Source: Haloplanus salinarum
GTDB lineage: Archaea; Halobacteriota; Halobacteria; Halobacteriales; Haloferacaceae
DNA length: 64,000 bases
Assembly (NCBI RefSeq): GCF_024498175.1
Contig: NZ_CP101823.1
Coordinates: 186,001-250,000, forward strand
Direction of reading: 5' to 3'
Shown here: positions 1 through 64,000 of the stretch, in pieces
Layout: every line of letters starts with the position of its first letter
How positions within the stretch are numbered: the stretch's first letter is position 1
Program-made: the position numbers and the translations under genes
Notes under the pieces: generated by a model
Database searches by the model: none
What the model saw: only the letters and a program-made list of their open reading frames with translations
Told to the model about the DNA's origin: nothing

Positions 1-5
1 GGACG

Positions 6-1124
6 GTGACCACCGAGGACGTGGCGCTGGAGCCGGCGACAAACGAGGAAGCCGGGGATCCGACGGACGGGGACGGAACGGCCGACGAGGCGGCCGACGC
101 GGACGCGACGGGCGACGGTGCGACGGACGCCGAACCGACGGGGGCCGACGAGGCCACCGACGCGGACGCGACGGACGACGGGACCGCCGACGGGGTGACG
201 GCCGACCAGGTCGCCCGGTTGCGACACGAACTCGAGGCCGTCCGCGAGGCGAAATCGGAGGTCGAGGCCGAGCGCGACCGGATCGCGAGCGAGCGCGACG
301 AGCACCGCGCCGCGGTCGAGCGTCTGCAGGAGCGCGTGGCCGAGTTGGAGGCCGAGATCGAACGTCTGGAGGACGACGACGCCGCGGCCGTGGCCACAGA
401 CCGGACGCTCACGCCCGCGGAGGCGCTCGCGGGGACGAACCTGTTCGTCCGGTACGAGGACAAGACCGCGGGGACGCTCGAACGCGCCGCACAGGGTCGG
501 ATCGACGCGTCGACGCTCCGCGACAACCTCCGGATCGACCACCACACCGAGTTCGAGACGGAGGGCTTGGCCGTCGACGGCCGGCCGTTCGAGGCGTTCC
601 TCCGCGGGACGACCGAACACCGGTTCGTCGAGTGGCTGTTGACCGCGCTGACCTACGAGATCAGGCAGACCGACACGCGGGCGGGGCTCTCGAAGCTGTA
701 CGAGGCCATCGAGCGGATCGACCGCATCGACCTCGGCGGCGAGGTCGACGTGTCGGCAGAGACCCGTCCGGAGGCGACGTCCGAGTCCTTCGACGTGGTC
801 TTCCGGGACAAGATGGGCGATCCGCTGTTCGTCGCCGCCATCGAGGATGATCGTGACCCGACCACGGCCTCGGCCGTCGAGGAACTGATCGAGAGCGCGA
901 GTCGCGTGAGCGAGACGGCGACGACGCTCGCGGGTGCCTTCTTCGTCTCGACGAGCTTCTTCGAGTCGGCGGCGATGAAAGCCGTGGTCGATGCCACCCG
1001 TGGCGGCCTGTTCAGTCGGAGCTCTCGACGGAGTTACGTAAAGCTCTCACGGAAGTCGGGGTTCCACCTGTGCTTGGTCGAGGCGCGAGACGACGATCTC
1101 TTTTTGACCGTACCGGACCTCTAA
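6..1124 (+). CDS. Acidic coiled-coil protein, function unknown (may start upstream)
   Basis: The open frame begins with GTG at 6, and the frame is still open to the window edge, so the true start may lie outside. The first ~65 residues are a low-complexity Asp/Ala/Thr/Gly stretch. A heptad-like coiled coil follows (about 68-122, rich in Glu and Arg). A globular C-terminal part of about 250 residues ends the protein. No signal peptide or membrane segment is seen. The last bases overlap by 4 bp the end of the convergent regulator gene. I recognise no catalytic motif; a regulatory or structural role is possible but not shown. Confidence 0.75.
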   Translation: MTTEDVALEPATNEEAGDPTDGDGTADEAADADATGDGATDAEPTGADEATDADATDDGTADGVTADQVARLRHELEAVREAKSEVEAERDRIASERDEHRAAVERLQERVAELEAEIERLEDDDAAAVATDRTLTPAEALAGTNLFVRYEDKTAGTLERAAQGRIDASTLRDNLRIDHHTEFETEGLAVDGRPFEAFLRGTTEHRFVEWLLTALTYEIRQTDTRAGLSKLYEAIERIDRIDLGGEVDVSAETRPEATSESFDVVFRDKMGDPLFVAAIEDDRDPTTASAVEELIESASRVSETATTLAGAFFVSTSFFESAAMKAVVDATRGGLFSRSSRRSYVKLSRKSGFHLCLVEARDDDLFLTVPDL

Positions 1125-1426
1125 CTCTGGATCTCGGCCGTCTCTTCGATCTTCATCGAGTCGAGTTTGTCGACGATGGAGTCGATCTTCTCGTCGAGTT
1201 CGTCGACGAAGTCGGCGGTGTCCTCGGTGGTGATCGCTCCCTGGCTCGACGGCTCGATGAGGTTCTCCTCCTCGAGGACTCGCAGGGAGTACCGGACCTT
1301 GTGATGCGGGTAACCCGTCTCGTTGGACATCTTCACGATCCCGATGGGTTCGTTGCCGATGACCATCTTCAACACCTGAAGATGGCGTTCCAGCATATCG
1401 ACTTCTTTTTCGAGCCTGTCTATCAT
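1121..1426 (-). CDS. Small winged-helix regulator with C-terminal coiled coil
   Basis: A 101-residue acidic protein. Residues ~12-65 look like a winged helix: a helix-turn-helix around GIVKMSNETGYPHHKVRY and a following wing with LEEENLIEPS. Residues 70-95 are a short coiled coil (VDELDEKIDSIVDKLDSM), which could dimerise it. This architecture is common among haloarchaeal one-domain transcription factors, but the target is unknown. It is transcribed divergently from purA, and the A/T-rich start region at 1427-1460 holds its promoter. It ends tail to tail with the preceding gene, sharing 4 bp. Confidence 0.8.
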   Translation of the reverse strand: MIDRLEKEVDMLERHLQVLKMVIGNEPIGIVKMSNETGYPHHKVRYSLRVLEEENLIEPSSQGAITTEDTADFVDELDEKIDSIVDKLDSMKIEETAEIQS

Positions 1427-1613
1427 GACACTTGTTAACTTGTCGTAGCGGGTTTTAAAAGTTGCTGTGAGACCCGGCGGCTCGGAAGCGGACGCTCTCA
1501 GGTGCGCGTTGGGAGTAGTTAACGCTTCGGGTCGCGGCCGGCGTCCCCGCGTCTCGGTCGGCGTGAGCGTATCGTAATCGGTTTAGCGAGGGGGATGGAA
1601 TCCCCGATCGGAC

Positions 1614-2936
1614 ATGACTGTCACCATCGTCGGATCCCAGCTCGGAGACGAGGGCAAAGGTGCCCTCGTCGACCTGTGGGGTGGGAACGCCGACATCGTG
1701 GTCCGGTACCAAGGCGGGGACAACGCCGGCCACACCGTCGTCGAGGATGGCGAGGAGTACAAGCTGTCGCTGGTGCCGAGCGGTGCCGTCCGCGGGAAGA
1801 CGGGGGTCCTCGGCAACGGCTGTGTCGTCAACCCGCGCACGCTGTTCGAGGAAATCGACACCCTCCGGGAGCGGGGACTCGACCCCGACGTCCGCGTCGC
1901 GCGCCGTGCACACGTCATCATGCCGTACCACCGCGTCCTCGACGGCATCGAGGAGGACGTCAAAAGCGACGACGACCTGGCGGCCGGCACCACGGGTCGT
2001 GGCATCGGCCCCACCTACGAGGACAAGGTCGGCCGCCGCGGCATCCGGGTCGGCGACCTGCTCGACCCCGAGGTGCTCCGCGACCGACTGGAGTACGTCG
2101 TCCCCCAGAAGCGCGCGCTCGTCGAGGAGGTGTTCGGCCTGGAGGCCGGCGAGGAGTTCGACGTTGAGGCGCTCCACGAGGAGTTCGCCGACGTCGGCCG
2201 CCGCCTCGCCGCGGAGGACATGACGGTGAACGCCGGCGACTTCCTCGCGCGCCGACTCGACGACGGCGCGGAGTTGCTGTTCGAGGGTGCACAGGGGACC
2301 TCCATCGACATCGATCACGGTATCTACCCCTACGTGACCTCCTCGAACCCGACCGCCGGTGGGGCGTCGACGGGGTCGGGTGTGGGTCCGACCGTCGTCG
2401 GGCGCGGCGAGGTGGTCGGCATCGTGAAGGCCTACCTCTCCCGCGTGGGCACCGGGCCCCTGCCGACGGAACTCGACGGCGACGACGAGGACCTCGCGGA
2501 CTACATCCGCGAGAAGGGTGGCGAGTTCGGCACCGTCACCGGCCGACCGCGCCGCATCGGCTGGCTCGACGTGCCCATGCTCCGCCACGCGGCCCGGACC
2601 AGCGGGTTCACGGGCATCGCCGTCAACCACCTGGACGTACTGGCCGGCCTGGACGAGGTGAAGGTCGGCGACGCCTACGACATCGACGGCGAGCGCTTGG
2701 AGACGATGCCGGCGACGACCGAGCGCTGGGCGGAGTGCGAGCCGATCCTGAAGGCGTTCGAGCCCTGGCCGGAGGTCGACTGGACCGCCGTCGCCGACGA
2801 CGGATACGACGCCCTCCCCGCGAACGCCCGCACGTATCTGGAGTATCTGAGCGACGAGGTCGGCGTCCCCATCTACGCCGTCGGCGTCGGCCCGGACCGC
2901 GCGGACACGGTCGAACTCGTCGATCCGTTCGAATAG
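1614..2936 (+). CDS. purA: Adenylosuccinate synthetase
   Basis: Catalyses GTP-dependent joining of IMP and aspartate to adenylosuccinate, the first committed step from IMP to AMP, in the cytoplasm. The 440 residues match the normal family length. The N-terminal GSQLGDEGKGALVDL loop carries the catalytic Asp and the GTP-binding loop. NAGHT follows at about 37, then the GTTGRGIGPTYEDK IMP loop and the GQGTS-like element FEGAQGTSIDID. The base-recognition NHLDVL motif is near residue 341. The ATG at 1614 gives the conserved MTVTIVG start. Monocistronic as far as can be seen. Confidence 0.97.
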   Translation: MTVTIVGSQLGDEGKGALVDLWGGNADIVVRYQGGDNAGHTVVEDGEEYKLSLVPSGAVRGKTGVLGNGCVVNPRTLFEEIDTLRERGLDPDVRVARRAHVIMPYHRVLDGIEEDVKSDDDLAAGTTGRGIGPTYEDKVGRRGIRVGDLLDPEVLRDRLEYVVPQKRALVEEVFGLEAGEEFDVEALHEEFADVGRRLAAEDMTVNAGDFLARRLDDGAELLFEGAQGTSIDIDHGIYPYVTSSNPTAGGASTGSGVGPTVVGRGEVVGIVKAYLSRVGTGPLPTELDGDDEDLADYIREKGGEFGTVTGRPRRIGWLDVPMLRHAARTSGFTGIAVNHLDVLAGLDEVKVGDAYDIDGERLETMPATTERWAECEPILKAFEPWPEVDWTAVADDGYDALPANARTYLEYLSDEVGVPIYAVGVGPDRADTVELVDPFE

Positions 2937-2962
2937 CGGCCCGTCGCACGGTCGGCGACGGT

Positions 2963-2985
2963 GCAGGAGGCCTTTGACCTCCTGC
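2963..2985. terminator. Perfect 8-bp hairpin after purA
   Basis: GCAGGAGG (2963-2970) and CCTCCTGC (2978-2985) form a perfect 8-bp stem with a 7-nt loop, 26 nt after the purA stop and 15 nt before the next ATG. No T-run follows, so it is not a classical archaeal terminator. It could instead shape the leader of the next gene, since GGAGG sits in the stem. Confidence 0.35.
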
Positions 2986-2999
2986 GACGAGTCCCACTC

Positions 3000-3338
3000 A
3001 TGCGCCGTTCCCTCCGCTATGCGACCGCCACCCTCGCCGCCGCCGTCGTCACCGCCTTTGCCGCCTCCACCACCGGATCGTTCAGCCTCCCGCTCATGTC
3101 GGTCCCTATCGTCTACGGCCCGACAACATCAATCATCCTGGCTCACCGAGCTACGTGGGTCGAACTGACCCGACAAGCCGACCCGTCACGAAAACTCGGA
3201 GCCATCGGCGGTGGGGTCGGTGCCTTCGCCCTCGGGGCGCTGATGCGGGTCTCCATCCCGGTCGGGATGACCGCGTTCGGCCTGTTCGTGTTCGGCATGG
3301 CCATCGCCATCGCCGACGTGTCGACGCTCGACCGGTAA
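3000..3338 (+). CDS. Small membrane protein, function unknown
   Basis: About 112 residues from the ATG at 3000; a GTG at 2961 would add 13 residues encoded by the hairpin and is less likely. There are two clear hydrophobic spans near the N-terminus (ATLAAAVVTAFAASTTG, then PLMSVPIVYGPTTSIIL). Two more follow in the C-terminal half (GAIGGGVGAFALGALM and GMTAFGLFVFGMAIAIA), separated by a charged loop with WVELTRQADPSRK. No known motif is seen. It lies alone between purA and a small zinc-finger gene. Confidence 0.65.
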   Translation: MRRSLRYATATLAAAVVTAFAASTTGSFSLPLMSVPIVYGPTTSIILAHRATWVELTRQADPSRKLGAIGGGVGAFALGALMRVSIPVGMTAFGLFVFGMAIAIADVSTLDR

Positions 3339-3415
3339 GAGCGAGCCTCGACGCGGCACCGGAACACGGCCTCACCGGGGCAACGGTTTTATCGCCACCT
3401 CGCGCACGTACACGT

Positions 3416-3556
3416 ATGGTGACCACGACCGAGCGGGACGGTATGACGTGGTACGAGTGTGAGAGCTGTGGGATGTTGTTCGACGACCGGGACGACGCCA
3501 GACAGCACGAGGACAACTGCGACAGCGACAGCGCCGACCCCTCCTATCTCCAGTAA
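3416..3556 (+). CDS. 46-residue zinc-finger protein (tentatively DUF7128-like)
   Basis: The ATG at 3416 opens a 46-codon gene. It carries one C2H2/C-type finger, CESCGMLFDD followed by HEDNC, so the ligands are Cys-x2-Cys then His-x4-Cys. A TATA-like GGTTTTATC lies about 30 bp upstream, which fits a leaderless transcript. Small single-finger proteins of this kind are abundant in haloarchaea and some act in stress or biofilm regulation; the role of this one is unknown. It is convergent with the DUF5796 gene, whose stop codon is immediately adjacent. Confidence 0.8.
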   Translation: MVTTTERDGMTWYECESCGMLFDDRDDARQHEDNCDSDSADPSYLQ

Positions 3557-3988
3557 CTAGTCTCCCGCGACCAGTTCGTAGGACTCCTCGCCCCAGTCGT
3601 CCTCGACGAAGACGAACACGCGGCCGCGCGCCGTCGACAGGTCGGCCTGCACCCGACACCGCATCCCGTCGGGCGTGCCGACGGTCACGCCCGGGAATAT
3701 CTCCTCGGTCTCCCCGCCGTCGAGGACGATCCGACCGACGCCCGTCGATTCGAGGATGTCCTCGTGGGTCTTGCGGTCGTTGACGTACATCAACACGCCC
3801 TCGGTCCCGTCGGGGTCGGTCACGAGGACGTGGACCGCCTTGCCGGGGGCCGCCGAGAGCGTCTCCGTTACCTTCTCCGGGACGCCGCGGTAGAACGCCG
3901 TCCGACCGTCGAGGTACTCCACTTCGACGCCCCCCTCTTCGAGGGTCACCGGAAGCGTACTCGGAGCGACGTCGGTGCGGATGGTCAT
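3557..3988 (-). CDS. DUF5796 family protein
   Basis: 143 residues, wholly soluble and acidic, rich in beta-strand-like segments (VEVEYLDGRTAFY, AVHVLVTDPDGTEGVLMYV, GRVFVFVEDDWGEESYEL). I recognise this as the haloarchaeal DUF5796 family, known only from conservation. It lies 71 bp downstream of pan on the same strand and could be co-transcribed with it. No enzymatic motif is visible. Confidence 0.85.
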   Translation of the reverse strand: MTIRTDVAPSTLPVTLEEGGVEVEYLDGRTAFYRGVPEKVTETLSAAPGKAVHVLVTDPDGTEGVLMYVNDRKTHEDILESTGVGRIVLDGGETEEIFPGVTVGTPDGMRCRVQADLSTARGRVFVFVEDDWGEESYELVAGD

Positions 3989-4059
3989 ACCGTCCGTACT
4001 GTGCGCCCGGGCAAAAACGTCGCGTCACGTCCCCGCCGCGTCGAGGGCCGCCGCCGCGA

Positions 4060-5274
4060 TCAGGCGAACGCCCGCGAGACGCTCTCGTCGGTCGATTCGG
4101 CGCTGATCTTCTCCCACGCGGAGACGAAGTCGTCCATGTAGATCTCGGTCCGGTCGTCGCGGATGGCGAACATCCCGGCCTCGGTACAGATCGCCTTGAT
4201 ATCCGCACCGGACGCGTCGGTCGCCACGTCGGCCAGTTCCACGAAGTCCACGTCGTCCGCGACGTTCATGTTGCGGGTGTGGATCTTGAAGATGATCTCG
4301 CGGCCCGCGTGGTCGGGTTTCGGCACCTCGATGAGGCGGTCGAACCGGCCGGGACGCAGGATCGCGGGATCGAGCATGTCGAAGCGGTTGGTCGCCGCGA
4401 TGATGCGGACGTCGCCCCGCTCCTCGAAGCCGTCCATCTCCGAGAGCAGTTGCATCATCGTCCGCTGGACCTCGGCGTCGCCGGAGGTCTTCGAGTCCGT
4501 CCGCTTCGACGCGATGGCGTCGATCTCGTCGATGAAGAGGACGGCGGGCTCGTTCTCGCGGGCCACCTCGAAGAGGTCCCGGACGAGCTTCGCTCCCTCG
4601 CCGATGAACTTGTGGACGAGCTCGGAGCCGGCCATCTTGATGAAGGTCGCGTCGGTCTGGTTGGCGACGGCCTTCGCGAGCATCGTCTTCCCGGTGCCCG
4701 GCGGCCCGTGGAGGAGCACGCCCGACGGGGGGTCGATGCCCACCTGCTCGAACATCTCGGGGCGGTCGAGGGGCATCTCGACCGTCTCGCGGACCTCCTG
4801 CATCTGTGTTTCCAGGCCGCCGATGTCCTCGTAGGTCACGTCGGGACTGTGGTCGACCTGCATGACGCGGGCCCGCACGTCGGTCTCCTTGTCGAGACGC
4901 TTGACGACGGACAGCGAGTTGTTCACCGCCACCCGCGAGTCGGGCTCCAGGTCCGTCCGCATCTCCTCGGTGACCTCCGTCAGGGCCTCCTGGTTGTTGC
5001 CGTGCTGTTTGATGATGACGCCCTCGTCGGTCAGTTCCTGCACCGTCGCGACGAACAGCGGCGACTGCTTGAGCTTCTTGTTCTCGTGGGTCAGCCGCTC
5101 CAGTTTCTGCTGGTACTTGTTGTTCTCCGCGTTCGCGTCCAGCAGCTTGTCGCGCATCTCCTCGTTTTGCCCCTCCAACACGTCCAGCCGCTCGCGGAGG
5201 GCCTCTATTTTTTCCTGCTGCGACGCCGCCTCCTCGTCGTACGGGAGGTCGACATCGTCCACAGTGTCGGTCAT
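4060..5274 (-). CDS. pan: Proteasome-activating nucleotidase PAN (AAA ATPase)
   Basis: A 404-residue AAA ATPase that unfolds substrates and feeds them to the 20S proteasome. N-terminal coiled coil at about 12-75, an OB-like domain at about 75-150, then the AAA module. Walker A is GPPGTGKT, the pore loop is KFIGEGAKL (aromatic Phe), Walker B is VLFIDEIDAI, and AATNRFDMLDPA holds sensor 1. The C-terminus is SRAFA, which resembles the HbYX gate-opening tail with Phe in place of Tyr. Other PAN paralogues are usual in haloarchaea, but none is seen here. It is transcribed away from a small HTH gene with an A/T-rich shared promoter. Confidence 0.96.
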   Translation of the reverse strand: MTDTVDDVDLPYDEEAASQQEKIEALRERLDVLEGQNEEMRDKLLDANAENNKYQQKLERLTHENKKLKQSPLFVATVQELTDEGVIIKQHGNNQEALTEVTEEMRTDLEPDSRVAVNNSLSVVKRLDKETDVRARVMQVDHSPDVTYEDIGGLETQMQEVRETVEMPLDRPEMFEQVGIDPPSGVLLHGPPGTGKTMLAKAVANQTDATFIKMAGSELVHKFIGEGAKLVRDLFEVARENEPAVLFIDEIDAIASKRTDSKTSGDAEVQRTMMQLLSEMDGFEERGDVRIIAATNRFDMLDPAILRPGRFDRLIEVPKPDHAGREIIFKIHTRNMNVADDVDFVELADVATDASGADIKAICTEAGMFAIRDDRTEIYMDDFVSAWEKISAESTDESVSRAFA

Positions 5275-5360
5275 CGTCCCGTTTAAGGCGCAGACTCATA
5301 AGAGACTTCGGGTGGGCGCGGCCTTCGCCGTGACTCGGCCCCGAATCGACCCGGACCTCC

Positions 5361-5410
5361 GCCAATATATTACTATGAAAAATAATATTCGATAGCAAAT
5401 ATTATTATCC
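5361..5410. promoter_or_regulatory. A/T-rich divergent promoter with 9-bp inverted repeat
   Basis: In otherwise G/C-rich DNA, 5361-5410 is nearly all A/T. It contains AATAATATT (5381-5389) and its exact reverse complement AATATTATT (5398-5406), 17 bp between half-site starts. It lies 28-53 bp upstream of the HTH gene start at 5434 and about 100 bp from the pan start. The position overlaps where TATA boxes are expected, so it may be both promoter and operator, plausibly for the adjacent HTH protein. Confidence 0.5.
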
Positions 5411-5433
5411 TGTATGCCCCATCGAGAGGTAAG

Positions 5434-5694
5434 ATGAGTACGACCGAGACAGTCGCTCCGGACGCGGAATCGGATCGGTGGGCGGACGTCCGCGATCTCC
5501 CACCGAGCGCGAAGCTCGTCGCGAAGGTACTGGACTACAACGAGACGCTGAGCCAGAGTCAGCTAGCCGAGGAGACGCTCCTCCCGCCGCGGACGGTTCG
5601 CTACGCGCTCACGCGACTGGAGGACGCCGGCGTCGTCGAGTCCCGGTTCTCCTTTTCCGACGCCCGCAAGCGGCTCTACTCCCTGAAGGTTTAA
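5434..5694 (+). CDS. Small winged-helix (MarR/TrmB-like) regulator
   Basis: 86 residues forming one winged-helix domain. After an acidic 20-residue tail, PSAKLVAKVLDYNETLSQSQLAEETLLPPRTVRYALTRL gives helices 1-3, and the wing is AGVVESRFSFSDARKRLYSL. A compact HTH like this occurs across haloarchaea. It heads a forward-strand run with the small gene at 5721, mre11 and rad50 (gap 26 bp to the first). A dyad in its promoter suggests autoregulation; whether it controls the repair genes is inference. Confidence 0.82.
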   Translation: MSTTETVAPDAESDRWADVRDLPPSAKLVAKVLDYNETLSQSQLAEETLLPPRTVRYALTRLEDAGVVESRFSFSDARKRLYSLKV

Positions 5695-5720
5695 GTCCGA
5701 ACGGGCGACCACCGCCAGCC

Positions 5721-6032
5721 GTGACCGACGACGTCCGCGACGCGCTTCGCTCCCTGGCGACCGACGAACCCCCCGCCCCGGCCGCGACGGTCGACGAGGC
5801 CGTCTCGGCGCTCGACGACGTGCGCGCCCTGGCGGCGTTCGTCGACGACGGCGGGATCGACCGGCTCCGCCGCGCCGTCGCGGCCGCGGAACGGGAGGGG
5901 GCGGAGAGGACTGCTCGCCGGGGGCGGCGGGCGCTCGCGACCATCGATCGCTGTCGGACGGCGGCCGCCGACCACTTTCGCTCCGGTCGCGGAACGGTTT
6001 TGAGTGCCGACGATCAACCTCCCGAGCGATGA
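5721..6032 (+). CDS. Small acidic helical protein upstream of mre11
   Basis: GTG at 5721 opens a frame of about 103 codons that ends in TGA overlapping the mre11 ATG (ATGA at 6029-6032). The overlap and lack of space show translational coupling. The product is alpha-helical and rich in Ala, Asp and Arg (e.g. [20 protein letters not shown]). No known motif. Conserved position before mre11 would suggest a repair-linked role, but that is inference. Confidence 0.65.
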
Positions 6033-7285
6033 CACGGGTGATCCACACCGGCGACACCCACGTCGGTTACCGTCAGTACCACTCGCCGGAGCGCCGGCAG
6101 GACTTCCTCGACGCCTTCGAGGCGGTGATCGACGACGCCGTCGACTCACAGTCGACGGGCAATCGGACGGGGTCCGACGGGACGGTCGACGCCGTGATCC
6201 ACGCCGGCGACCTCTTTCACGACCGCCGTCCGGACCTCCCCGACCTCCTCGGCGTCCTCTCCGCGCTCCGCCGCCTGGCGGCCGCCGACGTGCCCTTCCT
6301 CGCCGTCGTCGGCAACCACGAGGCGACCCGCGGGGAGCAGTGGCTCGATCTCTTCTCGGATCTCGGGCTGGCGACCCGCCTCGGCGCCGAGCCGACGGTC
6401 GTCGGCGACACGGCGTTCTACGGGCTCGATCACGTCCCTCGGTCCCGCCGCGACGAACTCGACTACGACTTCGCCCCCCACGACGCCGACGCGGCCGCTC
6501 TGGTGGGCCACGGCCTGTTCACCCCCTTCCCGCACGCCGACTGGGACACCGAGACGGTACTCGACGAGGCGACGGTCGACTTCGACGCCGTGTTGCTCGG
6601 CGACAACCACGTCGCCGACACCGCCCGCGTCGACGGGACGTGGGTGACGTACTGCGGCTCGACCGAGCGGGCCAGCGCCGACGAACGCGACGCCCGCGGC
6701 TACAACCTCGTGGAGTTCGGATCCGACGCGGGCGGCGACGCGACCGTCGACGTCCGCCGGCGCTCGCTCGACACCCGCCCGTTCGTCTTCGTCGACGTGG
6801 AACTCGCCGCGGGCGAGGGGGTCGATCGGGTCCGCGAGCAGGTGCGCCAGCACGACCTGACCGACGCCGTCGTCGTGGTGTCGATCACCGGCGAGGGCGA
6901 CCCCGTCACCCCCGCCGCAGTCGAGGAGGCGGCGCTCTCGGCGGGCGCCCTCCTCGCTCGTGTCACCGACCACCGTGCCGTGGGCGGCGATACCGACGCG
7001 ACCGATACCGACGTGGAGTTCGGCGACCCCGACGCCGCCGTCCGGGAGCGCGTCCGCGAGATGGACCTCTCCCCGACCGCCCGCCGTCTCGACGAGACGG
7101 TGCGGGACGGCGCGCTCCCGGACTCGAACGTCCGCGACCGGGTCGCCTCGCTCGTCGACGACGCCGTCGCGGAGGGATCACTCGCCGACGCCGCGGACGC
7201 CGAGGACGCCGACGCCGAGACGAACGCCGCGGACGCACGGAACGGTGCGTCCGACGACCAGGTCTCCATGGAGGACTTCCAGTGA
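6029..7285 (+). CDS. mre11: DNA double-strand break repair nuclease Mre11
   Basis: A metallophosphoesterase nuclease that works with Rad50 to process DNA ends. 418 residues. The Mn-binding motifs are in order: [13 protein letters not shown] (about 5-17), [22 protein letters not shown] with the catalytic His, then GHGLFTP and LLGDNHVAD. The last ~150 residues are the capping and Rad50-binding part, ending in an acidic tail with [10 protein letters not shown]. Its stop overlaps the GTG of rad50 (GTGA at 7282-7285). Confidence 0.95.
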
Positions 7286-9948
7286 GGTTCGATCGGATCC
7301 GCCTGCGGAACTTCCGTCCCTACGCCGACGCTGACCTCGACCTCCGGGACGGCGTGACGGTGATCCACGGGCTCAACGGAAGCGGGAAGTCGTCGTTGCT
7401 GGAGGCGTGTTTCTTCGCGCTCTACGGGTCCAAGGCGCTGGAGGGGACGCTCGACGAGGTGGTGCGAAACGGGGAGACGGAGGCCGAAATCGACCTGTGG
7501 TTCACCCACGACGACGCCGCGTACCACGTCCACCGTCGACTCCGGCAGTCCGGCGACCGGACCTCGACGGCGGACTGTACCCTCGACGGCCCCGACGTGA
7601 CCGTCGAGGGCGCACGCGACGTCCGCGGGTTCGTCGCCGACCTGCTCCGCATGGACGCCGAGGCGTTCGTCAACTGCGCGTACGTCCGGCAGGGCGAGGT
7701 GAATCAGCTCATCAACGCCTCCCCCGACCAGCGACGGGACGTCATCGACGACCTCCTGCAACTGGGGCGGCTGGAGGAGTACCGGGAGCGCGCCGCGACC
7801 GCCCGCTTGGGCGTCGAGGACGTCCGCTCGGGCAAGCGGGGTGAACTCGAGAAGGTGGAGTCACAGATCGAGGCGAAGGAGGACCGGAACCTCCACGCCC
7901 GTCTCGACGACTTGGAGGGCGAGCTCGCCGACGTGACCGAGCGGATCGAACACTACGAGCGACAGCGCGAGAAGGCCGAGCGGACGAGAAGCGAGGCGAC
8001 TGCGATCCTCGAGGAACACGAGGCAAAGCGGGAGCGACTCGACGCCATCGAGGGCGACATCGCGGACCTCGAGACGGCGATCACGGAGGCCGAGGACGAA
8101 CGCGAGTCGATCCGGGAGTCGATCCGCGAGGCGCGCGAACGGATCGCCGACCTCGAAGCCGACCTCGAGGAGCGCCGCGACGCCGCGGGGCTCGACGAGG
8201 CGACGGCGTCGGCGGTCGAACGTCGGCGGGCGGAACTGGACGATAGCGAGGAGTCGATCCGCGAGGCCAAGAGCGAAGCGAACGCGTCGGCGACGGGGCT
8301 GCGAAACCAGGCGACGAACCTCGCGGAGAAGGCCGACGACTTGGCCGACCGAGCCGACCGCGCCGAGAAGCGGGCCGCGGAGCTACGCGAGGCGGCGGAG
8401 GCGGCCACGAATGCGGCCACGGACCACGAGGAACGGATCGAGGACCTCGACGCCGAGGCGACCGACCTGCGCGCCCGGTTCGAGGACGCGCCGGTCGATC
8501 GAGGCGAGGCCGCCGACCGACGGTCGGCGCTCCGTGACCGCCGCGCGGAGCTCCGGGAGCGGATCGCGGAACTCGAGGCCAAACGCGAGGCGGCCGCGGA
8601 GCGGGTCGCCGAGGCGGAGGAACTACTGGCGGCCGGCAAGTGTCCCGAGTGTGGACAGCCGGTCGAGGAGTCGCCACACGCCGACCGGATCGAGACGGAC
8701 CGCGAACGGGTCGCGGAGCTGGACGCGGAACTGGAGTCCGCCCGCGAACGGGTCGCGGAGCTCGACGACCGGATCGAGATCCTCTCCGATCTCGCCGAGG
8801 CCGAAACGCGCCTCGACGAACTCGCCGAGGAGCGCGAACGCCTCGCCGAGCGGGCGGCCGAGAAGCGGGACGAGGCGGCGGACCGACGGGAGGAGGCCGA
8901 GGAGCACGAGTCGGAGGCGGCCGACCTGCGCGAGCGGGCGGAAGAGACTCGGGAGGTCGCGGCCGAGAAACGCGAGGAGGCCGCCGAGGCCGAGGAACGC
9001 GTCGAGGAGTCGACCGCCGAACTGGAGGCCCTCGCCGAGACGCGGGCGGCGGTCGACGCCGTGGCGTCGCGGCTGGACCGTATCGCGGACCACGAGGACG
9101 AGATCGAGCGCCTGCGCGGCGAGGCGGAGCGGATCGAGGAGACGAACGACGAGCGTCGGGAACGGCTGGCCGAGAAGCGGGAGCGCCGCGACGAGTTGCG
9201 CGAGGCGGTCGACGGGGAGGCCATCGAGGCGGCCCGGGAGAACAAGGAGAAAGCCGAGGAGTACCTCGCGGAGGTCGACGAGGAACTCGATCGGCTGGCG
9301 TCGACCCGCGACGACCTGCAGACGAAGATCGGTGGGGTGCGGAACGAACTCGACGCGCTGGAGTCGCTCCGAGCGGAGCGCGACGCCCTCGCCGAGCGGG
9401 TGGCAGCCCTGGACGACCTCCACGCGGAGGCCGAACGGCTGGAAGCCATGTACGGTGACCTGCGCGCGGAGCTCCGCCAGCGGAACGTCGAGACGCTGGA
9501 ACGCCTCCTGAACGAGACGTTCGACCTCGTCTACGGCAACGACGCCTACGCGCACCTGCGGCTCGACGGCGACTACGAACTCTCGGTGGTCCAGAAGGAC
9601 GGGAGCGAACTCGACCCCGCCCAGCTGTCGGGCGGCGAGCGTGCGCTGTTCAACCTCAGCCTCCGGTGTGCCATCTACCGACTGCTGGCCGAGGGCATCG
9701 ACGGCGCGGCGCCGATGCCGCCGCTCATCCTCGACGAACCGACGGTCTTCCTCGATGCGGGCCACGTCTCGCGGTTGGTCGACCTCGTCGAGGAGATGCG
9801 CGAGATGGGCGTGGCTCAGATCGTGATCGTCAGCCACGACGAGGAACTCGTCGGCGCCGCCGACGACCTCGTCCGGGTCGAGAAGGACCCCCGGACCAAC
9901 CGGTCGACGGTGTCGCGGTCGCATCCGGCCGCCATCCCCGAGGAGTGA
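7282..9948 (+). CDS. rad50: DNA double-strand break repair ATPase Rad50
   Basis: SMC-like ATPase partner of Mre11; 888 residues from the GTG at 7282. This start overlaps the mre11 stop and gives the conserved beginning [13 protein letters not shown]. Walker A is GLNGSGKSS (about 30-38). Two long arms of coiled coil, very rich in Glu, Arg and Ala, flank the zinc hook CPECGQPV (Cys454 and Cys457), which joins two Rad50 molecules. The C-terminal lobe has the signature [14 protein letters not shown], Walker [12 protein letters not shown] and the VSHDEEL His switch. Any longer reading of this frame upstream runs through mre11 and is not real. Confidence 0.96.
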
Positions 9949-9982
9949 TCCGGACCGTCGGCCCCGGGTAGCGGCGATCGGT

Positions 9983-10411
9983 TCACTCCGTCCCGCGGAG
10001 GGTCCGCACCGCCTCGCGGGTCGTCTCGGTCGCCTCGTAGCCGCGCTCGCCGGCGACCTGCGTCCCGGCGACCAGCCCGGCCGCCCGGAACTCGGCGAGC
10101 AGACCGTGAAGGTCGCTCTCACAGAGGTCGTAGGCGTCGAGGAGCGTCCGGGCGGCGACGGGGCCGCGGTCCACGAGTTCGACGAGGAGGCCGAGCGCCC
10201 GGTCGTTCGGCACCGCGGTGAGGACGCGCCGGGCCGGCGTGGGGATCCCCTCGGCGGCGGTCCGGAGTGGCTCGGTTTCGGCGTCGGCGTGTAGATCGGC
10301 GTTGGGCAGGTAGCGCTCGGTGCCCGTCGCCGGATCGCGGACGAGACTCGACTCCGCCGATCGCTTCACGAGCAGGTACCGGTTGCCCTCGTCGTCCCGG
10401 ACGCTTCGCAT
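9983..10411 (-). CDS. Haloarchaeal regulator-like protein (tentatively DUF7346)
   Basis: 142 residues from the ATG at 10411 (MRSVRDDEGNRYLLVKRS); an ATG three codons earlier is possible. The N-terminal half looks like a small beta domain that reads DEGNRYLLVKRSAESSLVRD. The C-terminal half (about 65-135) resembles a winged helix: VLTAVPNDRALGLLVELVDRGPVAARTLL then LHGLLAEFRAAGLV. I think it belongs to DUF7346, tentatively. It converges on rad50 with 34 bp between stops. Confidence 0.75.
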   Translation of the reverse strand: MRSVRDDEGNRYLLVKRSAESSLVRDPATGTERYLPNADLHADAETEPLRTAAEGIPTPARRVLTAVPNDRALGLLVELVDRGPVAARTLLDAYDLCESDLHGLLAEFRAAGLVAGTQVAGERGYEATETTREAVRTLRGTE

Positions 10412-10436
10412 GGTCCACACGAGGCGATCGGTGGGG

Positions 10437-10811
10437 TTAGGGGTTGTGTTCGTCGGCGTCCGTCCCGTCGTCGTCGTCGCTCCGTCGCCGGAAGGTCCGA
10501 TAGTGGTGATAGACGCGCAGTCCGGCCACGGCGCCGATCAGGACGAGGACGAGGCCGGTCCGCCACTCTCCCCGGAACCCAACGAGCATGGGGGCGAAGG
10601 CGAGACAGAACACCGCCACGTTGGCCATGAGGACGCTCCGCCAGAACAGTCCCCGAACCTCGGGGTCGATGTCGCTCGGATCGACGTCCGGGGTCGGAGC
10701 GGTCGGCGCGGTCGGTGGATCGGGGCCGAGGTCCTCCGCACGCAGCTCGGCGGGCGCTTTCTCGGCGTCGTCGTCCCACGCGTCGTCGTCGCCCCACGGA
10801 TCGGACGGCAC
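10437..10811 (-). CDS. Acidic membrane protein with two TM helices (tentatively DUF7322)
   Basis: The GTG at 10811 gives about 124 residues beginning VPSDPWGDDDAW; longer versions of the frame start in unlikely Arg-rich sequence. An acidic Pro/Ala-rich N-terminal tail (about 55 residues) precedes two hydrophobic helices, VLMANVAVFCLAFAPMLVGF and TGLVLVLIGAVAGLRVY. The C-terminal tail is charged, RRRSDDDDGTDADEHNP. Family assignment is tentative, function unknown. It sits 25 bp upstream of the 9983-10411 gene and may share its transcript. Confidence 0.65.
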   Translation of the reverse strand: MPSDPWGDDDAWDDDAEKAPAELRAEDLGPDPPTAPTAPTPDVDPSDIDPEVRGLFWRSVLMANVAVFCLAFAPMLVGFRGEWRTGLVLVLIGAVAGLRVYHHYRTFRRRSDDDDGTDADEHNP

Positions 10812-10858
10812 GCTCTCAGAGAGCGAGCGCGGCGACAAAAGGGGTTCGCTTGCCGGAT

Positions 10859-11038
10859 TCAGGCGAGTTCGTAGATGGGCACCGCCGTCGACGACTCCAC
10901 CCACGCGAGCGGGTTCTCCGCGTCGTACAGTACCGTTCCGTCCTCGACCTCGTACGCCTCGACGGTGTCGATCCCGTCGTGATCCGGACGGCGTTCGTCC
11001 GCACTGTCCCACCGGCCTGCGTCGACGTGGTCGGACAT
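10859..11038 (-). CDS. 59-residue acidic protein (tentatively DUF7331)
   Basis: The ATG at 11038 starts MSDHVDAGRWD. The conserved core is VEAYEVEDGTVLYDAENPLAWVES, which I recognise from a haloarchaeal family of about 60 residues, tentatively DUF7331. It is one soluble, acidic domain with no motif that hints at a function. It is divergent from polB, about 107 bp apart. Confidence 0.7.
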   Translation of the reverse strand: MSDHVDAGRWDSADERRPDHDGIDTVEAYEVEDGTVLYDAENPLAWVESSTAVPIYELA

Positions 11039-11114
11039 CGTCACGCCGCTTGGTAAGAAATCACATGGTATATGTCTTTCCGTCGTGGCAGCGTTTCCGC
11101 GGCGGAGTGGCTGG

Positions 11115-11122
11115 GTTTTTAT
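11115..11122 (+). promoter_or_regulatory. TATA box of polB
   Basis: GTTTTTAT centred about 27 bp before the polB ATG at 11146, the spacing expected for a leaderless haloarchaeal transcript. This also supports 11146 as the start, against longer readings of the frame. Confidence 0.6.
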
Positions 11123-11145
11123 CCGGAAGTCCCGAAGTGAGCGGC

Positions 11146-14100
11146 ATGGAACAGGCGGAGCTTACGGGCTCTTGGGGAGCCGACGACGCCGACAGGCCCG
11201 AGGCGGAGGCGATGGCCGTCGCCGGCGACGTCAGCCAGTCGGTCACCGAAGTCGTCGACGCGGCGGACCTGAAGTTTCCGGACCCCGAGGGGGCGGTCGA
11301 CCTCGCGGTCACCCAGGTCGACTACACGGTCGAGGGACAAGGTGCCGACGAGTACCCCGTGGTGCACGTGTTCGGCCGGACGCCGGACGGCGACGCCGAA
11401 CACGTCCGCGTCCTCGGGTTCGAGCCGTACTTCTACGCGCCGACGGCGAGCCTCGACGACGACGACCTTGACCGCGACGTGATCACGCGCACGGAGACGG
11501 GTTACGAGAGCATCCGTGGCGAGGACCTGACGAAGATCTGTACCCGGACGCCCCGCGACGTGGGGGCGATCCGCGACGAGTTCGACCACTACGAGGCGGA
11601 CATCCTCTTTCCCAACCGGCTGTTGATCGACAAGGACATCGGGAGCGGGGTTCGCGTCCCCGTCCGCCGGCTGGAGAGCGGGGCGATCCAGGTGCCACAC
11701 GACGAACTCGAACCCGTCGACGTCCCCACGGATCTGCGGGTGAACACCTTCGACATCGAGGTGGACGACCGCTCCGGGTTCCCCGAGGACGGGGAGGAGG
11801 CCATCGTCTGTCTCACGAGTCACGACTCCCGCCGCGACGAGTACGTCGCGTGGCTGTACGAGGCACCGGTGGGGTCGGGCGTGGCCCCCGCGGCGCTGGA
11901 CGACTACGACGGTCTGGAGGACGACGTGACCGCCGAGATCAGGGCCTTCGAGTCCGAGGCGGCGATGCTCGATGCCTTCCTCGGCTACATCGAGGAGACG
12001 AACCCGGACGTGCTCACGGGGTGGAACTTCGAGGACTTCGACGCCCCCTACCTCATCGACCGGCTGGAGACGCTGGGCAAGCGACCGGACGTGGACCACG
12101 ACCTGAACCCCGACCGCCTCTCGCGGATCGGCGAGGTGTGGCGAAGCGACTGGGGCGGCCCCACGATCAAGGGACGGGCCGTCTTCGACCTGCTCTACGC
12201 CTACAAGCGGACCCAGTTCACCGAACTGGAGTCCTACCGGCTGGACGCAGTCGGCGAGATGGAACTGGGCGCGGGCAAGGAACGCTATCCGGGCGACATC
12301 GGCGACCTCTGGGAGGACGACCCCGAGCGACTGCTGGAGTACAACCTCCGGGACGTGGAACTCTGTGTCGAACTCGACCGCAAGCGCGACATCATCTCCT
12401 TCTGGGACGAGGTGCGGACGTTCGTCGGCTGTAAGTTGGAGGACGCGCCGACGCCGGGCGACGCCGTCGACGTCTACGTCCTCCACAAGGTCCACGGCGA
12501 CTTCGCGCTCCCCTCGAAGGGGCGAGCCGACGCCGAGGACTACGAGGGCGGTGCCGTCTTCGACCCGATCACGGGGATCAAGGAGAACGTCAGCGTACTG
12601 GACTTGAAATGTTTCAGTGCGGATACGGACGTCCTGACTCCGGACGGTGAGCGAAACATCGCCGAACTGGAGGTCGGCGATCCGATATACACGCTGAATC
12701 CGGACACGTTTGAGTGTGAGGTCAACCCCGTCGAGGAAACCCACCAGTACGAGAACCGGTTCGGTGAGCTCCACCACCTCTCGGGCAACACCCACGATCT
12801 GAAAGTCACCGAGAACCACCGGTTCCTCTACTCGAAAGAGCGCGGCTGGGACGACCAGCGGCCGTCCGACTTCACCTTCGACGAGTACCGAGAGATCCCG
12901 GAGAACGAACGGTTCGCGTTCCCACAGCACGAGCCGATGGACGGTCGATCACCCGAAACCTTCGATCTGATCGACGAGGTCGAGGGAGGACAGGTCGTCG
13001 TCTATACCGACGACGATCTCCGATCGTTCAGAGCCACACTCCCCGAGGACGTCACCACCTCGATGGAACTCGTGCACGGTTCATCGTCGACGATGGGGAT
13101 CCAGAAGGCGGTCGGCAAGTACCTGATTCCCGTCGAGACGTACCGTACCCACCGTTCCCTCGTCGACCGACACGCGGACGAGGTGTTTCTCAAATACGGG
13201 AAACAGCACTGCGAGACGCCACTATCCTTCGAGATGGACGACTGGCTGGCGCTCGTTGGCTGGTTCGTCACTGAGGGGAGCGTTGACCACGCTGGGGGAC
13301 GCATCACGATTCACCAGGAAGGCCGGACGGAGCGGGAGGCGATTCGAGACCTACTCGACCGGTTGGGTATCGATCACAACGTCGACGAGCGGGGAATCAA
13401 CGTTTCGAACCGGTATCTTCTAGAGTGGTTCGCCGACAACTGCGGCGAGGGATACACCGACAAGCAGCTCCCCGAGTGGGTGTTCGACTTGGACGGCGAG
13501 CTCCTGTCGCGGCTCCTCGATACGATGATTCGAGGCGATGGGCGGTACACCGATTCCGGCCTGGCCAAATTCTGGACGAAGAGTGACGAACTCAAAGCCG
13601 GCATCGTCGATGTCGCGGTCCGATGTGGGCACAAGCCGACGGTCTCTAAGCAGGCGGACGGGACTTGGTACGTTTCCGCCGGCAAGCGCGGTTCGTTCAA
13701 GAAGGCGACGAACGCGACGGTCGAGGATCACGACGGCGACGTGTACTGCGTTACTGCGGCCGACAACCACGTGGTCTTGGCCGGTCGTAACGGGAACTAC
13801 CAGTGGGTCGGCCAGTCGCTCTACCCGATGTGCATGGTGACGATCAACGCGTCGCCCGAGACGAAAGTCGACCCCGAGGACTACGACGACGACACCTACC
13901 ACGCACCCAACGGGACCCACTTCCGGAAGGAACCGGACGGCGTCATCCGGGAGATGGTCGACGAGTTGCTCGAAGAGCGCGAACAGAAGAAAGCCGAGCG
14001 CAACGACCACGACCCCGACAGTCAGGCCTACGAGCAGTACGACCGGCAGCAACAAGCTGTCAAGGTCATTATGAACTGTTTCACGTCCGACACCGACGTG

Positions 14101-16341
14101 TTGACGCCCGACGGCGTCCGAAATATCCGGGATCTCGAGGTCGGTGACGAGGTGTACTCGCTCGACCCCGAGACGCTGCGGATGGAAGTCAAGCCCGTTA
14201 CCGAGACGCACGCGTATCCGAACTACCGGGGCGACCTCGTCGACATCGAGACGAGCAAAATCGACTTCAGCGTCACGCCGAACCACCGGATGCTCGTCCG
14301 GAAGGACGATACGAACGGCGAGTCGTGGGAGGACTTCCGATTCGTCGAGGCCGGCGATCTGAACGAGTCGTCACACTACGAACTACCGCACGGTTGGGAG
14401 GGTCCGGACGGTGGGCGACTGGAGACGGTCGATCTAACCGAGTTGCTGGACGGCGACTACGAGGTGTGGGCGAACAACGACGTACACGGACACACCCTCG
14501 CCGCCGAAGTCGGCCACTACCCGGACAAGATGGAGAAACAGGGTTCCGATGGGACGGGTTACGTCTTCTCGGCGACCGAGTTCGAGGAGCACCGCGAGTA
14601 TCTGAACGAGTGCTGTTCCGAGTTCTACGTTCACGCCGAACGGGGCCGGAAGTGGATTCCGCGCTTTTACGATGGCGACGACTTCCTCGAACTGCTCGCG
14701 TGGTACGTCACCGAAGGGTCGGTGTACACGTCCGAAGACAAGCAGTTCGGGGAGCAGTTCAGAGGTAGTGCCACGACGATCAAGCTTGCACAGGAGGCGG
14801 TTGCCGACGGCGGCGAGGGTGACGGCCACACCGCAATCGGCGAGTTGCTGGACCGACTCAGCTTCGACTACTACGTCGACGACCGGAGCTACCAGGTCAC
14901 CTCACGATTGCTCGGCCGGTGGCTCGAAGATACGTGTGGCAAGAACAGCTTCGAGAAACGGATTCCCGAATTCGTCTTCGAGGCCAGCCGCGAGCAGAAG
15001 GAGCGATTCCTCGACACGCTCATCGCAGGCGACGGCGACCGGCAGGTGAACAGTTGGCGATACACCACGTCGAGCGAACGACTCCGAGACGACGTGTTGC
15101 GCCTCTGTGCGCACGTCGGGCTGACCGCCAGCTACAACCGCGACAGCGGATCGTGGCGCATCTACTGCACCGAGGACGCAAAGAACAGTTTCCGGATGCA
15201 CCGGTCGGGAGGTCAGAGTACCGCCGACGATGGTGCGTACTGTGTCACCGTCGCGGACAACAATACGCTCCTCGCGGGCCGGAACGGTAGATTCCAGTTC
15301 GTCGGGCAATCGCTCTACGGCGTTCTGGGGTGGGACCGCTTCCGCCTCTACGACCGGGAGATGGGCGCGGCCGTCACCGCCACCGGACGGGACGTCATCG
15401 AACACACCCAGTCCGCGGCCAACGACGTGGGCTACGAGGTGGCCTACGGCGACACGGACAGCGTCATGTTGGAACTCGGGGAGGACGTGGAGTCCGAGGA
15501 CGTCCCCGACGAGGTTCGGGAGGCCCACCCCGAGATGAGCGAGTCGGAACTCCGACAGGTCGCCGGCGCCATCGAGACGGGGTACGAACTCGAGGAGTCG
15601 ATCAACGACTCCTACGACGAGTTCGCGCTGGAGGAACTCAACGCCCACGAACACCGCTTCCAGATCGAGTTCGAGAAGCTTTACAGACGCTTTTTCCAGG
15701 CAGGGAAGAAGAAACGCTACGCGGGCCACATCGTCTGGAAGGAGGGGAAACACGTCGACGACATCGACATCACGGGTTTCGAGTACAAGCGCTCGGACAT
15801 CGCCCCGATCACCAAGGAGGTCCAGCGACGCGTCATCGAGATGATCGTCACGGGCGAGGACGTCGACGACGTCGAGGAGTACGTCCACGACGTCATCGAG
15901 GACTTCGAGGCCGGAAACGTCGACCTCGACGACGTGGGCATCCCGGGCGGCATCGGCAAGCGACTGACCGCCTACGACACCGACACCGCGCAGGTCCGGG
16001 GGGCGAAGTACGCCAACCACCTGCTCGGCACCAACTTCCAGCGCGGCAGCAAGCCCAAGCGACTGTACCTGAAGAAGGTCCACCCCGAGTTCTTCCGACG
16101 GCTGGAGGCCGATGAGGGGTTCGACCCGCAGACCGATCCGCTCTACGGCGAGTTCAAGCGTGATCCGGACGTGATCTGCTTCGAGTACGCCGATCAGATC
16201 CCGGACGCCTTCGAAGTCGACTGGGACAAGATGCTCGAAAAGACGCTCAAGGGGCCGATCGCCCGGGTCATCGAGGCGCTCGGCCTCTCGTGGGACGAGG
16301 TGAAAAGCGGCCAGCGACAGACCGGTCTCGGCCAGTTCTGA
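11146..16341 (+). CDS. polB: Family B DNA polymerase with two inteins
   Basis: Replicative family B polymerase; 1731-residue precursor, about 918 residues after removal of two inteins. The exonuclease motifs are intact: FDIEVDD (Exo I), NFEDFDAPY (Exo II) and YNLRDVELC (Exo III). Polymerase motif A, DLK-SLYP, is split by intein 1 after Lys. Motif B, KVIMN-SLYGVLGW, is split by intein 2 after Asn. Motif C, YGDTDS, is uninterrupted at about 15446. The ATG at 11146 is chosen because a TATA box lies 27 bp upstream and the upstream part of the frame has no conserved sequence. Splicing is needed to make an active enzyme since both inteins break active-site motifs. Confidence 0.96.
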   Translation: MEQAELTGSWGADDADRPEAEAMAVAGDVSQSVTEVVDAADLKFPDPEGAVDLAVTQVDYTVEGQGADEYPVVHVFGRTPDGDAEHVRVLGFEPYFYAPTASLDDDDLDRDVITRTETGYESIRGEDLTKICTRTPRDVGAIRDEFDHYEADILFPNRLLIDKDIGSGVRVPVRRLESGAIQVPHDELEPVDVPTDLRVNTFDIEVDDRSGFPEDGEEAIVCLTSHDSRRDEYVAWLYEAPVGSGVAPAALDDYDGLEDDVTAEIRAFESEAAMLDAFLGYIEETNPDVLTGWNFEDFDAPYLIDRLETLGKRPDVDHDLNPDRLSRIGEVWRSDWGGPTIKGRAVFDLLYAYKRTQFTELESYRLDAVGEMELGAGKERYPGDIGDLWEDDPERLLEYNLRDVELCVELDRKRDIISFWDEVRTFVGCKLEDAPTPGDAVDVYVLHKVHGDFALPSKGRADAEDYEGGAVFDPITGIKENVSVLDLKCFSADTDVLTPDGERNIAELEVGDPIYTLNPDTFECEVNPVEETHQYENRFGELHHLSGNTHDLKVTENHRFLYSKERGWDDQRPSDFTFDEYREIPENERFAFPQHEPMDGRSPETFDLIDEVEGGQVVVYTDDDLRSFRATLPEDVTTSMELVHGSSSTMGIQKAVGKYLIPVETYRTHRSLVDRHADEVFLKYGKQHCETPLSFEMDDWLALVGWFVTEGSVDHAGGRITIHQEGRTEREAIRDLLDRLGIDHNVDERGINVSNRYLLEWFADNCGEGYTDKQLPEWVFDLDGELLSRLLDTMIRGDGRYTDSGLAKFWTKSDELKAGIVDVAVRCGHKPTVSKQADGTWYVSAGKRGSFKKATNATVEDHDGDVYCVTAADNHVVLAGRNGNYQWVGQSLYPMCMVTINASPETKVDPEDYDDDTYHAPNGTHFRKEPDGVIREMVDELLEEREQKKAERNDHDPDSQAYEQYDRQQQAVKVIMNCFTSDTDVLTPDGVRNIRDLEVGDEVYSLDPETLRMEVKPVTETHAYPNYRGDLVDIETSKIDFSVTPNHRMLVRKDDTNGESWEDFRFVEAGDLNESSHYELPHGWEGPDGGRLETVDLTELLDGDYEVWANNDVHGHTLAAEVGHYPDKMEKQGSDGTGYVFSATEFEEHREYLNECCSEFYVHAERGRKWIPRFYDGDDFLELLAWYVTEGSVYTSEDKQFGEQFRGSATTIKLAQEAVADGGEGDGHTAIGELLDRLSFDYYVDDRSYQVTSRLLGRWLEDTCGKNSFEKRIPEFVFEASREQKERFLDTLIAGDGDRQVNSWRYTTSSERLRDDVLRLCAHVGLTASYNRDSGSWRIYCTEDAKNSFRMHRSGGQSTADDGAYCVTVADNNTLLAGRNGRFQFVGQSLYGVLGWDRFRLYDREMGAAVTATGRDVIEHTQSAANDVGYEVAYGDTDSVMLELGEDVESEDVPDEVREAHPEMSESELRQVAGAIETGYELEESINDSYDEFALEELNAHEHRFQIEFEKLYRRFFQAGKKKRYAGHIVWKEGKHVDDIDITGFEYKRSDIAPITKEVQRRVIEMIVTGEDVDDVEEYVHDVIEDFEAGNVDLDDVGIPGGIGKRLTAYDTDTAQVRGAKYANHLLGTNFQRGSKPKRLYLKKVHPEFFRRLEADEGFDPQTDPLYGEFKRDPDVICFEYADQIPDAFEVDWDKMLEKTLKGPIARVIEALGLSWDEVKSGQRQTGLGQF
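12610..13815 (+). mobile_element. PolB intein 1 (motif A site) with LAGLIDADG endonuclease
   Basis: 402 residues in frame, beginning with Cys (CFSADTDVLTPDG, block A) and ending VGQ before the +1 Ser of SLYP. The splicing blocks include DLKVTENHRFL (block B, with His). The endonuclease region has two LAGLIDADG-type helices, LVGWFVTEGS and LLDTMIRGDG, each keeping its acidic residue, so homing activity is possible. The last two residues are Gly-Gln rather than the usual His-Asn. It is closely similar in plan to intein 2. Confidence 0.93.
14077..15309 (+). mobile_element. PolB intein 2 (motif B site) with LAGLIDADG endonuclease
   Basis: 411 residues in frame, from CFTSDTDVLTPDG to FQFVGQ, followed by the +1 Ser of SLYGVLGW. 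Block B is FSVTPNHRML. The endonuclease helices are LLAWYVTEGS and FLDTLIAGDG, again with both acidic residues. As in intein 1, the C-terminal pair is Gly-Gln. Block A and the C-terminal part (YCVTVADNNTLLAGRNGRFQF) match intein 1 closely, so the two probably share an origin and moved between sites in the same gene. Confidence 0.93.
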
Positions 16342-16363
16342 AAGCTGATTTCTACATCTCGAA

Positions 16364-16380
16364 ACAATAGTTACTGTTGT
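16364..16380. promoter_or_regulatory. Imperfect 17-bp dyad upstream of suf genes
   Basis: ACAATAGTTACTGTTGT reads almost the same on both strands (14 of 17 positions). It lies 66-82 bp before sufC. A second short dyad, AATGC-GTAA-GCATT, is at 16399-16412. These are candidate operators for iron or oxidative-stress control of sufCBD; no regulator has been matched to them. Confidence 0.3.
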
Positions 16381-16445
16381 CGGAACTCGAAGGGGGAGAA
16401 TGCGTAAGCATTATGCGTGTTACACCCCAGTCACTCGATAGGGAC

Positions 16446-17363
16446 ATGGCAACATTACAGATCAACAACCTTCACGCGAAAGTCGCAGAAGAGGACGGCG
16501 AGAGTATCCTTCGTGGCGTCGATCTCACGGTCGAATCGGGCGAGATTCACGCCCTGATGGGACCGAACGGCTCGGGTAAGTCGACGACCGCGAAGGTGAT
16601 CGCCGGCCACCCGGCCTACGAGGTCACCGAGGGCGAGATCACGCTCGTCCTCGACGACGAGGACCTGGCCGACGTCGACGAGGAGGTACCCCCCGAGAAG
16701 CGCGAGTGGGACCTGCTCGATCTCGAACCGAACGAGCGCGCCGCGCTCGGCATCTTCCTCGGGTTCCAGTATCCGGCGGAAATCGAGGGCGTCACGATGA
16801 CGAACTTCCTCCGACAGGCGCTCAACGCCAAACACGAGGAGCGCGAGGAACTGTTCGAGGACGAGGACGACGAGGCAACCGAGGACGAGGACGACGCCGG
16901 CTACGACACCTCCCCGATGGAGGGTGAGGCCGACGACGGCGAGATCGGTGTCGCCGAGTTCCAGCAGCTCCTGAAGGAGAAGATGGAGCTGCTGGACATG
17001 GACGAGAAGTTCGCACAGCGCTACCTCAACGCCGGGTTCTCCGGCGGCGAGAAGAAACAGAACGAGGTGCTCCAGGCGGCGATCCTCGAGCCGTCGGTCG
17101 CGGTGCTCGACGAGATCGACTCGGGCCTGGACATCGACCGCCTGCAGGACGTCTCCAAGGGGATCAACGCCCTCCGTGACGAGCAAGGCACCGGGGTCCT
17201 CCAGATCACGCACTACCAGCGGATCCTCGATTACGTCGAGCCCGACCACGTCCACGTGATGATCGACGGCGAGATCGCCGAGAGCGGCGGTGCGGATCTG
17301 GCCCGGAAGCTCGAGGACGAAGGCTACGACTGGGTCCGCGAGCAGGTCTACGGGACAGCGTAA
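16446..17363 (+). CDS. sufC: Fe-S cluster assembly ATPase SufC
   Basis: ABC-type ATPase that partners SufB/SufD in building Fe-S clusters in the cytoplasm. 305 residues from the ATG at 16446 ([12 protein letters not shown]). Walker A is GPNGSGKS, the signature is [10 protein letters not shown] and Walker B is [20 protein letters not shown] carries the His switch. It is about 50 residues longer than bacterial SufC because of a haloarchaeal acidic insertion at about 130-170 ([15 protein letters not shown]). First gene of sufC-sufB-sufD; 26 bp to sufB. Confidence 0.95.
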
Positions 17364-17389
17364 TACGGCTACACCCACAACACAACACC

Positions 17390-18820
17390 ATGAGCTCAGA
17401 TCAAGACCATCTCAAAGAGACGGACACCGAGGCTCGCTTCGAGTTCAAGAAGGAGGAGCGCTCCTCCTTCCAGGCCGACAAGGGCCTGACCGAGGAGACG
17501 ATCCGCGTCATCTCGGAGGACAAGGGCGAACCAGAATGGATGCTGAAACGCCGGCTCCGGGCCCTGGAACAGTTCCAGGAGATGCCCATGCCGACCGACT
17601 GGCCGGGCCAGCCCGACCTCTCCGAGGTCGACGTGGACGAAATCGTCCCGTACATCCGCCCGGACGTCGAGACGCGCGAGAGCGTCGACGACTGGACGGA
17701 CCTGCCGGACGACATCAAGGACACCTTCGACAAACTCGGCATCCCCGAGGCCGAGAAGAACGCCCTCTCGGGCGTCGGCGCCCAGTACGAGTCCGAAGTC
17801 GTCTACCAGAACATGCAGGAGCAGTGGGAGGACAAAGGCGTCATCTTCTGTAACATGGACGAGGCCCTTCGGGAGCACGAGGAACTCGTCCGCGAGCACT
17901 TCATGACGAAGTGCGTGCCGCCGAGCGACAACAAGTTCGCGGCGCTCCACGGCGCCATCTGGTCCGGCGGCTCGTTCGTCTACGTCCCCGAGGACACCGT
18001 CGTCGAGATGCCGGTCCAGGCGTACTTCCGGATGAACTCCGAGGGGATGGGCCAGTTCGAGCACACGCTCATCATCGCCGAGGAGAACTCGGAGGTCCAC
18101 TACATCGAGGGTTGCAGTGCCCCGAAATACTCCGCGTTCAACCTCCACTCCGGCGGCGTCGAGGTGTTCGTCGACGATGGTGCCCACGTCCAGTACTCCA
18201 CGGTGCAGAACTGGTCGAAGAACACCTACAACCTGAACACCAAGCGCGCCCTCGTCGAGGGCGACGGTCGCATGGAGTGGATTTCGGGATCGATGGGGTC
18301 GAAGGCGACGATGCTGTACCCCTCGACGGTGCTCAAGGGTCGCGGCGCCTCCGACAACCACATCACCATCGCCTTCGCGGGCGAGGGGCAAAACATCGAC
18401 ACCGGGGCGAAGGTGTACCACAACGCCCCGGAGACGAAATCGACCATCGAGTCGAAGAGCGTCGCGAAAGACGGTGGCCGCACCAACTACCGCGGCCTGG
18501 TCCACATCGCCGACGGCGCGTCGGACTCCTCGACCAGCGTCGAGTGTGACGCGCTGATGTTCGACAACGAGTCCACCAGCGACACCATGCCGTACATGGA
18601 GATCAACGAGTCCGCCGTCGACGTGGCTCACGAGGCGACGGTCGGAAAGATCGGTGACGAGGACGTCTTCTACCTCCAGAGCCGTGGCCTGGACGACGAC
18701 GACGCCAAGCAGATGATCGTCTCCGGCTTCATCGAGCCGATCACGGAGGAACTACCGATCGAGTACGCGGTCGAACTCAACCGTCTCGTCGAACTCGAGA
18801 TGGAGGGGAGTCTCGGATAA
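17390..18820 (+). CDS. sufB: Fe-S cluster scaffold protein SufB
   Basis: 476 residues, the normal SufB length. It is the scaffold on which the cluster is built, with SufC and SufD. The N-terminal part contains ERSSFQADKGLTEETIRVIS and MLKRRLRALEQF. The C-terminal beta-helix domain includes the conserved ENSEVHYIEGCSAP, with the cluster-related Cys, and NRLVELEMEGSLG at the end. Located 26 bp after sufC and 2 bp before sufD, so translation is probably coupled along the operon. Confidence 0.95.
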   Translation: MSSDQDHLKETDTEARFEFKKEERSSFQADKGLTEETIRVISEDKGEPEWMLKRRLRALEQFQEMPMPTDWPGQPDLSEVDVDEIVPYIRPDVETRESVDDWTDLPDDIKDTFDKLGIPEAEKNALSGVGAQYESEVVYQNMQEQWEDKGVIFCNMDEALREHEELVREHFMTKCVPPSDNKFAALHGAIWSGGSFVYVPEDTVVEMPVQAYFRMNSEGMGQFEHTLIIAEENSEVHYIEGCSAPKYSAFNLHSGGVEVFVDDGAHVQYSTVQNWSKNTYNLNTKRALVEGDGRMEWISGSMGSKATMLYPSTVLKGRGASDNHITIAFAGEGQNIDTGAKVYHNAPETKSTIESKSVAKDGGRTNYRGLVHIADGASDSSTSVECDALMFDNESTSDTMPYMEINESAVDVAHEATVGKIGDEDVFYLQSRGLDDDDAKQMIVSGFIEPITEELPIEYAVELNRLVELEMEGSLG

Positions 18821-18822
18821 TC

Positions 18823-20034
18823 ATGAGTGCGCAGGTACCAGCGGACCTCTCGGAAGCGACGGTCCACGAGATAGCCGACAGCCGCGACGAGCCGGACTGG
18901 CTCCGCGAGACGCGCCTGAAGGCGCTCAAGGCCCTCGACCACCTCGAGATGCCCGACGTCATCCAGACGCCCGGGCGTCGGTGGACCGACCTCGAACAGC
19001 TCGATTTCGCCGAACTGGCGGACCCGCTGACCCAGTCCGACGACACCGAACGGCTCACCGACGAGGGCGTCGAGGTGCTCTCCTTCGACGACGCGGTGGC
19101 GGAACACCCCACGCTCCTCGAAGCGAAGTTCGGCTCGATCATCGACCCCGAGACCGACTACCTGACGGCGCTGTCGGTGGCGCTGTTCACCACCGGCACG
19201 TTCGTCTACGTGCCCGAGGGCGTCGACGCCGAGGACGTGACGATCCGGACCGACATGAACTCCCGGTCGCTGTTCAGTCACACCCTCGTCGTCACCGAGG
19301 ACTCCTCGTCGGTGACGATCCTCGAACGGATCGACTCCGGCGACGACGTCGACGGCGCGCGCTACTACAGCAACCTCGTCGAGGTCGACGCCGGCGAGAA
19401 CAGCTACGTCCAGTACGGCTCGCTCCAGACGCTCGACGAGGACACCTACAACGTCACGCGCAAGCGCGGCGACGCGGGCGTCTACTCGACCATCGACTGG
19501 ATCGAGGGCAACATCGGCTCGCGGCTCACCCGCTCGGACATCGAGACGGAGCTCAACGGCGACAGCTCCGAGAGCCAGATCGTCGGGGCCTTCTTCGGCC
19601 ACGACGACCAGCACTTCGACGTGAACGCGCGGGTTTGGCACCAGGCCGAGCACACGACGGCCGACCTCGTCACCCGCGGCGTCCTCGACGACACCGCCCG
19701 ATCGGTGTACGAGGGCGTCCAGGACGTGGGTCGCGAGGCGTGGGACACCAACTCCTACCAGCGCGAGAACACGCTCATGCTGAGCGACGACAGCGAGGCC
19801 GACGCCTCGCCGAAGCTCATCATCAACAACCACGACACCGAGGCCTCCCACTCCGCGACGGTCGGACAGGTCGACCAGGAGGACCTGTTCTACCTCACCT
19901 CGCGGACGATTCCCGAGCGGCAGGCACGGAACACCCTCGTCGAGGGCTTTTTCGTCCCCGTCCTCGAGGAGATCGAGGTCGAGGAGCTCCGCGAGGACCT
20001 CGAAGCGGAGATCACGGCTCGCCTGCGCGAGTAG
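18823..20034 (+). CDS. sufD: Fe-S cluster assembly protein SufD
   Basis: 403 residues, homologous to SufB in its C-terminal beta-helix (e.g. SLFSHTLVVTEDSSSVTILE, EASHSATVGQVDQEDLFYLTSRTIPERQARNTLVEGFF). It forms the SufBC2D complex and is thought to help iron entry. The start ATG at 18823 is 2 bp after the sufB stop. The gene ends in TAG, one of several genes here that use it as an ordinary stop. Confidence 0.94.
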   Translation: MSAQVPADLSEATVHEIADSRDEPDWLRETRLKALKALDHLEMPDVIQTPGRRWTDLEQLDFAELADPLTQSDDTERLTDEGVEVLSFDDAVAEHPTLLEAKFGSIIDPETDYLTALSVALFTTGTFVYVPEGVDAEDVTIRTDMNSRSLFSHTLVVTEDSSSVTILERIDSGDDVDGARYYSNLVEVDAGENSYVQYGSLQTLDEDTYNVTRKRGDAGVYSTIDWIEGNIGSRLTRSDIETELNGDSSESQIVGAFFGHDDQHFDVNARVWHQAEHTTADLVTRGVLDDTARSVYEGVQDVGREAWDTNSYQRENTLMLSDDSEADASPKLIINNHDTEASHSATVGQVDQEDLFYLTSRTIPERQARNTLVEGFFVPVLEEIEVEELREDLEAEITARLRE

Positions 20035-20132
20035 GCGGTCACGGGCCGCAGGGAACGCCTTAAGTTCCCCTCGCCCCGATTGCTTCGTATGATCGTCCCG
20101 ACCACACACGTTCGGAGGTGGCAGCCGTTCCG

Positions 20133-20627
20133 ATGAGCGTCAGCCATCGGGTCGGCTCCGACCACCAGCTCGCCCGCCTCCTCCAGATCGGGATCGTCCT
20201 CGAGGAGGTCGTCGAGGCGCGGGCACACCACCACTACCAGTCGCTCGGCGCCGACCGGGAGCTCGACCCCGAAATCGAGACCTTGCTGGCCGACGCAGCC
20301 GAGGAGTCGGCCGCACACCGGGAGCGACTGGAGGACGTGATCGCCGACCTCGACGCGGAGTCGATCCCGTTCGAGGACATCGAGACGCTCGTCGAGGCCC
20401 AGTACGCCCAGACCAAACCGGACGATTTCGACGGCGTCCTCTACGATCAGCTCTGTAACGAGGAGACGGCGTACAAGTTCTACGACGACCTCGTGTCGGC
20501 CATCGAGGCCAGCGACGCGCGGTTCTCGGTGGATCGGGACCGACTCCTCGACACCCTGCGAGCCATCCGGCAGGACGAGGCCGACGGCGTCGAAGACGTA
20601 ACGAAGATCATGGAGACACGCGATTAG
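20133..20627 (+). CDS. Ferritin-like (diiron) domain protein
   Basis: About 164 residues from the ATG at 20133 (MSVSHRVGSDHQL); a GTG at 20118 would add five residues. A GGAGG lies 15 bp before the ATG. The protein is a helical bundle with repeated Glu and His positions typical of ferritin-like diiron proteins: EEVVEARAHHHYQ, EESAAHRERLEDV and NEETAYKFYDDL. Its place between the suf genes and a DtxR-type regulator suggests iron storage, delivery or sensing. An upstream TATA-like CCTTAAGTT at 20058-20066 gives it its own promoter. Confidence 0.82.
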   Translation: MSVSHRVGSDHQLARLLQIGIVLEEVVEARAHHHYQSLGADRELDPEIETLLADAAEESAAHRERLEDVIADLDAESIPFEDIETLVEAQYAQTKPDDFDGVLYDQLCNEETAYKFYDDLVSAIEASDARFSVDRDRLLDTLRAIRQDEADGVEDVTKIMETRD

Positions 20628-20629
20628 CG

Positions 20630-21064
20630 ATGAACACGGCAGACCAGTACCTCAAGGCGATCTACCTGATCCAGGAGATGGAAGACGGCCCGGCGGCGAC
20701 GGGGACGCTCGCGGACATGCTCGACGTGAGCCCCGCCAGCGCCAACGAGATGATCGGCAAACTCGAGAGCCGGGACCTCGCGGAACACGAGAAGTACAAG
20801 GGGGTTCGCCTCACCGACGAGGGGATCGCTCGCGCCCGCGACGCGATCCAGACGTACTGCATCATCGAGCGGTTCCTCGCGAACGTCCTCGACGTCGAGG
20901 AGTTCCGCGCCGAGGCCCGTGAGCTCGAGGCCGTCATCGACGACACGGTGGCCGACCGCCTCGACACCATCATCAACCGCAACCCCAACTGTCCGGACTG
21001 CTTCGACGCCGAAACCGACGCCTGTCGGGAACTCGAAATCGAGTGCGAGCGCCCGGCGGACTGA
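20630..21064 (+). CDS. DtxR/SirR-family metal-dependent regulator
   Basis: 144 residues; starts 2 bp after the ferritin-like gene, so the two are co-transcribed. The N-terminal winged helix is MNTADQYLKAIYLIQEM through GTLADMLDVSPASANEMIGKLESRDL, characteristic of DtxR/MntR proteins. The dimerisation and metal-binding domain follows (ERFLANVLDVEEFRAEARELE). The tail is Cys-rich, CPDCFDAETDACRELEIEC, with four Cys that could bind metal or an Fe-S cluster. Likely senses iron or manganese; controlling the adjacent iron genes is inference. Confidence 0.87.
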   Translation: MNTADQYLKAIYLIQEMEDGPAATGTLADMLDVSPASANEMIGKLESRDLAEHEKYKGVRLTDEGIARARDAIQTYCIIERFLANVLDVEEFRAEARELEAVIDDTVADRLDTIINRNPNCPDCFDAETDACRELEIECERPAD

Positions 21065-21075
21065 CGGAACGGCTG

Positions 21076-21085
21076 GATTTATACC
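21076..21085 (+). promoter_or_regulatory. Putative promoter of tRNA-Gln
   Basis: GATTTATACC is a good haloarchaeal TATA box about 85 bp before the mature tRNA 5' end. If used, it gives a tRNA precursor with a leader of about 60 nt. The leader contains the dyad CCGTGG-TC-CCACGG. Confidence 0.45.
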
Positions 21086-21165
21086 GCGTGACCGTCGAGA
21101 CGGGAACGCCGTGGTCCCACGGTGAGGGTGCAGGGCACCCGAGTCTCGCGGGACGAACGGAGTGC

Positions 21166-21238
21166 AGTCCCGTGGTGTAGTGGCCAATCATCTGGGCCTT
21201 TGGAGCCCAGGACGGCGGTTCGAATCCGCCCGGGACTA
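21166..21238 (+). tRNA. tRNA-Gln (anticodon TTG)
   Basis: A full cloverleaf. The acceptor stem AGTCCCG pairs with CGGGACT and A73 follows. The D arm region is TGGTGTAGTGGCCAATCA. The anticodon stem TGGGC/GCCCA closes loop CTTTGGA with anticodon TTG. The T arm is GGCGG-TTCGAAT-CCGCC. CCA is not encoded. A short T run follows (21239-21244) and may end transcription. Confidence 0.97.
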
Positions 21239-21282
21239 TTTTTCAATGAAGAATACAGAGAAAATAATTCCGGCGCCGGTCA

Positions 21283-23997
21283 CTACGCATCTTCGTCCGT
21301 CCGGAACTCGAACCGCGCACCGCCCTCGCGGCCCTCGGTGACGGAGACGGTCCAGCCGTGTGCGTCGGCGATCCGTTCGACGATGGCCAGTCCGAAGCCG
21401 GTGCCGTCCGAGGCGGTCGTGAACCCGCGCTCGAAGACGTCGTCGCGTTCGTCCGGCGGGATGCCGGGGCCGTCGTCCTCGACGGCGAAGCCGGGGGAGA
21501 AATCGAGCGGGCTGACCCACACGTGGAGGCCGTCGTCGGGATCATCAGTGGAGCCGTGTTCGACGCTGTCACCGGCTTCGCCGGTTTCCCGAGGGATCTC
21601 CGATCCCTCGCTGTCGCCGGACTGCGTCCGGCTGCTCGTGGAGCCATGCTCCACGCTGTTCCGAAACAGGTTGGCGAGCAGTTCCCGGAGCTGGTCGGGG
21701 TCGGCGTCGACCGCGATGTCCTGTACCGACAGTTCGGCGTCCGGAGCGTCGATGCCCGTCCACGCCTCGGTCGCGGCACTCTCCAGGGAGACGGGTTCGG
21801 GGTCGATCACTCGCTGTCCGTGTTCGGCCATCGTCAGCAGGTCCTCGATCAGCGTCTCCATCCGATCGACGGTGTCGCCGATGCTCGCACAGAGGTCGTT
21901 GACGGCCGCGGCGTCGACGGTGTCCGCGGGACCGTCTGCCGCCGACTCCCGGTCGACGGTCGCGCGGAACTGCTTGAGTTCGGCGTCGAGTGCGGCGAGC
22001 GGGTTCCGGAGGTCGTGGGCCACCGTCTCGCCGTACTGCTTGAGTCGGTCGTTCTGTGCCTCCAGTTCGCGTTCGTAGGCCTTGAGTTCGCTCACGTCGC
22101 GGTTGATCGCGACGAAGCCGGTGATCTCGCCGTCGTCGTCGCTGATCGGGGCGATGGTCTGGTCGACGACGTACTCGCTCCCGTCCTTGCGTTCGTTGAC
22201 GACCTCGCCCTGCCAGACGTCGCCGTCGCGGATCGTCTCCCAGAGGTCGTGGTAGAACGCCTCGTCGTGTGTCCCCGACTGGAGCAGCGCGGGCGTCTGC
22301 CCGATGGCCTCCGCCGCCGAGTAGCCGGTGACGGACTCGAAGGCGTCGTTGACGTACTCGATCCGGCCCTCGGCGTCGGTGATGAGGACGCTGTGTCCCG
22401 CGTGGGCCACCGCGCTCCGGAAGCGTTCGAGGTCACGCTCCTGTCGCTTGCGCTCGGTCGCGTCCCGGACCGTGTTCACCTGGTAGGGTTCGCCGTCGAT
22501 GCGCACCCGCGAGGTGACGACCTCGACGGGAACGCACTCGTCGGTGTCGAGACGTCCGATCCGCGTGTCGTAGATGCGCCGCTCGCCGTCCTCGAACGAC
22601 GACCAGTACGCCGGGAACCGCGACCGATCGAGCCGCGGATCCAGCGAGCACATGTGGTGTTCCCGGAGTTCGTCGCGATCCGTCCCGAACTGCTCGGCGA
22701 GGCGTTCGTTGACGTACGTCGCGTAGCCGTCGGCGTCGTAGGTTCCGATGCCGATCCCCGCCTGGTCGATGGCGCGCTTGAGGAACGTCAGGTTCAGTTC
22801 GCGCTCCTTGCGCGCCGTGATGTCGCGGTTGATCGCGACGTAGCCGATGGCCTCATCGTCACCGTCGCCGTCGTCGTCGCTGATCGGGGCGATGGTCTGG
22901 TCGATGACGTACTCGCTCCCGTCCTTGCGTTCGTTGACGACCTCGCCCTGCCAGACGTCGCCGTCGCGGATCGTCTCCCAGAGGTCGCGGTAGAACGCCT
23001 CGTCGTGTGTCCCCGACTGGAGCAGCGCCGGACTGCGACCGAGCGCCTCCGACTCCGTGTAGCCGGTGACGGACTCGAAGGCGTCGTTGACGTAGGTGAT
23101 CCGGCCGTCGGCGTCGGTGAGCAACACGACGTGGCCGGCGTGTTCGACGGCGCTCCGGAACTGGCGGTTGCGGCGCTCGCGCCGGGCCCGGGTCTCGGCG
23201 CGTTCGGTGGCGTCGGCAACGAGGGACCCCGCCGTCGTCAGGGCCTCGGTCGTCCGCTCGTCGAGCGCGTCCGCCCGGTGCGTGGCCACGTGGAGCACGC
23301 CCGTTACCGTCCCGTCGTCGCGGAGGGGGACGGCCGCGGTCGCACCGCCCTCGTCGCCCGGTGTGTCCCCGCCGCCACGCTCGACGGCGACCTCGCCGGT
23401 CCGGATCGCCCGTCCCGTCGCCCCCGCGTCGGCCGGGACCTCGTCCCCGGAGTAACCCGCGTCGTCGCCGGCCGCCGCTCGACGCGTGACGACGTCCCGT
23501 TCGGGGTCGTGGTCGCCGATCCAGACGGCGGCGTACGGGCCGGCGTCCGCGACGGCCTCGCAGACGCGTCGGTCGACCTCGCTCCGGGTCTCCGCCGCGG
23601 CGAGCGCTCGGCCGACGGCCTCGACGAGCCGATACGCCCGCTCGGCGCTCGCGGCCCGCCGCGCCGCCCGTTGTCGCTCGACGGCGCCGTCCACCCGGTC
23701 GGCGAGCGATTTCGCGTCCGGGTCCGTCAGGACGACGGACCGATCGTCGGCGAGCCCGTCGGCCTCCGTCGCCGCGACGACGAGTACCGGCAGGTCGCCG
23801 ACCGCCGCCCGCACCGCCGTCAGGGACGCGTCGTCCTCGACGACGACACAGTCGAACGCGGCCTCGGCGAGTCGGACGCTCGCGTCCGCGGCGTTCGTCA
23901 CCGTCTCGACCGTACAGTCGGTCCACGGTTCGAACCGGACCGTCGGCGACTCGTCGACGACGTGGAGGACGCGACCCGGTTCGGTCGTTCCGCTCAT
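21283..23997 (-). CDS. Multi-PAS/GAF sensor histidine kinase
   Basis: 904 residues from the ATG at 23997. Domain order: a receiver-like N-terminal domain (about 8-115, LHVVDESPTVRF, lacking a clear full phosphorylation pocket), a GAF domain (about 125-275), three PAS domains (about 280-395, 403-520 and 526-640), HisKA with the phospho-acceptor His661 in ETVAHDLRNPL, and a HATPase with the N box NLFRNSVEHG, G1 VEDDGPGI and G2 GTGFGLAI. No membrane segment, so it is a cytoplasmic sensor. PAS 1 and PAS 3 are near copies in DNA. A palindrome-rich insertion lies just after the N box. No response regulator is adjacent. Confidence 0.93.
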   Translation of the reverse strand: MSGTTEPGRVLHVVDESPTVRFEPWTDCTVETVTNAADASVRLAEAAFDCVVVEDDASLTAVRAAVGDLPVLVVAATEADGLADDRSVVLTDPDAKSLADRVDGAVERQRAARRAASAERAYRLVEAVGRALAAAETRSEVDRRVCEAVADAGPYAAVWIGDHDPERDVVTRRAAAGDDAGYSGDEVPADAGATGRAIRTGEVAVERGGGDTPGDEGGATAAVPLRDDGTVTGVLHVATHRADALDERTTEALTTAGSLVADATERAETRARRERRNRQFRSAVEHAGHVVLLTDADGRITYVNDAFESVTGYTESEALGRSPALLQSGTHDEAFYRDLWETIRDGDVWQGEVVNERKDGSEYVIDQTIAPISDDDGDGDDEAIGYVAINRDITARKERELNLTFLKRAIDQAGIGIGTYDADGYATYVNERLAEQFGTDRDELREHHMCSLDPRLDRSRFPAYWSSFEDGERRIYDTRIGRLDTDECVPVEVVTSRVRIDGEPYQVNTVRDATERKRQERDLERFRSAVAHAGHSVLITDAEGRIEYVNDAFESVTGYSAAEAIGQTPALLQSGTHDEAFYHDLWETIRDGDVWQGEVVNERKDGSEYVVDQTIAPISDDDGEITGFVAINRDVSELKAYERELEAQNDRLKQYGETVAHDLRNPLAALDAELKQFRATVDRESAADGPADTVDAAAVNDLCASIGDTVDRMETLIEDLLTMAEHGQRVIDPEPVSLESAATEAWTGIDAPDAELSVQDIAVDADPDQLRELLANLFRNSVEHGSTSSRTQSGDSEGSEIPRETGEAGDSVEHGSTDDPDDGLHVWVSPLDFSPGFAVEDDGPGIPPDERDDVFERGFTTASDGTGFGLAIVERIADAHGWTVSVTEGREGGARFEFRTDEDA
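21548..21659. repeat. In-frame palindromic cassette in the kinase gene
   Basis: Two 22-bp direct repeats (21548-21569 and 21638-21659, 3 mismatches) are 90 bp apart. They bracket three perfect hairpins: ACCGG/CCGGT (21571-21585), CGAGGGAT/ATCCCTCG (21590-21610) and GCCGGAC/GTCCGGC (21616-21632). A fourth, GTGGAG/CTCCAC, lies in the second direct repeat. The unit is a multiple of three and adds 30 residues, duplicating the peptide SVEHGST. Confidence 0.8.
22141..22290. repeat. Copy of a 150-bp PAS repeat (second copy 22879-23028)
   Basis: The 150 bp here match 22879-23028 with only two mismatches that I can see. The offset is 738 bp, or 246 codons. Homology resumes at the same offset at 22321-22356. 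Both copies encode the core of PAS domains 3 and 1 (DGDVWQGEVVNERKDGSEYV). This is an internal duplication or recent gene conversion. Confidence 0.85.
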
Positions 23998-24120
23998 GGC
24001 GTCCGATTGGCCAGGTGCGGTAAATAACCCCTGAACGTTCTCAACGACTGGCGACGATCCGGCGAACCGCGACGGCCGCCGGTCACCACCGTTTTGCGTC
24101 GGGCGGGCGAACGCTCCCCG

Positions 24121-24489
24121 ATGGAACGGCTCCCCCGCGACCTCGCCGTCTGTGGCACGTTCGCGTTGGTGTCGGGGCTGGTGCTGTGGCCGCCCGGTGC
24201 CGTCTACTGGACCGCCGTTGCGACGGTCGTCGGCGAGGCCCCGACGATCGGACTGGTCCTCCTCGTGGCTGTCGCCCTCGGCGCCGCCTTCGGTCGCGTG
24301 ACCCGGATCGGCGTCCCCCGGTTCCTGGGCGGCGGCGTCCCGGCCTACGTCGTCGGCATGGTGGCGATCCGTCTCGTCGTCGCTCCCGACAGTCCGGCGC
24401 ACCTGCTCTGGTACGCCGGCCTACTTGCCTGTCTCGGCGGCGGCGTCGCGCTCGATCGGTACGTCCGGCACGCGTCGGCGACCCCCTGA
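24121..24489 (+). CDS. Small multi-helix membrane protein, function unknown
   Basis: 122 residues with four hydrophobic spans: CGTFALVSGLVLWPPGAVYW, IGLVLLVAVALGAAFG, VPAYVVGMVAIRLVV and HLLWYAGLLACLGGGVAL. The ATG at 24121 opens MERLPRDLAV. It is divergent from the histidine kinase. No family recognised. Confidence 0.7.
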   Translation: MERLPRDLAVCGTFALVSGLVLWPPGAVYWTAVATVVGEAPTIGLVLLVAVALGAAFGRVTRIGVPRFLGGGVPAYVVGMVAIRLVVAPDSPAHLLWYAGLLACLGGGVALDRYVRHASATP

Positions 24490-24508
24490 TCGGGGAGAGA
24501 CGTCGAAC

Positions 24509-25282
24509 TCACAGCGCGCGCTCGATATACCGGTTGACGGCGTGCACGCGGTCCTGGCGGAACGTCCACACGGCCTCCCACGCGTCGTCGCCGACCCGTT
24601 CGGCCACGAGCGCCGCCGACCGTGCGTCCCCGTCGTCCGTGTGGTGGACGACGAACCAGGAGGAGCGAAACTCCCCGGTGTAGCCCGCGTGGACGACGCC
24701 TGGGAACGACTCCGGCGGCACCCAGTCCGGGACGCCGTAGACGTGGACGTCGACGTCGGCCGTCCCGAGCCGTCGGTACACCTCTCGGGTGCCCCGCTCG
24801 TCGTCGAGTCTGGACAGTCGCTGGAACGACGACCGCAGCCGCCCGGCGCCGTGCTCCCAGGCGAGTCGCTCGATGTACCGCGATATCGCGATGAGCGGCA
24901 GCTTCTCCGAGTGAGCCGCCGGGTAGCCACGGACCCTGAACGGCGTCTCCGCCAGCCCTTCGAGGACCGCCGGCATCGTCACGTCCTCGAGTGCCCTCGT
25001 CCCGGTCACGTAGAGGTCGGAGTTGACCAGGAGCAACTCCTCTTCGAGTGCCTGCAGCGGCGACGAGGCGATCACCTCCCGGTCGTCGTCGAGGAGCAAC
25101 ACCACGTCCGCCTCGGCGTCGGGAACGTCCAGTTCCTCGACGTCGACGTGCTGTTCGGCGAACAGCTCCTCCAGCATTTCCTGGATCGGTCGCGGACGGG
25201 TCCGATTCACGACCGCCAGCGACCGATCGGCGACCGGTCCCCGCTCGATGAACGACGCGAGTGAGTCCGGCGGGTCGATCAT
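24509..25282 (-). CDS. DICT sensory domain protein
   Basis: 257 residues from the ATG at 25282 (MIDPPDSLASFIERG). Residues ~20-130 look like a DICT domain (SLAVVNRTRPRPIQEMLEEL, DVVLLLDDDREVIASSPL, LLLVNSDLYVTG). DICT domains occur with cyclases and two-component proteins and are thought to sense light or signals. The rest contains YIERLAWEHGAGRLRSSFQRLSRL and YGVPDWVPPESFPGVVHAGY, as in haloarchaeal stand-alone DICT proteins. Ligand and partner unknown; the nearby kinase is a possible partner by position only. Confidence 0.8.
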   Translation of the reverse strand: MIDPPDSLASFIERGPVADRSLAVVNRTRPRPIQEMLEELFAEQHVDVEELDVPDAEADVVLLLDDDREVIASSPLQALEEELLLVNSDLYVTGTRALEDVTMPAVLEGLAETPFRVRGYPAAHSEKLPLIAISRYIERLAWEHGAGRLRSSFQRLSRLDDERGTREVYRRLGTADVDVHVYGVPDWVPPESFPGVVHAGYTGEFRSSWFVVHHTDDGDARSAALVAERVGDDAWEAVWTFRQDRVHAVNRYIERAL

Positions 25283-25369
25283 CCGTCGTCGCGTCCGGCC
25301 AGCGGGTGGATACCGTTCGTCCTCCGGTGCGTGTCCGTCGACGGGCACGGCCAGTTGCCCGCCCCGCAA

Positions 25370-25471
25370 TCAGTCGGTCCGTGGGTCGTCACGGGGTGCC
25401 TCCTGACACTCTTCGAGGTGTTCGGGGAGGGTTTCGACGCGGTTCCCACAGAACGGGCATTGGGTTCGCAT
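25370..25471 (-). CDS. 33-residue zinc-finger micro-protein
   Basis: Reading the reverse strand from the ATG at 25471 gives MRTQCPFCGNRVETLPEHLE, then ECQEAPRDDPRTD and a TGA stop (complement of 25370-25372). The ligands Cys5, Cys8, His18 and Cys22 form a one-finger CxxC...HxxxC unit like other small haloarchaeal zinc-finger proteins. It is in the 313-bp gap 25283-25595, otherwise empty. Its small size is the main doubt; the intact ligand set is the main support. Confidence 0.6.
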   Translation of the reverse strand: MRTQCPFCGNRVETLPEHLEECQEAPRDDPRTD

Positions 25472-25595
25472 GTGGGTTCTCAGGGAACATTGCTCACGAT
25501 GCGGTTTGAGACTCCCGATCAAATTATCGGATCTGGTAACCAGGGACCGAAGTCCCCGCAGTCGGCGCCGGGACCGTCCCCGGACCGCGACGCGT

Positions 25596-26744
25596 CTACG
25601 GGCGCTTGAGCGCGCCGTCCTCGTCGAAGAGGCTGTGGCTGTCCTTGGGTTCGCCGGGGTACTCCCGGGCGGCGTCGGGGTCGAACGTCACGCCCAGGCC
25701 CGGTTCGTCGGGCACCTCGATGCTTCCGTCCTCGACGGTGAAGTCGTGGTCGATGATTTCGTCGGCCCAGTCGACGTCGCGGCTCATGTGTTCGAGGACT
25801 TCGAGGTTCTCGATCCCCGCACACAGGTGCACCGAGGCGGCCGTACTGACTCCCGCGTTCGGGTTGTGAGGCGCGACCGTCATGTACCGGGATTTCGCCA
25901 TCGACGCCGCGTGTTGGACCTCCTGGAGGCTCCCGTAGTTCGTCACGTCGGGCTGGACGATGTCACAGGCCTGCTTGCGGACGACGTCCTCCATCGTCTC
26001 GTTGTTGTAGATGCGTTCGCCGGTGGCGACGGGCATGTCGACGTGTTGGGTGACGTCGGCCATCACCTCGCGGTCCTCGAGTTCGACCGGCTCCTCGAGG
26101 AACATGATGTCGTACTCGGAGAGCGCCTCGGCGACTTCGATGGCGCCCCGACGGGTGAACCGGCCGTGGCAGTCGAGGCCGATGCCGACGTCCCAGCCGA
26201 CGGCGTCGCGCACGGCCTCGAGGAGGTCGGCCACCTCGTCGAGCTGGTCGTCGGTGAGCGAGTACTCGTAGTGGGCGAAGGGATCGCACTTCAGGGCCGG
26301 ATACCCGGCGTCGATGGCCTTCTTCGCGTGGTGGGCGTAGTTCTCGGGCGTGCGCTCGCCGATGTGCCAGCCGTTCGCGTAGACGGGAATCTCGTCACGG
26401 ACCTTGCCCCCGAGGAGTTTCCAGACGGGTTCGCCGTAGTGTTTGCCGGCGATGTCCCACAGGGCGATGTCGACGGCCGCGGCTACGGCGTTGATGAGTT
26501 TTCCGCCGCGCCAGGCGAAGGGATAGCGGCGGAGTTTCCGGCTGATCCCCTTCCGGTTCAGCGGGTCCTCGCCGATCACGTAATGTTTGTGCGCCTCGGC
26601 GGTGGCCTCCAGCGCAGCGGTCAGCCCCTCCCCGCTCAGAGCCTCGCCGACGCCCGTAATCCCGGTGTCGGTGGTGACTTGGACGAAAAACCAGTTGCGC
26701 CAGTCCGCGTCGACGACGAACGTCTCCACGTCAGTGACTCGCAT
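25596..26744 (-). CDS. Enolase-superfamily sugar-acid dehydratase 1 (galactonate-dehydratase-like)
   Basis: 382 residues from the ATG at 26744. Mandelate-racemase-type enzyme that would abstract the proton alpha to a sugar acid carboxylate and eliminate water, giving a 2-keto-3-deoxy acid. The capping domain is at about 1-115. The barrel has Lys in ALKCDPF, metal ligands Asp in GLDCHGRF, Glu in LEEPVE and Glu in ATGERI, and the acid/base His in VAPHNP, all as in D-galactonate/gluconate-type dehydratases. Substrate not determinable by eye. Divergent from the aldolase-family gene at 26865, which fits a shared pathway. Confidence 0.88.
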   Translation of the reverse strand: MRVTDVETFVVDADWRNWFFVQVTTDTGITGVGEALSGEGLTAALEATAEAHKHYVIGEDPLNRKGISRKLRRYPFAWRGGKLINAVAAAVDIALWDIAGKHYGEPVWKLLGGKVRDEIPVYANGWHIGERTPENYAHHAKKAIDAGYPALKCDPFAHYEYSLTDDQLDEVADLLEAVRDAVGWDVGIGLDCHGRFTRRGAIEVAEALSEYDIMFLEEPVELEDREVMADVTQHVDMPVATGERIYNNETMEDVVRKQACDIVQPDVTNYGSLQEVQHAASMAKSRYMTVAPHNPNAGVSTAASVHLCAGIENLEVLEHMSRDVDWADEIIDHDFTVEDGSIEVPDEPGLGVTFDPDAAREYPGEPKDSHSLFDEDGALKRP

Positions 26745-26864
26745 ACCCGATGACGACCGAAGACGATGATACCTTTTTCGGTCGCCCGCCGGCGGTCGTC
26801 CGCGTTCCGACGGCGTGGGACAAAGTTTATCCCCGGTGCGGGGGTGGGTAGGCCCATTCACACC

Positions 26865-27761
26865 ATGACCGATATCCGAGGGATCGTCCCCCCACTCGTG
26901 ACGCCGTTCGCCGAGGACGGCAGTATCGCCGACGACCGACTCCGCGACCACGTCGACTTCCTGATCGAGGCCGGCGTCCACGGCCTCTTTCCCGGCGCCT
27001 CGATCGGCGAACTGTCGAACCTGAACACCGACGAACTCGAACGGGTGACGGCCACCGTCGTCGACCGGGCCGACGGGTCGGTTCCGGTCTACGCCGGCGT
27101 CGGCGCCAGCGGGACGCTCGAAGCCGTCGAACGCACGCGGCGGGCGGACGCCGCCGGGGCCGACGGCCTCGTCGCGATCACCCCCTTCTTCCTCGAAACG
27201 GACCAGGAGGGACTGTACGACCATTACGCCCGTATCGCCGACGCGACCGACCTCCCGATCCTCCTCTATCACCTCCCCGACATGACGGGACAGACCTTCG
27301 CGGTCGACACCGTGGCCGACCTGGCCACCGCCTTCGACAACGTGGTCGGCCTGAAGGACAGCAGCGGCGACCTCACGTGGGGCTCCCGCATCATCGGGAA
27401 CACGCCCGACGAGTTCGTCTACCTCCAAGGGCTCGGCTCGTTGCTCCTGCCCAGTCTGGTGCTCGGGGCCGACGGCGGCGTCACCGGCACCGCCAACGTC
27501 GCGCCGGAGCCCTTGCTCGACGTCTACGAGGCCTACCGTGCCGGCGACCTCGACCGCGCCCGGACGACGCAGGTCGAGACGGTCACGCCGCTCGCCGACG
27601 CGCTCATGGGCGGGACCTTCCCCGCCGCGTTCAAGCAGGGCGCACGGCTCGCCGGGCGGGATCTGGGCGTTCCGCGACCCCCCATCCAACGCCTCTCCGA
27701 GTCCGAACGGACGGAGCTGCACGAGGTCATGGACGAACTCGACCTCCTCGCGTCGGGGTAG
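26865..27761 (+). CDS. DHDPS-family aldolase (KDG/KDGal aldolase-like)
   Basis: 298 residues from the ATG at 26865. A class I aldolase of the dihydrodipicolinate synthase/N-acetylneuraminate lyase family. The Schiff-base Lys is in NVVGLKDSSGD, and the catalytic Tyr is in ILLYHLPDM. FPGASIGELSNL replaces the usual GTTGE loop. In archaea such enzymes often cleave 2-keto-3-deoxy acids to pyruvate and an aldehyde. Its place beside dehydratase genes supports that reading, though a DapA role is not excluded. A TATA-like GTTTATCC lies near 26825. Confidence 0.85.
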   Translation: MTDIRGIVPPLVTPFAEDGSIADDRLRDHVDFLIEAGVHGLFPGASIGELSNLNTDELERVTATVVDRADGSVPVYAGVGASGTLEAVERTRRADAAGADGLVAITPFFLETDQEGLYDHYARIADATDLPILLYHLPDMTGQTFAVDTVADLATAFDNVVGLKDSSGDLTWGSRIIGNTPDEFVYLQGLGSLLLPSLVLGADGGVTGTANVAPEPLLDVYEAYRAGDLDRARTTQVETVTPLADALMGGTFPAAFKQGARLAGRDLGVPRPPIQRLSESERTELHEVMDELDLLASG

Positions 27762-27812
27762 CCGCCCGCTCGCCCCCACGATTGATGTCCCTGGCGGCGA
27801 GAGGCCGAACCG

Positions 27813-28652
27813 ATGTCCGTACCGTCACTGACCCTGCCGAGCGGAGACGAACTGCCGGTCGTCGGCCTCGGGACATGGGACCTCGACGACGACGCCGTCC
27901 GCGGGTCCGTCCGCGCCGCCCTCGACGGCGAGTACACGCACGTCGACACGGCCGAGGGCTACCACAACGAGGCCGCCATCGGCGACGTGCTGGCCGACTA
28001 CGAGCGCGAGGACCTGTTTCTCACCTCGAAGGTCCTCCCCAAGAACCTCAACTACGGGAACGTCGTCCGGGCCTGCGAGCGAACCCTCGATCGGCTCGGC
28101 ACCGACTACCTCGACCTGTACCTGATCCACTGGCCGAACCCGGCCATTTCGCTGCGCGAGACGCTCGACGCCATGGAGACGCTCCACGACCGGGGGAAGA
28201 TCCGGAACGTCGGCGTGTCGAACTTCACCGGCTACCAACTCAGTAACGCGCTGCACGTTAGCGACGTCCCCATCGCCGTCAACCAGATCGAGTTCAACCC
28301 GCAGTTCCAGCGACACGACCTCGTCGAGTACTGCCAGTCCGAGGGCGTCGTCGTCGAGGCCGCCGCCCCGCTCGCTCGGACGGCCTGTCTCGACGACGAG
28401 ACCATCCTCGAACTCGCCGAGGCGTACGACCGGACGCCCGCACAGATCGTGCTCCGGTGGGCCGTCGAGAAGGATATCGTCGTCCTCCCCAAGTCGAGTT
28501 CGGCCGCTCACGTCGCGGAGAATATCGACCTCTTCGGGTGGGAACTGGACCCCGCGGACCACCGCCGGATCGACGAACTCGACCGAGGGGAGCCGGTCTA
28601 CGACACCCTCACGCGGGACTGGTCGCGGGACGTCTACGGCGTGCCGAAATAA
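27813..28652 (+). CDS. Aldo/keto reductase
   Basis: 279 residues, the normal AKR length. NAD(P)H-dependent reduction of aldehydes or the reverse oxidation. The catalytic tetrad is visible: Asp and Tyr in HVDTAEGYHNE, Lys in FLTSKVLP and His in YLIHWP. The cofactor-binding end is VVLPKSSSAAHVAENI. It follows the aldolase by 51 bp on the same strand and could reduce the aldehyde it releases, or act on the sugar itself. Confidence 0.9.
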   Translation: MSVPSLTLPSGDELPVVGLGTWDLDDDAVRGSVRAALDGEYTHVDTAEGYHNEAAIGDVLADYEREDLFLTSKVLPKNLNYGNVVRACERTLDRLGTDYLDLYLIHWPNPAISLRETLDAMETLHDRGKIRNVGVSNFTGYQLSNALHVSDVPIAVNQIEFNPQFQRHDLVEYCQSEGVVVEAAAPLARTACLDDETILELAEAYDRTPAQIVLRWAVEKDIVVLPKSSSAAHVAENIDLFGWELDPADHRRIDELDRGEPVYDTLTRDWSRDVYGVPK

Positions 28653-28668
28653 CGAGGGCGCCGACCGA

Positions 28669-29844
28669 CTATCGCTTCTCGACTGCCCGCTTCTCCCAGT
28701 CCTTCTCGAAGAGGTTGATCGTGTGGACCTTGTCCTCGGTGTAGGCGTGTTCCGCGATGACGTCGTGGTCGAGCTCGATCCCGAAGCCCGGGCCCTCGGG
28801 CACCTGGACGTAGCCGTCCTCGACCTCCAGCGGGTCGACGAGCAGGTTGTCGACCCAGTCCACGTCGTAGGTCTGGAACATCTCCTGGATCATGAAGTTC
28901 GGCGTCGAGGTACAGAAGTGAGAGTAGATGGCCCCCGCGACCGGCCCCTGGGGGTTGTGTGGCGCGATGCTGACGTGGTCGGCCTCCGCGAGGCCCGCGA
29001 TCTTCTTGCCCTCGGTGATCCCGCCGGTGTTCATCAGGTCCGGCTGGAAGACGTCGACGTCCGTCCGGGTGACGAGGTCGAAGAAGTCGTGTTTGGTCAT
29101 GTGGCGCTCGCCGGTCGCGACCGGGATCGGCGACTTGTCGGCCACCTCGGCGAGGCTGTTGATCGAGTCCGGCGGACACGGCTCCTCGAACCACGTCGGG
29201 TCGAACTCGTCGAGTTCGCGGGCGATGTCGACGGCCTGCCCGGCGGTGAACCGGCCGTGACACTCGATGAGCAGGTCCACGTCGGGGCCGACCGCCTCGC
29301 GCACCGCGCGGACGATGTCGACCGAGTGGTTGAGGTCCTTCTTCGACATGCGCTGCCACGCCGTGCCGAACGGGTCGAACTTCATCGCGTCGTAGCCGTC
29401 GTCGACGACGCGCTCGGCGGCCTCCGCGAAGCCTTCGGGCTCGCCGTCCGTGTCCGTGTACCAGCCGTTGGCGTAGGCCCGGAGTTCGTCGCCGTGGACC
29501 TTCCCGCCGAGCAGTTCGTAGACCGGCTTATCGAGGAGTTTCCCTTTGATGTCCCAGCAGGCCATGTCGACCGCGGAACAGACCGTCGTGTTCACGACGC
29601 CCTTCGAGAACCACTCGTCGCGGTACATCTCCAGCCAGATCTGCTCGGTGTCGAAGGGGTCCTTCCCGACGAAGTAGTTCGACATCTCGTCGATGGCCTT
29701 GGCGACCGTCCGTGGCTTGTCGTGGGTCGTCGCCTCGGCGATGCCGGTGACGCCGGCGTCCGTCTCCACCTCGACGAACACCCACGGTTTCCAGGGGTTC
29801 GCGACCAGATACGTCTCTACTCCGGAGATACTTACGTCTGACAT
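28669..29844 (-). CDS. Enolase-superfamily sugar-acid dehydratase 2
   Basis: 391 residues from the ATG at 29844; another ATG two codons earlier (29850) is equally possible. Same fold as the 25596-26744 gene. Key residues: Lys in AMKFDPFG, Glu in IECHGRF (where gene 1 has Asp), Glu in FEEPCPP, Glu in ATGERHM and His in IAPHNPQG. The Asp-to-Glu difference at the first metal ligand may mark a different substrate. Its stop converges on the AKR gene (16 bp). Not a recent duplicate of gene 1, since the sequences differ widely. Confidence 0.88.
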   Translation of the reverse strand: MSDVSISGVETYLVANPWKPWVFVEVETDAGVTGIAEATTHDKPRTVAKAIDEMSNYFVGKDPFDTEQIWLEMYRDEWFSKGVVNTTVCSAVDMACWDIKGKLLDKPVYELLGGKVHGDELRAYANGWYTDTDGEPEGFAEAAERVVDDGYDAMKFDPFGTAWQRMSKKDLNHSVDIVRAVREAVGPDVDLLIECHGRFTAGQAVDIARELDEFDPTWFEEPCPPDSINSLAEVADKSPIPVATGERHMTKHDFFDLVTRTDVDVFQPDLMNTGGITEGKKIAGLAEADHVSIAPHNPQGPVAGAIYSHFCTSTPNFMIQEMFQTYDVDWVDNLLVDPLEVEDGYVQVPEGPGFGIELDHDVIAEHAYTEDKVHTINLFEKDWEKRAVEKR

Positions 29845-29926
29845 GTGCATACGGCTCCCGAAGGAACGTGCTTAAGCGTACCGATGCGACCAATCCCGCC
29901 GCCGTCGGCCGTCGACACGAACGTAT

Positions 29927-30742
29927 ATGACGGTCGCCGCGCATCGGACGGTCGTGCCGGACGAACACCACAGCGCGGCCGTCGACTACGAACCCATATC
30001 GGTCGACGGAAAGACGGTCGTCGTCGTCGGCGGAACGAGCGGTATCGGCCGAGCGATCACCCTCGCCCTCGCCATCGAGGGAGCGAACGTCGTTCCGACG
30101 AGTCGAACCGAGGAGCGGGTCGCCGCCACCGCGGCGGCGGCTCGGGAACGCGGCGCGGCGGCGCTCGAACATACCTGTGACGTGACCGACCGCGACTCGC
30201 TCGACGCGCTCGCGGACGCGGCCGTCGAGCGGTTCGGTACCGTCGACGCCGTCGTCAACTCCCCCGGCGCCATCGCCCGCGCGTCCGTCGCCGACGTGAC
30301 CGACGACGAGTGGGCGCGCGTCCTCGACGTCCAGCTCACCGGCGTCCACCGGACCGTCCAGACGTTCCTCGACCGGGCCGACCTGGAGAGCGTCGTCAAC
30401 GTCGCGTCGCTGTCCTCGGCGCTCGGCATCGAGGACTTGGCCGCCTACTCGGCGGCCAAGGGTGGCATCGACGGCTACACGCACGCGGCCGCGAAGGACC
30501 TCGGCCCCGACGTGCGGGTCAACGCCGTCCGGCCGGGGTTCGTCGCCACCCCACAGACCGCCGACGCCTACGCCGAGGGGAGCCACCGGTACGAACGCAT
30601 CGTCGAGCGGGCGTCGATCGGTCGGATCGGCCGCCCCGCGGACATCGCCGGCGCCGTCGTCTACCTCCTCAGCCCCGCCGCGTCGTACGTCACCGGCGAG
30701 ACCATCACCGTCGACGGCGGGTTCACCCCGAGCGCCTTCTGA
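29927..30742 (+). CDS. Short-chain dehydrogenase/reductase 1
   Basis: 271 residues. Rossmann motif VVGGTSGIGRA (about 34-44), NSPGA where classical SDRs have NAG, catalytic Ser in VVNVASLSS, and Tyr/Lys in YSAAKGG. The C-terminus SYVTGETITVDGG is typical. The N-terminal ~25 residues are an extension before the fold. Substrate unknown; in this setting a sugar or sugar-alcohol dehydrogenase is likely. TATA-like ACGTATATG overlaps the start, so transcript start is uncertain. Confidence 0.87.
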   Translation: MTVAAHRTVVPDEHHSAAVDYEPISVDGKTVVVVGGTSGIGRAITLALAIEGANVVPTSRTEERVAATAAAARERGAAALEHTCDVTDRDSLDALADAAVERFGTVDAVVNSPGAIARASVADVTDDEWARVLDVQLTGVHRTVQTFLDRADLESVVNVASLSSALGIEDLAAYSAAKGGIDGYTHAAAKDLGPDVRVNAVRPGFVATPQTADAYAEGSHRYERIVERASIGRIGRPADIAGAVVYLLSPAASYVTGETITVDGGFTPSAF

Positions 30743-30811
30743 CCGGGGGCCGGGAGTCACCCGTCGCCGCCCGAGGTGCACACTTTTGTCGCTCGCTCGT
30801 GAGCGTGGGGT

Positions 30812-31555
30812 ATGGATCCCGACGAACTCGACGACAGCATCGCCTTCGTCACCGGCGCCAGTTCCGGCATCGGCCGCGCCGCGGCCCACCGACTCGCCGA
30901 GGCGGGGGCGCACGTCGCCCTCGCGGCGCGCCGCGAGGAGCGCCTCGAATCGATCGCCGACGCCATCCGCGCGGACCACGACCGGGAGGCGCTCGTCGTC
31001 CCGACGGACGTTCGCGACCCCGAGCAGGTCCGGTCGGCGGTGACCGAAACCGCCGACACGTTCGGCGGCATCGATGTCGTCGTCGTCAACGCGGGCCTCG
31101 GGGTCGACAAGGACGTCGAGTCGCTCTCGGACGAGGAGTACGGACTGATGACCGAGGTGAACGTCAACGGGACCTTCTACACCGCCCAGGCGGCGCTTCC
31201 ACACCTCCGCGCGTCCGACGGCAACCTGATCTTCCTCGGGAGCTTTTCGGGCCAACACCCCCGCCCCTACAACCCGGTGTACGCCGCGACGAAGTGGTGG
31301 GTCCGCGGGTTCGCCCTGAGCCTCGAGGGCGCCGTCGGCGACGACGGCGTGGCCGTCACCGTCGTCAATCCCACCGAGGTGCGAACCGAGTTCGGGTCGG
31401 AGACCGACGATCCGCTCGCGGAGCGCTACGACCCGGGCGAGGTGACCGAACCCGCGGACGTGGCCGACGCCATCGCCTTCGCGGCGGCCCAGCGCCCGCC
31501 GAACACCGTGAGCGAACTCGACCTCTACCGCCGCGACAAGTTCTCGCATTTCTGA
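30812..31555 (+). CDS. Short-chain dehydrogenase/reductase 2
   Basis: 247 residues. Cofactor motif VTGASSGIGRAAA, the NAG motif VVVVNAGLG, Ser in FLGSFSGQ and Tyr/Lys in YAATKWW. LAARREERL suggests NADP preference (two Arg after the second strand). The C-terminal PNTVSELDLYRRD resembles the YdfG/serine dehydrogenase-like SDR group. It follows SDR 1 by 69 bp and precedes dehydratase 3 by 74 bp on the same strand. Confidence 0.87.
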   Translation: MDPDELDDSIAFVTGASSGIGRAAAHRLAEAGAHVALAARREERLESIADAIRADHDREALVVPTDVRDPEQVRSAVTETADTFGGIDVVVVNAGLGVDKDVESLSDEEYGLMTEVNVNGTFYTAQAALPHLRASDGNLIFLGSFSGQHPRPYNPVYAATKWWVRGFALSLEGAVGDDGVAVTVVNPTEVRTEFGSETDDPLAERYDPGEVTEPADVADAIAFAAAQRPPNTVSELDLYRRDKFSHF

Positions 31556-31629
31556 GATCCGTCCCCGTATCGGGATGCCGCCCCCGAGTCGTCCCGCAAA
31601 TTTATGGCACTGACCCGGGATGACGAGGT

Positions 31630-32802
31630 ATGTCGCCGACGATCACGAAAATCGAGAGCACGGAGTTCTCCTATCCGCTGGAGGACGTCGGACAGAACCC
31701 GGACGGATTCAGCCTCGTCTACGACCCCGGCGAGACGACCCACCGGAAGCAGTTCGCGCTCCGGATCCACACGGATACGGGGATCACGGGGACGTACGTG
31801 GGGGGGAACTCGCCGGCGGCGGCCCAGATCAACACGTTCGCGGACTACCTGATCGGGAAGGATCCACTGAAGCGCGAGAAACACTGGTCGGAGATCAAGC
31901 GGGCGCTGCGGAAGTACGACCGGATGGGGATGGGTCCCGTCGACATCGCCCTCTGGGACTTCGCGGGCAAGTACTACGACGCGCCGATCCACGAACTCCT
32001 CGGCACCTACCGGACGCGCCTGCCCGCCTACGCCTCCACCTACGAGGCCGACGAGAACGGCGGCCTCGACTCCCCGGAGGCGTACGCCGACTTCGCCGAG
32101 GAGTGTCTGGACCTCGGCTACCCCGCCTTCAAGATGCACGTCTGGGGGTCCGACGAGTGGCGCGACATCGACCGGGAGATCGAGACGGTCCGGACGCTCG
32201 GCGAGCGCGTCGGCGACGAGATGGACCTGATGCTCGATCCGGCCTGTCAGTACGAGACCTTCGCCGACGCGCTGAAGGTGGGTCGTGCCTGTGACGAGGC
32301 GGGCTTCTTCTGGTACGAGGATCCGTACCGCGACGGCGGCATCTCCCAGCACGCTCACCGGAAGCTCCGGGAGAAACTCGATACGCCCATCCTCCAGACC
32401 GAACACGTCCGCGGGCTCGAACCCCACTCCGATTTCGTCCAGGCCGACGCGACCGACTTCGTCCGCGCCGATCCGGAGTACGACGCGGGCATCACCGGCG
32501 CCATGAAGATCGCACGCATGACCGAGGCGTTCGGTCTGGACGTGGAGTTCCACGCGCCCGGCCCGGCCCAGCGACACTGCATGGCCGCGACCCGTAACAC
32601 CAACTACTACGAACTCGCCCTGGTCCACCCCGAGGTGCCGAACCCGATCCCGCCCGTCTACGAGGGCGGCTACTCGGACTACCTCGAAACCGTCGACGAG
32701 GACGGCACCGTCTCGGTGCCCGACGGCCCCGGTCTGGGCGTCGAGTACGACTGGGACTACATCGAGGACAACAGCACGGGCTCCCTGCACGTCTACGACT
32801 GA
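31630..32802 (+). CDS. Enolase-superfamily dehydratase-like protein 3
   Basis: 390 residues, mandelate-racemase type but of a different subgroup from genes 1 and 2. Capping domain, then Lys in FKMHVWG, Asp in MLDPACQY, Glu in YEDPYRD and Glu/His in TEHVRGLE. A likely base is in VEFHAPGPAQRH. Closely related to the gene at 33554-34729: both open with ITKIESTEFSYPLEDVG and both end with YDWDYIEDNSTGSLHVY. Reaction unknown; dehydration or epimerisation of an acid sugar fits the superfamily and the neighbours. Confidence 0.86.
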   Translation: MSPTITKIESTEFSYPLEDVGQNPDGFSLVYDPGETTHRKQFALRIHTDTGITGTYVGGNSPAAAQINTFADYLIGKDPLKREKHWSEIKRALRKYDRMGMGPVDIALWDFAGKYYDAPIHELLGTYRTRLPAYASTYEADENGGLDSPEAYADFAEECLDLGYPAFKMHVWGSDEWRDIDREIETVRTLGERVGDEMDLMLDPACQYETFADALKVGRACDEAGFFWYEDPYRDGGISQHAHRKLREKLDTPILQTEHVRGLEPHSDFVQADATDFVRADPEYDAGITGAMKIARMTEAFGLDVEFHAPGPAQRHCMAATRNTNYYELALVHPEVPNPIPPVYEGGYSDYLETVDEDGTVSVPDGPGLGVEYDWDYIEDNSTGSLHVYD

Positions 32803-32821
32803 TATTCGTTGTAAGTCATTA

Positions 32822-32857
32822 CCGGTCGTTCGCCGGACTGTCCTGACGAACGACCGG
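32822..32857. terminator. 11-bp inverted repeat between convergent genes
   Basis: CCGGTCGTTCG (32822-32832) and CGAACGACCGG (32847-32857) form a perfect 11-bp stem with a 14-nt loop, between the stops of dehydratase 3 and uspA. It may separate the two convergent transcripts. No T-run follows. Confidence 0.4.
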
Positions 32858-32921
32858 GACACGGTTACAATAATCCGTACGAGTTCGGTCGCTCCCCCAC
32901 CGCGGGGATCGACGTCCCGTT

Positions 32922-33386
32922 TCAGTCCTTCGCCTTCGCCTTCACGTACGTGACGGGACACGGGGCGTTCAGCAACACGTCCTGGGCCGTACTGCCGAAG
33001 ACCGCCTTGCCGACCGCCGAGCGCGTCCGCCCCGAGACGACGACGCGGTCGCTCTCGGTCCGTTCGGCGATGCCGATGATCCCGTCGCTGATGTCGCCGA
33101 CGACGCCTTTCACCTCGTAGTCGACGCCGTGTTCGTCGAAGACCTGCTCGAAGTGTCGGACCGACTCGTGGCGCTCCAGCACCTCGTCGACCTCCGTCTC
33201 GGCGAGGTCGGACATCCCGAGGTCCTCGGCGATTTCCTGGAACTGGTCCGGCGTGAAGACGTGTGTGATCACGACCGTGGCGTCGGCCGGCTTCGCGACC
33301 TGTACGACCGTCTCCGATAACTCGTCGAGGCGATTCTTGTCGTTCGGACCGACGGTGAGGAGTACCGTCTCCAGTGGCTCGAACAT
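32922..33386 (-). CDS. Universal stress protein (UspA family)
   Basis: 154 residues, one Usp domain. The nucleotide-binding loop near the C-terminus is SGRTRSAVGKAVFGSTAQDVL, close to the G-x2-G-x9-G-S/T pattern, so ATP binding is probable. The end PCPVTYVKAK is typical. It lies on the reverse strand between two duplicated dehydratase genes; a link to sugar metabolism is only positional. Confidence 0.9.
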   Translation of the reverse strand: MFEPLETVLLTVGPNDKNRLDELSETVVQVAKPADATVVITHVFTPDQFQEIAEDLGMSDLAETEVDEVLERHESVRHFEQVFDEHGVDYEVKGVVGDISDGIIGIAERTESDRVVVSGRTRSAVGKAVFGSTAQDVLLNAPCPVTYVKAKAKD

Positions 33387-33553
33387 CGACCGTGGGTACG
33401 CGCATGGAGTTGAAAAACCCCACCGCTGTGCGGTCGCCGGTTCCGGTGACCGAGACGTCCCGGGATCCGTGCCGGCTCCGGTCGCCTGCAGTCCCTCGGT
33501 TGTCGTCGCCCTCGGAAGGTATACTTATTACGCGGTCGCCGGACTTCGGGGGT

Positions 33554-34729
33554 ATGGCGCTGACGATCACGAAAATCGAGAGCACGGAGTTCTCCTATCC
33601 GCTGGAGGACGTCGGGACCGACGAACACGGGTTCAACCTCGTCTACGACCCCGGCGAGACGACCCACCGGAAGCTGTTCGGCCTGCGGATCCACACGGAC
33701 GCGGGCGTCACGGGGGAGTACGTGGGGGGGAACTCGCCGGGAGCGGCCCAGATCAACACGTTCGCGGACTACCTGATCGGGAAGGACCCGCTCCAGCGCG
33801 AGAAACACTGGTCGGAGATCAAGCGCGCGCTCCGGAAGTACGACCGGATGGGAATGGGTCCCGTCGACATCGCCCTCTGGGATCTGGCGGGCAAACACTA
33901 CGACGCGCCGATCCACGAACTCCTCGGCACCTACCGGGAGCGGATTCCGGCCTACGCCTCGACGTATCACGGCGACGAGGTGGGGGGGCTCGACTCCCCG
34001 GAAGCCTTCGCCGACTTCGCCGAAGAGTGTCGCGACGCCGGCTTCGACGGGTTCAAGATCCACGGCTGGGGCGGCGGCGACGACACCCGCGACCTCCGGC
34101 GCGAGATCGAGGCGGTCCACGCCGTCGGCGACCGCGTCGGCGACGAGATGGACCTCATGCACGACCCGGCCTGTGAACTGGAGACGTTCGCCGACGCCCT
34201 AAAACTCGGCCGCGCGCTCGACGAGGAGGGCTTCTTCTGGTACGAGGACCCGTTCCGCGACGGCGGCATCTCCCAGCACGCTCACCGCAAACTCGGCGAG
34301 AAACTCGATACGCCCATCCTCCAGACCGAACACGTCCGTGGCCTGGAGATGAAATCCGACTTCGCGGCCGGCGACGCGACCGACTTCCTGCGGGCCGATC
34401 CGGAGTACGACGCGGGCATCACCGGCGCGATGAAGGTGGCCCGGATGGCCGAGGCGTTCGGCCTGGACGTGGAGTTCCACGCGCCGGGCCCGGCCCAGCG
34501 ACACTGCATCGCCGCCACCCGCAACACCAACTACTACGAGATGGCGCTCGTCCACCCCGAGTGTCAGAACACCCAACCCCCCGTCTACGAGGGCGGCTAC
34601 TCCGACATGATCGACGCCGTCGACGACGACGGGACCGTTCCCGTCCCCGACGGCCCCGGTCTGGGCGTCGAGTACGACTGGGACTACATCGAGGACAACA
34701 GCACGGGCTCCCTGCACGTCTACGAGTGA
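33554..34729 (+). CDS. Enolase-superfamily dehydratase-like protein 4
   Basis: 391 residues from the ATG at 33554. Paralogue of the 31630-32802 gene with long runs of identical DNA. Lys in FKIHGWGG, Asp in MHDPACEL, Glu in YEDPFRD, Glu/His in TEHVRGLE, and VEFHAPGPAQRH. Differences around the active site (HVWG against HGWG, LDPACQ against HDPACE) hint at altered substrate choice. A TATA-like TACTTATTACG lies about 25-30 bp upstream (33521-33531). Confidence 0.87.
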   Translation: MALTITKIESTEFSYPLEDVGTDEHGFNLVYDPGETTHRKLFGLRIHTDAGVTGEYVGGNSPGAAQINTFADYLIGKDPLQREKHWSEIKRALRKYDRMGMGPVDIALWDLAGKHYDAPIHELLGTYRERIPAYASTYHGDEVGGLDSPEAFADFAEECRDAGFDGFKIHGWGGGDDTRDLRREIEAVHAVGDRVGDEMDLMHDPACELETFADALKLGRALDEEGFFWYEDPFRDGGISQHAHRKLGEKLDTPILQTEHVRGLEMKSDFAAGDATDFLRADPEYDAGITGAMKVARMAEAFGLDVEFHAPGPAQRHCIAATRNTNYYEMALVHPECQNTQPPVYEGGYSDMIDAVDDDGTVPVPDGPGLGVEYDWDYIEDNSTGSLHVYE

Positions 34730-34793
34730 CGTCGCGGTCGACCGTCGACCGCCGACGATGTATTTATCTATCGTGGTCACCGACCGTTGGCAT

Positions 34794-35075
34794 ATGACGG
34801 TCGGACCCGACGCAGTACACGAACTCATCGTCGAGTCCGGGTGGTCCTATCCCGTGTCCTCGCGACGGCTCGAGCGGAACATGCCACTGGAGAACATCAC
34901 CCTCGACGAGGACGGTAACTCCATGATGCTCGCGGAGTTCCTGAACGAGGCCGACGTCGAACGCTTCGAGAGTCGGGAGGACCTCGAACGGAAGCTCCAG
35001 CCGGTCTGCGAGGCCGAGAGCGCGGCCCGCCAGACGAGCATCGTCGGGCGACTCAAGCGGACCTTCCTGGGATGA
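34794..35075 (+). CDS. Small soluble protein (tentatively DUF5789-like)
   Basis: 93 residues from the ATG at 34794; an ATG at 34758 lies in the TATA region (TATTTATC) and is not used. Sequence includes YPVSSRRLERNMPLENITL and LAEFLNEADVERFESREDL, which resembles small haloarchaeal DUF5789-type proteins. Its TGA overlaps the ATG of the next gene (ATGA at 35072-35075), so translation is coupled. Confidence 0.65.
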   Translation: MTVGPDAVHELIVESGWSYPVSSRRLERNMPLENITLDEDGNSMMLAEFLNEADVERFESREDLERKLQPVCEAESAARQTSIVGRLKRTFLG

Positions 35076-36118
35076 ACAAACTCCGGACGGTCACGTGGGG
35101 CGGCGGTGGTCTCGTGATCCTGGCGGCTATCTGGGCGACGCTTCATTACGGCGGCCCCGGGCGGTTCCTGCCGACGGCCGCCATCGGCCTCGTCGCGGCC
35201 ACGCTCCCCTTCGGCATCGCCTACTCCAAGAGCGCGGTCACGTCGCTCCGGCGGCGGTTCGCCGACGTCGACGAAGGGATCAGCGCCGAGACGGGGTCGA
35301 TCTTCGTCTCGCGGTCCACCGTCGACGACCCGGTCGACTGCCTCGAATCCATCGTCGACGCGGTCCGATCCGACGCCAACGCCGACGACGTGGAGCGTGA
35401 GTCCTTCCAGGAGGGGCCGGGATTGATGGTGATGTACACCGGCTTTCACAACTCCTTCGTCCGGATCACCGAGGCCGGCCGGGTCGTCGTCACCGGCACC
35501 TCCGAACACACCCACGACCTCGCGGACACCGTCGCCGAGGCGTACTCCCTCTCCTTCGACCGGACGCGGAACAACCCCTTCTCGGGCATGGAGCCGATCC
35601 GGGGCGCCCCGCGGGTGTTCCTCGGCGTCTTCGTGATCGTCCTCCTGCTCGTGGGACTCGGCACCGTCGGCGCCGCCGCGTACCCGTCGGACGCGTACAA
35701 CCCCGCCGAGCGGACGGTCATCACCGGCATCGACGCCCGGGGGGACCTCGATCCCGGAACCAGCCGGGCCGAGACGCGCCTGTCGAAGGCGGCGTTTCTG
35801 GTCGCCATCGTCGACGAGGAAGCCCAGGAGGTGACGTGGGTGCAAAACGATAGCGAGCGCGTCACCGAACACGGGCGGCAGGCGTTGCGGGTCTCCCGCG
35901 ACGCGGAGGCGCTCCTGGCCGCGGCGCGCGACGACTCGCTCACGCCGGCCCAGGCCGAGCGGGCGACCCGGGTGGAACGGCGGCTGGTCGACGCGCGGAT
36001 GGCCGTCGCGGCGGCGATGACCGAACGGGTGGAGAACGACTCGGTGAACGAAACCGCCGACATGCGGCGGGTCGTCGAACGACTGCGGGCGACGGACGAG
36101 CGGTCGACGGCGTCCTGA
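35072..36118 (+). CDS. Membrane protein, function unknown, ending at an IS boundary
   Basis: 348 residues. Two TM helices near the N-terminus (VTWGGGGLVILAAIWATLHY and LPTAAIGLVAATLPFGIAY), a soluble domain of about 120 residues, a third TM helix (VFLGVFVIVLLLVGLGTVGA), and a C-terminal domain with helices (SRDAEALLAAARDDSL, MAVAAAMTERVEN). The TGA stop at 36116-36118 lies in the TGACATCCTCCC end of an insertion-element relic, so the original C-terminus may have been longer. No catalytic motif recognised. Confidence 0.72.
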   Translation: MNKLRTVTWGGGGLVILAAIWATLHYGGPGRFLPTAAIGLVAATLPFGIAYSKSAVTSLRRRFADVDEGISAETGSIFVSRSTVDDPVDCLESIVDAVRSDANADDVERESFQEGPGLMVMYTGFHNSFVRITEAGRVVVTGTSEHTHDLADTVAEAYSLSFDRTRNNPFSGMEPIRGAPRVFLGVFVIVLLLVGLGTVGAAAYPSDAYNPAERTVITGIDARGDLDPGTSRAETRLSKAAFLVAIVDEEAQEVTWVQNDSERVTEHGRQALRVSRDAEALLAAARDDSLTPAQAERATRVERRLVDARMAVAAAMTERVENDSVNETADMRRVVERLRATDERSTAS

Positions 36119-36438
36119 CATCCTCCCACGGCTAAAGCCGTGGGGTTCCCCCACCGGAGGTTGCACCCACGGACACCGAGGGGTTCGCAGGTTCGTCGTC
36201 ACGCGGGACGATGACCTGCGTTTCGGGCTCTGCCAGTACAGTCCCCGCTTCAGACAGCGGTTTCGAGAACTTGCCCGCGGCTCGGTTGCCGATGTTTAGC
36301 GAACCGTTCTTGTCGTCCAGCCCCCACTCGGGACACTCGAAGCGTCCCTGCGTTGCTCGGACGCCTTCGCTGTCACAGCGGCTGCACGTCTGCGACGTGT
36401 CGTATTCGTCGATCAACTCCACGCCGATGCCTGCGTCT
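36116..36438 (-). mobile_element. Relic of an IS1341-type element
   Basis: The end sequence TGACATCCTCCC followed by a 9-bp hairpin CCCACGGCT/AGCCGTGGG (36125-36144) matches the right-end design of the intact neighbour element. Only the 3' end of its tnpB remains. Its 5' part and left end are missing; the intact element abuts it at about 36438. Confidence 0.75.
36132..36422 (-). pseudogene. TnpB C-terminal remnant
   Basis: About 96 codons that retain the zinc-ribbon region (TSQTCSRCDSEGVR then FECPEWGLDDKNGSLNIGNR). The fourth zinc ligand is Trp instead of Cys, and the upstream RuvC motifs are absent. The frame ends in the hairpin with the usual GGTPRL-stop ending. In-frame sequence continues to the boundary of the intact element, which implies that element inserted into, or recombined next to, the older tnpB. 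Confidence 0.8.
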
Positions 36439-36439
36439 T

Positions 36440-37776
<1,337 letters not shown>

Positions 37777-37857
37777 TACATTTGTAATTAGGTATGCTGT
37801 CTTAAGCATCTATTGGAATATCAGGCTGTGCTATCGTCGGTGGATTGTGTCGTCGTT

Positions 37858-37904
<47 letters not shown>

Positions 37905-37930
37905 TCCGTAAAAAAGACGTCGGGGGGTCG

Positions 37931-39097
37931 TCAGTCGGCGGTCGTGTCGGACTGCTCCGCGGTCGCGCTGACGTCCGTGTCGGGGAAGCCGTGGACGAGC
38001 GCCTCGCCGGACGCGCTGTCGAACAGGTGGATGTCGTCCTCGTCGAAGGTGAGCCGGACCGTCTCCCCCTCGGTCGGTTCGACCTCCGAGGGCGTCCGGA
38101 CGCGGAACTCCTCGCCGGCGAGGTCCAGATAGATGAAGTTGTCCGAGCCGACGACTTCGACGACGTCGACGGTCGTCTCGATGCTCTTTGCCGTCGGCGC
38201 GTCGGGGTCGATCCGGACGTTCTCGGGGCGGATGCCGAACTCGACCTCGGTGGTGCTGGAGTCGAGGGGCTGGAGCAGTCGACTGCTCACCTCGTAGTCG
38301 AAGTCGTCGCCGACGAGCCGGCCGGAGCCGTCCGATTCGAGTTCCAGGTCGACGTCGACGAAGTTCATCGACGGCGAGCCGATGAAGTTCGCGACGAAGC
38401 GGTTCACCGGCTCGTGGTAGACCTCCTTCGGTGCGCCGACCTGCTGGAGCGTCCCCTGATCGAGGATGACGATGCGGTCGGCCATCGTCATCGCCTCCTC
38501 CTGGTCGTGGGTGACGTAGACGGTCGTGATCCCGACCTCGGAGTGGATCCGGGAGAGCTCGGTCCGCATGTGTTTGCGGAGCTTCGCGTCGAGGTTCGAG
38601 AGCGGTTCGTCGAAGAGGAACACGGAGGGCTCGCGGACGATGGCCCGACCGGTCGCGACGCGTTGCTGCTGGCCGCCGGACAGCGAGGACGGCTTCTTGT
38701 CGAGCAGGTCCTCGATGCCCATCATCTCGGCGGCCTCCTGCACGCGGCGATCGATCTCCTCGTCGTCGAGGTCCGTACTCAGGTGGAGGCCGTAGGCCAT
38801 GTTCTGCCGCACCGTCTTGTGCGGGTACAGCGCGTACGACTGGAACACCATCGCGATGTCCCGATCCTTCGGCGATTTCTCGTTGATCCGTTCGTTCGCC
38901 AGCCGGATCTCCCCGTCGGTGACCGTCTCCAGGCCGGCGATCATGCGGAGCGTCGTCGACTTCCCACAGCCGGAGGGGCCGACGACGACGATGAACTCGC
39001 CGTCCTTGATGTCCAGATTGAGCTCTTCGACCGCGACGATGGTCTCGGCGCTCGTGTCGAATACTTTCGTTACGTCGTCTAGTTCGAGGCGTGCCAT
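37931..39097 (-). CDS. Sugar ABC transporter ATP-binding protein (MalK/UgpC-like)
   Basis: 388 residues. Energises the importer encoded just upstream. Walker A GPSGCGKSTTLR (about 39-50), signature LSGGQQQRVATGRA, Walker B VFLFDEPLSNLDAKLRKHM and the His switch VYVTHDQ. The C-terminal ~140 residues form the MalK-type regulatory OB/TOBE domain (EFGIRPENVRI). An acidic tail follows. It has its own TATA box and is separated from the permease by about 97 bp. Confidence 0.94.
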   Translation of the reverse strand: MARLELDDVTKVFDTSAETIVAVEELNLDIKDGEFIVVVGPSGCGKSTTLRMIAGLETVTDGEIRLANERINEKSPKDRDIAMVFQSYALYPHKTVRQNMAYGLHLSTDLDDEEIDRRVQEAAEMMGIEDLLDKKPSSLSGGQQQRVATGRAIVREPSVFLFDEPLSNLDAKLRKHMRTELSRIHSEVGITTVYVTHDQEEAMTMADRIVILDQGTLQQVGAPKEVYHEPVNRFVANFIGSPSMNFVDVDLELESDGSGRLVGDDFDYEVSSRLLQPLDSSTTEVEFGIRPENVRIDPDAPTAKSIETTVDVVEVVGSDNFIYLDLAGEEFRVRTPSEVEPTEGETVRLTFDEDDIHLFDSASGEALVHGFPDTDVSATAEQSDTTAD

Positions 39098-39126
39098 GGT
39101 TGTTGTAGTCGGATTCGATGTCGCAC

Positions 39127-39139
39127 CATTTATTATTTG
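39127..39139 (-). promoter_or_regulatory. TATA box before the ABC ATPase gene
   Basis: On the reverse strand this reads CAAATAATAAATG, about 30-40 bp before the start at 39097. It shows the ATPase gene can be transcribed apart from the permease genes, so the same ATPase may serve other sugar transporters. Confidence 0.5.
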
Positions 39140-39194
39140 GCTCTCGGTTCGTCGTGGCGTTTCCGGTGAACGGGCCGTAGCGGCCCGAGATCAG

Positions 39195-40034
39195 CTATCC
39201 GGGCGTCCCTCCCAGGCCCTCACCGACGTACCGTCGCGACAGGCCGTAGAAGATCACCGGCGGGGCGACGAGCAGGACGAGCGACGCCATCAGCACGTTC
39301 CACTCCCGGAGCACGTCGCTCCCGAGGATGTAGTAGATGGCGACCGTCGCCGTCCTGACCTCGGTGTCGGTCGTGAGCACGAACACCCAGAGGAAGTTGT
39401 TCCACGCGGTCAGGAAGGCAAAGAGCGCCGCCGCCGCGACGGCCGGCAGGCTCAGCGGCAACACGACCCTGAGGAAGGCCGTGAGTTCGTTGTGGCCGTC
39501 GATGAGCGCCGCCTCCTCGATGCTCTCGGGGATGCCCTGCCTGAAGAACCCCTGGAGCAGCCAGATGTTCTGTGGCAGGACGAAAATCGAGAGGGCGATG
39601 ATCACACCCACGAGGGTGTTCACCAGGTCGAGGAAGTAGAACACCTCGTAGACCGGAATCGTCAGCACGATCCACGGGAACATGATCGTGAACACGGCGG
39701 TGTAGAACAGCGCCTTCCGGCCCGGGAAGTCGAGTCGGGCGAAGGCGTAGGCCCCCGGGATCGCGAAGAACAGCGAGATGACCGTCGCGGCCACGGAGAC
39801 GATGATGCTGTTCCGGAAGAACGTCACGAAGGCGAACCGGTCCCAGATCTGTGTGTACGATTCGAGTGTGAGCTTACTGAGCGCCGGGATGAACCCCGTA
39901 TCGGGGCTGATCGCGGCGATGTTCGTCAGGAACGACGTCCGGATCACCCAGTAGTACGGGACGATGGCGAACAGCGCGAAGGCGGCGATGCCGGCGTACA
40001 GGAGCGCGCGGTTTCGTTTGGTGTCGTTGAGCAT
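39195..40034 (-). CDS. Sugar ABC transporter permease (MalG-like)
   Basis: 279 residues with six predicted TM helices, starting ALLYAGIAAFALFAIVPYYW. The EAA loop that contacts the ATPase is EAALIDGHNELTAFLRVVLPLSLP. CUT1-type carbohydrate permeases match in length and layout. Starts 3 bp after the other permease ends, so both are co-translated. Confidence 0.93.
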   Translation of the reverse strand: MLNDTKRNRALLYAGIAAFALFAIVPYYWVIRTSFLTNIAAISPDTGFIPALSKLTLESYTQIWDRFAFVTFFRNSIIVSVAATVISLFFAIPGAYAFARLDFPGRKALFYTAVFTIMFPWIVLTIPVYEVFYFLDLVNTLVGVIIALSIFVLPQNIWLLQGFFRQGIPESIEEAALIDGHNELTAFLRVVLPLSLPAVAAAALFAFLTAWNNFLWVFVLTTDTEVRTATVAIYYILGSDVLREWNVLMASLVLLVAPPVIFYGLSRRYVGEGLGGTPG

Positions 40035-40036
40035 GG

Positions 40037-40984
40037 TTAGACGTACAGGTTCTCCTCTTCGCTGATCGCCTTCACGTAGATGACGGCGGCGGTCATCGAC
40101 AGCAGGACCATCGCCATGCCGACGGTGTACGCGCGGGCGAAGTTGTTGTTGACGAACGCGACGCGATACGTGAGGATGCTGAGGAGCATCGTCCGGGTCC
40201 CCGGACCGCCGCCGGTCAGGGCGAACGGCTGGGAGAACTCGGCGATGTTCCAGGCGGTCCGCAGCGAGAGGATGACGATGGTCGGGATCAGGAGCCGGGG
40301 CACCGTCACGTCACGGAACCGCTGGAGGCGGTTGGCGCCGGACTGGGCCGCCGCCTCGTACTGTTCGCTCGGGATGCTCGCGATGGCGGCCGCGTAGATG
40401 ATCGCCGAGTAGGCGTAGTCGTGCCACGTCTGGGCGACGATCAGCGAGATGAACGGCCAGACCCCCGTCGCGAGGAAGGCCGGGGCGTCGACGCCGAAGA
40501 CGGCGAGCGCCTTGGCCATGAAGCCGAAGTTGTTGTCGAGGAACCACATCCAGACCACACCGCCGGCCAGCGGCGCGGCGAAGTACGGCGACATGATCAG
40601 GGCCCCGACCCAGTCTTTGGCCGCTTCGCCCAACTCGTTCAACAACAGTGCGGCGAGCAGTCCCAGTCCGAGCTGGAGGAACGTCGTCCCGGCGACGAAC
40701 GCGATGGACCAGCCGAACGCGTAGACGAACAGGTCGTTCGTCACGAGCCACTGGTAGTTCGCCAGGCCGATGAACTGGCCCGGTTCGCCCAGCCTGGTGT
40801 CGGTGAAGGTCATCGTGACCCCACGGACCATGGGATAGTAGAACAGTGCCGTGAACGCGAGGAACGTGGGTATGATGAAGACGTACCCCGTCCAGTTCTC
40901 CCGGAGTCGATCCGTGAGTGTCCGCTCGTCGAGCCCGTACTGCTCACGGATCTCCTCTCGGGTGCGTCCTTGTCTCTGTGCCAT
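40037..40984 (-). CDS. Sugar ABC transporter permease (MalF/UgpA-like)
   Basis: 315 residues from the ATG at 40984 (MAQRQGRTREEI); a TTG 15 bp earlier is in frame but unlikely. Six TM helices after a ~35-residue charged N-terminus, with YVFIIPTFLAFTALFYYP first. The EAA loop is EAAAQSGANRLQRFRDVTVPRLL. Partner of the MalG-like permease. It follows the binding protein gene by 100 bp. Confidence 0.93.
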   Translation of the reverse strand: MAQRQGRTREEIREQYGLDERTLTDRLRENWTGYVFIIPTFLAFTALFYYPMVRGVTMTFTDTRLGEPGQFIGLANYQWLVTNDLFVYAFGWSIAFVAGTTFLQLGLGLLAALLLNELGEAAKDWVGALIMSPYFAAPLAGGVVWMWFLDNNFGFMAKALAVFGVDAPAFLATGVWPFISLIVAQTWHDYAYSAIIYAAAIASIPSEQYEAAAQSGANRLQRFRDVTVPRLLIPTIVILSLRTAWNIAEFSQPFALTGGGPGTRTMLLSILTYRVAFVNNNFARAYTVGMAMVLLSMTAAVIYVKAISEEENLYV

Positions 40985-41083
40985 GGTCTCACTGACCAAT
41001 ATAATCGTGATAAAAGTTTCCGTCCGCGCCGCAGGGGGTCCCGACGGCGGGTGTCGATCACCCGACGTGACGGGGATCGCCGT

Positions 41084-42697
41084 TCAGTTGTTCTCTTCTT
41101 CGAGTCGGGTCAGCACCCGCTCGCGGACGATCGAGGGCGTCTCCTGGACGCCGTGCTGGCCGGCGATGGCCTGGCTGATCGTCTCGTTGATGTCGGTCCA
41201 GCGGATCGGGTCGGTCGGCCAGACGTCCCACGGGCCGCCCGTGTTGCTGTACTGGTCGCCGTACTCGACCTGGTTGGTGAGCGACTGCTCGAAGTTCTGC
41301 GGGAGGTCGTACTCGTCACGGAGCGCCTCGAGCTTGGGGTCGAGTCCCGGGATGGCCTCGTAGTACTCGCCCCACGCGGGGAGGACGAAGTCGTTGTCCT
41401 CGAGCAGGTAGCGACCGAGCGCGAAGGCCCCTTCCTTCTGCTGGTCGCTCACGCCGTCGAAGATGGTGTGGCACTGCTCCAGTCCCCAGACGTGACCGCC
41501 GTGTTGACCCGAGTGGCCGCTGAGGTCGTCGATGCCGATGGCGTCGCCGAAGTCCTCGTCGAGCTGCGGGTCGGGCAGCAGCATGAAGTCGCCCTCGCCG
41601 TCGTTCCAGCCGATGCTGGCGTTCTCGTCGACGGAGTACCACCGGTTCGCCGTCGCCAGCGCGTACGTGAAGGAGGCGACCTGCCCGCTGAGCATCAGCG
41701 CCGGGATGTCCTCGTCGCCGCGCGTGGCGGCCTCGGCGCTACTGAACTCGTTGGCGAGAGTGATACACGCCTTGATCATGCCGTCGGTCTTCTGTCGGTC
41801 CTCCTCCATCTCCTCGTTGTTGATCACGACGGTCGGGTCGGTCCCCTCGCCGCGGATCCACGGGTCCGTCCCGTCGGTGTAGGCCGTTCGCGCGTAGCCC
41901 CAGTAGGACTCGAGGTCGCCCGGGACGCCCGTCTCCTCGTAGGCGATGATGTCCTGTTCCTCGTCGATGGTCTGGAGGACATCGTAGAACTGGCTCCAGG
42001 TCTTCAGCTCCTCCATCGGATCCTCGACGCCCGCCTGCGAGAACGTCTTCGGCCGGATGCCGAGGTTGCTGTTGGTGTTGCGGATGGCACCCAGCGACCA
42101 GTAGTTGCCGCGGAACTCGGCGACCTGCTGGCCTGCCGTCGTCAGGTCGTCCGGGAGGGTGTCGGTCCCTTCCATGAACGAGGCGTGGTCGACGAGCTGG
42201 TCGTTCCGGAAGAACTGGAGGCCGAGGCCGCCGGACTCCGCCAGCGCCGGCGGGTTCCCGCTCTGCACGCGGGAGGTGAGGGACTGCTGAACGTCGCCGT
42301 ACGACGCCGTCTGGAGGTTGACCTCGTAGCCGTCGTTCTTGGACGCGAAGTCCTCCATCGAGTCCTGGAAGTGGCGCTGGATGTCGCCGTTCTCCACGGC
42401 GTTCGCGGAGAGGAAGTCGACGGTGACGGTTTCGCTCCCACCGCTGTCGTCGCCGCCGTCGCCGCCGTCTCCACCGTCGCCGCCGTCGCCGCCATCTCCA
42501 CCGTCGCCGCCATCGCCGCCGTCGCCGCCGTCGCCGCCGTCTCCACCGCCGCCACCGCCACAACCGGCGAGCGCGCCCATGGCACCGACACTCGCCGCAC
42601 CCGTCGTGATCTTCACGAAGTCACGTCGGCTCGTCTCTTCGTCATCGGTGTCCAGACTTACCCCGCTGGACCCGTCTTCCGTGTCTCGGGTTGACAT
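41084..42697 (-). CDS. Sugar-binding lipoprotein of the ABC importer
   Basis: 537 residues. Tat signal with twin Arg (Arg24-Arg25, SRRDFVK) and lipobox LAGC (Cys46), so it is exported folded and lipid-anchored outside. A linker of Gly-Gly-Asp repeats covers about residues 47-82. The mature part is an extracellular solute-binding protein of family 1 (VTVDFLSANAVENGDIQRHF; WSLGAIRNTNSNLGIRPKTF). Which sugar it binds cannot be told. Strong TATA box 28 bp upstream. Confidence 0.93.
   Translation of the reverse strand: MSTRDTEDGSSGVSLDTDDEETSRRDFVKITTGAASVGAMGALAGCGGGGGGDGGDGGDGGDGGDGGDGGDGGDGGDGGDGGDDSGGSETVTVDFLSANAVENGDIQRHFQDSMEDFASKNDGYEVNLQTASYGDVQQSLTSRVQSGNPPALAESGGLGLQFFRNDQLVDHASFMEGTDTLPDDLTTAGQQVAEFRGNYWSLGAIRNTNSNLGIRPKTFSQAGVEDPMEELKTWSQFYDVLQTIDEEQDIIAYEETGVPGDLESYWGYARTAYTDGTDPWIRGEGTDPTVVINNEEMEEDRQKTDGMIKACITLANEFSSAEAATRGDEDIPALMLSGQVASFTYALATANRWYSVDENASIGWNDGEGDFMLLPDPQLDEDFGDAIGIDDLSGHSGQHGGHVWGLEQCHTIFDGVSDQQKEGAFALGRYLLEDNDFVLPAWGEYYEAIPGLDPKLEALRDEYDLPQNFEQSLTNQVEYGDQYSNTGGPWDVWPTDPIRWTDINETISQAIAGQHGVQETPSIVRERVLTRLEEENN
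42434..42548. repeat. GGD-encoding microsatellite in the lipoprotein gene
   Basis: Repeated 9-bp units (GCCGCCGTC and variants with CTCCACCGT) give a run of Gly-Gly-Asp in the linker after the lipidated Cys. Copy number may vary between strains. Confidence 0.85.
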
Positions 42698-42720
42698 ACG
42701 CCTACTCTTGCTGACCCGTG

Positions 42721-42729
42721 ATATAAATA
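42721..42729 (-). promoter_or_regulatory. TATA box of the ABC importer operon
   Basis: ATATAAATA on the forward strand (TATTTATAT reverse) is centred 28 bp before the ATG at 42697, giving a leaderless mRNA. It is probably the main promoter of binding protein plus two permeases. Confidence 0.65.
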
Positions 42730-42924
42730 ATTAACCACTCCATTTCGACGCCCGGACGGGGATCTCTCTCTTCGTCACGCGATTTCACGGAGAGGGATGG
42801 GACTGGCGCCCTGAGGGACGCCCACAGTCACCGTTCCGCCGAACGTTTATCCTCCCTTGGTGGGGAGAGACGGACGCGTCGTGGACCCTCGGACGACGAC
42901 CGTCGTCCGCCCACGAACTCACCC

Positions 42925-43557
42925 ATGTCCGACCGATTCCGCCCAGTGTCCCCCTCGCATGGGCGCGTGACCCTGGCGCTGACGTTCGGCTTCGTACTCG
43001 CGTACCGCGTCGAACAGAACGTCGCGTACGTCCTCGGTATCTCGCCCCGACAACTCGTCACGCTCGATACGTTCCCGGCGAACGCGCTCACGCAGGTGTT
43101 CGCCCCCCTGCTCCACGCGAGCGGCGACCACCTCGTCGCGACGCTCGTGTGGGTCGTTCCCTTCGGCTACTTCCTCGAACGGCGCCGCCCCTGGCAGGAC
43201 TACGTCGGCTTCGTCGTCGTCGCGGGCTTTCTCACGACGACGCTCGTCCCGGCCCTGTTCGTCGTCGGCGGCGTGGCGCCCGGACTGGGTATCGGCGGGA
43301 GTGGCGTCGCCCACGCGCTCGTCGGCCGCGAGGCCACGGCCCGACTCCGAGAACTCCCCCGATGGCGGTCGCTCCCGCGCGTCGAGTGGGGTATCGCCGC
43401 CGTCGCGACGGTCGGACTGGGGGTGACCCTCCTGGGCCTCGCCGACCCGCCGGCCGGCACGAGCGTCGTCGGCCACGCGACCGGGTTGGTGGTTGGTGTC
43501 GTCGCCGGGGTCGGTGAACGGTACGTGTCGGCGACGCCCGACCGGTCGGCGGGGTGA
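42925..43557 (+). CDS. Rhomboid-like membrane protein
   Basis: 210 residues with about six TM helices. Rhomboid features: HASGDHLVATLVWVVPFGYFLE (second TM area), a Gly-x-Ser motif in GIGGSGVAHAL (possible nucleophile Ser) and His in VVGHATGLVVG. The Asn normally in the HxxxN element is not obvious, so peptidase activity is uncertain. Begins at the ATG 42925, about 65 bp after a TATA-like GTTTATCC. Confidence 0.72.
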   Translation: MSDRFRPVSPSHGRVTLALTFGFVLAYRVEQNVAYVLGISPRQLVTLDTFPANALTQVFAPLLHASGDHLVATLVWVVPFGYFLERRRPWQDYVGFVVVAGFLTTTLVPALFVVGGVAPGLGIGGSGVAHALVGREATARLRELPRWRSLPRVEWGIAAVATVGLGVTLLGLADPPAGTSVVGHATGLVVGVVAGVGERYVSATPDRSAG

Positions 43558-43626
43558 GGAGCCGGCGCCCCCGACGACGGTGGTCCAGCCGGTACTGACT
43601 TGCAAGCCCCGACGGTACATAGGGCC

Positions 43627-44820
43627 ATGCAGACGCTCATTCTGGCGGCTGGCCAGGGGACCCGCATGCGGCCGCTGACCGAACGGTGGCCGAAACCGAT
43701 GCTCCCGGTCGCCGGGCGGCCACTCGTTGCGCATACGGCGGCTGCGGCGGTGCAGGCGGGGGCCTCGCGGTTGGTGTTCGTCGTGGGTTACGAGGCAGAG
43801 GCCGTTCGCGCCCGCTTCGGGACGGAGTTCGAGGGCGTCCCCGTGGACTACGCCGTACAGGACGTCCAGCGTGGGACGGCCGACGCCGTGCGGGTCGGAG
43901 CGGCCGAACTCGACGACGGCCCCTTCGCCGTCCTGAACGGCGACAACCTCTACGATCCGGAGTCGCTCGCCGACCTCTTCGACCGTGGCCCGAGCGTCGG
44001 CTCCTACCGCGTCGCGAACCCGAGCGCCTACGGCGTCCTCGACGTCACGGAGGGACGGGTCACGGACGTCGTCGAGAAGCCCGAGACGCCGCCCTCGGAG
44101 GTGATCAACACCGGTGCGTACGTCTTCCCCGCGGCGGCCCGGGAGTGGCTCGACGTCGAGAGTAGCGACCGCGGGGAACGCGAGCTGACGGACGTCCTCG
44201 GCCGCGTCTGTCGGGAACGGACGGTGACGGCAGTCACGCTGGATCGCTGGCTCGACGTGGGTCGACCGTGGGAACTGCTGGCGGCCAACGAGTGGAAACT
44301 CGGGGAGTGCTCCCGACGGATCCAGGGTGAGGTCCACGAGGACGCGGACCTCCGCGGCGGCGTCGTGGTCGAGTCGGGAGCGACCGTCGATTCGGGAGTC
44401 GTCATCGAGGGCCCGGCGCTCGTCCAGGACGGCGCGACCGTCGGGCCGAACGCCTACGTCCGCGGCGCGACCCTGCTCGGTCCGGAGACGACGGTCGGCC
44501 ACGCCGTCGAAGTGAAGAACAGCGTCCTGATGCGCGGCGCGACGGTCGGTCACCTCTCGTACGTGGGCGACAGCATCCTCGGACGTGACGTGAACTTCGG
44601 TGCCGGCACGACGGTCGCGAACCTCCGTCACGACGAAGCGCCCGTCACCTGCGAGGTGAAAGGCGAGCGCGTGTCCACGGGGCGACGGAAGTTCGGCGTC
44701 GTCTGTGGCGACGACGTGAAAACGGGGATCGACACGAGTTTGAACGCCGGCGTGTCGCTCGCCGCCGGCGCCACGACCGCACCGAACGAAACGGTCGTGG
44801 ACTCGGTCACCCGCGACTGA
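43627..44820 (+). CDS. Bifunctional sugar-1-phosphate nucleotidylyltransferase/acetyltransferase (GlmU-like) 1
   Basis: 397 residues. N-terminal nucleotidyltransferase: LILAAGQGTRMRPLTERWPKPMLPVAGRP gives the GXGTR loop and Lys. LNGDN carries the metal Asp. The C-terminal ~170 residues are a left-handed beta-helix with hexapeptide repeats (GATVDSGVVIEGPALVQDGATVGPNAYV, split here by rungs) and end in an acetyltransferase-like tail. Supplies UDP-GlcNAc or a related nucleotide sugar for surface glycans. A second GlmU-like gene is at 47213. Confidence 0.88.
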   Translation: MQTLILAAGQGTRMRPLTERWPKPMLPVAGRPLVAHTAAAAVQAGASRLVFVVGYEAEAVRARFGTEFEGVPVDYAVQDVQRGTADAVRVGAAELDDGPFAVLNGDNLYDPESLADLFDRGPSVGSYRVANPSAYGVLDVTEGRVTDVVEKPETPPSEVINTGAYVFPAAAREWLDVESSDRGERELTDVLGRVCRERTVTAVTLDRWLDVGRPWELLAANEWKLGECSRRIQGEVHEDADLRGGVVVESGATVDSGVVIEGPALVQDGATVGPNAYVRGATLLGPETTVGHAVEVKNSVLMRGATVGHLSYVGDSILGRDVNFGAGTTVANLRHDEAPVTCEVKGERVSTGRRKFGVVCGDDVKTGIDTSLNAGVSLAAGATTAPNETVVDSVTRD

Positions 44821-44877
44821 CGTCGCGGACGTCCCCTCGGCCGTCGTCGCTCGGGCCCGTCGGGGCTGCCGGCAGTA

Positions 44878-44889
44878 CGTATATACTCC
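44878..44889 (+). promoter_or_regulatory. Strong TATA box before the interrupted VanZ-like gene
   Basis: CGTATATACTCC is centred about 27 bp before the ATG at 44910, a near-ideal leaderless promoter. Its good state contrasts with the two nonsense codons in the gene. Confidence 0.6.
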
Positions 44890-44909
44890 ATCCACCACGC
44901 TAGTCGGCC

Positions 44910-45323
44910 ATGCGTACGGTTCCCGTTCCGCTCGTCCCCCGCCGCCTTCGGTATCTCGGGGCCGGTGGGGTCGCCGCCGCGTTGCTTTAGTTCTCCGTCC
45001 TTGGCCTTCCCCCGTCGTCGCCACGCCCGAGTCCGTTCTGGGACAAGCAACTGCACGTCCTCGGGTACGCCGGCTTCGCACTCGCGTTGGCGTACGCGAC
45101 TGCCCACCTTCGGGATCGCCTCTGGATCCGGATCGCGCTCGTCCTCGCCGTCGCCGTCGGCTACGGGGTCGCGATCGAACTCCTGTAGGGGCTACATCCC
45201 GACCGACACCTCTCGGCCGCCGACGCGCTGGCGAACGTCGCCGGCGCACTGCTCGCGAGTGGCTGGTTTCTCCTCGAATCGCGGATCCGATACCGCCGTC
45301 TCCGGCGGCTTCCCTCTCCGTAG
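44910..45323 (+). pseudogene. VanZ-like membrane protein with two in-frame TAG codons
   Basis: One frame of 137 codons from ATG to a final TAG (45321-45323), broken only by TAG at 44988-44990 and TAG at 45186-45188. The translation reads MRTVPVPLVPRRLRYLGAGG, ...ALL-stop-FSVLGLPPSSP, then FWDKQLHVLGYAGFALALAY, ...AIELL-stop-GLHPDRHLSAADALANVAGA. FWDKxxHxxxY and IELLQ...LSxADxLANxxGA are VanZ-family features; the second TAG falls on the position usually Gln. There are no frameshifts. TAG is an ordinary stop elsewhere here, so this is most simply a young pseudogene; read-through is the alternative. Confidence 0.82.
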
Positions 45324-45405
45324 CGCGAACTGCCATCCGTCGGGCGGGTCCGAGACGCCGACGGCGGCTCGCCCCCACGAGCGGCGTTCTCCCGAACGGC
45401 CCGCG

Positions 45406-47208
45406 TCACTCGACGGTGACGCTCTTCGCGAGGTTCCGCGGCTTGTCGATCGACCGTCCCTTCTCGTTCGCGACGTGGTACGCGAACAGTTGGAGGACGA
45501 CGTTCGCGACCACCGGCTCCAAGGGGCCACACGCCGGAATCTCGAAGACGGTGTCGACGTCGGTGGTGAGCGTCGGTTCGCTCGTGACGCCGACGACGGG
45601 CGCGCCGCGTGATTCGACTTCCTTGACGTTGTGGACGGTCTTCTCGGCCGCCGTCCCGTCGGTGAGGATGGCGATGACCGGCGTCTCGGGCGTCACCAGT
45701 GCCAGTGGGCCGTGTTTCAGTTCGCCGGCGGCGAAGCCCTCCGCGTGATCGTACGAGATTTCCTTGAGTTTGAGGGCGCTCTCGAGCGCGACCGGGTAGC
45801 CGGTCCGCCTGCCGATGTAGAAAAAGGCCTCGCTGTCGGCGTAGGTCTCGGCGGCGCGTTCGATCGTGGGTTCCCGATCCAACACCTGCTGGACCGCGCC
45901 GGGGAGGTCCCGGAGGCTCTCGAGGAACTCCGTCGTGGCCTGTGACGAGAGGGTCCCGCGCACCTGTCCCAGATGCACCGTGAGGAGCGTGGCCGTCGCG
46001 ACTTGGGAGACGAACGTCTTGGTCGCCGCGACGCCGATCTCCGGACCGGCGCGAATGAAGATCGTGTCGTCGGCCTCCCGAGTGACGGTGCTCCCGAGCG
46101 TGTTCGTGAGCGCGAGCGTGCGTGCGCCCGCTCCCGCGGCCTCGCGGAGTGCGGAGAGCGTATCGGCCGTCTCGCCGCTCTGCGTGATGGCGAGCACGAG
46201 CGTGCGCCACGGATCGCGCTCCCCGTTGAACTCGTATTCGCTGGCGATGTGGACGGTAACCCGGACGCCGGCGTACGTTTCGAGCAGTTCCTTCGCGTAG
46301 AGACCGGCGTGATACGAGGTCCCACAGGCGACGATCTGCACCTCCTCGACGGACTGGAGATACTCCGTGGGCAGGTCGACGTCGAGGTCGACGTCGATGG
46401 CGAGGTCGTCGATTCGTCCGGAGATGGTCTGTCGGAGCGCGCGCGGTTGTTCGTGGATCTCCTTGAGCATGTAATGCTCGTAGCCACTCTTGCCGGCGGC
46501 CTCGGCGTCCCAGTCGAGGGTGTCGGTCGGTCTGTCGACGGACTCTCCGCCGTTGTAGATCGTGACGTCATCCGCCGTCAGGTGGGCGATATCCCCCGAT
46601 TCGAGGTACGTGACCCGGTCCGTATGCTCGACGAACGCGGTCGCGTCGCTCCCGATGAACGTCGCGTCGTCGCCGTGACCGATCAACAGGGGGCTATCCT
46701 CGCGTGCGACGACGATGCCGTCGTGACCGGCCGCCGTCGCGGCGATGGCGTAGCTTCCGTCGAGTCGCTGGGTCGCCCGCTGCACCGCGCTCAGCAGGGA
46801 GACGTCGTCGGCGAGCTGTTCCTCGACGAGATGTGGAATCACTTCGGTGTCGGTCTCGCTCCGGAAGACGTGTTGCTCGCTGAGTTCCGTCTTGAGGGCG
46901 TCGTAGTTCTCGATGATGCCGTTGTGGACGACGGCCACCTCGCCGGTACAGTCCGTGTGGGGGTGGGCGTTCGTCTCCGTGGGTTCCCCGTGAGTGCTCC
47001 ACCGCGTGTGTCCGATCCCGGCCGTGGCGTCGGCCGACCGTGGCGCCGTGAGTTCGTCGACCTGCCCCGCCGTCTTGGCGAGGGTGAGCGTCTCGCCGGT
47101 GAGTGCGATACCCGCCGAGTCGTAGCCGCGATATTCGAGGTTCTCGAGCCCCTGGTGGACGATCCGTCCCGTGTCGTCCGAGCCGACGCAGCCGACGATC
47201 CCACACAT
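45406..47208 (-). CDS. glmS: Glutamine--fructose-6-phosphate transaminase (isomerizing)
   Basis: Makes glucosamine-6-phosphate from fructose-6-phosphate and glutamine. 600 residues from the ATG at 47208, which leaves the catalytic Cys as residue 2 (MCGIVGCVG). The glutaminase part has GHTRWSTHG and NGIIENY. Two SIS domains follow, with CGTSYHAG and ITQSGETADT, then FFYIGRR and GELKHGP. The end KPRNLAKSVTVE is the family C-terminus. Starts 4 bp after the GlmU-like gene stop, so both are one operon for amino-sugar nucleotides. Confidence 0.96.
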   Translation of the reverse strand: MCGIVGCVGSDDTGRIVHQGLENLEYRGYDSAGIALTGETLTLAKTAGQVDELTAPRSADATAGIGHTRWSTHGEPTETNAHPHTDCTGEVAVVHNGIIENYDALKTELSEQHVFRSETDTEVIPHLVEEQLADDVSLLSAVQRATQRLDGSYAIAATAAGHDGIVVAREDSPLLIGHGDDATFIGSDATAFVEHTDRVTYLESGDIAHLTADDVTIYNGGESVDRPTDTLDWDAEAAGKSGYEHYMLKEIHEQPRALRQTISGRIDDLAIDVDLDVDLPTEYLQSVEEVQIVACGTSYHAGLYAKELLETYAGVRVTVHIASEYEFNGERDPWRTLVLAITQSGETADTLSALREAAGAGARTLALTNTLGSTVTREADDTIFIRAGPEIGVAATKTFVSQVATATLLTVHLGQVRGTLSSQATTEFLESLRDLPGAVQQVLDREPTIERAAETYADSEAFFYIGRRTGYPVALESALKLKEISYDHAEGFAAGELKHGPLALVTPETPVIAILTDGTAAEKTVHNVKEVESRGAPVVGVTSEPTLTTDVDTVFEIPACGPLEPVVANVVLQLFAYHVANEKGRSIDKPRNLAKSVTVE

Positions 47209-47212
47209 ACGA

Positions 47213-48379
47213 TCAGCCCCGCTGTACGTGGCTGCCGTCCTCGACACGCCCCGACACGTAGGTTCCGCCGTCGAGCGTGGCGGTGTTTCCGACGATGGTT
47301 CCCGGCGTGATCGTCACGTTGCCCCCGCCAGCGACGTTGTCCCCGATCAATCCCCCGAGCGTGACGTCGCGGTGGACGTCCTCCGAAAGGACGACGTCGG
47401 CACGGCCGCCTTCGACCGTCGTGTTCGGGCCCAGTGTCGTGTTTGCGCCGACGATGCAATCTGTCATCACAGTACCACTCTTGATTGTCACATCAGTTAA
47501 AAGAATCGTATTTTTCAGTATCGCGCCGGCGCCGATACTAACGTTGTCGCCGAGGCTGACGCCGCTCAACACGGCCGCCTGTGGATGGACGACCGCGTTC
47601 TCCCCGATGGCCGTGGAATCCGCGACCACCGCCGAGGCGTCGATCGTCGCACTCTCGGGGATCGCGTCCGGCGATCGCTCCGTCCCGAGGAGTGCGTCGT
47701 TGCCCGCGAGGAGGTCCCACGGCGCCGAGACGTCCAGCCACGTCCCCTGATAGCGAACGGCTTCGAGTCGCCGCTCGTCGATGAACGTCCCCAACGCCTC
47801 CGTCAGCGCCCGTTCGCCGTGTGCCTCGATACGGCGAATCGCGGCGAAGATCTCGGGGCCGAAGGCGTAGACGCCGGCGTTGATGTAGTCCGATTTCGCG
47901 CGGTCGGGGTGTGGCTGTTCCTCCAGTCCGACGACCGTCCGGCCGTCGAGTTCGACGACCCCGTACCGACTCGGCTGTTCGATGCGGGTGATCGCCATGA
48001 CCGGATCGTTGGTCTCCCGCTGGCGCTCGACGACCGCGTCGACGACCGTCGCGTCGATGACCCGGTCGCCGTTCAACGCGACGAACGACTCGCCGAGATG
48101 CGATTCCGCCTGTAACAGTGCGTGTCCGGTCCCGAGTTGTGGGTCCTGGACGACGTACGAGATATCCAAGTCGCCGTAGCTGTCCTCGAAGTGACTCTGG
48201 ATGCGATCACGATTCGAGCCGACGACGATCAGTACCTCGGTGATCGCCGTCCGGGTGAGCGCGTCGACGATGTGCTCCAGGATGGGCCGATTCGCGACCG
48301 GGAGCATGGGCTTCGGACGGTTCTCCGTGAGCGGCCAGAGCCGCCGTCCCTTCCCCGCGGCGAGTACGACTGCTTTCAT
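47213..48379 (-). CDS. glmU: Bifunctional GlmU-like nucleotidylyltransferase/acetyltransferase 2
   Basis: 388 residues from the ATG at 48379 (MKAVVLAAGKGRRL); an ATG two codons earlier is possible. Nucleotidyltransferase loop AGKGRRLWPLTENRPKPML, metal-binding LNGD, and DYINAGVYAF. The C-terminal beta-helix has many hexapeptide rungs (AIGENAVVHPQAAVLSGVSL, IGDNVAGGGNVTI). Immediately upstream of glmS, so likely the UDP-GlcNAc maker (GlcN-1-P acetyltransferase plus uridylyltransferase). Paralogue of the 43627 gene, though not a recent duplicate. Confidence 0.88.
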   Translation of the reverse strand: MKAVVLAAGKGRRLWPLTENRPKPMLPVANRPILEHIVDALTRTAITEVLIVVGSNRDRIQSHFEDSYGDLDISYVVQDPQLGTGHALLQAESHLGESFVALNGDRVIDATVVDAVVERQRETNDPVMAITRIEQPSRYGVVELDGRTVVGLEEQPHPDRAKSDYINAGVYAFGPEIFAAIRRIEAHGERALTEALGTFIDERRLEAVRYQGTWLDVSAPWDLLAGNDALLGTERSPDAIPESATIDASAVVADSTAIGENAVVHPQAAVLSGVSLGDNVSIGAGAILKNTILLTDVTIKSGTVMTDCIVGANTTLGPNTTVEGGRADVVLSEDVHRDVTLGGLIGDNVAGGGNVTITPGTIVGNTATLDGGTYVSGRVEDGSHVQRG

Positions 48380-48848
48380 ATCCACTGATCGTCACGATAC
48401 GACATAGGCTTTTGCCGGCCGCGGCGGCGGGCTGCAGCCGTTTCGCTCGTTTCGAGCCACTGGTCGGCTGGTGGACGTGACCGACGTGGGTATGATCCCC
48501 GCCGGTCGGTGGCGCCATCGTCGCCATTCCGGTCGCGGGACCGGTGAGACCGGACGTCGATCCACCGGCGTGAGGGGAGTCCTCGTGGCTCGACCTCCCG
48601 ACCGGCTTGCATTCGACCGTCGCGACTCCCTCCACACGCCGCCCCGGGCGATGGGGACGGCGGCGGATCGGGTCCGACAGCGGACCGACCGCCCTCGATG
48701 GGCGCGATGACAGCCGTCGGGCACGCCGAGACGGTCGCCGTCGTATCGAGGAACGGGCCACGGCTCCAGCCGCGGGAGCGCTCCCGGCGGATATCACGCG
48801 GCGTGAGGCGCTACACCTTTTACGTGCCGTGGCGATAGTCCATCCGAT
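48380..48848. other. 469-bp divergent intergenic region
   Basis: No supported gene. It separates the GlmU-like and AglF-like genes, which point away from each other. For the forward gene a TATA-like ACACCTTTTACGTG is at 48813-48826, about 28 bp before the start. For the reverse gene AAAAGCCTATG lies near 48404-48415. The rest is G/C-rich and shows only weak short dyads. Confidence 0.6.
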
Positions 48849-49577
48849 ATGAACGCTGTCGTGCTCGCGGCCGGCGAGGGGACGCGACTCCGCCCACTCA
48901 CCGAGGACAAACCCAAGGGGATGGTCGAAGTGGACGGGAAGCCGATCCTGACGCACTGTTTCGAACAGCTGGCCGAACTCGGTGCCGACGAACTCGTCGT
49001 CGTCGTCGGGTACCGCAAGCAGGACATCATCGAGCACTACGGCGACGAATTCGAGGGCGTTCCGATCACGTACGCGCACCAGCGCGAACAGAAGGGACTG
49101 GCCCACGCGCTACTGACGGTCGAAGAGCACGTCGATGACGACTTCATGCTCATGCTCGGCGACAACATCTTCCAGGCGAACCTCGAGGACGTCGTCCGCC
49201 GTCAACGCGAAAACCGCGCCGATGCCGCGTTCCTCGTCGAGGAGGTCGACTGGGACGAAGCCAGCCGATACGGGGTCTGTGATACGAACAAGTACGGCGA
49301 GATCACCGACGTCGTCGAGAAACCCGAGGATCCACCCTCGAACCTCGTGATGACGGGCTTCTACACGTTCTCGCCCGCGATCTTCCACGCCTGCCATCTC
49401 GTCCAGCCGTCGAACCGCGGCGAATACGAGATCTCGGAGGCGATCGACCTGCTGATTCAGAGCGGTCGGACGATCGACGCCATTGGGCTCGAGGGATGGC
49501 GCGTGGACATCGGCTACCCGGAAGACCGAGACGAAGCCGAAAGACGGCTCGCCGACGACAATGACGTCTCCGAGTGA
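48849..49577 (+). CDS. aglF: Sugar-1-phosphate nucleotidyltransferase (AglF-like)
   Basis: 242 residues, single-domain nucleotidyltransferase without the beta-helix. Motifs: VVLAAGEGTRLRPLTEDKPKG, LMLGDNIF, VVEKPEDPPSN and GWRVDIGYPEDRDEA. Similar to haloarchaeal AglF, a UTP--glucose-1-phosphate uridylyltransferase used in N-glycosylation of the S-layer protein. Substrate could equally be dTTP; symbol given by similarity only. Followed by a glycosyltransferase gene 57 bp on. Confidence 0.8.
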   Translation: MNAVVLAAGEGTRLRPLTEDKPKGMVEVDGKPILTHCFEQLAELGADELVVVVGYRKQDIIEHYGDEFEGVPITYAHQREQKGLAHALLTVEEHVDDDFMLMLGDNIFQANLEDVVRRQRENRADAAFLVEEVDWDEASRYGVCDTNKYGEITDVVEKPEDPPSNLVMTGFYTFSPAIFHACHLVQPSNRGEYEISEAIDLLIQSGRTIDAIGLEGWRVDIGYPEDRDEAERRLADDNDVSE

Positions 49578-49634
49578 TCCTCCGACCGCCCCACCGTGAC
49601 GAATCGACCGATGGTGTCTTGACACTTCGTTTCG

Positions 49635-50759
49635 ATGTCGTCCGTGATGCGAATCCTCCGCGTCGCCCAGAAACTCTACCCCGAGGTGCCCGGCGGCGGC
49701 ACCTACCACGTTCACGCGATGAGTCGCGATCAGGCTGCGATGGGGCACGACGTGACCGTGTTGACCGTCGGGACTGAATCCGACCGTCCCCACGTCGAGG
49801 AGCGCGAGGGGTATACGGTCGTCCGGTATTTCCCGACGGTCTCGCTTCTCGGGAACGATATCTCGGCCGGTCTCGCGCGTCACCTCGCCGGGATCGACAC
49901 GACCGAGTTCGACGTGTGCCACGCCCACTCGCATCTCTACTTCTCGACGAACCTCGCGGCGCTGAAGCGGTGGATCGGTGGGCTTCCACTCGCGATTACC
50001 AACCACGGGCTCTACTCCCAGAACGCACCGCAGTGGGTCTTCGACGCCTACCTCCGGACGCTCGGCCGGTGGACGTTCGATCGGGCCGACGCCGTCTTCT
50101 GTTACACCGACACCGACCGCGAACGGGTGCGCGACCTCGGCGTCGACGCCCGGATCGAGGTGGTGCCCAACGGCATCGACACCGGACGATTCAGGCCCGA
50201 CGGCCCCGGAGGCGACCGGATCGATCACGACGGCCCGGTCGTACTGTTCGTCGGCCGGCTGGTCGAGGGGAAGCGGCCGGCCGACGCCGTACGGGCGCTC
50301 GCCCGCGTCCGGGACGCCCACCCCGACGCCGCGCTCTACCTGTGTGGCGAGGGGCCGCGACGGGACGACCTCGTCGCGCTCGCGGCAGAACTGGGGATTC
50401 GCGAGGCCGTCTCCTTCTGCGGACAGGTGCCCTACGACGACATGCCGGCCGTCTATCGGAGCGCCGACGCGCTCGTCCTGCCGAGTCGGGCCGAGGGACT
50501 CCCCCGGACCGTGATGGAGGCGATGGCGACCGGCGTCCCCGTCGTGTCGAGCGACCTACCGCAGGTGCGGGAGCTGGTGTCGAGCGGGGGGTACACGGTC
50601 GAGTTGGGCGACGTCGAGGGGTTCGCCGAGCGGATCGATGCGTGTCTGGAGGGACAGTATCCGGCGGGTGGGCGCGAACGGATCGTGGCGGAGCACTCGT
50701 GGAGCGACACCGTAGAGCGGACGACGACGGTGTTGGAGAGGATTCGTCGGTCTCGGTGA
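49635..50759 (+). CDS. Family 4 glycosyltransferase
   Basis: 374 residues; start ATG 49635 or, four codons later, the MRILRVAQK ATG. GT-B fold: N-terminal VPGGGTYHVHAMSR, C-terminal VVLFVGRLVEGKRPADAVRAL and SRAEGLPRTVMEAMATGVPVV, which holds the E-x7-E donor motif. Cytoplasmic or membrane-associated transfer of a sugar from a nucleotide donor. Its last ~330 bp have a broken second copy at 51427-51758, across the HicBA genes. Confidence 0.92.
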   Translation: MSSVMRILRVAQKLYPEVPGGGTYHVHAMSRDQAAMGHDVTVLTVGTESDRPHVEEREGYTVVRYFPTVSLLGNDISAGLARHLAGIDTTEFDVCHAHSHLYFSTNLAALKRWIGGLPLAITNHGLYSQNAPQWVFDAYLRTLGRWTFDRADAVFCYTDTDRERVRDLGVDARIEVVPNGIDTGRFRPDGPGGDRIDHDGPVVLFVGRLVEGKRPADAVRALARVRDAHPDAALYLCGEGPRRDDLVALAAELGIREAVSFCGQVPYDDMPAVYRSADALVLPSRAEGLPRTVMEAMATGVPVVSSDLPQVRELVSSGGYTVELGDVEGFAERIDACLEGQYPAGGRERIVAEHSWSDTVERTTTVLERIRRSR

Positions 50760-50805
50760 ACGCTCACGCAGCGGATCGGGACCGATCGGGACTGTCGATC
50801 GCCCC

Positions 50806-51063
50806 TCACCGATGTTCGTCGATCCATTCACAGAACGCCTCGAACTCCTCCGCGCCGGCATCGTCGGCGATATCGTGGAGTGTTCCGATACTGATCGAGT
50901 CGTGAGCCGGCACGGTCACGACGCGGGCGTCCGTGTCCTCGTGGCCCTCCGGCGGGTCCCAGCGGAGGATCAAGTGGTCGCCCGTGGTGCGGACGTGCCG
51001 AAAGCCACCGACGTTCACGAGTACCTTGTACACGTCCTCGCCCGAGAAGTCCCGCGTTACCAT
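50806..51063 (-). CDS. hicA: HicA-family mRNA interferase toxin
   Basis: 85 residues, dsRBD-like HicA fold. The catalytic His is in VRTTGDHLILRWD, the GxH position of the family. N-terminal DVYKVLVNVGGFRHVR is typical. It follows hicB by 2 bp, so the order is antitoxin first. The toxin would cleave mRNA in the cytoplasm when HicB is lost. Convergent with the glycosyltransferase gene. Confidence 0.87.
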   Translation of the reverse strand: MVTRDFSGEDVYKVLVNVGGFRHVRTTGDHLILRWDPPEGHEDTDARVVTVPAHDSISIGTLHDIADDAGAEEFEAFCEWIDEHR

Positions 51064-51065
51064 CG

Positions 51066-51341
51066 CTACTGTAACACGTCCGGGAGGTCGTCGGCTTGCG
51101 TCCGAGCGACCTCCGGATCGACGCCGAGGTCGCGGATCTCGGCGTCGGTCGGCGGCCGACCACCGTCGCCATCCACCGCCTCGACGACCGCGTCGAGATT
51201 CTCGAGTGCAACGCTCCGACTCTCGCCCTGTGCCGTCACGCCAGCACCGAGATCACGAGCCGTCCACTGTCCGTTCGGATTCTGCAGCAGTCGGATTTCC
51301 CGGCCGGTCGCGTCCTCATCGCCCGAGTCGGCTCGTGCCAT
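51066..51341 (-). CDS. hicB: HicB-family antitoxin
   Basis: 91 residues from the ATG at 51341 (MARADSGDEDATG). Core GREIRLLQNPNGQWTARDLG and GVTAQGESRSVALENLDAVV is the partial RNase H-like HicB fold. The longer reading to 51407 crosses a dyad and is not preferred. The end, TDAEIRDLGVDPE, has no visible DNA-binding HTH or ribbon-helix-helix, so how it binds DNA is not clear. Confidence 0.85.
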   Translation of the reverse strand: MARADSGDEDATGREIRLLQNPNGQWTARDLGAGVTAQGESRSVALENLDAVVEAVDGDGGRPPTDAEIRDLGVDPEVARTQADDLPDVLQ

Positions 51342-51357
51342 AGACGACGGTAGTTCG

Positions 51358-51378
51358 CCGAAACGCAAAACGTTTCGG
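51358..51378. promoter_or_regulatory. 8-bp dyad upstream of hicB
   Basis: CCGAAACG (51358-51365) and CGTTTCGG (51371-51378), 5-nt centre, 17 bp before the hicB start. Type II antitoxins usually bind such dyads with toxin to repress their own operon. Confidence 0.4.
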
Positions 51379-51426
51379 ACGGTGTGTCCGTCTCGGGATC
51401 GGGACATCCCGACCCACGATTACCCG

Positions 51427-51758
51427 CGGACAGGTGCCGTACGACGGGATCCCCGCCGTCTACCGCGGCGCCGACTCATCCATTTTGCCGAGCCGAGGGC
51501 GTCCCCCGGACCGTGATGGAGGCGATGGCGACGGGCGTGCCCGTGGTGGCGAGCGACTTGTCGCAGATGCGGGATCTGGTGTCGAGCGGGGGGTACACGG
51601 TCGAGGTGGGTGACGTCGAGGGGTTCGCCGACCGAATCGAGGCGTGTCTGGACGGCGAGTATCCGGATGGGGGGCGGGCGCGGATCGTCGAGGAGCACGG
51701 GTGGGAGGAGACGGTCGAGCGGACGACCGAGGTGTTGGACGGGCTTCGTGAGGGGTGA
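51427..51758 (+). pseudogene. Truncated, frameshifted glycosyltransferase 3' copy
   Basis: From the GCGGACAGGTGCC at 51427, the DNA follows the end of the 49635 gene (from 50418). The protein match includes RTVMEAMATGVPVVASDLSQ and SSGGYTVEVGDVEGFADRIE. A small indel near 51478-51495 shifts the frame, and the 5' two-thirds is absent. It is a second glycosyltransferase gene or a tandem copy, cut where the HicBA genes now lie. Confidence 0.85.
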
Positions 51759-51761
51759 GCG

Positions 51762-53222
51762 TCACTGGAGGTAGCCGAGATCCTCCAGTCGCTCTTTCGT
51801 GTCGTCGGTCATGTCGACCGTGCCCGAAACGTCCGCGTGCTCGAACGAGTCCAGCCAGTCGTCGAGCGTCGACGATAGTCGACTGACCTGCTCGGGATTG
51901 TCGTCGGACAGATCGGTTCGTTCCTCCGGATCATCGACTACGTCGTATAGTTCGGTCGAGCCATCCGATCCCCGGATCAACTTCCACTCGTCGTCGCGGA
52001 TCGCCCGGAGCGAGCGGTCGTAGCGGCGCACGTCGTCGGGGAGAGTCCCGACCCGTTTCTCCAACGCGTCCATCGACGGCTGTGGGGCGAGGTATTCGCA
52101 GATGGCGAACTCGCGCGGATCGGCGTCGGCGTCGGGATGGAACGACCGTCCCTGTGCCTGTTCCCTGAATTCGGGTGCGTCGACGCCCGCGGCGTCCAAC
52201 AGCGTCGGTCCGAGATCGGTCAACTGGACGAGGTCGTCGACCGTCCCGCCGCCCGTGAAGGGGCCGCCGTGGATGACGAGTGGCACGTGTAGTAGGGTGT
52301 CGTACAGGCAGTACTGGTGATCCATCAGCCCGTGATCGCCGATGTTCTCGCCGTGGTCCGCGGTGACGACGAAGATCGTATCCTCCCACTCCCCGGCCGC
52401 TTCGAGGTGGCGGCGGAGTTCGCCGATCCGGTCGTCGAGGTACGCGATCTCGGCGCGATACAGGGCACGCAGGATCTCGAAGTCGCGGTCGGTCATCTCG
52501 ACCGTGTCCGCAATGTAACCCCACGCGTCCTGTGGCACGTCCATCGCCTCCTCGAACGTGACGCCGTCGGGCAAGAACCGCTCGGCGTGTTCCCGTGGCG
52601 GCCGGTATTCGAGGTGCGGTTCGAGGTAGTTGACGAACAGGAAGAACGGGCGGTCGTCGGTTCGATCCGCGAGCCAGTCGGCGATCCACTCGTTCGTTCG
52701 CTTCGCGCCGTCGTCGCCGCGGTTGCGCAGGAACTGGCCGTAGACGGCGTTGGCGAGGTTGGTCAGGGGGTTGCCGTCGAAGAGTCGGCGCACGACGGCG
52801 CGGAGCTTGTCGGTTCCCTCCTCGGTGCGTGCGATCTCGCCGAGGTCCGTGTCGGTCTGGACGTACTGCCAAGTCTTCACGAACGTCTCGAACCCGCGGG
52901 CGAAGCCGAACTCCTCGCTGATCCAGGTGTTGTTCGAGACAGCGACGGTCTCGTAGTCGGCCACAGCGAAGGTCTCGGCCAGCGTTTGGGGCTCGTCGGA
53001 GAGTCGCTTGTGGCCCGCGTGAGCGCCGTGTTTGGAGGGGTCGGTGGCGGTGAAGAGGGAGGCGTGGGAGGGGAGGGTCCAGGGAGCCTTCGCGATAGCC
53101 GTGTCGGCAGAGACCCCCGACCCGGCTATCTCGACTAACTCCGGCGTGATCGTGCTCCGTTTCGCAAGATCAACCGCTGACACTCGTGCCGTATCCAGGA
53201 CCAACAGGACGACGTTCGTCAT
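51762..53222 (-). CDS. Sulfatase-fold (alkaline phosphatase superfamily) protein 1
   Basis: 486 residues. N-terminal metal site VVLLVLDTARVSA (Asp10). The nucleophile position is Thr49 in WTLPSHASLF, where sulfatases have Cys or Ser in CxPSR. A second metal site is in VVTADHGENIGDHG. The C-terminal sulfatase region has ELYDVVDDPEERTDLSDD, and the end is LEDLGYLQ. No signal peptide or TM helix, so it works inside the cell. Its start overlaps the stop of protein 2 by 4 bp, forming a two-gene unit. Confidence 0.87.
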   Translation of the reverse strand: MTNVVLLVLDTARVSAVDLAKRSTITPELVEIAGSGVSADTAIAKAPWTLPSHASLFTATDPSKHGAHAGHKRLSDEPQTLAETFAVADYETVAVSNNTWISEEFGFARGFETFVKTWQYVQTDTDLGEIARTEEGTDKLRAVVRRLFDGNPLTNLANAVYGQFLRNRGDDGAKRTNEWIADWLADRTDDRPFFLFVNYLEPHLEYRPPREHAERFLPDGVTFEEAMDVPQDAWGYIADTVEMTDRDFEILRALYRAEIAYLDDRIGELRRHLEAAGEWEDTIFVVTADHGENIGDHGLMDHQYCLYDTLLHVPLVIHGGPFTGGGTVDDLVQLTDLGPTLLDAAGVDAPEFREQAQGRSFHPDADADPREFAICEYLAPQPSMDALEKRVGTLPDDVRRYDRSLRAIRDDEWKLIRGSDGSTELYDVVDDPEERTDLSDDNPEQVSRLSSTLDDWLDSFEHADVSGTVDMTDDTKERLEDLGYLQ

Positions 53223-54595
53223 TTGTATCCGAGGGCCTTCAGGCGCTCTTCGACCCCGCTCGACTCGTCCAATTCCGGAATTTCGACGTTCTCCGAGGTC
53301 CGTTCTATCTTCTCGAATCGTTCGTCGAGCACCTGCTGGAATCGCTCCATTACGTCCGGATGGTCCTCGGATACGTCCCGGGTCTCGTCGGGATCGGTTT
53401 CGAGATCGTACAGATATCGCTCTTTCTCTTTCCCGTCGAAGAGGAACTTCCAGCGGTCGGTTCGGAATCCGAATCGGAGCGCGTCGTCGCCGCGCATCTC
53501 CTTCTCGGTCACGATCACGTCGAACGATGGCGATTCCCCGTCCCGGATCAGCGGTAGTAACGACTCTCCGACCATCCGTCTCCGCATCTCCTCGGAGAGA
53601 GTCGCGCCAGCGAAATCGAGTGCAGTCGGCAGGATGTCCACACAGCGGACGGATTCGTCGACCGTCCGCCCCTGCGAAATTCCTGCCATCTCGGGGAACC
53701 TGATGATGAGCGGAACGTGCGTGAGAACGTCGTACGGCAGGTTGCTGTGTCCGTAGTCGTCGTGTTCGTAGAACTCGTCGCCGTGATCGCCGACGATGGC
53801 GACGGTCGTGTTCTCCAGATCGCCGTTACGGTCGAGTTCGCCAAGGAAGCGACCCAGTTCGGCGTCCAAGTACTCCACCTCCAGCCGGTAGTTCCTCCAC
53901 AGTTCCTCGTGTTCCGCCTCGGTTACCTCGTGCGGCGAGTTCACCGCGGCCTTTCGCCACAGCTGCTCGGCCCGGAACTTGTTCCGATAGGTAAAGTCGT
54001 CGCCCGGCAGGTACGGCCCGTGGACGTCCATGTACTGCGTCCAGAGGAACCACGGCTCCGCGGTCTCGGCGATCCAGTCGGCGAGTTGTGCGTCGATAGT
54101 CGATGCCGGGAGATACGGCGTCCGGCTGAGGATACGGACGAATTTGTTCAGATACCGAAGCACGTCGTCCGGCAACGCTTCGAGGACGCCGTCGGGATCG
54201 TAGGGCAGGATGTTCTCCTCGAACGTGTCGAATCCCCGGTGGAAGTTGCGGAGTCGGGAGACGTTCGGATTCGAGTGAATCGCGCCCGTGGTGTAACCGT
54301 TGTTCTTGAACTCCTCCGCGAACGTCGGCTGCGTGTCTTCGAGATACCAGTGGCCGCCGTATTCGAGCGGGTAACGCCCCGTGAGCATGGCGGTCATCGC
54401 CGGGGCGGTGCTGATACCCTGGGAGAAGCAGTTGGAGAAGACGATTCCGTCGTCGGCGAGTGCGTCGAGATTCGGCGTTTCGAAGGCGTCGTCGCCGAAG
54501 ACGGCATCGTATCGGAGTGAGTCGACGACTAGGAAGAGTACATTCGGTGAATCGCCCGGCGTGTCCTGATCGTTGTCTACTGGTGATTCTGTCAT
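53219..54595 (-). CDS. Sulfatase-fold protein 2
   Basis: 458 residues. Metal site NVLFLVVDSLRYDAV (Asp25). Thr63 of STAPAMTAMLTGRYP takes the nucleophile place. The distal metal site is VGDHGDEFYEHDDYGH. The tail DLETDPDETRDVSEDHPD and ending ERLKALGYK match protein 1. Cytoplasmic by absence of signal. Substrate unknown: release or transfer of sulfate or phosphate on glycan precursors is the family range. Confidence 0.87.
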   Translation of the reverse strand: MTESPVDNDQDTPGDSPNVLFLVVDSLRYDAVFGDDAFETPNLDALADDGIVFSNCFSQGISTAPAMTAMLTGRYPLEYGGHWYLEDTQPTFAEEFKNNGYTTGAIHSNPNVSRLRNFHRGFDTFEENILPYDPDGVLEALPDDVLRYLNKFVRILSRTPYLPASTIDAQLADWIAETAEPWFLWTQYMDVHGPYLPGDDFTYRNKFRAEQLWRKAAVNSPHEVTEAEHEELWRNYRLEVEYLDAELGRFLGELDRNGDLENTTVAIVGDHGDEFYEHDDYGHSNLPYDVLTHVPLIIRFPEMAGISQGRTVDESVRCVDILPTALDFAGATLSEEMRRRMVGESLLPLIRDGESPSFDVIVTEKEMRGDDALRFGFRTDRWKFLFDGKEKERYLYDLETDPDETRDVSEDHPDVMERFQQVLDERFEKIERTSENVEIPELDESSGVEERLKALGYK

Positions 54596-54768
54596 ATCTC
54601 CACCGTCTTGTCAGATGGATTTATTGGTTGGCTGTCTAAATCTTTGCACGTGTCGGATCACATATGAAAATATCGGCGTGTGGCATATGTGGCGCCTCGA
54701 AACTGACGGCGGTCGTCTCGCATGCCGAACCTGATATTTTAATAATATCATGTGATAACTAACCAGTC

Positions 54769-55680
54769 GTGTACGGCCTCTCCCAACTCAAAACGGTCGT
54801 TAAACACCCACGGTGGTTGTACCGGGAGCCATACCGGATATACAACCACGCCCGACAGGGAGTCCCGTATTATCGCGCCGGTGTAGATATCTTCGAGCAA
54901 GACTGGGATAACTTGGTAATTCTCGACGCGGCACGATACGACGAATTCAGTAGACATCTGGACGAAGCCGGCTTCGTTGATGGAGAGTTGCACAAGTATA
55001 CATCCAGGGGTGCCACGTCGTCGGAGTTCATCCGAGGGAATTTCACCGACCGAGAACTACACGATACCGTCTACGTCTCGGTGAATCCTCACTACGCCCG
55101 TCTGCGTGACGAATTGAACTGTTCGGTCCACGACTACATTCCACTACACAACAACGAGTATCGGGATGCCATCGATGGTCTGACGACCCAACCACGAACG
55201 GTTACCGAACAGGGAATCGCTGCTTCCGAAACGTACCCCAACAAACGCTTGATCGTACACTATCTCCAGCCCCATCAGCCGTATTTAGGGAGTACGGCAC
55301 AATCGAACCTCGACCACGGTCACGGGCTGATCGATACGATTCGCAAGAACAGCATCACCGACGACGAGTTGCGAATGTATTACCGCGAGAACCTAGATCT
55401 GGTCCTCGAAAGTGTTCTGACGCTACTGGACGAACTCGTCGGGCGAACTGTCATCACCGCCGATCACGGCGAGTTGCTAGGTGAGTCCGTTCCCCCGCTC
55501 GGCGTTCACGAATACGGACACTTCGCCGGAATGTACGTTCCGGAGTTGTTGGAGATACCGTGGTTCGTGGTGTCGGCTCGCTCCGAGAAAGTTATCACCT
55601 CCGAGGTGCCAGCGACCGAGGAGGATATCGATATGGATGAGGTGAAGAGCCATCTCCAAGATCTAGGATACCGCACCTAA
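54769..55680 (+). CDS. Small sulfatase/LtaS-like fold protein 3
   Basis: 303 residues, GTG start at 54769. NLVILDAARYDEF holds the first metal Asp53. The next motif, TSRGATSSEFIRGNF (Thr83), is closer to the Thr nucleophile loop of lipoteichoic-acid-synthase-type enzymes than to CxPSR. VITADHGELLGES is the second metal site. Shorter than other members by about 150 residues, with no C-terminal sulfatase domain, but it still ends LQDLGYRT. Region is A/T-richer than the flanks. Convergent with the Wzy-like gene. Confidence 0.8.
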   Translation: MYGLSQLKTVVKHPRWLYREPYRIYNHARQGVPYYRAGVDIFEQDWDNLVILDAARYDEFSRHLDEAGFVDGELHKYTSRGATSSEFIRGNFTDRELHDTVYVSVNPHYARLRDELNCSVHDYIPLHNNEYRDAIDGLTTQPRTVTEQGIAASETYPNKRLIVHYLQPHQPYLGSTAQSNLDHGHGLIDTIRKNSITDDELRMYYRENLDLVLESVLTLLDELVGRTVITADHGELLGESVPPLGVHEYGHFAGMYVPELLEIPWFVVSARSEKVITSEVPATEEDIDMDEVKSHLQDLGYRT

Positions 55681-55727
55681 TTTACGACGAAGGGGATGGT
55701 TTCGAGTTCTTTCCAGCACGCCGAGTG

Positions 55728-56954
55728 TCAATCGCTCGGAACGGCCGAAGGTATGCTTTCATCGTCATTTATCGTCATCCGGAGTGCGTATCCGGTCGCC
55801 CCCGCTAACAGGAACGTGTCCGTAGAGAATCCGAAAAATGTGACGGATCCGAACAGGTCGGCGATCATAAACGTAACAAGCAGGCCGACAATCGTCAGTT
55901 CGTTGACCGAAACGGCAGTCCGGAGGCAGTTCAGCGCCCCCAGTTGAATCCGAAGGTAGGCGAGTAACCCGAGGACGCCGGTGTTGAGAAGCATTCGCAG
56001 GTAGCCGTTGTGTGGTCCGGATGGGGTGCGTCCAACGATATATGGTTCAAGCAGTTGGGACATGTTCCCTGCGCCGTATCCGAAGAGTAACGCTCTCGGG
56101 CTCTGTGAGACCGCTTCGACAGCAGCGATCCACAACGGCACGCGATTGTTGAGGTCGTATGTCGCGAGTGCGGTCGGTCCTGGGAGTATGTTGAATACGA
56201 TCCCGAACACGACTAGGCTCCCGACTGCTCCGATGGCTACAACCGGAACGCTCGCCAGTGCCCCCCAGTATCGCTGTGCGAATACGACTGCAAATCCACC
56301 TGTGAGCCCTAGGAGTATGGAGCGATTCTCTGCGAGTACGATCACTACGAGACAAAGCGCTAGTCCGGCTGCAGCAACTCTGCGACGCTTTCCGCGTATC
56401 GTCTGTGGAACTAACCCCCAGACGCCTGCTCCTGCGATAACACCGAGCGACTGGGGATTCTGGAAGATGGATTTGATGACGAAACCCGATCCTGGTTTCC
56501 AGCGAAACGCCGGAAACGGCGCCAACAGGAGCGCGAGGACACTCATCGACAGCCCGACGACACCGAGACTGAGCAGGAACGACCGTTTTGGAATCGCCTC
56601 CGGGAGGAGGATCACGAGTACGACCGCTGAGAGTACGTAGGCAGGTACGCGGAGCAGCCCTGGTAGATTGGGATTCAACGCAAGATGACTTCCGTAGAGG
56701 ACGAGCAGCGTTGTAAGTGCCAGTAACGTTCCGCGGTGAATGCGGAATTCGGATTTGTGCTGTACGCAAAGCGTGCCGACATAGACGAACGCCGTTAGGC
56801 ACAGTGTCTGTGAGAGTAACGGCGGTGCGAAGGGCGTGTAGAGGAGTAACGTTGTGAGAAGAAGTCCTCCTACAGCGACTTCCCGTAGCGTCGTGTTCAC
56901 AATATATCTTGTTGCCTGATGGATAATAATTGGTTCTCCTTGACAGTCGTTCAC
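55728..56954 (-). CDS. O-antigen ligase/polymerase-like membrane protein
   Basis: 408 residues with about ten TM helices, starting VAVGGLLLTTLLLYTPFAPP. A large loop near the C-terminus (EAVSQSPRALLFGYGAGNMS then GPHNGYLRMLLNTG) carries the HNxYL-type motif of Wzy/WaaL proteins. Such enzymes polymerise or ligate lipid-linked glycans on the outer face of the membrane. Its ATG overlaps the stop of the upstream glycosyltransferase (56951-56954), so it is coupled. Confidence 0.87.
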   Translation of the reverse strand: MNDCQGEPIIIHQATRYIVNTTLREVAVGGLLLTTLLLYTPFAPPLLSQTLCLTAFVYVGTLCVQHKSEFRIHRGTLLALTTLLVLYGSHLALNPNLPGLLRVPAYVLSAVVLVILLPEAIPKRSFLLSLGVVGLSMSVLALLLAPFPAFRWKPGSGFVIKSIFQNPQSLGVIAGAGVWGLVPQTIRGKRRRVAAAGLALCLVVIVLAENRSILLGLTGGFAVVFAQRYWGALASVPVVAIGAVGSLVVFGIVFNILPGPTALATYDLNNRVPLWIAAVEAVSQSPRALLFGYGAGNMSQLLEPYIVGRTPSGPHNGYLRMLLNTGVLGLLAYLRIQLGALNCLRTAVSVNELTIVGLLVTFMIADLFGSVTFFGFSTDTFLLAGATGYALRMTINDDESIPSAVPSD

Positions 56955-58075
56955 AAGGAGGGCGCTAATTCTCGATAAAGGTCAGCGTATTTATCAACTG
57001 TCTGTCGGATCGAGAACCGGTGTATCGCCCGTTTGTATCCTTGTTCCGCAAGTTCCTGACGAAGTTCCGGATTTTCGAGGAGGCGAACGACTGCGGTTGC
57101 TATCGCCGACGGGTCTTCGGGCTTGACGAGCAGTCCGGTGTCCCCGATGACCTCGTCGAACGCGGGGATGGTCGTACCGACGACCGGCCGCTTGGCGATC
57201 ATCGCCTCGGCGACCGTGAGGCCGAACCCCTCCCACAGCGAGGGAAAGACGGCAACGTCGAAGTTCGGGAGGAAGGGATACACCTCTGGGACGTACCCCG
57301 TGAAGTGAATATCCTCGTCGTATCCCGTCTCTCTTGCCGCCGTCTCCAGCTCCTCACGTAGCGGTCCATCCCCTAAGATGAGGAGCTTCGCGTCCTCGCG
57401 TTCTTGCTTTATTTCTGGGAAGGATTGGATTATATACGAGAACCCCTTCTGTTCCAGATGTTTTCCCACTGTTCCGATAATACAATCCGATGGGGAGAAG
57501 GGCGTGTACTGGTCAAGGACCTCGTCGGAGCGATCGAACGTCGCTGTTATCGCATCCACGTCGACCCCGTTGTGGATGGTTCTCCGCTTCGTCGTATCGC
57601 CGAGGAGCCATTCCTCCCAATCCGAATACGAGTCGGACACTGCACCGGTGACGCCGACGACGACATCGGCGAGCGGTAAACTCACCCCGTTTACCGTTCG
57701 CGTGAATCTCGAATACCCCGAGTGAACGTTGTGTTCGACGCTGACGATGTGAGGGATTCTACTTGCCCGTCCAGCAGTTCGCCCCCACACGCCCGAAATC
57801 GGCGAATTGGTGTGCAGGATGTCGTGTGTCGACCGGCGGAGATGCCCGATCAGGCGATAGAACGCACCGAGGTCGTAGTTCGACGAGGCGCCGAGGTCGA
57901 CGACGGTCGTGCCGTGTTGCTCCAGCTCCTCCCGAAACGTTCCCTCGCCGAACATGTAGTAGACGGTCGTCTCGAACTCCGAGTCAGGGAGGTGGCGACA
58001 GATGTCGAAGAGCAGTTGTTGGGCTCCGCCGTGTTCCTTGTTCAGGTTCCCGATGATGAATGCAATGTCGATCAA
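56951..58075 (-). CDS. Family 4 glycosyltransferase
   Basis: 374 residues, GT-B fold. N-terminal IGNLNKEHGGAQQLLFDI, C-terminal IIGTVGKHLEQKGFSYIIQS and FPSLWEGFGLTVAEAMIAKRPV with the E-x7-E motif. Transfers a sugar during assembly of the glycan. First gene of a two-gene unit with the Wzy-like protein. Not close to the 49635 glycosyltransferase beyond the fold. Confidence 0.92.
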   Translation of the reverse strand: MIDIAFIIGNLNKEHGGAQQLLFDICRHLPDSEFETTVYYMFGEGTFREELEQHGTTVVDLGASSNYDLGAFYRLIGHLRRSTHDILHTNSPISGVWGRTAGRASRIPHIVSVEHNVHSGYSRFTRTVNGVSLPLADVVVGVTGAVSDSYSDWEEWLLGDTTKRRTIHNGVDVDAITATFDRSDEVLDQYTPFSPSDCIIGTVGKHLEQKGFSYIIQSFPEIKQEREDAKLLILGDGPLREELETAARETGYDEDIHFTGYVPEVYPFLPNFDVAVFPSLWEGFGLTVAEAMIAKRPVVGTTIPAFDEVIGDTGLLVKPEDPSAIATAVVRLLENPELRQELAEQGYKRAIHRFSIRQTVDKYADLYRELAPSL

Positions 58076-58203
58076 TGGAATCGATCTTAGTATCTGTCAG
58101 ATGAACACGGCAATCAACTTTTCGCAAAACTGAGGCCGCGTGTTTGGCTGCACGTTCTTTTCGACACCGATGATTTCCCATTAGTGAGGTAAGATTTTTA
58201 GCG

Positions 58204-58218
58204 CGTGTAGTCTACACG
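58204..58218. promoter_or_regulatory. 7-bp dyad just before the GT2 gene
   Basis: CGTGTAG-T-CTACACG, 9 bp before the ATG at 58227, just after a TATA-like GATTTTTAGC (58193-58202). It could be an operator or a short leader hairpin. Confidence 0.35.
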
Positions 58219-58226
58219 ACGACAAA

Positions 58227-59168
58227 ATGTCTGATCCGCTCGTCTCCGTTGTTATCCCAGCATATAATCGCCCCCGGAAACTCGAACGTGCGCTCCAAAG
58301 CGTCCTCGATCAACAGTATTCTGCGATTGAAATTATTGTCGTTGACGATTACTCCTCTCCCCCGATTCGTGAAGTTCTAACAGTCGAAGATCTCCCGTCT
58401 TCCTCGATCCAAATCATCCGACACGATGAGAACAGAGGCGGAAGCGCTGCTCGCAATACGGGGATTGATGCTGCTGAGGGGGAATACATTGCTTTCCTTG
58501 ATGACGATGATGAGTGGAGGAAAACAAAGATTGATCAGCAAGTGAGAGTATTTCAATCAGCATCAGAAGAGCTTGGTCTGGTCTATACTGGTATTGAACA
58601 GAGAGATTCAGGCGGAAAAATAAACGGAGTGACGAGACCAGAAACTCCCAGAAATATCAAAAAGCGTCTCTTGCTTGACGACTTCATCGGGACCTTTTCA
58701 TCTATAATGGTCCGCAGCGAAGTCCCCGAGGCAGTCGGAAAGTTGGATGAGAGATTTCCCTCATGGCAAGATTGGGAGTTCTATATCCGTGTTGTACAGT
58801 CGTACGAGGTCCGCGCTATTCCAGACCCACTGGTGATTCGGCATAATGAGGGCGAGCAGATCAGCGACAACTTCGAACGAAAGAAAAACACGACAGTACC
58901 GTTACTAATAGACAAATACCGTCCACTCGCTGATGAATATGGGTGGACATTTAAAAGGAAGTGGCTAGCAAATCTGAACTTTCGTCTTGGCTACTCCGCA
59001 CTCTCAAACGCCAAATACGACGAAGGAAAACGGTTCTTGCGCCGCTCGATTCGTATGAACCCGTTCGCAGTTGAGCCATACCTGTATCTCGTCTTTGCTG
59101 TTGGTGGCAAAAGGACGTATGAACCGGCAAGGCGATTGAGGCGCGCCCTTGTTCGGAAGCTGAATTAA
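58227..59168 (+). CDS. Family 2 glycosyltransferase (low G+C)
   Basis: 313 residues, GT-A fold. VSVVIPAYNRPRKLERALQS starts the domain. VDDYSSPP and FLDDDDEW hold the donor and metal-binding Asp residues. The C-terminal ~90 residues lack TM helices. Codons are much richer in A and T than those of neighbours, which suggests recent arrival from another lineage. Together with the next gene it forms a low-G+C block. Confidence 0.9.
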   Translation: MSDPLVSVVIPAYNRPRKLERALQSVLDQQYSAIEIIVVDDYSSPPIREVLTVEDLPSSSIQIIRHDENRGGSAARNTGIDAAEGEYIAFLDDDDEWRKTKIDQQVRVFQSASEELGLVYTGIEQRDSGGKINGVTRPETPRNIKKRLLLDDFIGTFSSIMVRSEVPEAVGKLDERFPSWQDWEFYIRVVQSYEVRAIPDPLVIRHNEGEQISDNFERKKNTTVPLLIDKYRPLADEYGWTFKRKWLANLNFRLGYSALSNAKYDEGKRFLRRSIRMNPFAVEPYLYLVFAVGGKRTYEPARRLRRALVRKLN

Positions 59169-59253
59169 TACTATGGTGTTCAGAAGACAGTGGCAGAAAG
59201 TCCCGTTAGCTCAACCTGCATTTTTATGTGCTGACTAATTATATCTGTACGTC

Positions 59254-60096
59254 ATGTCGTATCGGGCAAAAATAGTCAGTCAACTAAAGAAGATACGATC
59301 TAAATTGTACTCTGGATGGGTCCGCCGTGCGATCCGTCAAACGGGGCTTAATAAACCACTTTCATATCTATATTGGCATCTTCTACATTTAATCTCTGAT
59401 GATATTATTGAACATCGTATCCTAGATATCTCCGTAGAATTTCATACGACCACCCTCCACGAATATCTACGATTTCGTGATCTTGTTGGTGAACGAGCCA
59501 TTCTGGAAGATGTTTTGATATCTATTCAAAAAGATGATATTTTTTACGATGTTGGCGCTAACGTTGGAACATATACGTGCTTTGTGGCATCTAAACTCGA
59601 ATCTGGTCAAGTTATTTCATTTGAACCTGTCACTTCGAATACAAACCGACTCCGTCAAAATCTCGAATTGAATGGTCTTAGTGCAGAGACTGTGCAGGTC
59701 GCGCTTTCGGATACCAATGACACTGTTGAGTTTATGCTTTCAGATGATGCGACCGGGGCTGGTGAACATGCCATTGCGACGGACAGTGGTGGACAGACGA
59801 TCGAGGTTGAAACATCTCAGGGTGACTCTCTAATTAAAAGATACGGATTACCAAAGCCAACGGTCGTGAAGATTGACGTAGAAGGGGCCGAGCACTTAGT
59901 ACTCCAAGGTCTTCAAACGACACTCCGTGATAATTGCCGTTTGGTGTATGTGGAGGTACATCCAGAGAAAATATCTGATTTTGGCGGATCTGAATCGGAT
60001 GTTCGTTCTTTGCTCACTCAGTGTGGGTTTGAAATTTCAGAGATGGGGCAACGGGGCAATCAAATTTTCTTACGTGCACATAAACAAGACGTTTAG
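59254..60096 (+). CDS. FkbM-family methyltransferase (low G+C)
   Basis: 280 residues. SAM motif I is FYDVGANVGTYTCFVASKL, followed by SFEPVTSNTNRLRQNLELN and VKIDVEGAEHLVLQGL, all typical of FkbM. It probably methylates a sugar hydroxyl of the surface glycan. The sequence is very A/T-rich: one sampled line (59341-59400) has 20 G+C in 60. A TATA-like ATTTTTATG lies at 59220-59228. Confidence 0.9.
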   Translation: MSYRAKIVSQLKKIRSKLYSGWVRRAIRQTGLNKPLSYLYWHLLHLISDDIIEHRILDISVEFHTTTLHEYLRFRDLVGERAILEDVLISIQKDDIFYDVGANVGTYTCFVASKLESGQVISFEPVTSNTNRLRQNLELNGLSAETVQVALSDTNDTVEFMLSDDATGAGEHAIATDSGGQTIEVETSQGDSLIKRYGLPKPTVVKIDVEGAEHLVLQGLQTTLRDNCRLVYVEVHPEKISDFGGSESDVRSLLTQCGFEISEMGQRGNQIFLRAHKQDV

Positions 60097-60143
60097 TATC
60101 TCGTTTATAATCCGGAATAACGTTCATCCGTTCGAAATTTATC

Positions 60144-61682
60144 ATGTCTGATCATGGTTTCCGCGGCATCCTCGCCAGCGCCTCCGTCGTCGGGGCGGGA
60201 ATGCTCTTCTCGAAGGCGATCACCCTCTTCGCGGAGATCGCGGTCGCCCGCGAACTGGCCACCGCGGAGTTCGGTGCCGCGATTTTCGCGTACACTATCT
60301 TGCTCACGATCGGAGGCATCGCGCTCATCGGCATCCCGGAGGGCTTCACCTACTACCTCTCCATTCTGGACGAACGCGGCGACACCGAGTCCGCGTTTCG
60401 GATCGTCGTGTCGGGGGTCGTCATCCTTGCCGTCGTCCTCGGTACTAGCGTCTTCACGATATACGCCATCCCGTTCGCGCTCGTCGAACCGTTCGGCGTC
60501 TCACGCGCTCAGTGGGGGTGGCTCGAGTTACTGGCGCCGCTCGCTATCGCCTATCCCGTCTCACAACTCTCGTTCGGAATCATGCGCGGCTACGACCGCT
60601 CCCTGCCGAAAGTGCTCTCCGACGACGTACTGAACAAACTCATCGCGTTCGGCGCGCTCGGCGTCGCTATCTGGCAGAACGCCGGGATGCTGATCTTTCT
60701 GTCGTTCTATCTCGGACAATATCTTTTGAGTAGTCTATTCGCCGGCGGCTACGCGATCTACCTCCTCAAAACGAAGCTCACGCGAGTCACCGCCCTCGAC
60801 CGATTCGGCGAGGACGCTCGTCGACTCTTCTCGTACTCGTGGCCGCTTGCGTTCAAGAACGCGACGCGTCGGCTGCTCGGTAATACCGATATCGTGCTCG
60901 TCGGCGCCTTGCTCGCGTCCTCTGCCGTCGGCTACTACCGAGTCGGATACGTCATCTCTCAACTCGGGATGATCGCGTTGGTTTCGATCACGTATCTGTT
61001 TACGCCGCGTATGGCTCGTCGGTACGATAACGACGATCGGGAGGGGATGGAGTATCTGTACCGTCGAGCGACGAAATGGAGTACGCTTCTCGCCTTTCCC
61101 CTTCTTCTCACGATGATATACTATCCAACTGAACTCATCGAACTGTTCTTCGGGGCGGAATACGCCCCCGGTTCCGTCGTTCTGATCATCCTCGCCGTTG
61201 ATGTTCTCTTTCGGACCGGAATGGGAACGGCAGCAGCGGTTCTCCGGGCAATCGACCGTACGCGCGTCGATTTCGTCGTAACCGCGGTAACGACGATCGC
61301 GAACGTGGGGTTGAGCTACGTGCTCATTCGAGAATTGGGCGTCGTCGGCGCTGCCGTCGGTACGTTCTTGAGCATACTCTTCATGAATACCGTCCAGATT
61401 TTCTTGGTTTACTCGTTCGTTTCCATTCACCCGTTTTCGAAACGGTACATCACAGGGACGGTGAGTTTGGGTGTCGTGAGCGTCCTGATTTTCCTCTTGA
61501 TCGATTCTACCATCGGCGATATGACGATCGGACGAATCAACCTCTCCGTCACGATGGTGCTCTTTGCAGCCGTATTCGTTACTGCCGAGATTCTACTCGC
61601 TTGGTTCGGCGGGCTACTCATACGGAGCGAAAAGGACGCAATACACGAAGCCGTACGCGGACTGTCGTCTCGTATTCCCTGA
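60144..61682 (+). CDS. Lipid-linked glycan flippase (polysaccharide biosynthesis, MOP type)
   Basis: 512 residues with about 14 TM helices. N-terminal ASASVVGAGMLFSKAITLFA and ELATAEFGAAIFAYTILL are typical of RfbX/Wzx-like proteins. It would move lipid-linked oligosaccharide across the membrane for the Wzy-like enzyme. G+C returns to the high local level here (39 of 60 in line 60181-60240), so the low-G+C block ends just before it. Confidence 0.9.
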   Translation: MSDHGFRGILASASVVGAGMLFSKAITLFAEIAVARELATAEFGAAIFAYTILLTIGGIALIGIPEGFTYYLSILDERGDTESAFRIVVSGVVILAVVLGTSVFTIYAIPFALVEPFGVSRAQWGWLELLAPLAIAYPVSQLSFGIMRGYDRSLPKVLSDDVLNKLIAFGALGVAIWQNAGMLIFLSFYLGQYLLSSLFAGGYAIYLLKTKLTRVTALDRFGEDARRLFSYSWPLAFKNATRRLLGNTDIVLVGALLASSAVGYYRVGYVISQLGMIALVSITYLFTPRMARRYDNDDREGMEYLYRRATKWSTLLAFPLLLTMIYYPTELIELFFGAEYAPGSVVLIILAVDVLFRTGMGTAAAVLRAIDRTRVDFVVTAVTTIANVGLSYVLIRELGVVGAAVGTFLSILFMNTVQIFLVYSFVSIHPFSKRYITGTVSLGVVSVLIFLLIDSTIGDMTIGRINLSVTMVLFAAVFVTAEILLAWFGGLLIRSEKDAIHEAVRGLSSRIP

Positions 61683-61703
61683 TTTCCTGGCTGTAAGAAT
61701 GTT

Positions 61704-61715
61704 GAAAAATAAATA
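61704..61715 (+). promoter_or_regulatory. TATA box of sulfatase-fold protein 4
   Basis: GAAAAATAAATA is centred 28 bp before the ATG at 61738, fitting a leaderless transcript separate from the flippase. Confidence 0.6.
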
Positions 61716-61737
61716 GGATGGCCCAAAAGATAGGGGT

Positions 61738-63132
61738 ATGTCGGCGTCACCGCCAAACGTACTCCTCCTCTCACTCGACAGTCTCCGTGCCGATCACCTC
61801 CCGACCGCCGGATACGCCCGCGATACCGCTCCAGCGCTCACCGAATTCGCCGACCGCTCGGACGTGACCGTCTTCGAGAACGCGTTCGCGACGACGGCGT
61901 GGACGCTCCCCTCACACACGTCACTCTTTACCGGACTCCCGACGATCCGACACGGGCTCTACGACAAAGGACTCCGTATCGACCCGGAACACACGCTCGC
62001 AGCTCACCTCTCGAATGCGGGCTACGACACGGTTGCCTTCTTGAACAACGGCTGGTTGACGAACGGCGGCGTCACCGACGCGTTCGACGAGGTCATCGAG
62101 ATATTCAACCAAGATATCTCGTCCGGATTCGTCGAACGGAATCTCAACCGACTGGAGATGCTGTTCTCCATGCAGGATAGCGGTGCTGACGACTCGATTC
62201 GGCGTTTTCGGAAGCGGCTCGACGGCCCGTCCGGTTCCCGCGACGAATCGCCGTTTTTCGCGTTCTTTCACCTGATGGAACCACACTACCTGTACAATCC
62301 GAGGCGGCCGTATCACAAACAGTACGTCGGCCAGTCGGTCATGCGGTTGCTGATCAAACAGCGCGAGATATACACGCAACGTGGCAAGTACTTCGCCGGG
62401 GAAACGTCGATCTCACCGAAACAGATGCGCGGATTCGTCGATCTCTACGACTCCGAAATCCGGTATCTGGACGACAGAATCTCCACTCTGTTCGACGATC
62501 TCCGACGCGCCGACGAGTTCGACAACTCGCTCATCGTCGTCGTGGGCGACCACGGCGAACTGTTCGGTGAGCACGACCTCATCGGCCACCACTTCTCCCT
62601 CGCAGACGAGCTGCTTCACGTCCCGCTGTTCGTGAAGTGGCCTCACGGCACGAATCCGCTCGCCGCGACCCGATCGAACGCCTCCGTCAGTCTCTCGAAC
62701 GTGTTCAAGACGGTCCTTGACGTTGCTGGGGTCGAGCCGTCGACTGACTTCGACCGAGTATCCTTGCAGGAGCAACACGCGAACGACAACCGGCGGATCT
62801 TTGCCCACTACCGAGCTCCCGAATCCATGCTGGAATCGTTCCGTGACCAGGTCGCACGTCCCTTCTCGTACGACGACGAGTACGATACCGAACTATCGCT
62901 CGTTCGTGACGGCACGGACACATTGGTCGTCGCCGGCGACGACGTTCGACTGTACGACCTCTCGACGGATGCGGGCGAAACGAATGATCTGAGCGACGAC
63001 CGACCCGAGAGAGTTGCCGAGTTGCGAACCGTGCTTGACGAGCATCTGTCCCAAGAACCCCTCGCGACCCAGTCGACGGACGGTTTCAGTGAAGGAGTTC
63101 AACAGCAACTCGAAGACCTTGGATACATCTAA
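61738..63132 (+). CDS. Sulfatase-fold protein 4
   Basis: 464 residues. Metal site NVLLLSLDSLRADH (Asp14), Thr56 in AWTLPSHTSLFTGL, and the second metal site VVVGDHGELFGEHD. The C-terminal part includes VRLYDLSTDAGETNDLSDDR, ending LEDLGYI. Nearest in layout to protein 1 (same TLPSH motif) although 8.5 kb away. No signal peptide. Follows the flippase by 55 bp with its own TATA box. Confidence 0.87.
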   Translation: MSASPPNVLLLSLDSLRADHLPTAGYARDTAPALTEFADRSDVTVFENAFATTAWTLPSHTSLFTGLPTIRHGLYDKGLRIDPEHTLAAHLSNAGYDTVAFLNNGWLTNGGVTDAFDEVIEIFNQDISSGFVERNLNRLEMLFSMQDSGADDSIRRFRKRLDGPSGSRDESPFFAFFHLMEPHYLYNPRRPYHKQYVGQSVMRLLIKQREIYTQRGKYFAGETSISPKQMRGFVDLYDSEIRYLDDRISTLFDDLRRADEFDNSLIVVVGDHGELFGEHDLIGHHFSLADELLHVPLFVKWPHGTNPLAATRSNASVSLSNVFKTVLDVAGVEPSTDFDRVSLQEQHANDNRRIFAHYRAPESMLESFRDQVARPFSYDDEYDTELSLVRDGTDTLVVAGDDVRLYDLSTDAGETNDLSDDRPERVAELRTVLDEHLSQEPLATQSTDGFSEGVQQQLEDLGYI

Positions 63133-63189
63133 CGGATGTCAGACCAACGTTCGTCCAGGAGTTCGTCTCACGCCGTCTCACGCCTGCGG

Positions 63190-63200
63190 AAATATTATAT
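63190..63200 (+). promoter_or_regulatory. TATA-like box before the DUF4330-type gene
   Basis: AAATATTATAT, about 50 bp before the GTG at 63245, the only A/T-rich stretch between the two genes. Confidence 0.45.
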
Positions 63201-63244
63201 CAATTGATAGTTTTCTGTACAACGATGCCAAACGGTGATCCGTC

Positions 63245-64000
63245 GTGAACCTAATCGACGACAACGGCAACCTCTTCGGCCTTGTCAACCTCGTCGACGC
63301 CCTCGTCGTCCTCGTCGCCCTCGCCGTCGTCGTCGCGGGCGTCGCGTTCGTCCTCTCGTCCGGTTCCGACGACACCGCCTCCGCCACCGCCACCCGTTAC
63401 GCCACCCTCGACCTCGGCACCCAGCCGGCCTACGTCGCCACCCTGATCACCGAAGGCGACACGATCCGGCCCGACGACGCGGAGAACCTCACCATCACCG
63501 ACGTCTACGCCACGGCGGCGGACGACGGTCGTCACCTCTACGCCCGCGTCCGAATCAACGGCACGCTCGATGGCGAGGACACCGTCACCTACGGCGGCGA
63601 CCCCCTCCGCGTCGGTCGCGATCTGGATCTCACGACCCCCGACTACGCCGCCGGCGGCACCATCACCGCCGTCGACGCAGCGACCCCTGACCTCCCCGTC
63701 GGCGAGACGGACGTCCTCCTGCGGACGACGGTCTCGGCCGCCAACGTCGACGCGATCCGACGCGGCGACGAGTACCGGATCGACGGTCGGACGGTCGGGA
63801 CGGTGCGGTCGGTCGAGGCCTATCGAACCGGCGAACCGGGGCGGGTGACCGCCCACGTCGGCGTCACGTACCGCACCTACCGCGCGAGCGACGGGCAGCG
63901 GTTCGCCGGTGCGCCCGTCCGGGAGGGGGTGAGCCTCCCGCTGGAGACGGACGCCTACGCCTTCGAGGGCGAGGTGGTCCGCGTGGGCGCCACGGAGCCA
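63245..64000 (+). CDS. DUF4330-type membrane-anchored protein (cut by window end)
   Basis: GTG at 63245 opens a frame that stays open to the last base (252 codons). Residues 1-12 are LIDDNGNLFGLVN, then one TM helix VDALVVLVALAVVVAGVAFVL. A beta-rich extracellular or periplasm-like part follows (EGDTIRPDDAENLTITDVYA, TVSAANVDAIRRGDEYRIDG). I recognise the short N-terminal start plus TM plus paired repeats as DUF4330. Function unknown; its 3' end lies outside the window. Confidence 0.8.
   Translation, partial: MNLIDDNGNLFGLVNLVDALVVLVALAVVVAGVAFVLSSGSDDTASATATRYATLDLGTQPAYVATLITEGDTIRPDDAENLTITDVYATAADDGRHLYARVRINGTLDGEDTVTYGGDPLRVGRDLDLTTPDYAAGGTITAVDAATPDLPVGETDVLLRTTVSAANVDAIRRGDEYRIDGRTVGTVRSVEAYRTGEPGRVTAHVGVTYRTYRASDGQRFAGAPVREGVSLPLETDAYAFEGEVVRVGATEP

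Follow-up and report, generated by a model that had tools for sequence, protein, structure and literature searches.

The window (the whole stretch of 64,000 nucleotides analysed here, bases 186001-250000 of the single contig of the genome designated G000, a haloarchaeon to judge from its relatives) contains a VanZ-like frame that lies between two intact genes, and these features are collected in Table 1 together with the loci discussed below. Directly upstream and on the same strand is NT1, a sugar-phosphate nucleotidyltransferase gene with hexapeptide repeats, and downstream is a convergent gene which, from its sequence, we take to be GlmS-like. Three sugar-phosphate nucleotidyltransferase paralogues, NT1 being the first, are arranged around the GlmS-like gene.

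Table 1. Features of the VanZ-like locus in the window, and positions of related loci elsewhere.
Feature	Position	Strand	Remarks
NT1, sugar-phosphate nucleotidyltransferase gene	43633..44820	+	hexapeptide repeats; intact; directly upstream
TATATA, plausible archaeal TATA box	44880-44885	+	25 bases 5' of the ATG, by eye
VanZ-like frame, very probable pseudogene	44910..45323	+	137 codons, M1 to P137, plus terminal TAG
First in-frame TAG, codon 27	44988-44990	+	Tyr 16, Val 7, Ala 3, His 1, gap 2 in 29 relatives
Second in-frame TAG, codon 93	45186-45188	+	Gln in 29 of 29 relatives
Terminal TAG, codon 138	45321-45323	+	at the family's usual C-terminal end
GlmS-like gene	45406..47247	-	convergent; downstream; intact; named from its sequence
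Second nucleotidyltransferase paralogue	47213-48385
Third nucleotidyltransferase paralogue	48849-49577
G002, partial NT1 copy, VanZ start and TnpB-type ORF	L065 4207-5921
VanZ beside AglB/STT3-like gene	L070 3614-6387
VanZ beside AglB/STT3-like gene	L071 1881-5606
VanZ beside AglB/STT3-like gene	L315 4675-9192		G119
VanZ beside AglB/STT3-like gene	L067 3778-9003
VanZ beside AglB/STT3-like gene	L074 3909-6753
VanZ beside AglB/STT3-like gene	L306 3317-9885
tRNA-Arg(UCU) with intron	G000:C1:2745519-2745618; L098 1501-1600	-	called tRNA-Pyl (CTA) by ARAGORN
tRNA-like sequence L126	G000:C1:2000860-2000979	+	120 bases; 36.8 bits
T-arm-like 3' tRNA pieces	G000:C1:684048/684140/684233
T-arm-like 3' tRNA pieces	G000:C1:1096803/1096894/1096985
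T-arm-like 3' tRNA pieces	G000:C1:2383941/2384035/2384123
T-arm-like 3' tRNA pieces	G000:C1:860961/861069/861163

The initial annotation described a 137-codon frame interrupted by two TAG codons and by no frameshift, with VanZ motifs flanking each TAG and the second TAG at a position where the family usually has Gln; re-reading the frame and aligning it with its relatives bore out each of these points. If the terminal TAG were also read through, the frame would gain 31 codons before reaching a TGA, which overlaps the convergent GlmS-like gene at its end. Because the DNA is GC-rich and both other forward frames of the same stretch are free of stops, the scarcity of stops in the VanZ-like frame says little, and it is homology that carries weight here rather than a low stop count. 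Read through its stops, the frame matches Pfam VanZ (PF04892) at residues 55-120 with an E value of 1.4e-5 and 26.2 bits, a score under the curated cut-off of 30.1 bits; intact relatives score 41.4 bits (G007), 35.2 bits (G009) and 30.0 bits (G015, also just under the cut-off). With the uninterrupted genes of G015, G027, G009, G013, G020 and G045 it aligns over nearly its full length at 44-49% identity (E values from 3.1e-37 to 1.0e-24), so that it shares end-to-end homology with an above-cut-off member, that of G009 (46% identity, E 2.7e-29). The frame retains D45-K46, H49, Y53, E90, R99, D105, N109 and W119, and differs from the family in its two in-frame TAGs. VanZ matches at E <= 0.001 were found in 43 of the 60 genomes searched, the window's own counted, and G000 has a second VanZ-like gene elsewhere (147 aa, 29.0 bits) that is uninterrupted. 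A search of the VanZ protein against genome contigs gave no match, nor did the G015 protein against viral contigs; the plasmid search gave one distant uninterrupted member, from Salinigranum rubrum, with Gln at the codon-93 site.

The residues that stand at the two interrupted sites in relatives are quite different in their constancy. Among 29 aligned non-self places (those returned as loci, out of 55 non-self places listed; one of the 29, G011, is itself broken), codon 93 specifies Gln in every case (CAG 24, CAA 5), while codon 27 is Tyr in 16, Val in 7, Ala in 3, His in 1 and a gap in 2. Translation of the window's copy would be expected to end at the first of these sites, after 26 residues. 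No working protein is expected from the rest, because the later segments contain no ATG or GTG start and offer only a TTG at codon 60. We therefore consider it extremely unlikely that the functional product is a truncated or internally started fragment. The TATA-like box in front of the ATG and the TTG codons at positions 25 and 60 could be taken to favor such a product, but the first segment is very short, the single TTG of the middle segment is followed after only 33 codons by the second TAG, the middle segment alone has no Pfam match at E 0.1, and the last segment lacks ATG, GTG and TTG altogether. By eye, the TATATA was not seen at the corresponding interval of G002, the closest available genome and a member of the same genus.

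A more trivial explanation would be that the gene is alive and that a sequencing or assembly error accounts for one of the TAGs or for both. They have been read in a single assembly of one strain, but the G000 genome is one finished contig of 3.45 Mb with 99.96% completeness, the adjoining NT1 gene is open over its length, and two independent base errors that both create stops within one small gene would be improbable; an error is accordingly a very doubtful account of the locus.

Evidence on the state of the gene comes from G002, in which the window's NT1 has an ortholog (81% identical) that served as the anchor for comparison. Downstream of this ortholog, on the same strand, only the two ends of VanZ survive, residues 1-19 (79% identity) and residues 105-131 (70%), and they are about 1.66 kb apart. 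The intervening DNA contains a further piece of NT1 that spans residues 42-112 (79%) and is fused to the start of VanZ, as well as a 433-aa TnpB-like ORF with a Cas12f1-like TNB domain, a domain typical of TnpB. Hence the same VanZ gene in the same place is dead in G002 through a different lesion. The remnants include neither codon 27 nor codon 93, and G002 therefore gives neither a date nor a cause for the TAGs. At the junction itself, the partial NT1 copy joins the VanZ start at a short common sequence with the TnpB-type ORF next to it, an arrangement that looks like recombination and insertion.

It is informative to consider how much of the divergence between the two genomes arose before the gene was lost. 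The differences at codon positions 1, 2 and 3 are 4, 0 and 14 in the N part of VanZ (20 codons) and 9, 8 and 19 in the C part (30 codons), compared with 45, 36 and 196 in NT1 (391 codons). The VanZ differences are thus mostly in the third position, so that most of the divergence arose while the protein was under selection, a signal that is clearer in the N-terminal than in the C-terminal piece. The decay is slight, with most family motifs kept and no frameshift, a point against the pseudogene reading. With codon 93 excluded, the window keeps 24 of the 29 sense positions that are invariant in six relatives, whereas the same count for the six relatives, leaving out one at a time, gives 30 positions kept out of 31, 32, 31, 33, 35 and 34; the window is therefore slightly worse than most relatives, a weak indication that would fit recent relaxation.

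Taken with the stops, which block the family product in a frame whose homologues include intact genes, and with a near relative that has lost this gene independently, these observations support the young-pseudogene reading offered in the initial annotation: the element is very probably the recently dead copy of a small membrane-protein gene. It resembles the ordinary pseudogenes that nonsense mutation produces in prokaryotes, with in-frame stops, no other gross damage and a different lesion in a near relative, and nothing notable sets it apart from them. That both premature stops are TAG requires no special cause, since 44-54% of the nonsense mutations possible in the remaining codons give TAG and both would be TAG in an expected 19-29% of cases.

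The alternative raised in the initial annotation was rare amber read-through, and an in-frame TAG inside an otherwise conserved frame is indeed what the locus has in common with pyrrolysine or suppressor-tRNA recoding. The machinery of such systems, however, did not come up in the searches of G000 described below. TAG acts as an ordinary stop in other genes, as had been claimed, ending 8 of 38 window ORFs (likely genes, heuristically chosen). The search for pylS and a suppressor tRNA that the annotation proposed gave, for PylS in G000, a best score of 22.5 bits against the TIGR02367 cut-off of 178.15. An RF00005 search of the same genome returned 45 places, 44 of them above cut-off, and among the 43 that ARAGORN typed there was no true CUA tRNA, in an inventory that is incomplete inasmuch as Trp(CCA), Pro(GGG), Pro(CGG) and Arg(CCG) tRNAs are absent from it. 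The two untyped places are L126, which has no CTA in its sequence, and L127, a weak fragment. Scanning for TCTA with a T-arm after it gave 16 places, all of them either tRNAs already known (Gly, Val, Arg) or DNA with no tRNA match, the Rfam check having covered L193 of these places; likewise, a tRNA-like stretch at G000:C1:737143 was rejected for want of a tRNA match. General amber recoding can therefore be set aside, given that TAG terminates genes, that PylS was not found, nor a CUA tRNA within this incomplete inventory, and that the sister genome has lost the gene.

One candidate decoder deserves separate mention. ARAGORN reports a "tRNA-Pyl (CTA)" in G000, but the structure requires a 7-base intron at an odd position. 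If the intron is placed after position 37, its usual site (a parse made by hand), the loop becomes C-U-UCU-A with the anticodon UCU, and the gene is instead a tRNA-Arg(UCU) with an intron, an isoacceptor of which the G000 tRNA list has no other example. It occurs in 12 of 12 genomes of the genus, with almost invariant exons and a variable intron, and the ARAGORN call thus represents an annotation trap for annotators of this genus. As separate observations, L126 is a tRNA-like sequence of unclear anticodon that ARAGORN does not recognize, possibly an intron-containing tRNA or a decayed copy, and T-arm-like 3' tRNA pieces recur some 90-110 bases apart behind several G000 tRNA genes, where they may be sites of repeated integration or degenerate copies of tRNAs.

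Broken copies are also found elsewhere in the family. With the G007 VanZ as query, 109 of 147 genomes of the family gave a match, and stops lay inside 8 of 130 places (the summed matches). On reading these eight, the stops proved truly internal in the window, in G011 at 1427798 (TGA, TAG) and in G119 (TAA); those in G080, G073, G083, G140 and a second G011 place are genuine C-terminal stops. In G155, VanZ is in two pieces, split by an inserted ORF that by eye resembles an IS transposase. Decay predicts such a variety of lesions (TAG, TGA, TAA, insertion), whereas TAG recoding does not. The initial annotation had named further disabling changes in relatives as evidence against read-through, and G002, G011, G119 and G155 supply them.

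The copy in G119 nonetheless provides an argument for read-through. Its TAA (L307 / L315) falls in the same column as the second TAG of the window, that of the Gln found in all 29 other copies, and both genomes have kept the sequence behind the stop well. The G119 gene, which is otherwise well preserved, shares 78% identity with its G015 counterpart, with dN 0.13 and dS 1.09 before the stop and dN 0.16 and dS 0.63 after it, which indicates that the part behind the stop was constrained through most of its history. One could thus imagine some read-through of the stops, for instance with a near-cognate tRNA inserting Gln at codon 93, which would give low-level full-length VanZ. More broadly, one could imagine that in a branch of the haloarchaeal VanZ-like genes the invariant-Gln codon has turned into a stop (TAG in the window, TAA in G119), and that useful low-rate near-cognate read-through makes this stop tolerable; such read-through would lower the dose of a membrane protein. 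In a simulation using mutation opportunities from intact relatives, with five premature stops distributed over three genes, this particular column was struck in two or more genes in just 0.5-1.7% of runs. Some column, however, was common to genes in 15-19% of runs, and this is the fair figure for the coincidence, as the pattern was noticed afterwards. Furthermore, read-through in the window would need a second event at codon 27, where relatives carry Tyr, Val, Ala or His, and the terminal stop of the frame is itself TAG. Constructs tested in Haloferax volcanii lost all translation of a coupled downstream reporter when a premature stop was engineered into the upstream gene (PMC6728339), which also speaks against read-through insofar as a coupling test, rather than a read-through measurement, can. 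Together with the findings on TAG usage, decoding machinery and G002, this makes read-through at the window's stops highly improbable, and we think it just as improbable that the branch as a whole tolerates the altered codon in this way. A plausible recoding candidate is thus very probably settled as ordinary decay rather than a new reading of the code.

It is also worth considering what the gene may have done before it was lost. In several haloarchaea, VanZ is located beside an AglB/STT3-like gene that matches Pfam STT3 and AglB_L1, mostly with UppP (BacA) as well (Table 1). The order is AglB-VanZ-UppP in G015, G027 and G119, UppP-NT1-AglB-VanZ on one strand in G011, and VanZ-UppP-sugar transferase-AglB in G003; in G013, VanZ is divergent from AglB. 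From this neighborhood, the VanZ-like protein probably served in the handling of lipid-linked glycans at the membrane. The open-access literature yielded no paper on VanZ with AglB, or on VanZ with an oligosaccharyltransferase in archaea, and, judged by listing, nothing on VanZ in haloarchaea; the recurrent arrangement thus offers a testable lead on archaeal VanZ-like function. Within the 64-kb window there are no AglB, UppP or sugar-transferase matches, and for lack of an AglB- or UppP-like match there the gene was probably dispensable in G000. The same genome does have an AglB-like gene, accompanied by UppP and a sugar transferase, at a distance of 44 kb, and VanZ is missing from that group. 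Loss of an AglB-like partner does not hold as a general cause of VanZ decay, the AglB-like gene being uninterrupted in G011, G119 and G002. Nor is linkage of NT1 to VanZ a general rule: of the named haloarchaeal NT1 loci, only 1 of 80 has a VanZ match, these being the best 80 of 332 relatives with flanks of up to 6 kb, several contigs being shorter. The arrangement of the window does recur in G007, in which an NT1-like gene (51% identical) immediately precedes VanZ and the nearest AglB-like gene is 45 kb from VanZ on the same contig.

Follow-up and report, generated by a model that had tools for sequence, protein, structure and literature searches.

Which reaction do proteins with a sulfatase fold catalyse when they are encoded amid genes for glycan assembly and carry threonine or serine in an active site that lacks the formylglycine motif? 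This question is raised by four proteins, here A to D, of the haloarchaeon Haloplanus salinarum, encoded within a 64,000-nucleotide stretch of contig NZ_CP101823.1 (positions 186,001 to 250,000; the window, to which coordinates refer unless another sequence is named). A preliminary description of the locus had proposed that they transfer or remove phosphate-type groups on cytoplasmic glycan precursors rather than hydrolyse sulfate esters. In the reading favoured here, which we regard as on balance probable, A to D would be cytoplasmic metal-dependent transferases of the alkaline phosphatase (AlkP) superfamily that decorate lipid-linked glycans before flipping; the group added would most likely be sulfate, as with Agl30 and Agl31 of Halobacterium salinarum.

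Four AlkP-fold proteins in a glycan-assembly cluster

The four open reading frames lie where the preliminary description had placed them and are conserved in relatives. The cluster reads as follows.

48849..49577, (+): AglF, UTP--glucose-1-phosphate uridylyltransferase (NF041313, 450 bits against a cut-off of 400)
49635..50759, (+): GT4 glycosyltransferase (Pfam)
51762..53222, (-): protein A, 486 aa, PF00884; nucleophile Thr49 (TLPSH), codon 53076-53078; metal-type residues D10, H203, D289-H290; tail ERLEDLGYLQ
53219..54595, (-): protein B, 458 aa, PF00884, 4-base overlap with A; nucleophile Thr63 (TAPAM), codon 54407-54409; tail ERLKALGYK
54769..55680, (+): protein C, 303 aa, AlkP-fold family; nucleophile Ser84 (second residue of TSSEF), codon 55018-55020; D53, D232-H233, H251; tail HLQDLGYRT
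55728..56954, (-): O-antigen ligase/polymerase-like membrane protein, Wzy_C (PF04932)
56951..58075, (-): GT4 glycosyltransferase (PF13692/PF00534)
58227..59168, (+): GT2 glycosyltransferase (PF00535)
59254..60096, (+): FkbM-family methyltransferase (PF05050; TIGR01444 above cut-off)
60144..61682, (+): Wzx/MOP-type flippase (PF13440/PF01943)
61738..63132, (+): protein D, 464 aa, PF00884; nucleophile Thr56 (TLPSH), codon 61903-61905; tail QLEDLGYI

From about 65% across most of the window, the GC content falls to 46% at 58000-60000, where the genes for GT2 and the methyltransferase lie, and suggests that part of the glycan cluster was recently acquired. A DUF4330 protein is encoded directly downstream of D (63245-64000), and a gene for a TnpB-family RNA-guided nuclease lies in a lower-GC patch at 36727-37809.

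A and B form a conserved gene pair: orthologues of A are 58-68% identical, and those of B (67% identity) each stand beside an A homologue at loci L147, L173, L091 and L195, with C adjoining the pair in Halomicroarcula (L147) and lying nearby in Halovenus (L173). An orthologue of D (77% identity) is found in Halorubrum sp. Hd13 (L204). Relatives of C were absent from the viral contigs and phages searched; those that are plasmid-borne carry only haloarchaeal names among the matches listed, and their annotation is mostly hypothetical. The Haloplanus genome, one contig of 3.45 Mb, contains 7 PF00884 and 7 C-like matches, so that A to D are not alone.

The sulfatase fold ascribed to all four proteins is borne out for A, B and D by PF00884 (Sulfatase) scores far above cut-off (118, 152 and 151 bits), while for C, whose sequence scores above cut-off against no family in Pfam, NCBIfam or the PDB, it comes from the AlphaFold model. 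Model A (pLDDT 86) has choline sulfatase and phosphonate monoester hydrolase (PMH) as its closest folds, with a Foldseek E value of 1.1e-25 to choline sulfatase 6g5z, and model C (pLDDT 93.6) is a catalytic domain of the AlkP superfamily. Metal-ligand motifs are retained, namely D10 and D289-H290 in A, and D53 and D232-H233 in C, the latter invariant in 51 relatives; one metal site is thereby evident, and the assertion that both are kept was too strong.

An active site probably without formylglycine

Thr49, Thr63 and Thr56 of A, B and D align to the Cys/Ser column of solved sulfatases in phmmer alignments, in agreement with the threonine nucleophile first proposed. For C that proposal was off by one residue: among 51 relatives, C included, position 84 is always threonine (33) or serine (18), position 83, the first residue of TSSEF, varies freely (A, S, T, H, M, K and others), E86 and F87 are almost fixed, and the model helix 84-92 begins at Ser84, as helix 49-58 of model A begins at Thr49. 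The nucleophile of C is thus Ser84 and not Thr83. Family-wide, the nucleophile column holds T or S in 72/72 sampled non-Cys homologues of the PF00884 type and in all 51 relatives of C, so threonine at this column is not a matter of chance.

The formylglycine motif C/S-x-P-x-R is absent from all four proteins, which read TLPSH (A and D), TAPAM (B) and S-S-E-F (C). Profile searches of the Haloplanus genome, in which controls gave matches, yielded no formylglycine-generating enzyme (FGE, PF03781) and, for anSME (TIGR03942), a best score of 23 bits against a cut-off of 349. Given the missing FGE and the lack of cysteine at the nucleophile column in all seven Sulfatase-family proteins of the genome (5 Thr, 2 Ser), formylglycine chemistry in A to D is very unlikely, and the interchange of serine and threonine at position 84 of the C relatives points to an alkoxide nucleophile instead. 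That A to D are formylglycine sulfatases after all, through an unrecognised modification of threonine, would fit their PF00884 membership; yet oxidised threonine would give a ketone and not formylglycine (argument in PMC5066984), and this, together with the missing FGE, the lack of an anSME above cut-off and the free exchange of Ser and Thr, makes such an explanation extremely improbable. Across 145 Halobacteria, PF00884 occurs in 143 genomes and FGE in just 11, and all seven genomes with top-scoring Cys sulfatases of the CSPTR type are FGE-positive (p 1.4e-9, a value somewhat biased by their choice as best matches). Cys-type PF00884 proteins with CGPxR-like motifs also occur in genomes in which FGE was not detected (L042, L043, L052, L061 and relatives).

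In the proposed mechanism, Thr49, Thr63, Ser84 and Thr56, respectively, would sit at the N-terminus of a helix on a metal site built from Asp, Thr/Ser, Asp and His and attack an activated donor; the transferred group would then be held covalently on the threonine or serine until a sugar hydroxyl of a dolichol-linked glycan accepts it, and decoration would precede outward flipping.

Cytoplasmic appearance and genomic company

The reported absence of signal peptides holds: on the Kyte-Doolittle scale A to D show no hydrophobic stretch at the N-terminus (19-residue maximum 1.39; N-terminal maxima 0.39-1.29), and the proteins look cytoplasmic, with no export signal evident from their sequences. 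Their setting among AglF, glycosyltransferases, Wzx and Wzy recurs in relatives. At least two glycan genes lie within 7 kb of 18/39 Thr/Ser-type genes, 6/9 of the TREAVP subtype and 18/27 of the C family, but of 0/16 Cys-type genes (Thr/Ser versus Cys, p 5e-4), and one or more glycan genes neighbour 66 of the 79 named C loci. Group transfer is a better reading than sulfate hydrolysis, as the preliminary description had surmised.

A to D might also be hydrolases that act in the cytoplasm as phosphatases, phosphodiesterases or atypical sulfatases and serve to trim or proof-read intermediates of glycan assembly, since superfamily members with a threonine nucleophile (NPP) do hydrolyse, and A, B and D have a further match above cut-off to Phosphodiest (PF01663). 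We consider this quite unlikely, given that they regularly accompany assembly genes and one another, that there are several copies per cluster, and that the characterised relatives bring a gain of sulfate, not a loss. S1 sulfatases such as choline sulfatase 6g5z share the fold, PF00884 and the DHG metal motif, but A to D differ from them by Thr/Ser in place of Cys, the C-terminal tail described below, the lack of an export signal, the glycan-assembly context and a genome without FGE.

A highly conserved Thr-type subfamily, APWTLPVHASLFTG, is found at L001:4473-6026 and 20 other loci in many haloarchaeal genomes, often away from glycan genes; a housekeeping role such as glycolipid sulfation would be our guess.

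A C-terminal tail common to Thr/Ser-type proteins

A survey of 88 PF00884-type proteins from 60 relatives' loci, the window and the Haloplanus genome (16 Cys, 72 Thr/Ser) revealed a C-terminus of the form L-x-x-[LM]-G-Y in 70/72 Thr/Ser-type versus 0/16 Cys-type proteins (p 1e-15), 14 of the latter 16 being about full length. The LxxLGY tail is likewise invariant in all 51 relatives of C and appears, from this survey, to be a hallmark that separates Thr/Ser-type from Cys-type proteins, a new observation. Among other open reading frames it occurs in 34/6709, mostly sulfate-handling or AlkP-like, a count biased by loci that had been fetched for those very genes.

The tail recurs on a CysD-like PP-loop protein, whose 21/21 full-length copies from different genomes in a second sample carry ERLRDLGYM, with at most one letter changed, at the C-terminus, as do those sampled earlier. 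On this protein it aligns to the native C-terminus of Escherichia coli CysD (KKRQGYF), so that a recent gain need not be assumed. Main-type APS kinases of haloarchaea carry it on an extra ~30 residues past the domain that aligns with solved APS kinases. As the divergent APS kinases L139 and L140 lack the tail and certain canonical APS kinases also end in GY, it may have arisen convergently as a helix cap; such capping or, for the CysD-like protein, inheritance from bacterial CysD are the plainer readings.

Sulfate or phosphate

The aglB cluster of Halobacterium salinarum encodes two AlkP-core proteins, VNG1056C (Agl30) and VNG1057C (Agl31), which are needed for normal N-glycan sulfation and act as iduronate and terminal glucuronate (GlcA) sulfotransferases of the N-glycan, respectively (PMC11980604). 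The di-sulfated N-glycan falls 250-fold upon deletion of VNG1056C and >50-fold upon deletion of VNG1057C, and each gene expressed in Haloferax gives a sulfated glycan (PMC11980604). Translation of the Table 1 primers of that study gave DFGHLDM and the end HLEDLGYL for VNG1056C, the end LEELGYT for VNG1057C, and VHYFQPH and KELGYIE for VNG1063H, that is C-family motifs in VNG1056C and VNG1063H and the LGY tail in all three; the comparison thus rests on short primer-encoded peptides and the published descriptions, not on full sequences. Searched by primer sequence, the VNG1056C gene was absent from the genome contigs, from 391 Halobacteria and from 26 genomes of one haloarchaeal family.

The primer-derived peptides place Agl30 with family C, which it resembles as an AlkP-core protein of a glycosylation cluster that has no InterPro family and shows both the [YF]GH motif of family C and an LGY tail; however, Agl30 is membrane-associated, with a predicted transmembrane segment at 21-39 (PMC11980604), whereas C has no hydrophobic segment, which counts against sulfate transfer by C. 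Agl31, soluble and cytosolic (PMC11980604), resembles A to D as an arylsulfatase-family AlkP-fold protein of a glycan cluster with an LGY tail, but serves another substrate in another cluster, and the nucleophile lies outside the primer peptide compared. Like Agl30 and Agl31, A to D are AlkP-fold proteins within a glycosylation cluster. A further haloarchaeal protein, Haloferax volcanii Agl7, has been linked to sulfate addition on a dolichol-linked sugar of the low-salt glycan (PMC3871713).

The strongest competitor, which we nevertheless consider unlikely, holds that A to D are cytoplasmic relatives of EptA and LtaS that take phosphoethanolamine, phosphoglycerol or similar groups from a nucleotide or membrane lipid and pass them on to glycans on lipid carriers. 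EptA, MCR and LtaS also use a threonine alkoxide on a metal site, C has their catalytic fold with MCR-1/EptA catalytic domains as best Foldseek matches (E 2.6e-8), and D weakly matches phosphoethanolamine transferase and LtaS models. For C the likeness guessed earlier is thus seen with Foldseek, but VIA-align sets EptA (Z 15.7, 14% identity) level with ulvan sulfatase (Z 15.5), and A is nearest to sulfatases and PMH. Moreover, EptA and LtaS combine an N-terminal membrane domain with an extracellular catalytic domain and work outside the membrane, whereas A to D look cytoplasmic and have neither a hydrophobic segment nor export; the haloarchaeal C also differs in its motif, [ST]-x-E-[FW].

Sulfate transfer is favoured over phospho-transfer because the nearest characterised haloarchaeal relatives, Agl30 and Agl31, are glycan sulfotransferases (PMC11980604) and share motifs and tails in the primer peptides, which speaks against the earlier preference for phosphate-type groups over sulfate. 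Certain of A to D may possibly transfer phosphate-type groups, and three points run counter to the sulfotransferase assignment: VNG1063H, a third such protein and of the C type, had no effect on sulfation (PMC11980604), the Foldseek neighbours of C are phosphoethanolamine transferases, and the sulfate donor is unexplained.

The sulfate donor

No Sat-type ATP sulfurylase, APS kinase or PF13469 sulfotransferase is recognisable in the Haloplanus genome, an absence that would suit phospho-transfer. A to D themselves differ from PAPS-dependent sulfotransferases by their fold and by having no PF13469-type Pfam match. Among the 145 Halobacteria, APS kinase (>150 bits) was found in 7 genomes, Sat-type ATP sulfurylase in 3 and a PF13469 sulfotransferase in 5, all five inside the APS-kinase set, so that the donor is probably not PAPS. 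Weak APS-kinase matches in nearly all genomes were discounted, the one in the Haloplanus genome being FtsY. At L151 and L161 an APS kinase is encoded close to C-family genes (~1.5e-4 by chance). LxxLGY-tailed APS kinases (L151:4084-4701, L161:6425-7045, L136-L138) belong to glycan clusters, close to AlkP-fold genes, or adjoin genes for Sat and a sulfotransferase.

The CysD-like protein, on the other hand, is present in 143/145 Halobacteria (in Haloplanus at C1:929412-930383, that is L226:1913-2884, with the tail ERLRDLGYM). It is co-linear with E. coli CysD from end to end, with CysD as its sole PDB sequence relative, and is called CysD-like only, as its score is below the CysD equivalog cut-off. 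By its sequence it is a near-universal candidate sulfate activator. Taken together, these observations suggest a possible sulfation system with APS, not PAPS, as donor. We tentatively sketch a PAPS-independent haloarchaeal sulfation, a reading that we consider unlikely, in which the CysD-like enzyme would make APS, the Thr/Ser AlkP-fold enzymes would transfer the sulfate through a covalent sulfo-enzyme in place of classical sulfotransferases, and the LxxLGY tail common to the transferases, the CysD-like enzyme and most haloarchaeal APS kinases might be a docking or donor-recognition element.

Implications

That halobacteria bear sulfated glycans on their surface has been known since the 1980s. 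The AlkP-fold sulfotransferases Agl30 and Agl31 were experimentally recognised and named only in 2025 (PMC11980604), and A to D are probably further members of this enzyme kind, whose family is widespread. As enzymes known to make PAPS are nearly missing from the 145 genomes, the question of the donor becomes directly amenable to experiment. For the Thr/Ser-type group, the LGY tail offers a sequence marker. Among haloarchaeal proteins annotated as 'sulfatases' or as hypothetical, many are probably misnamed transferases that decorate glycans.
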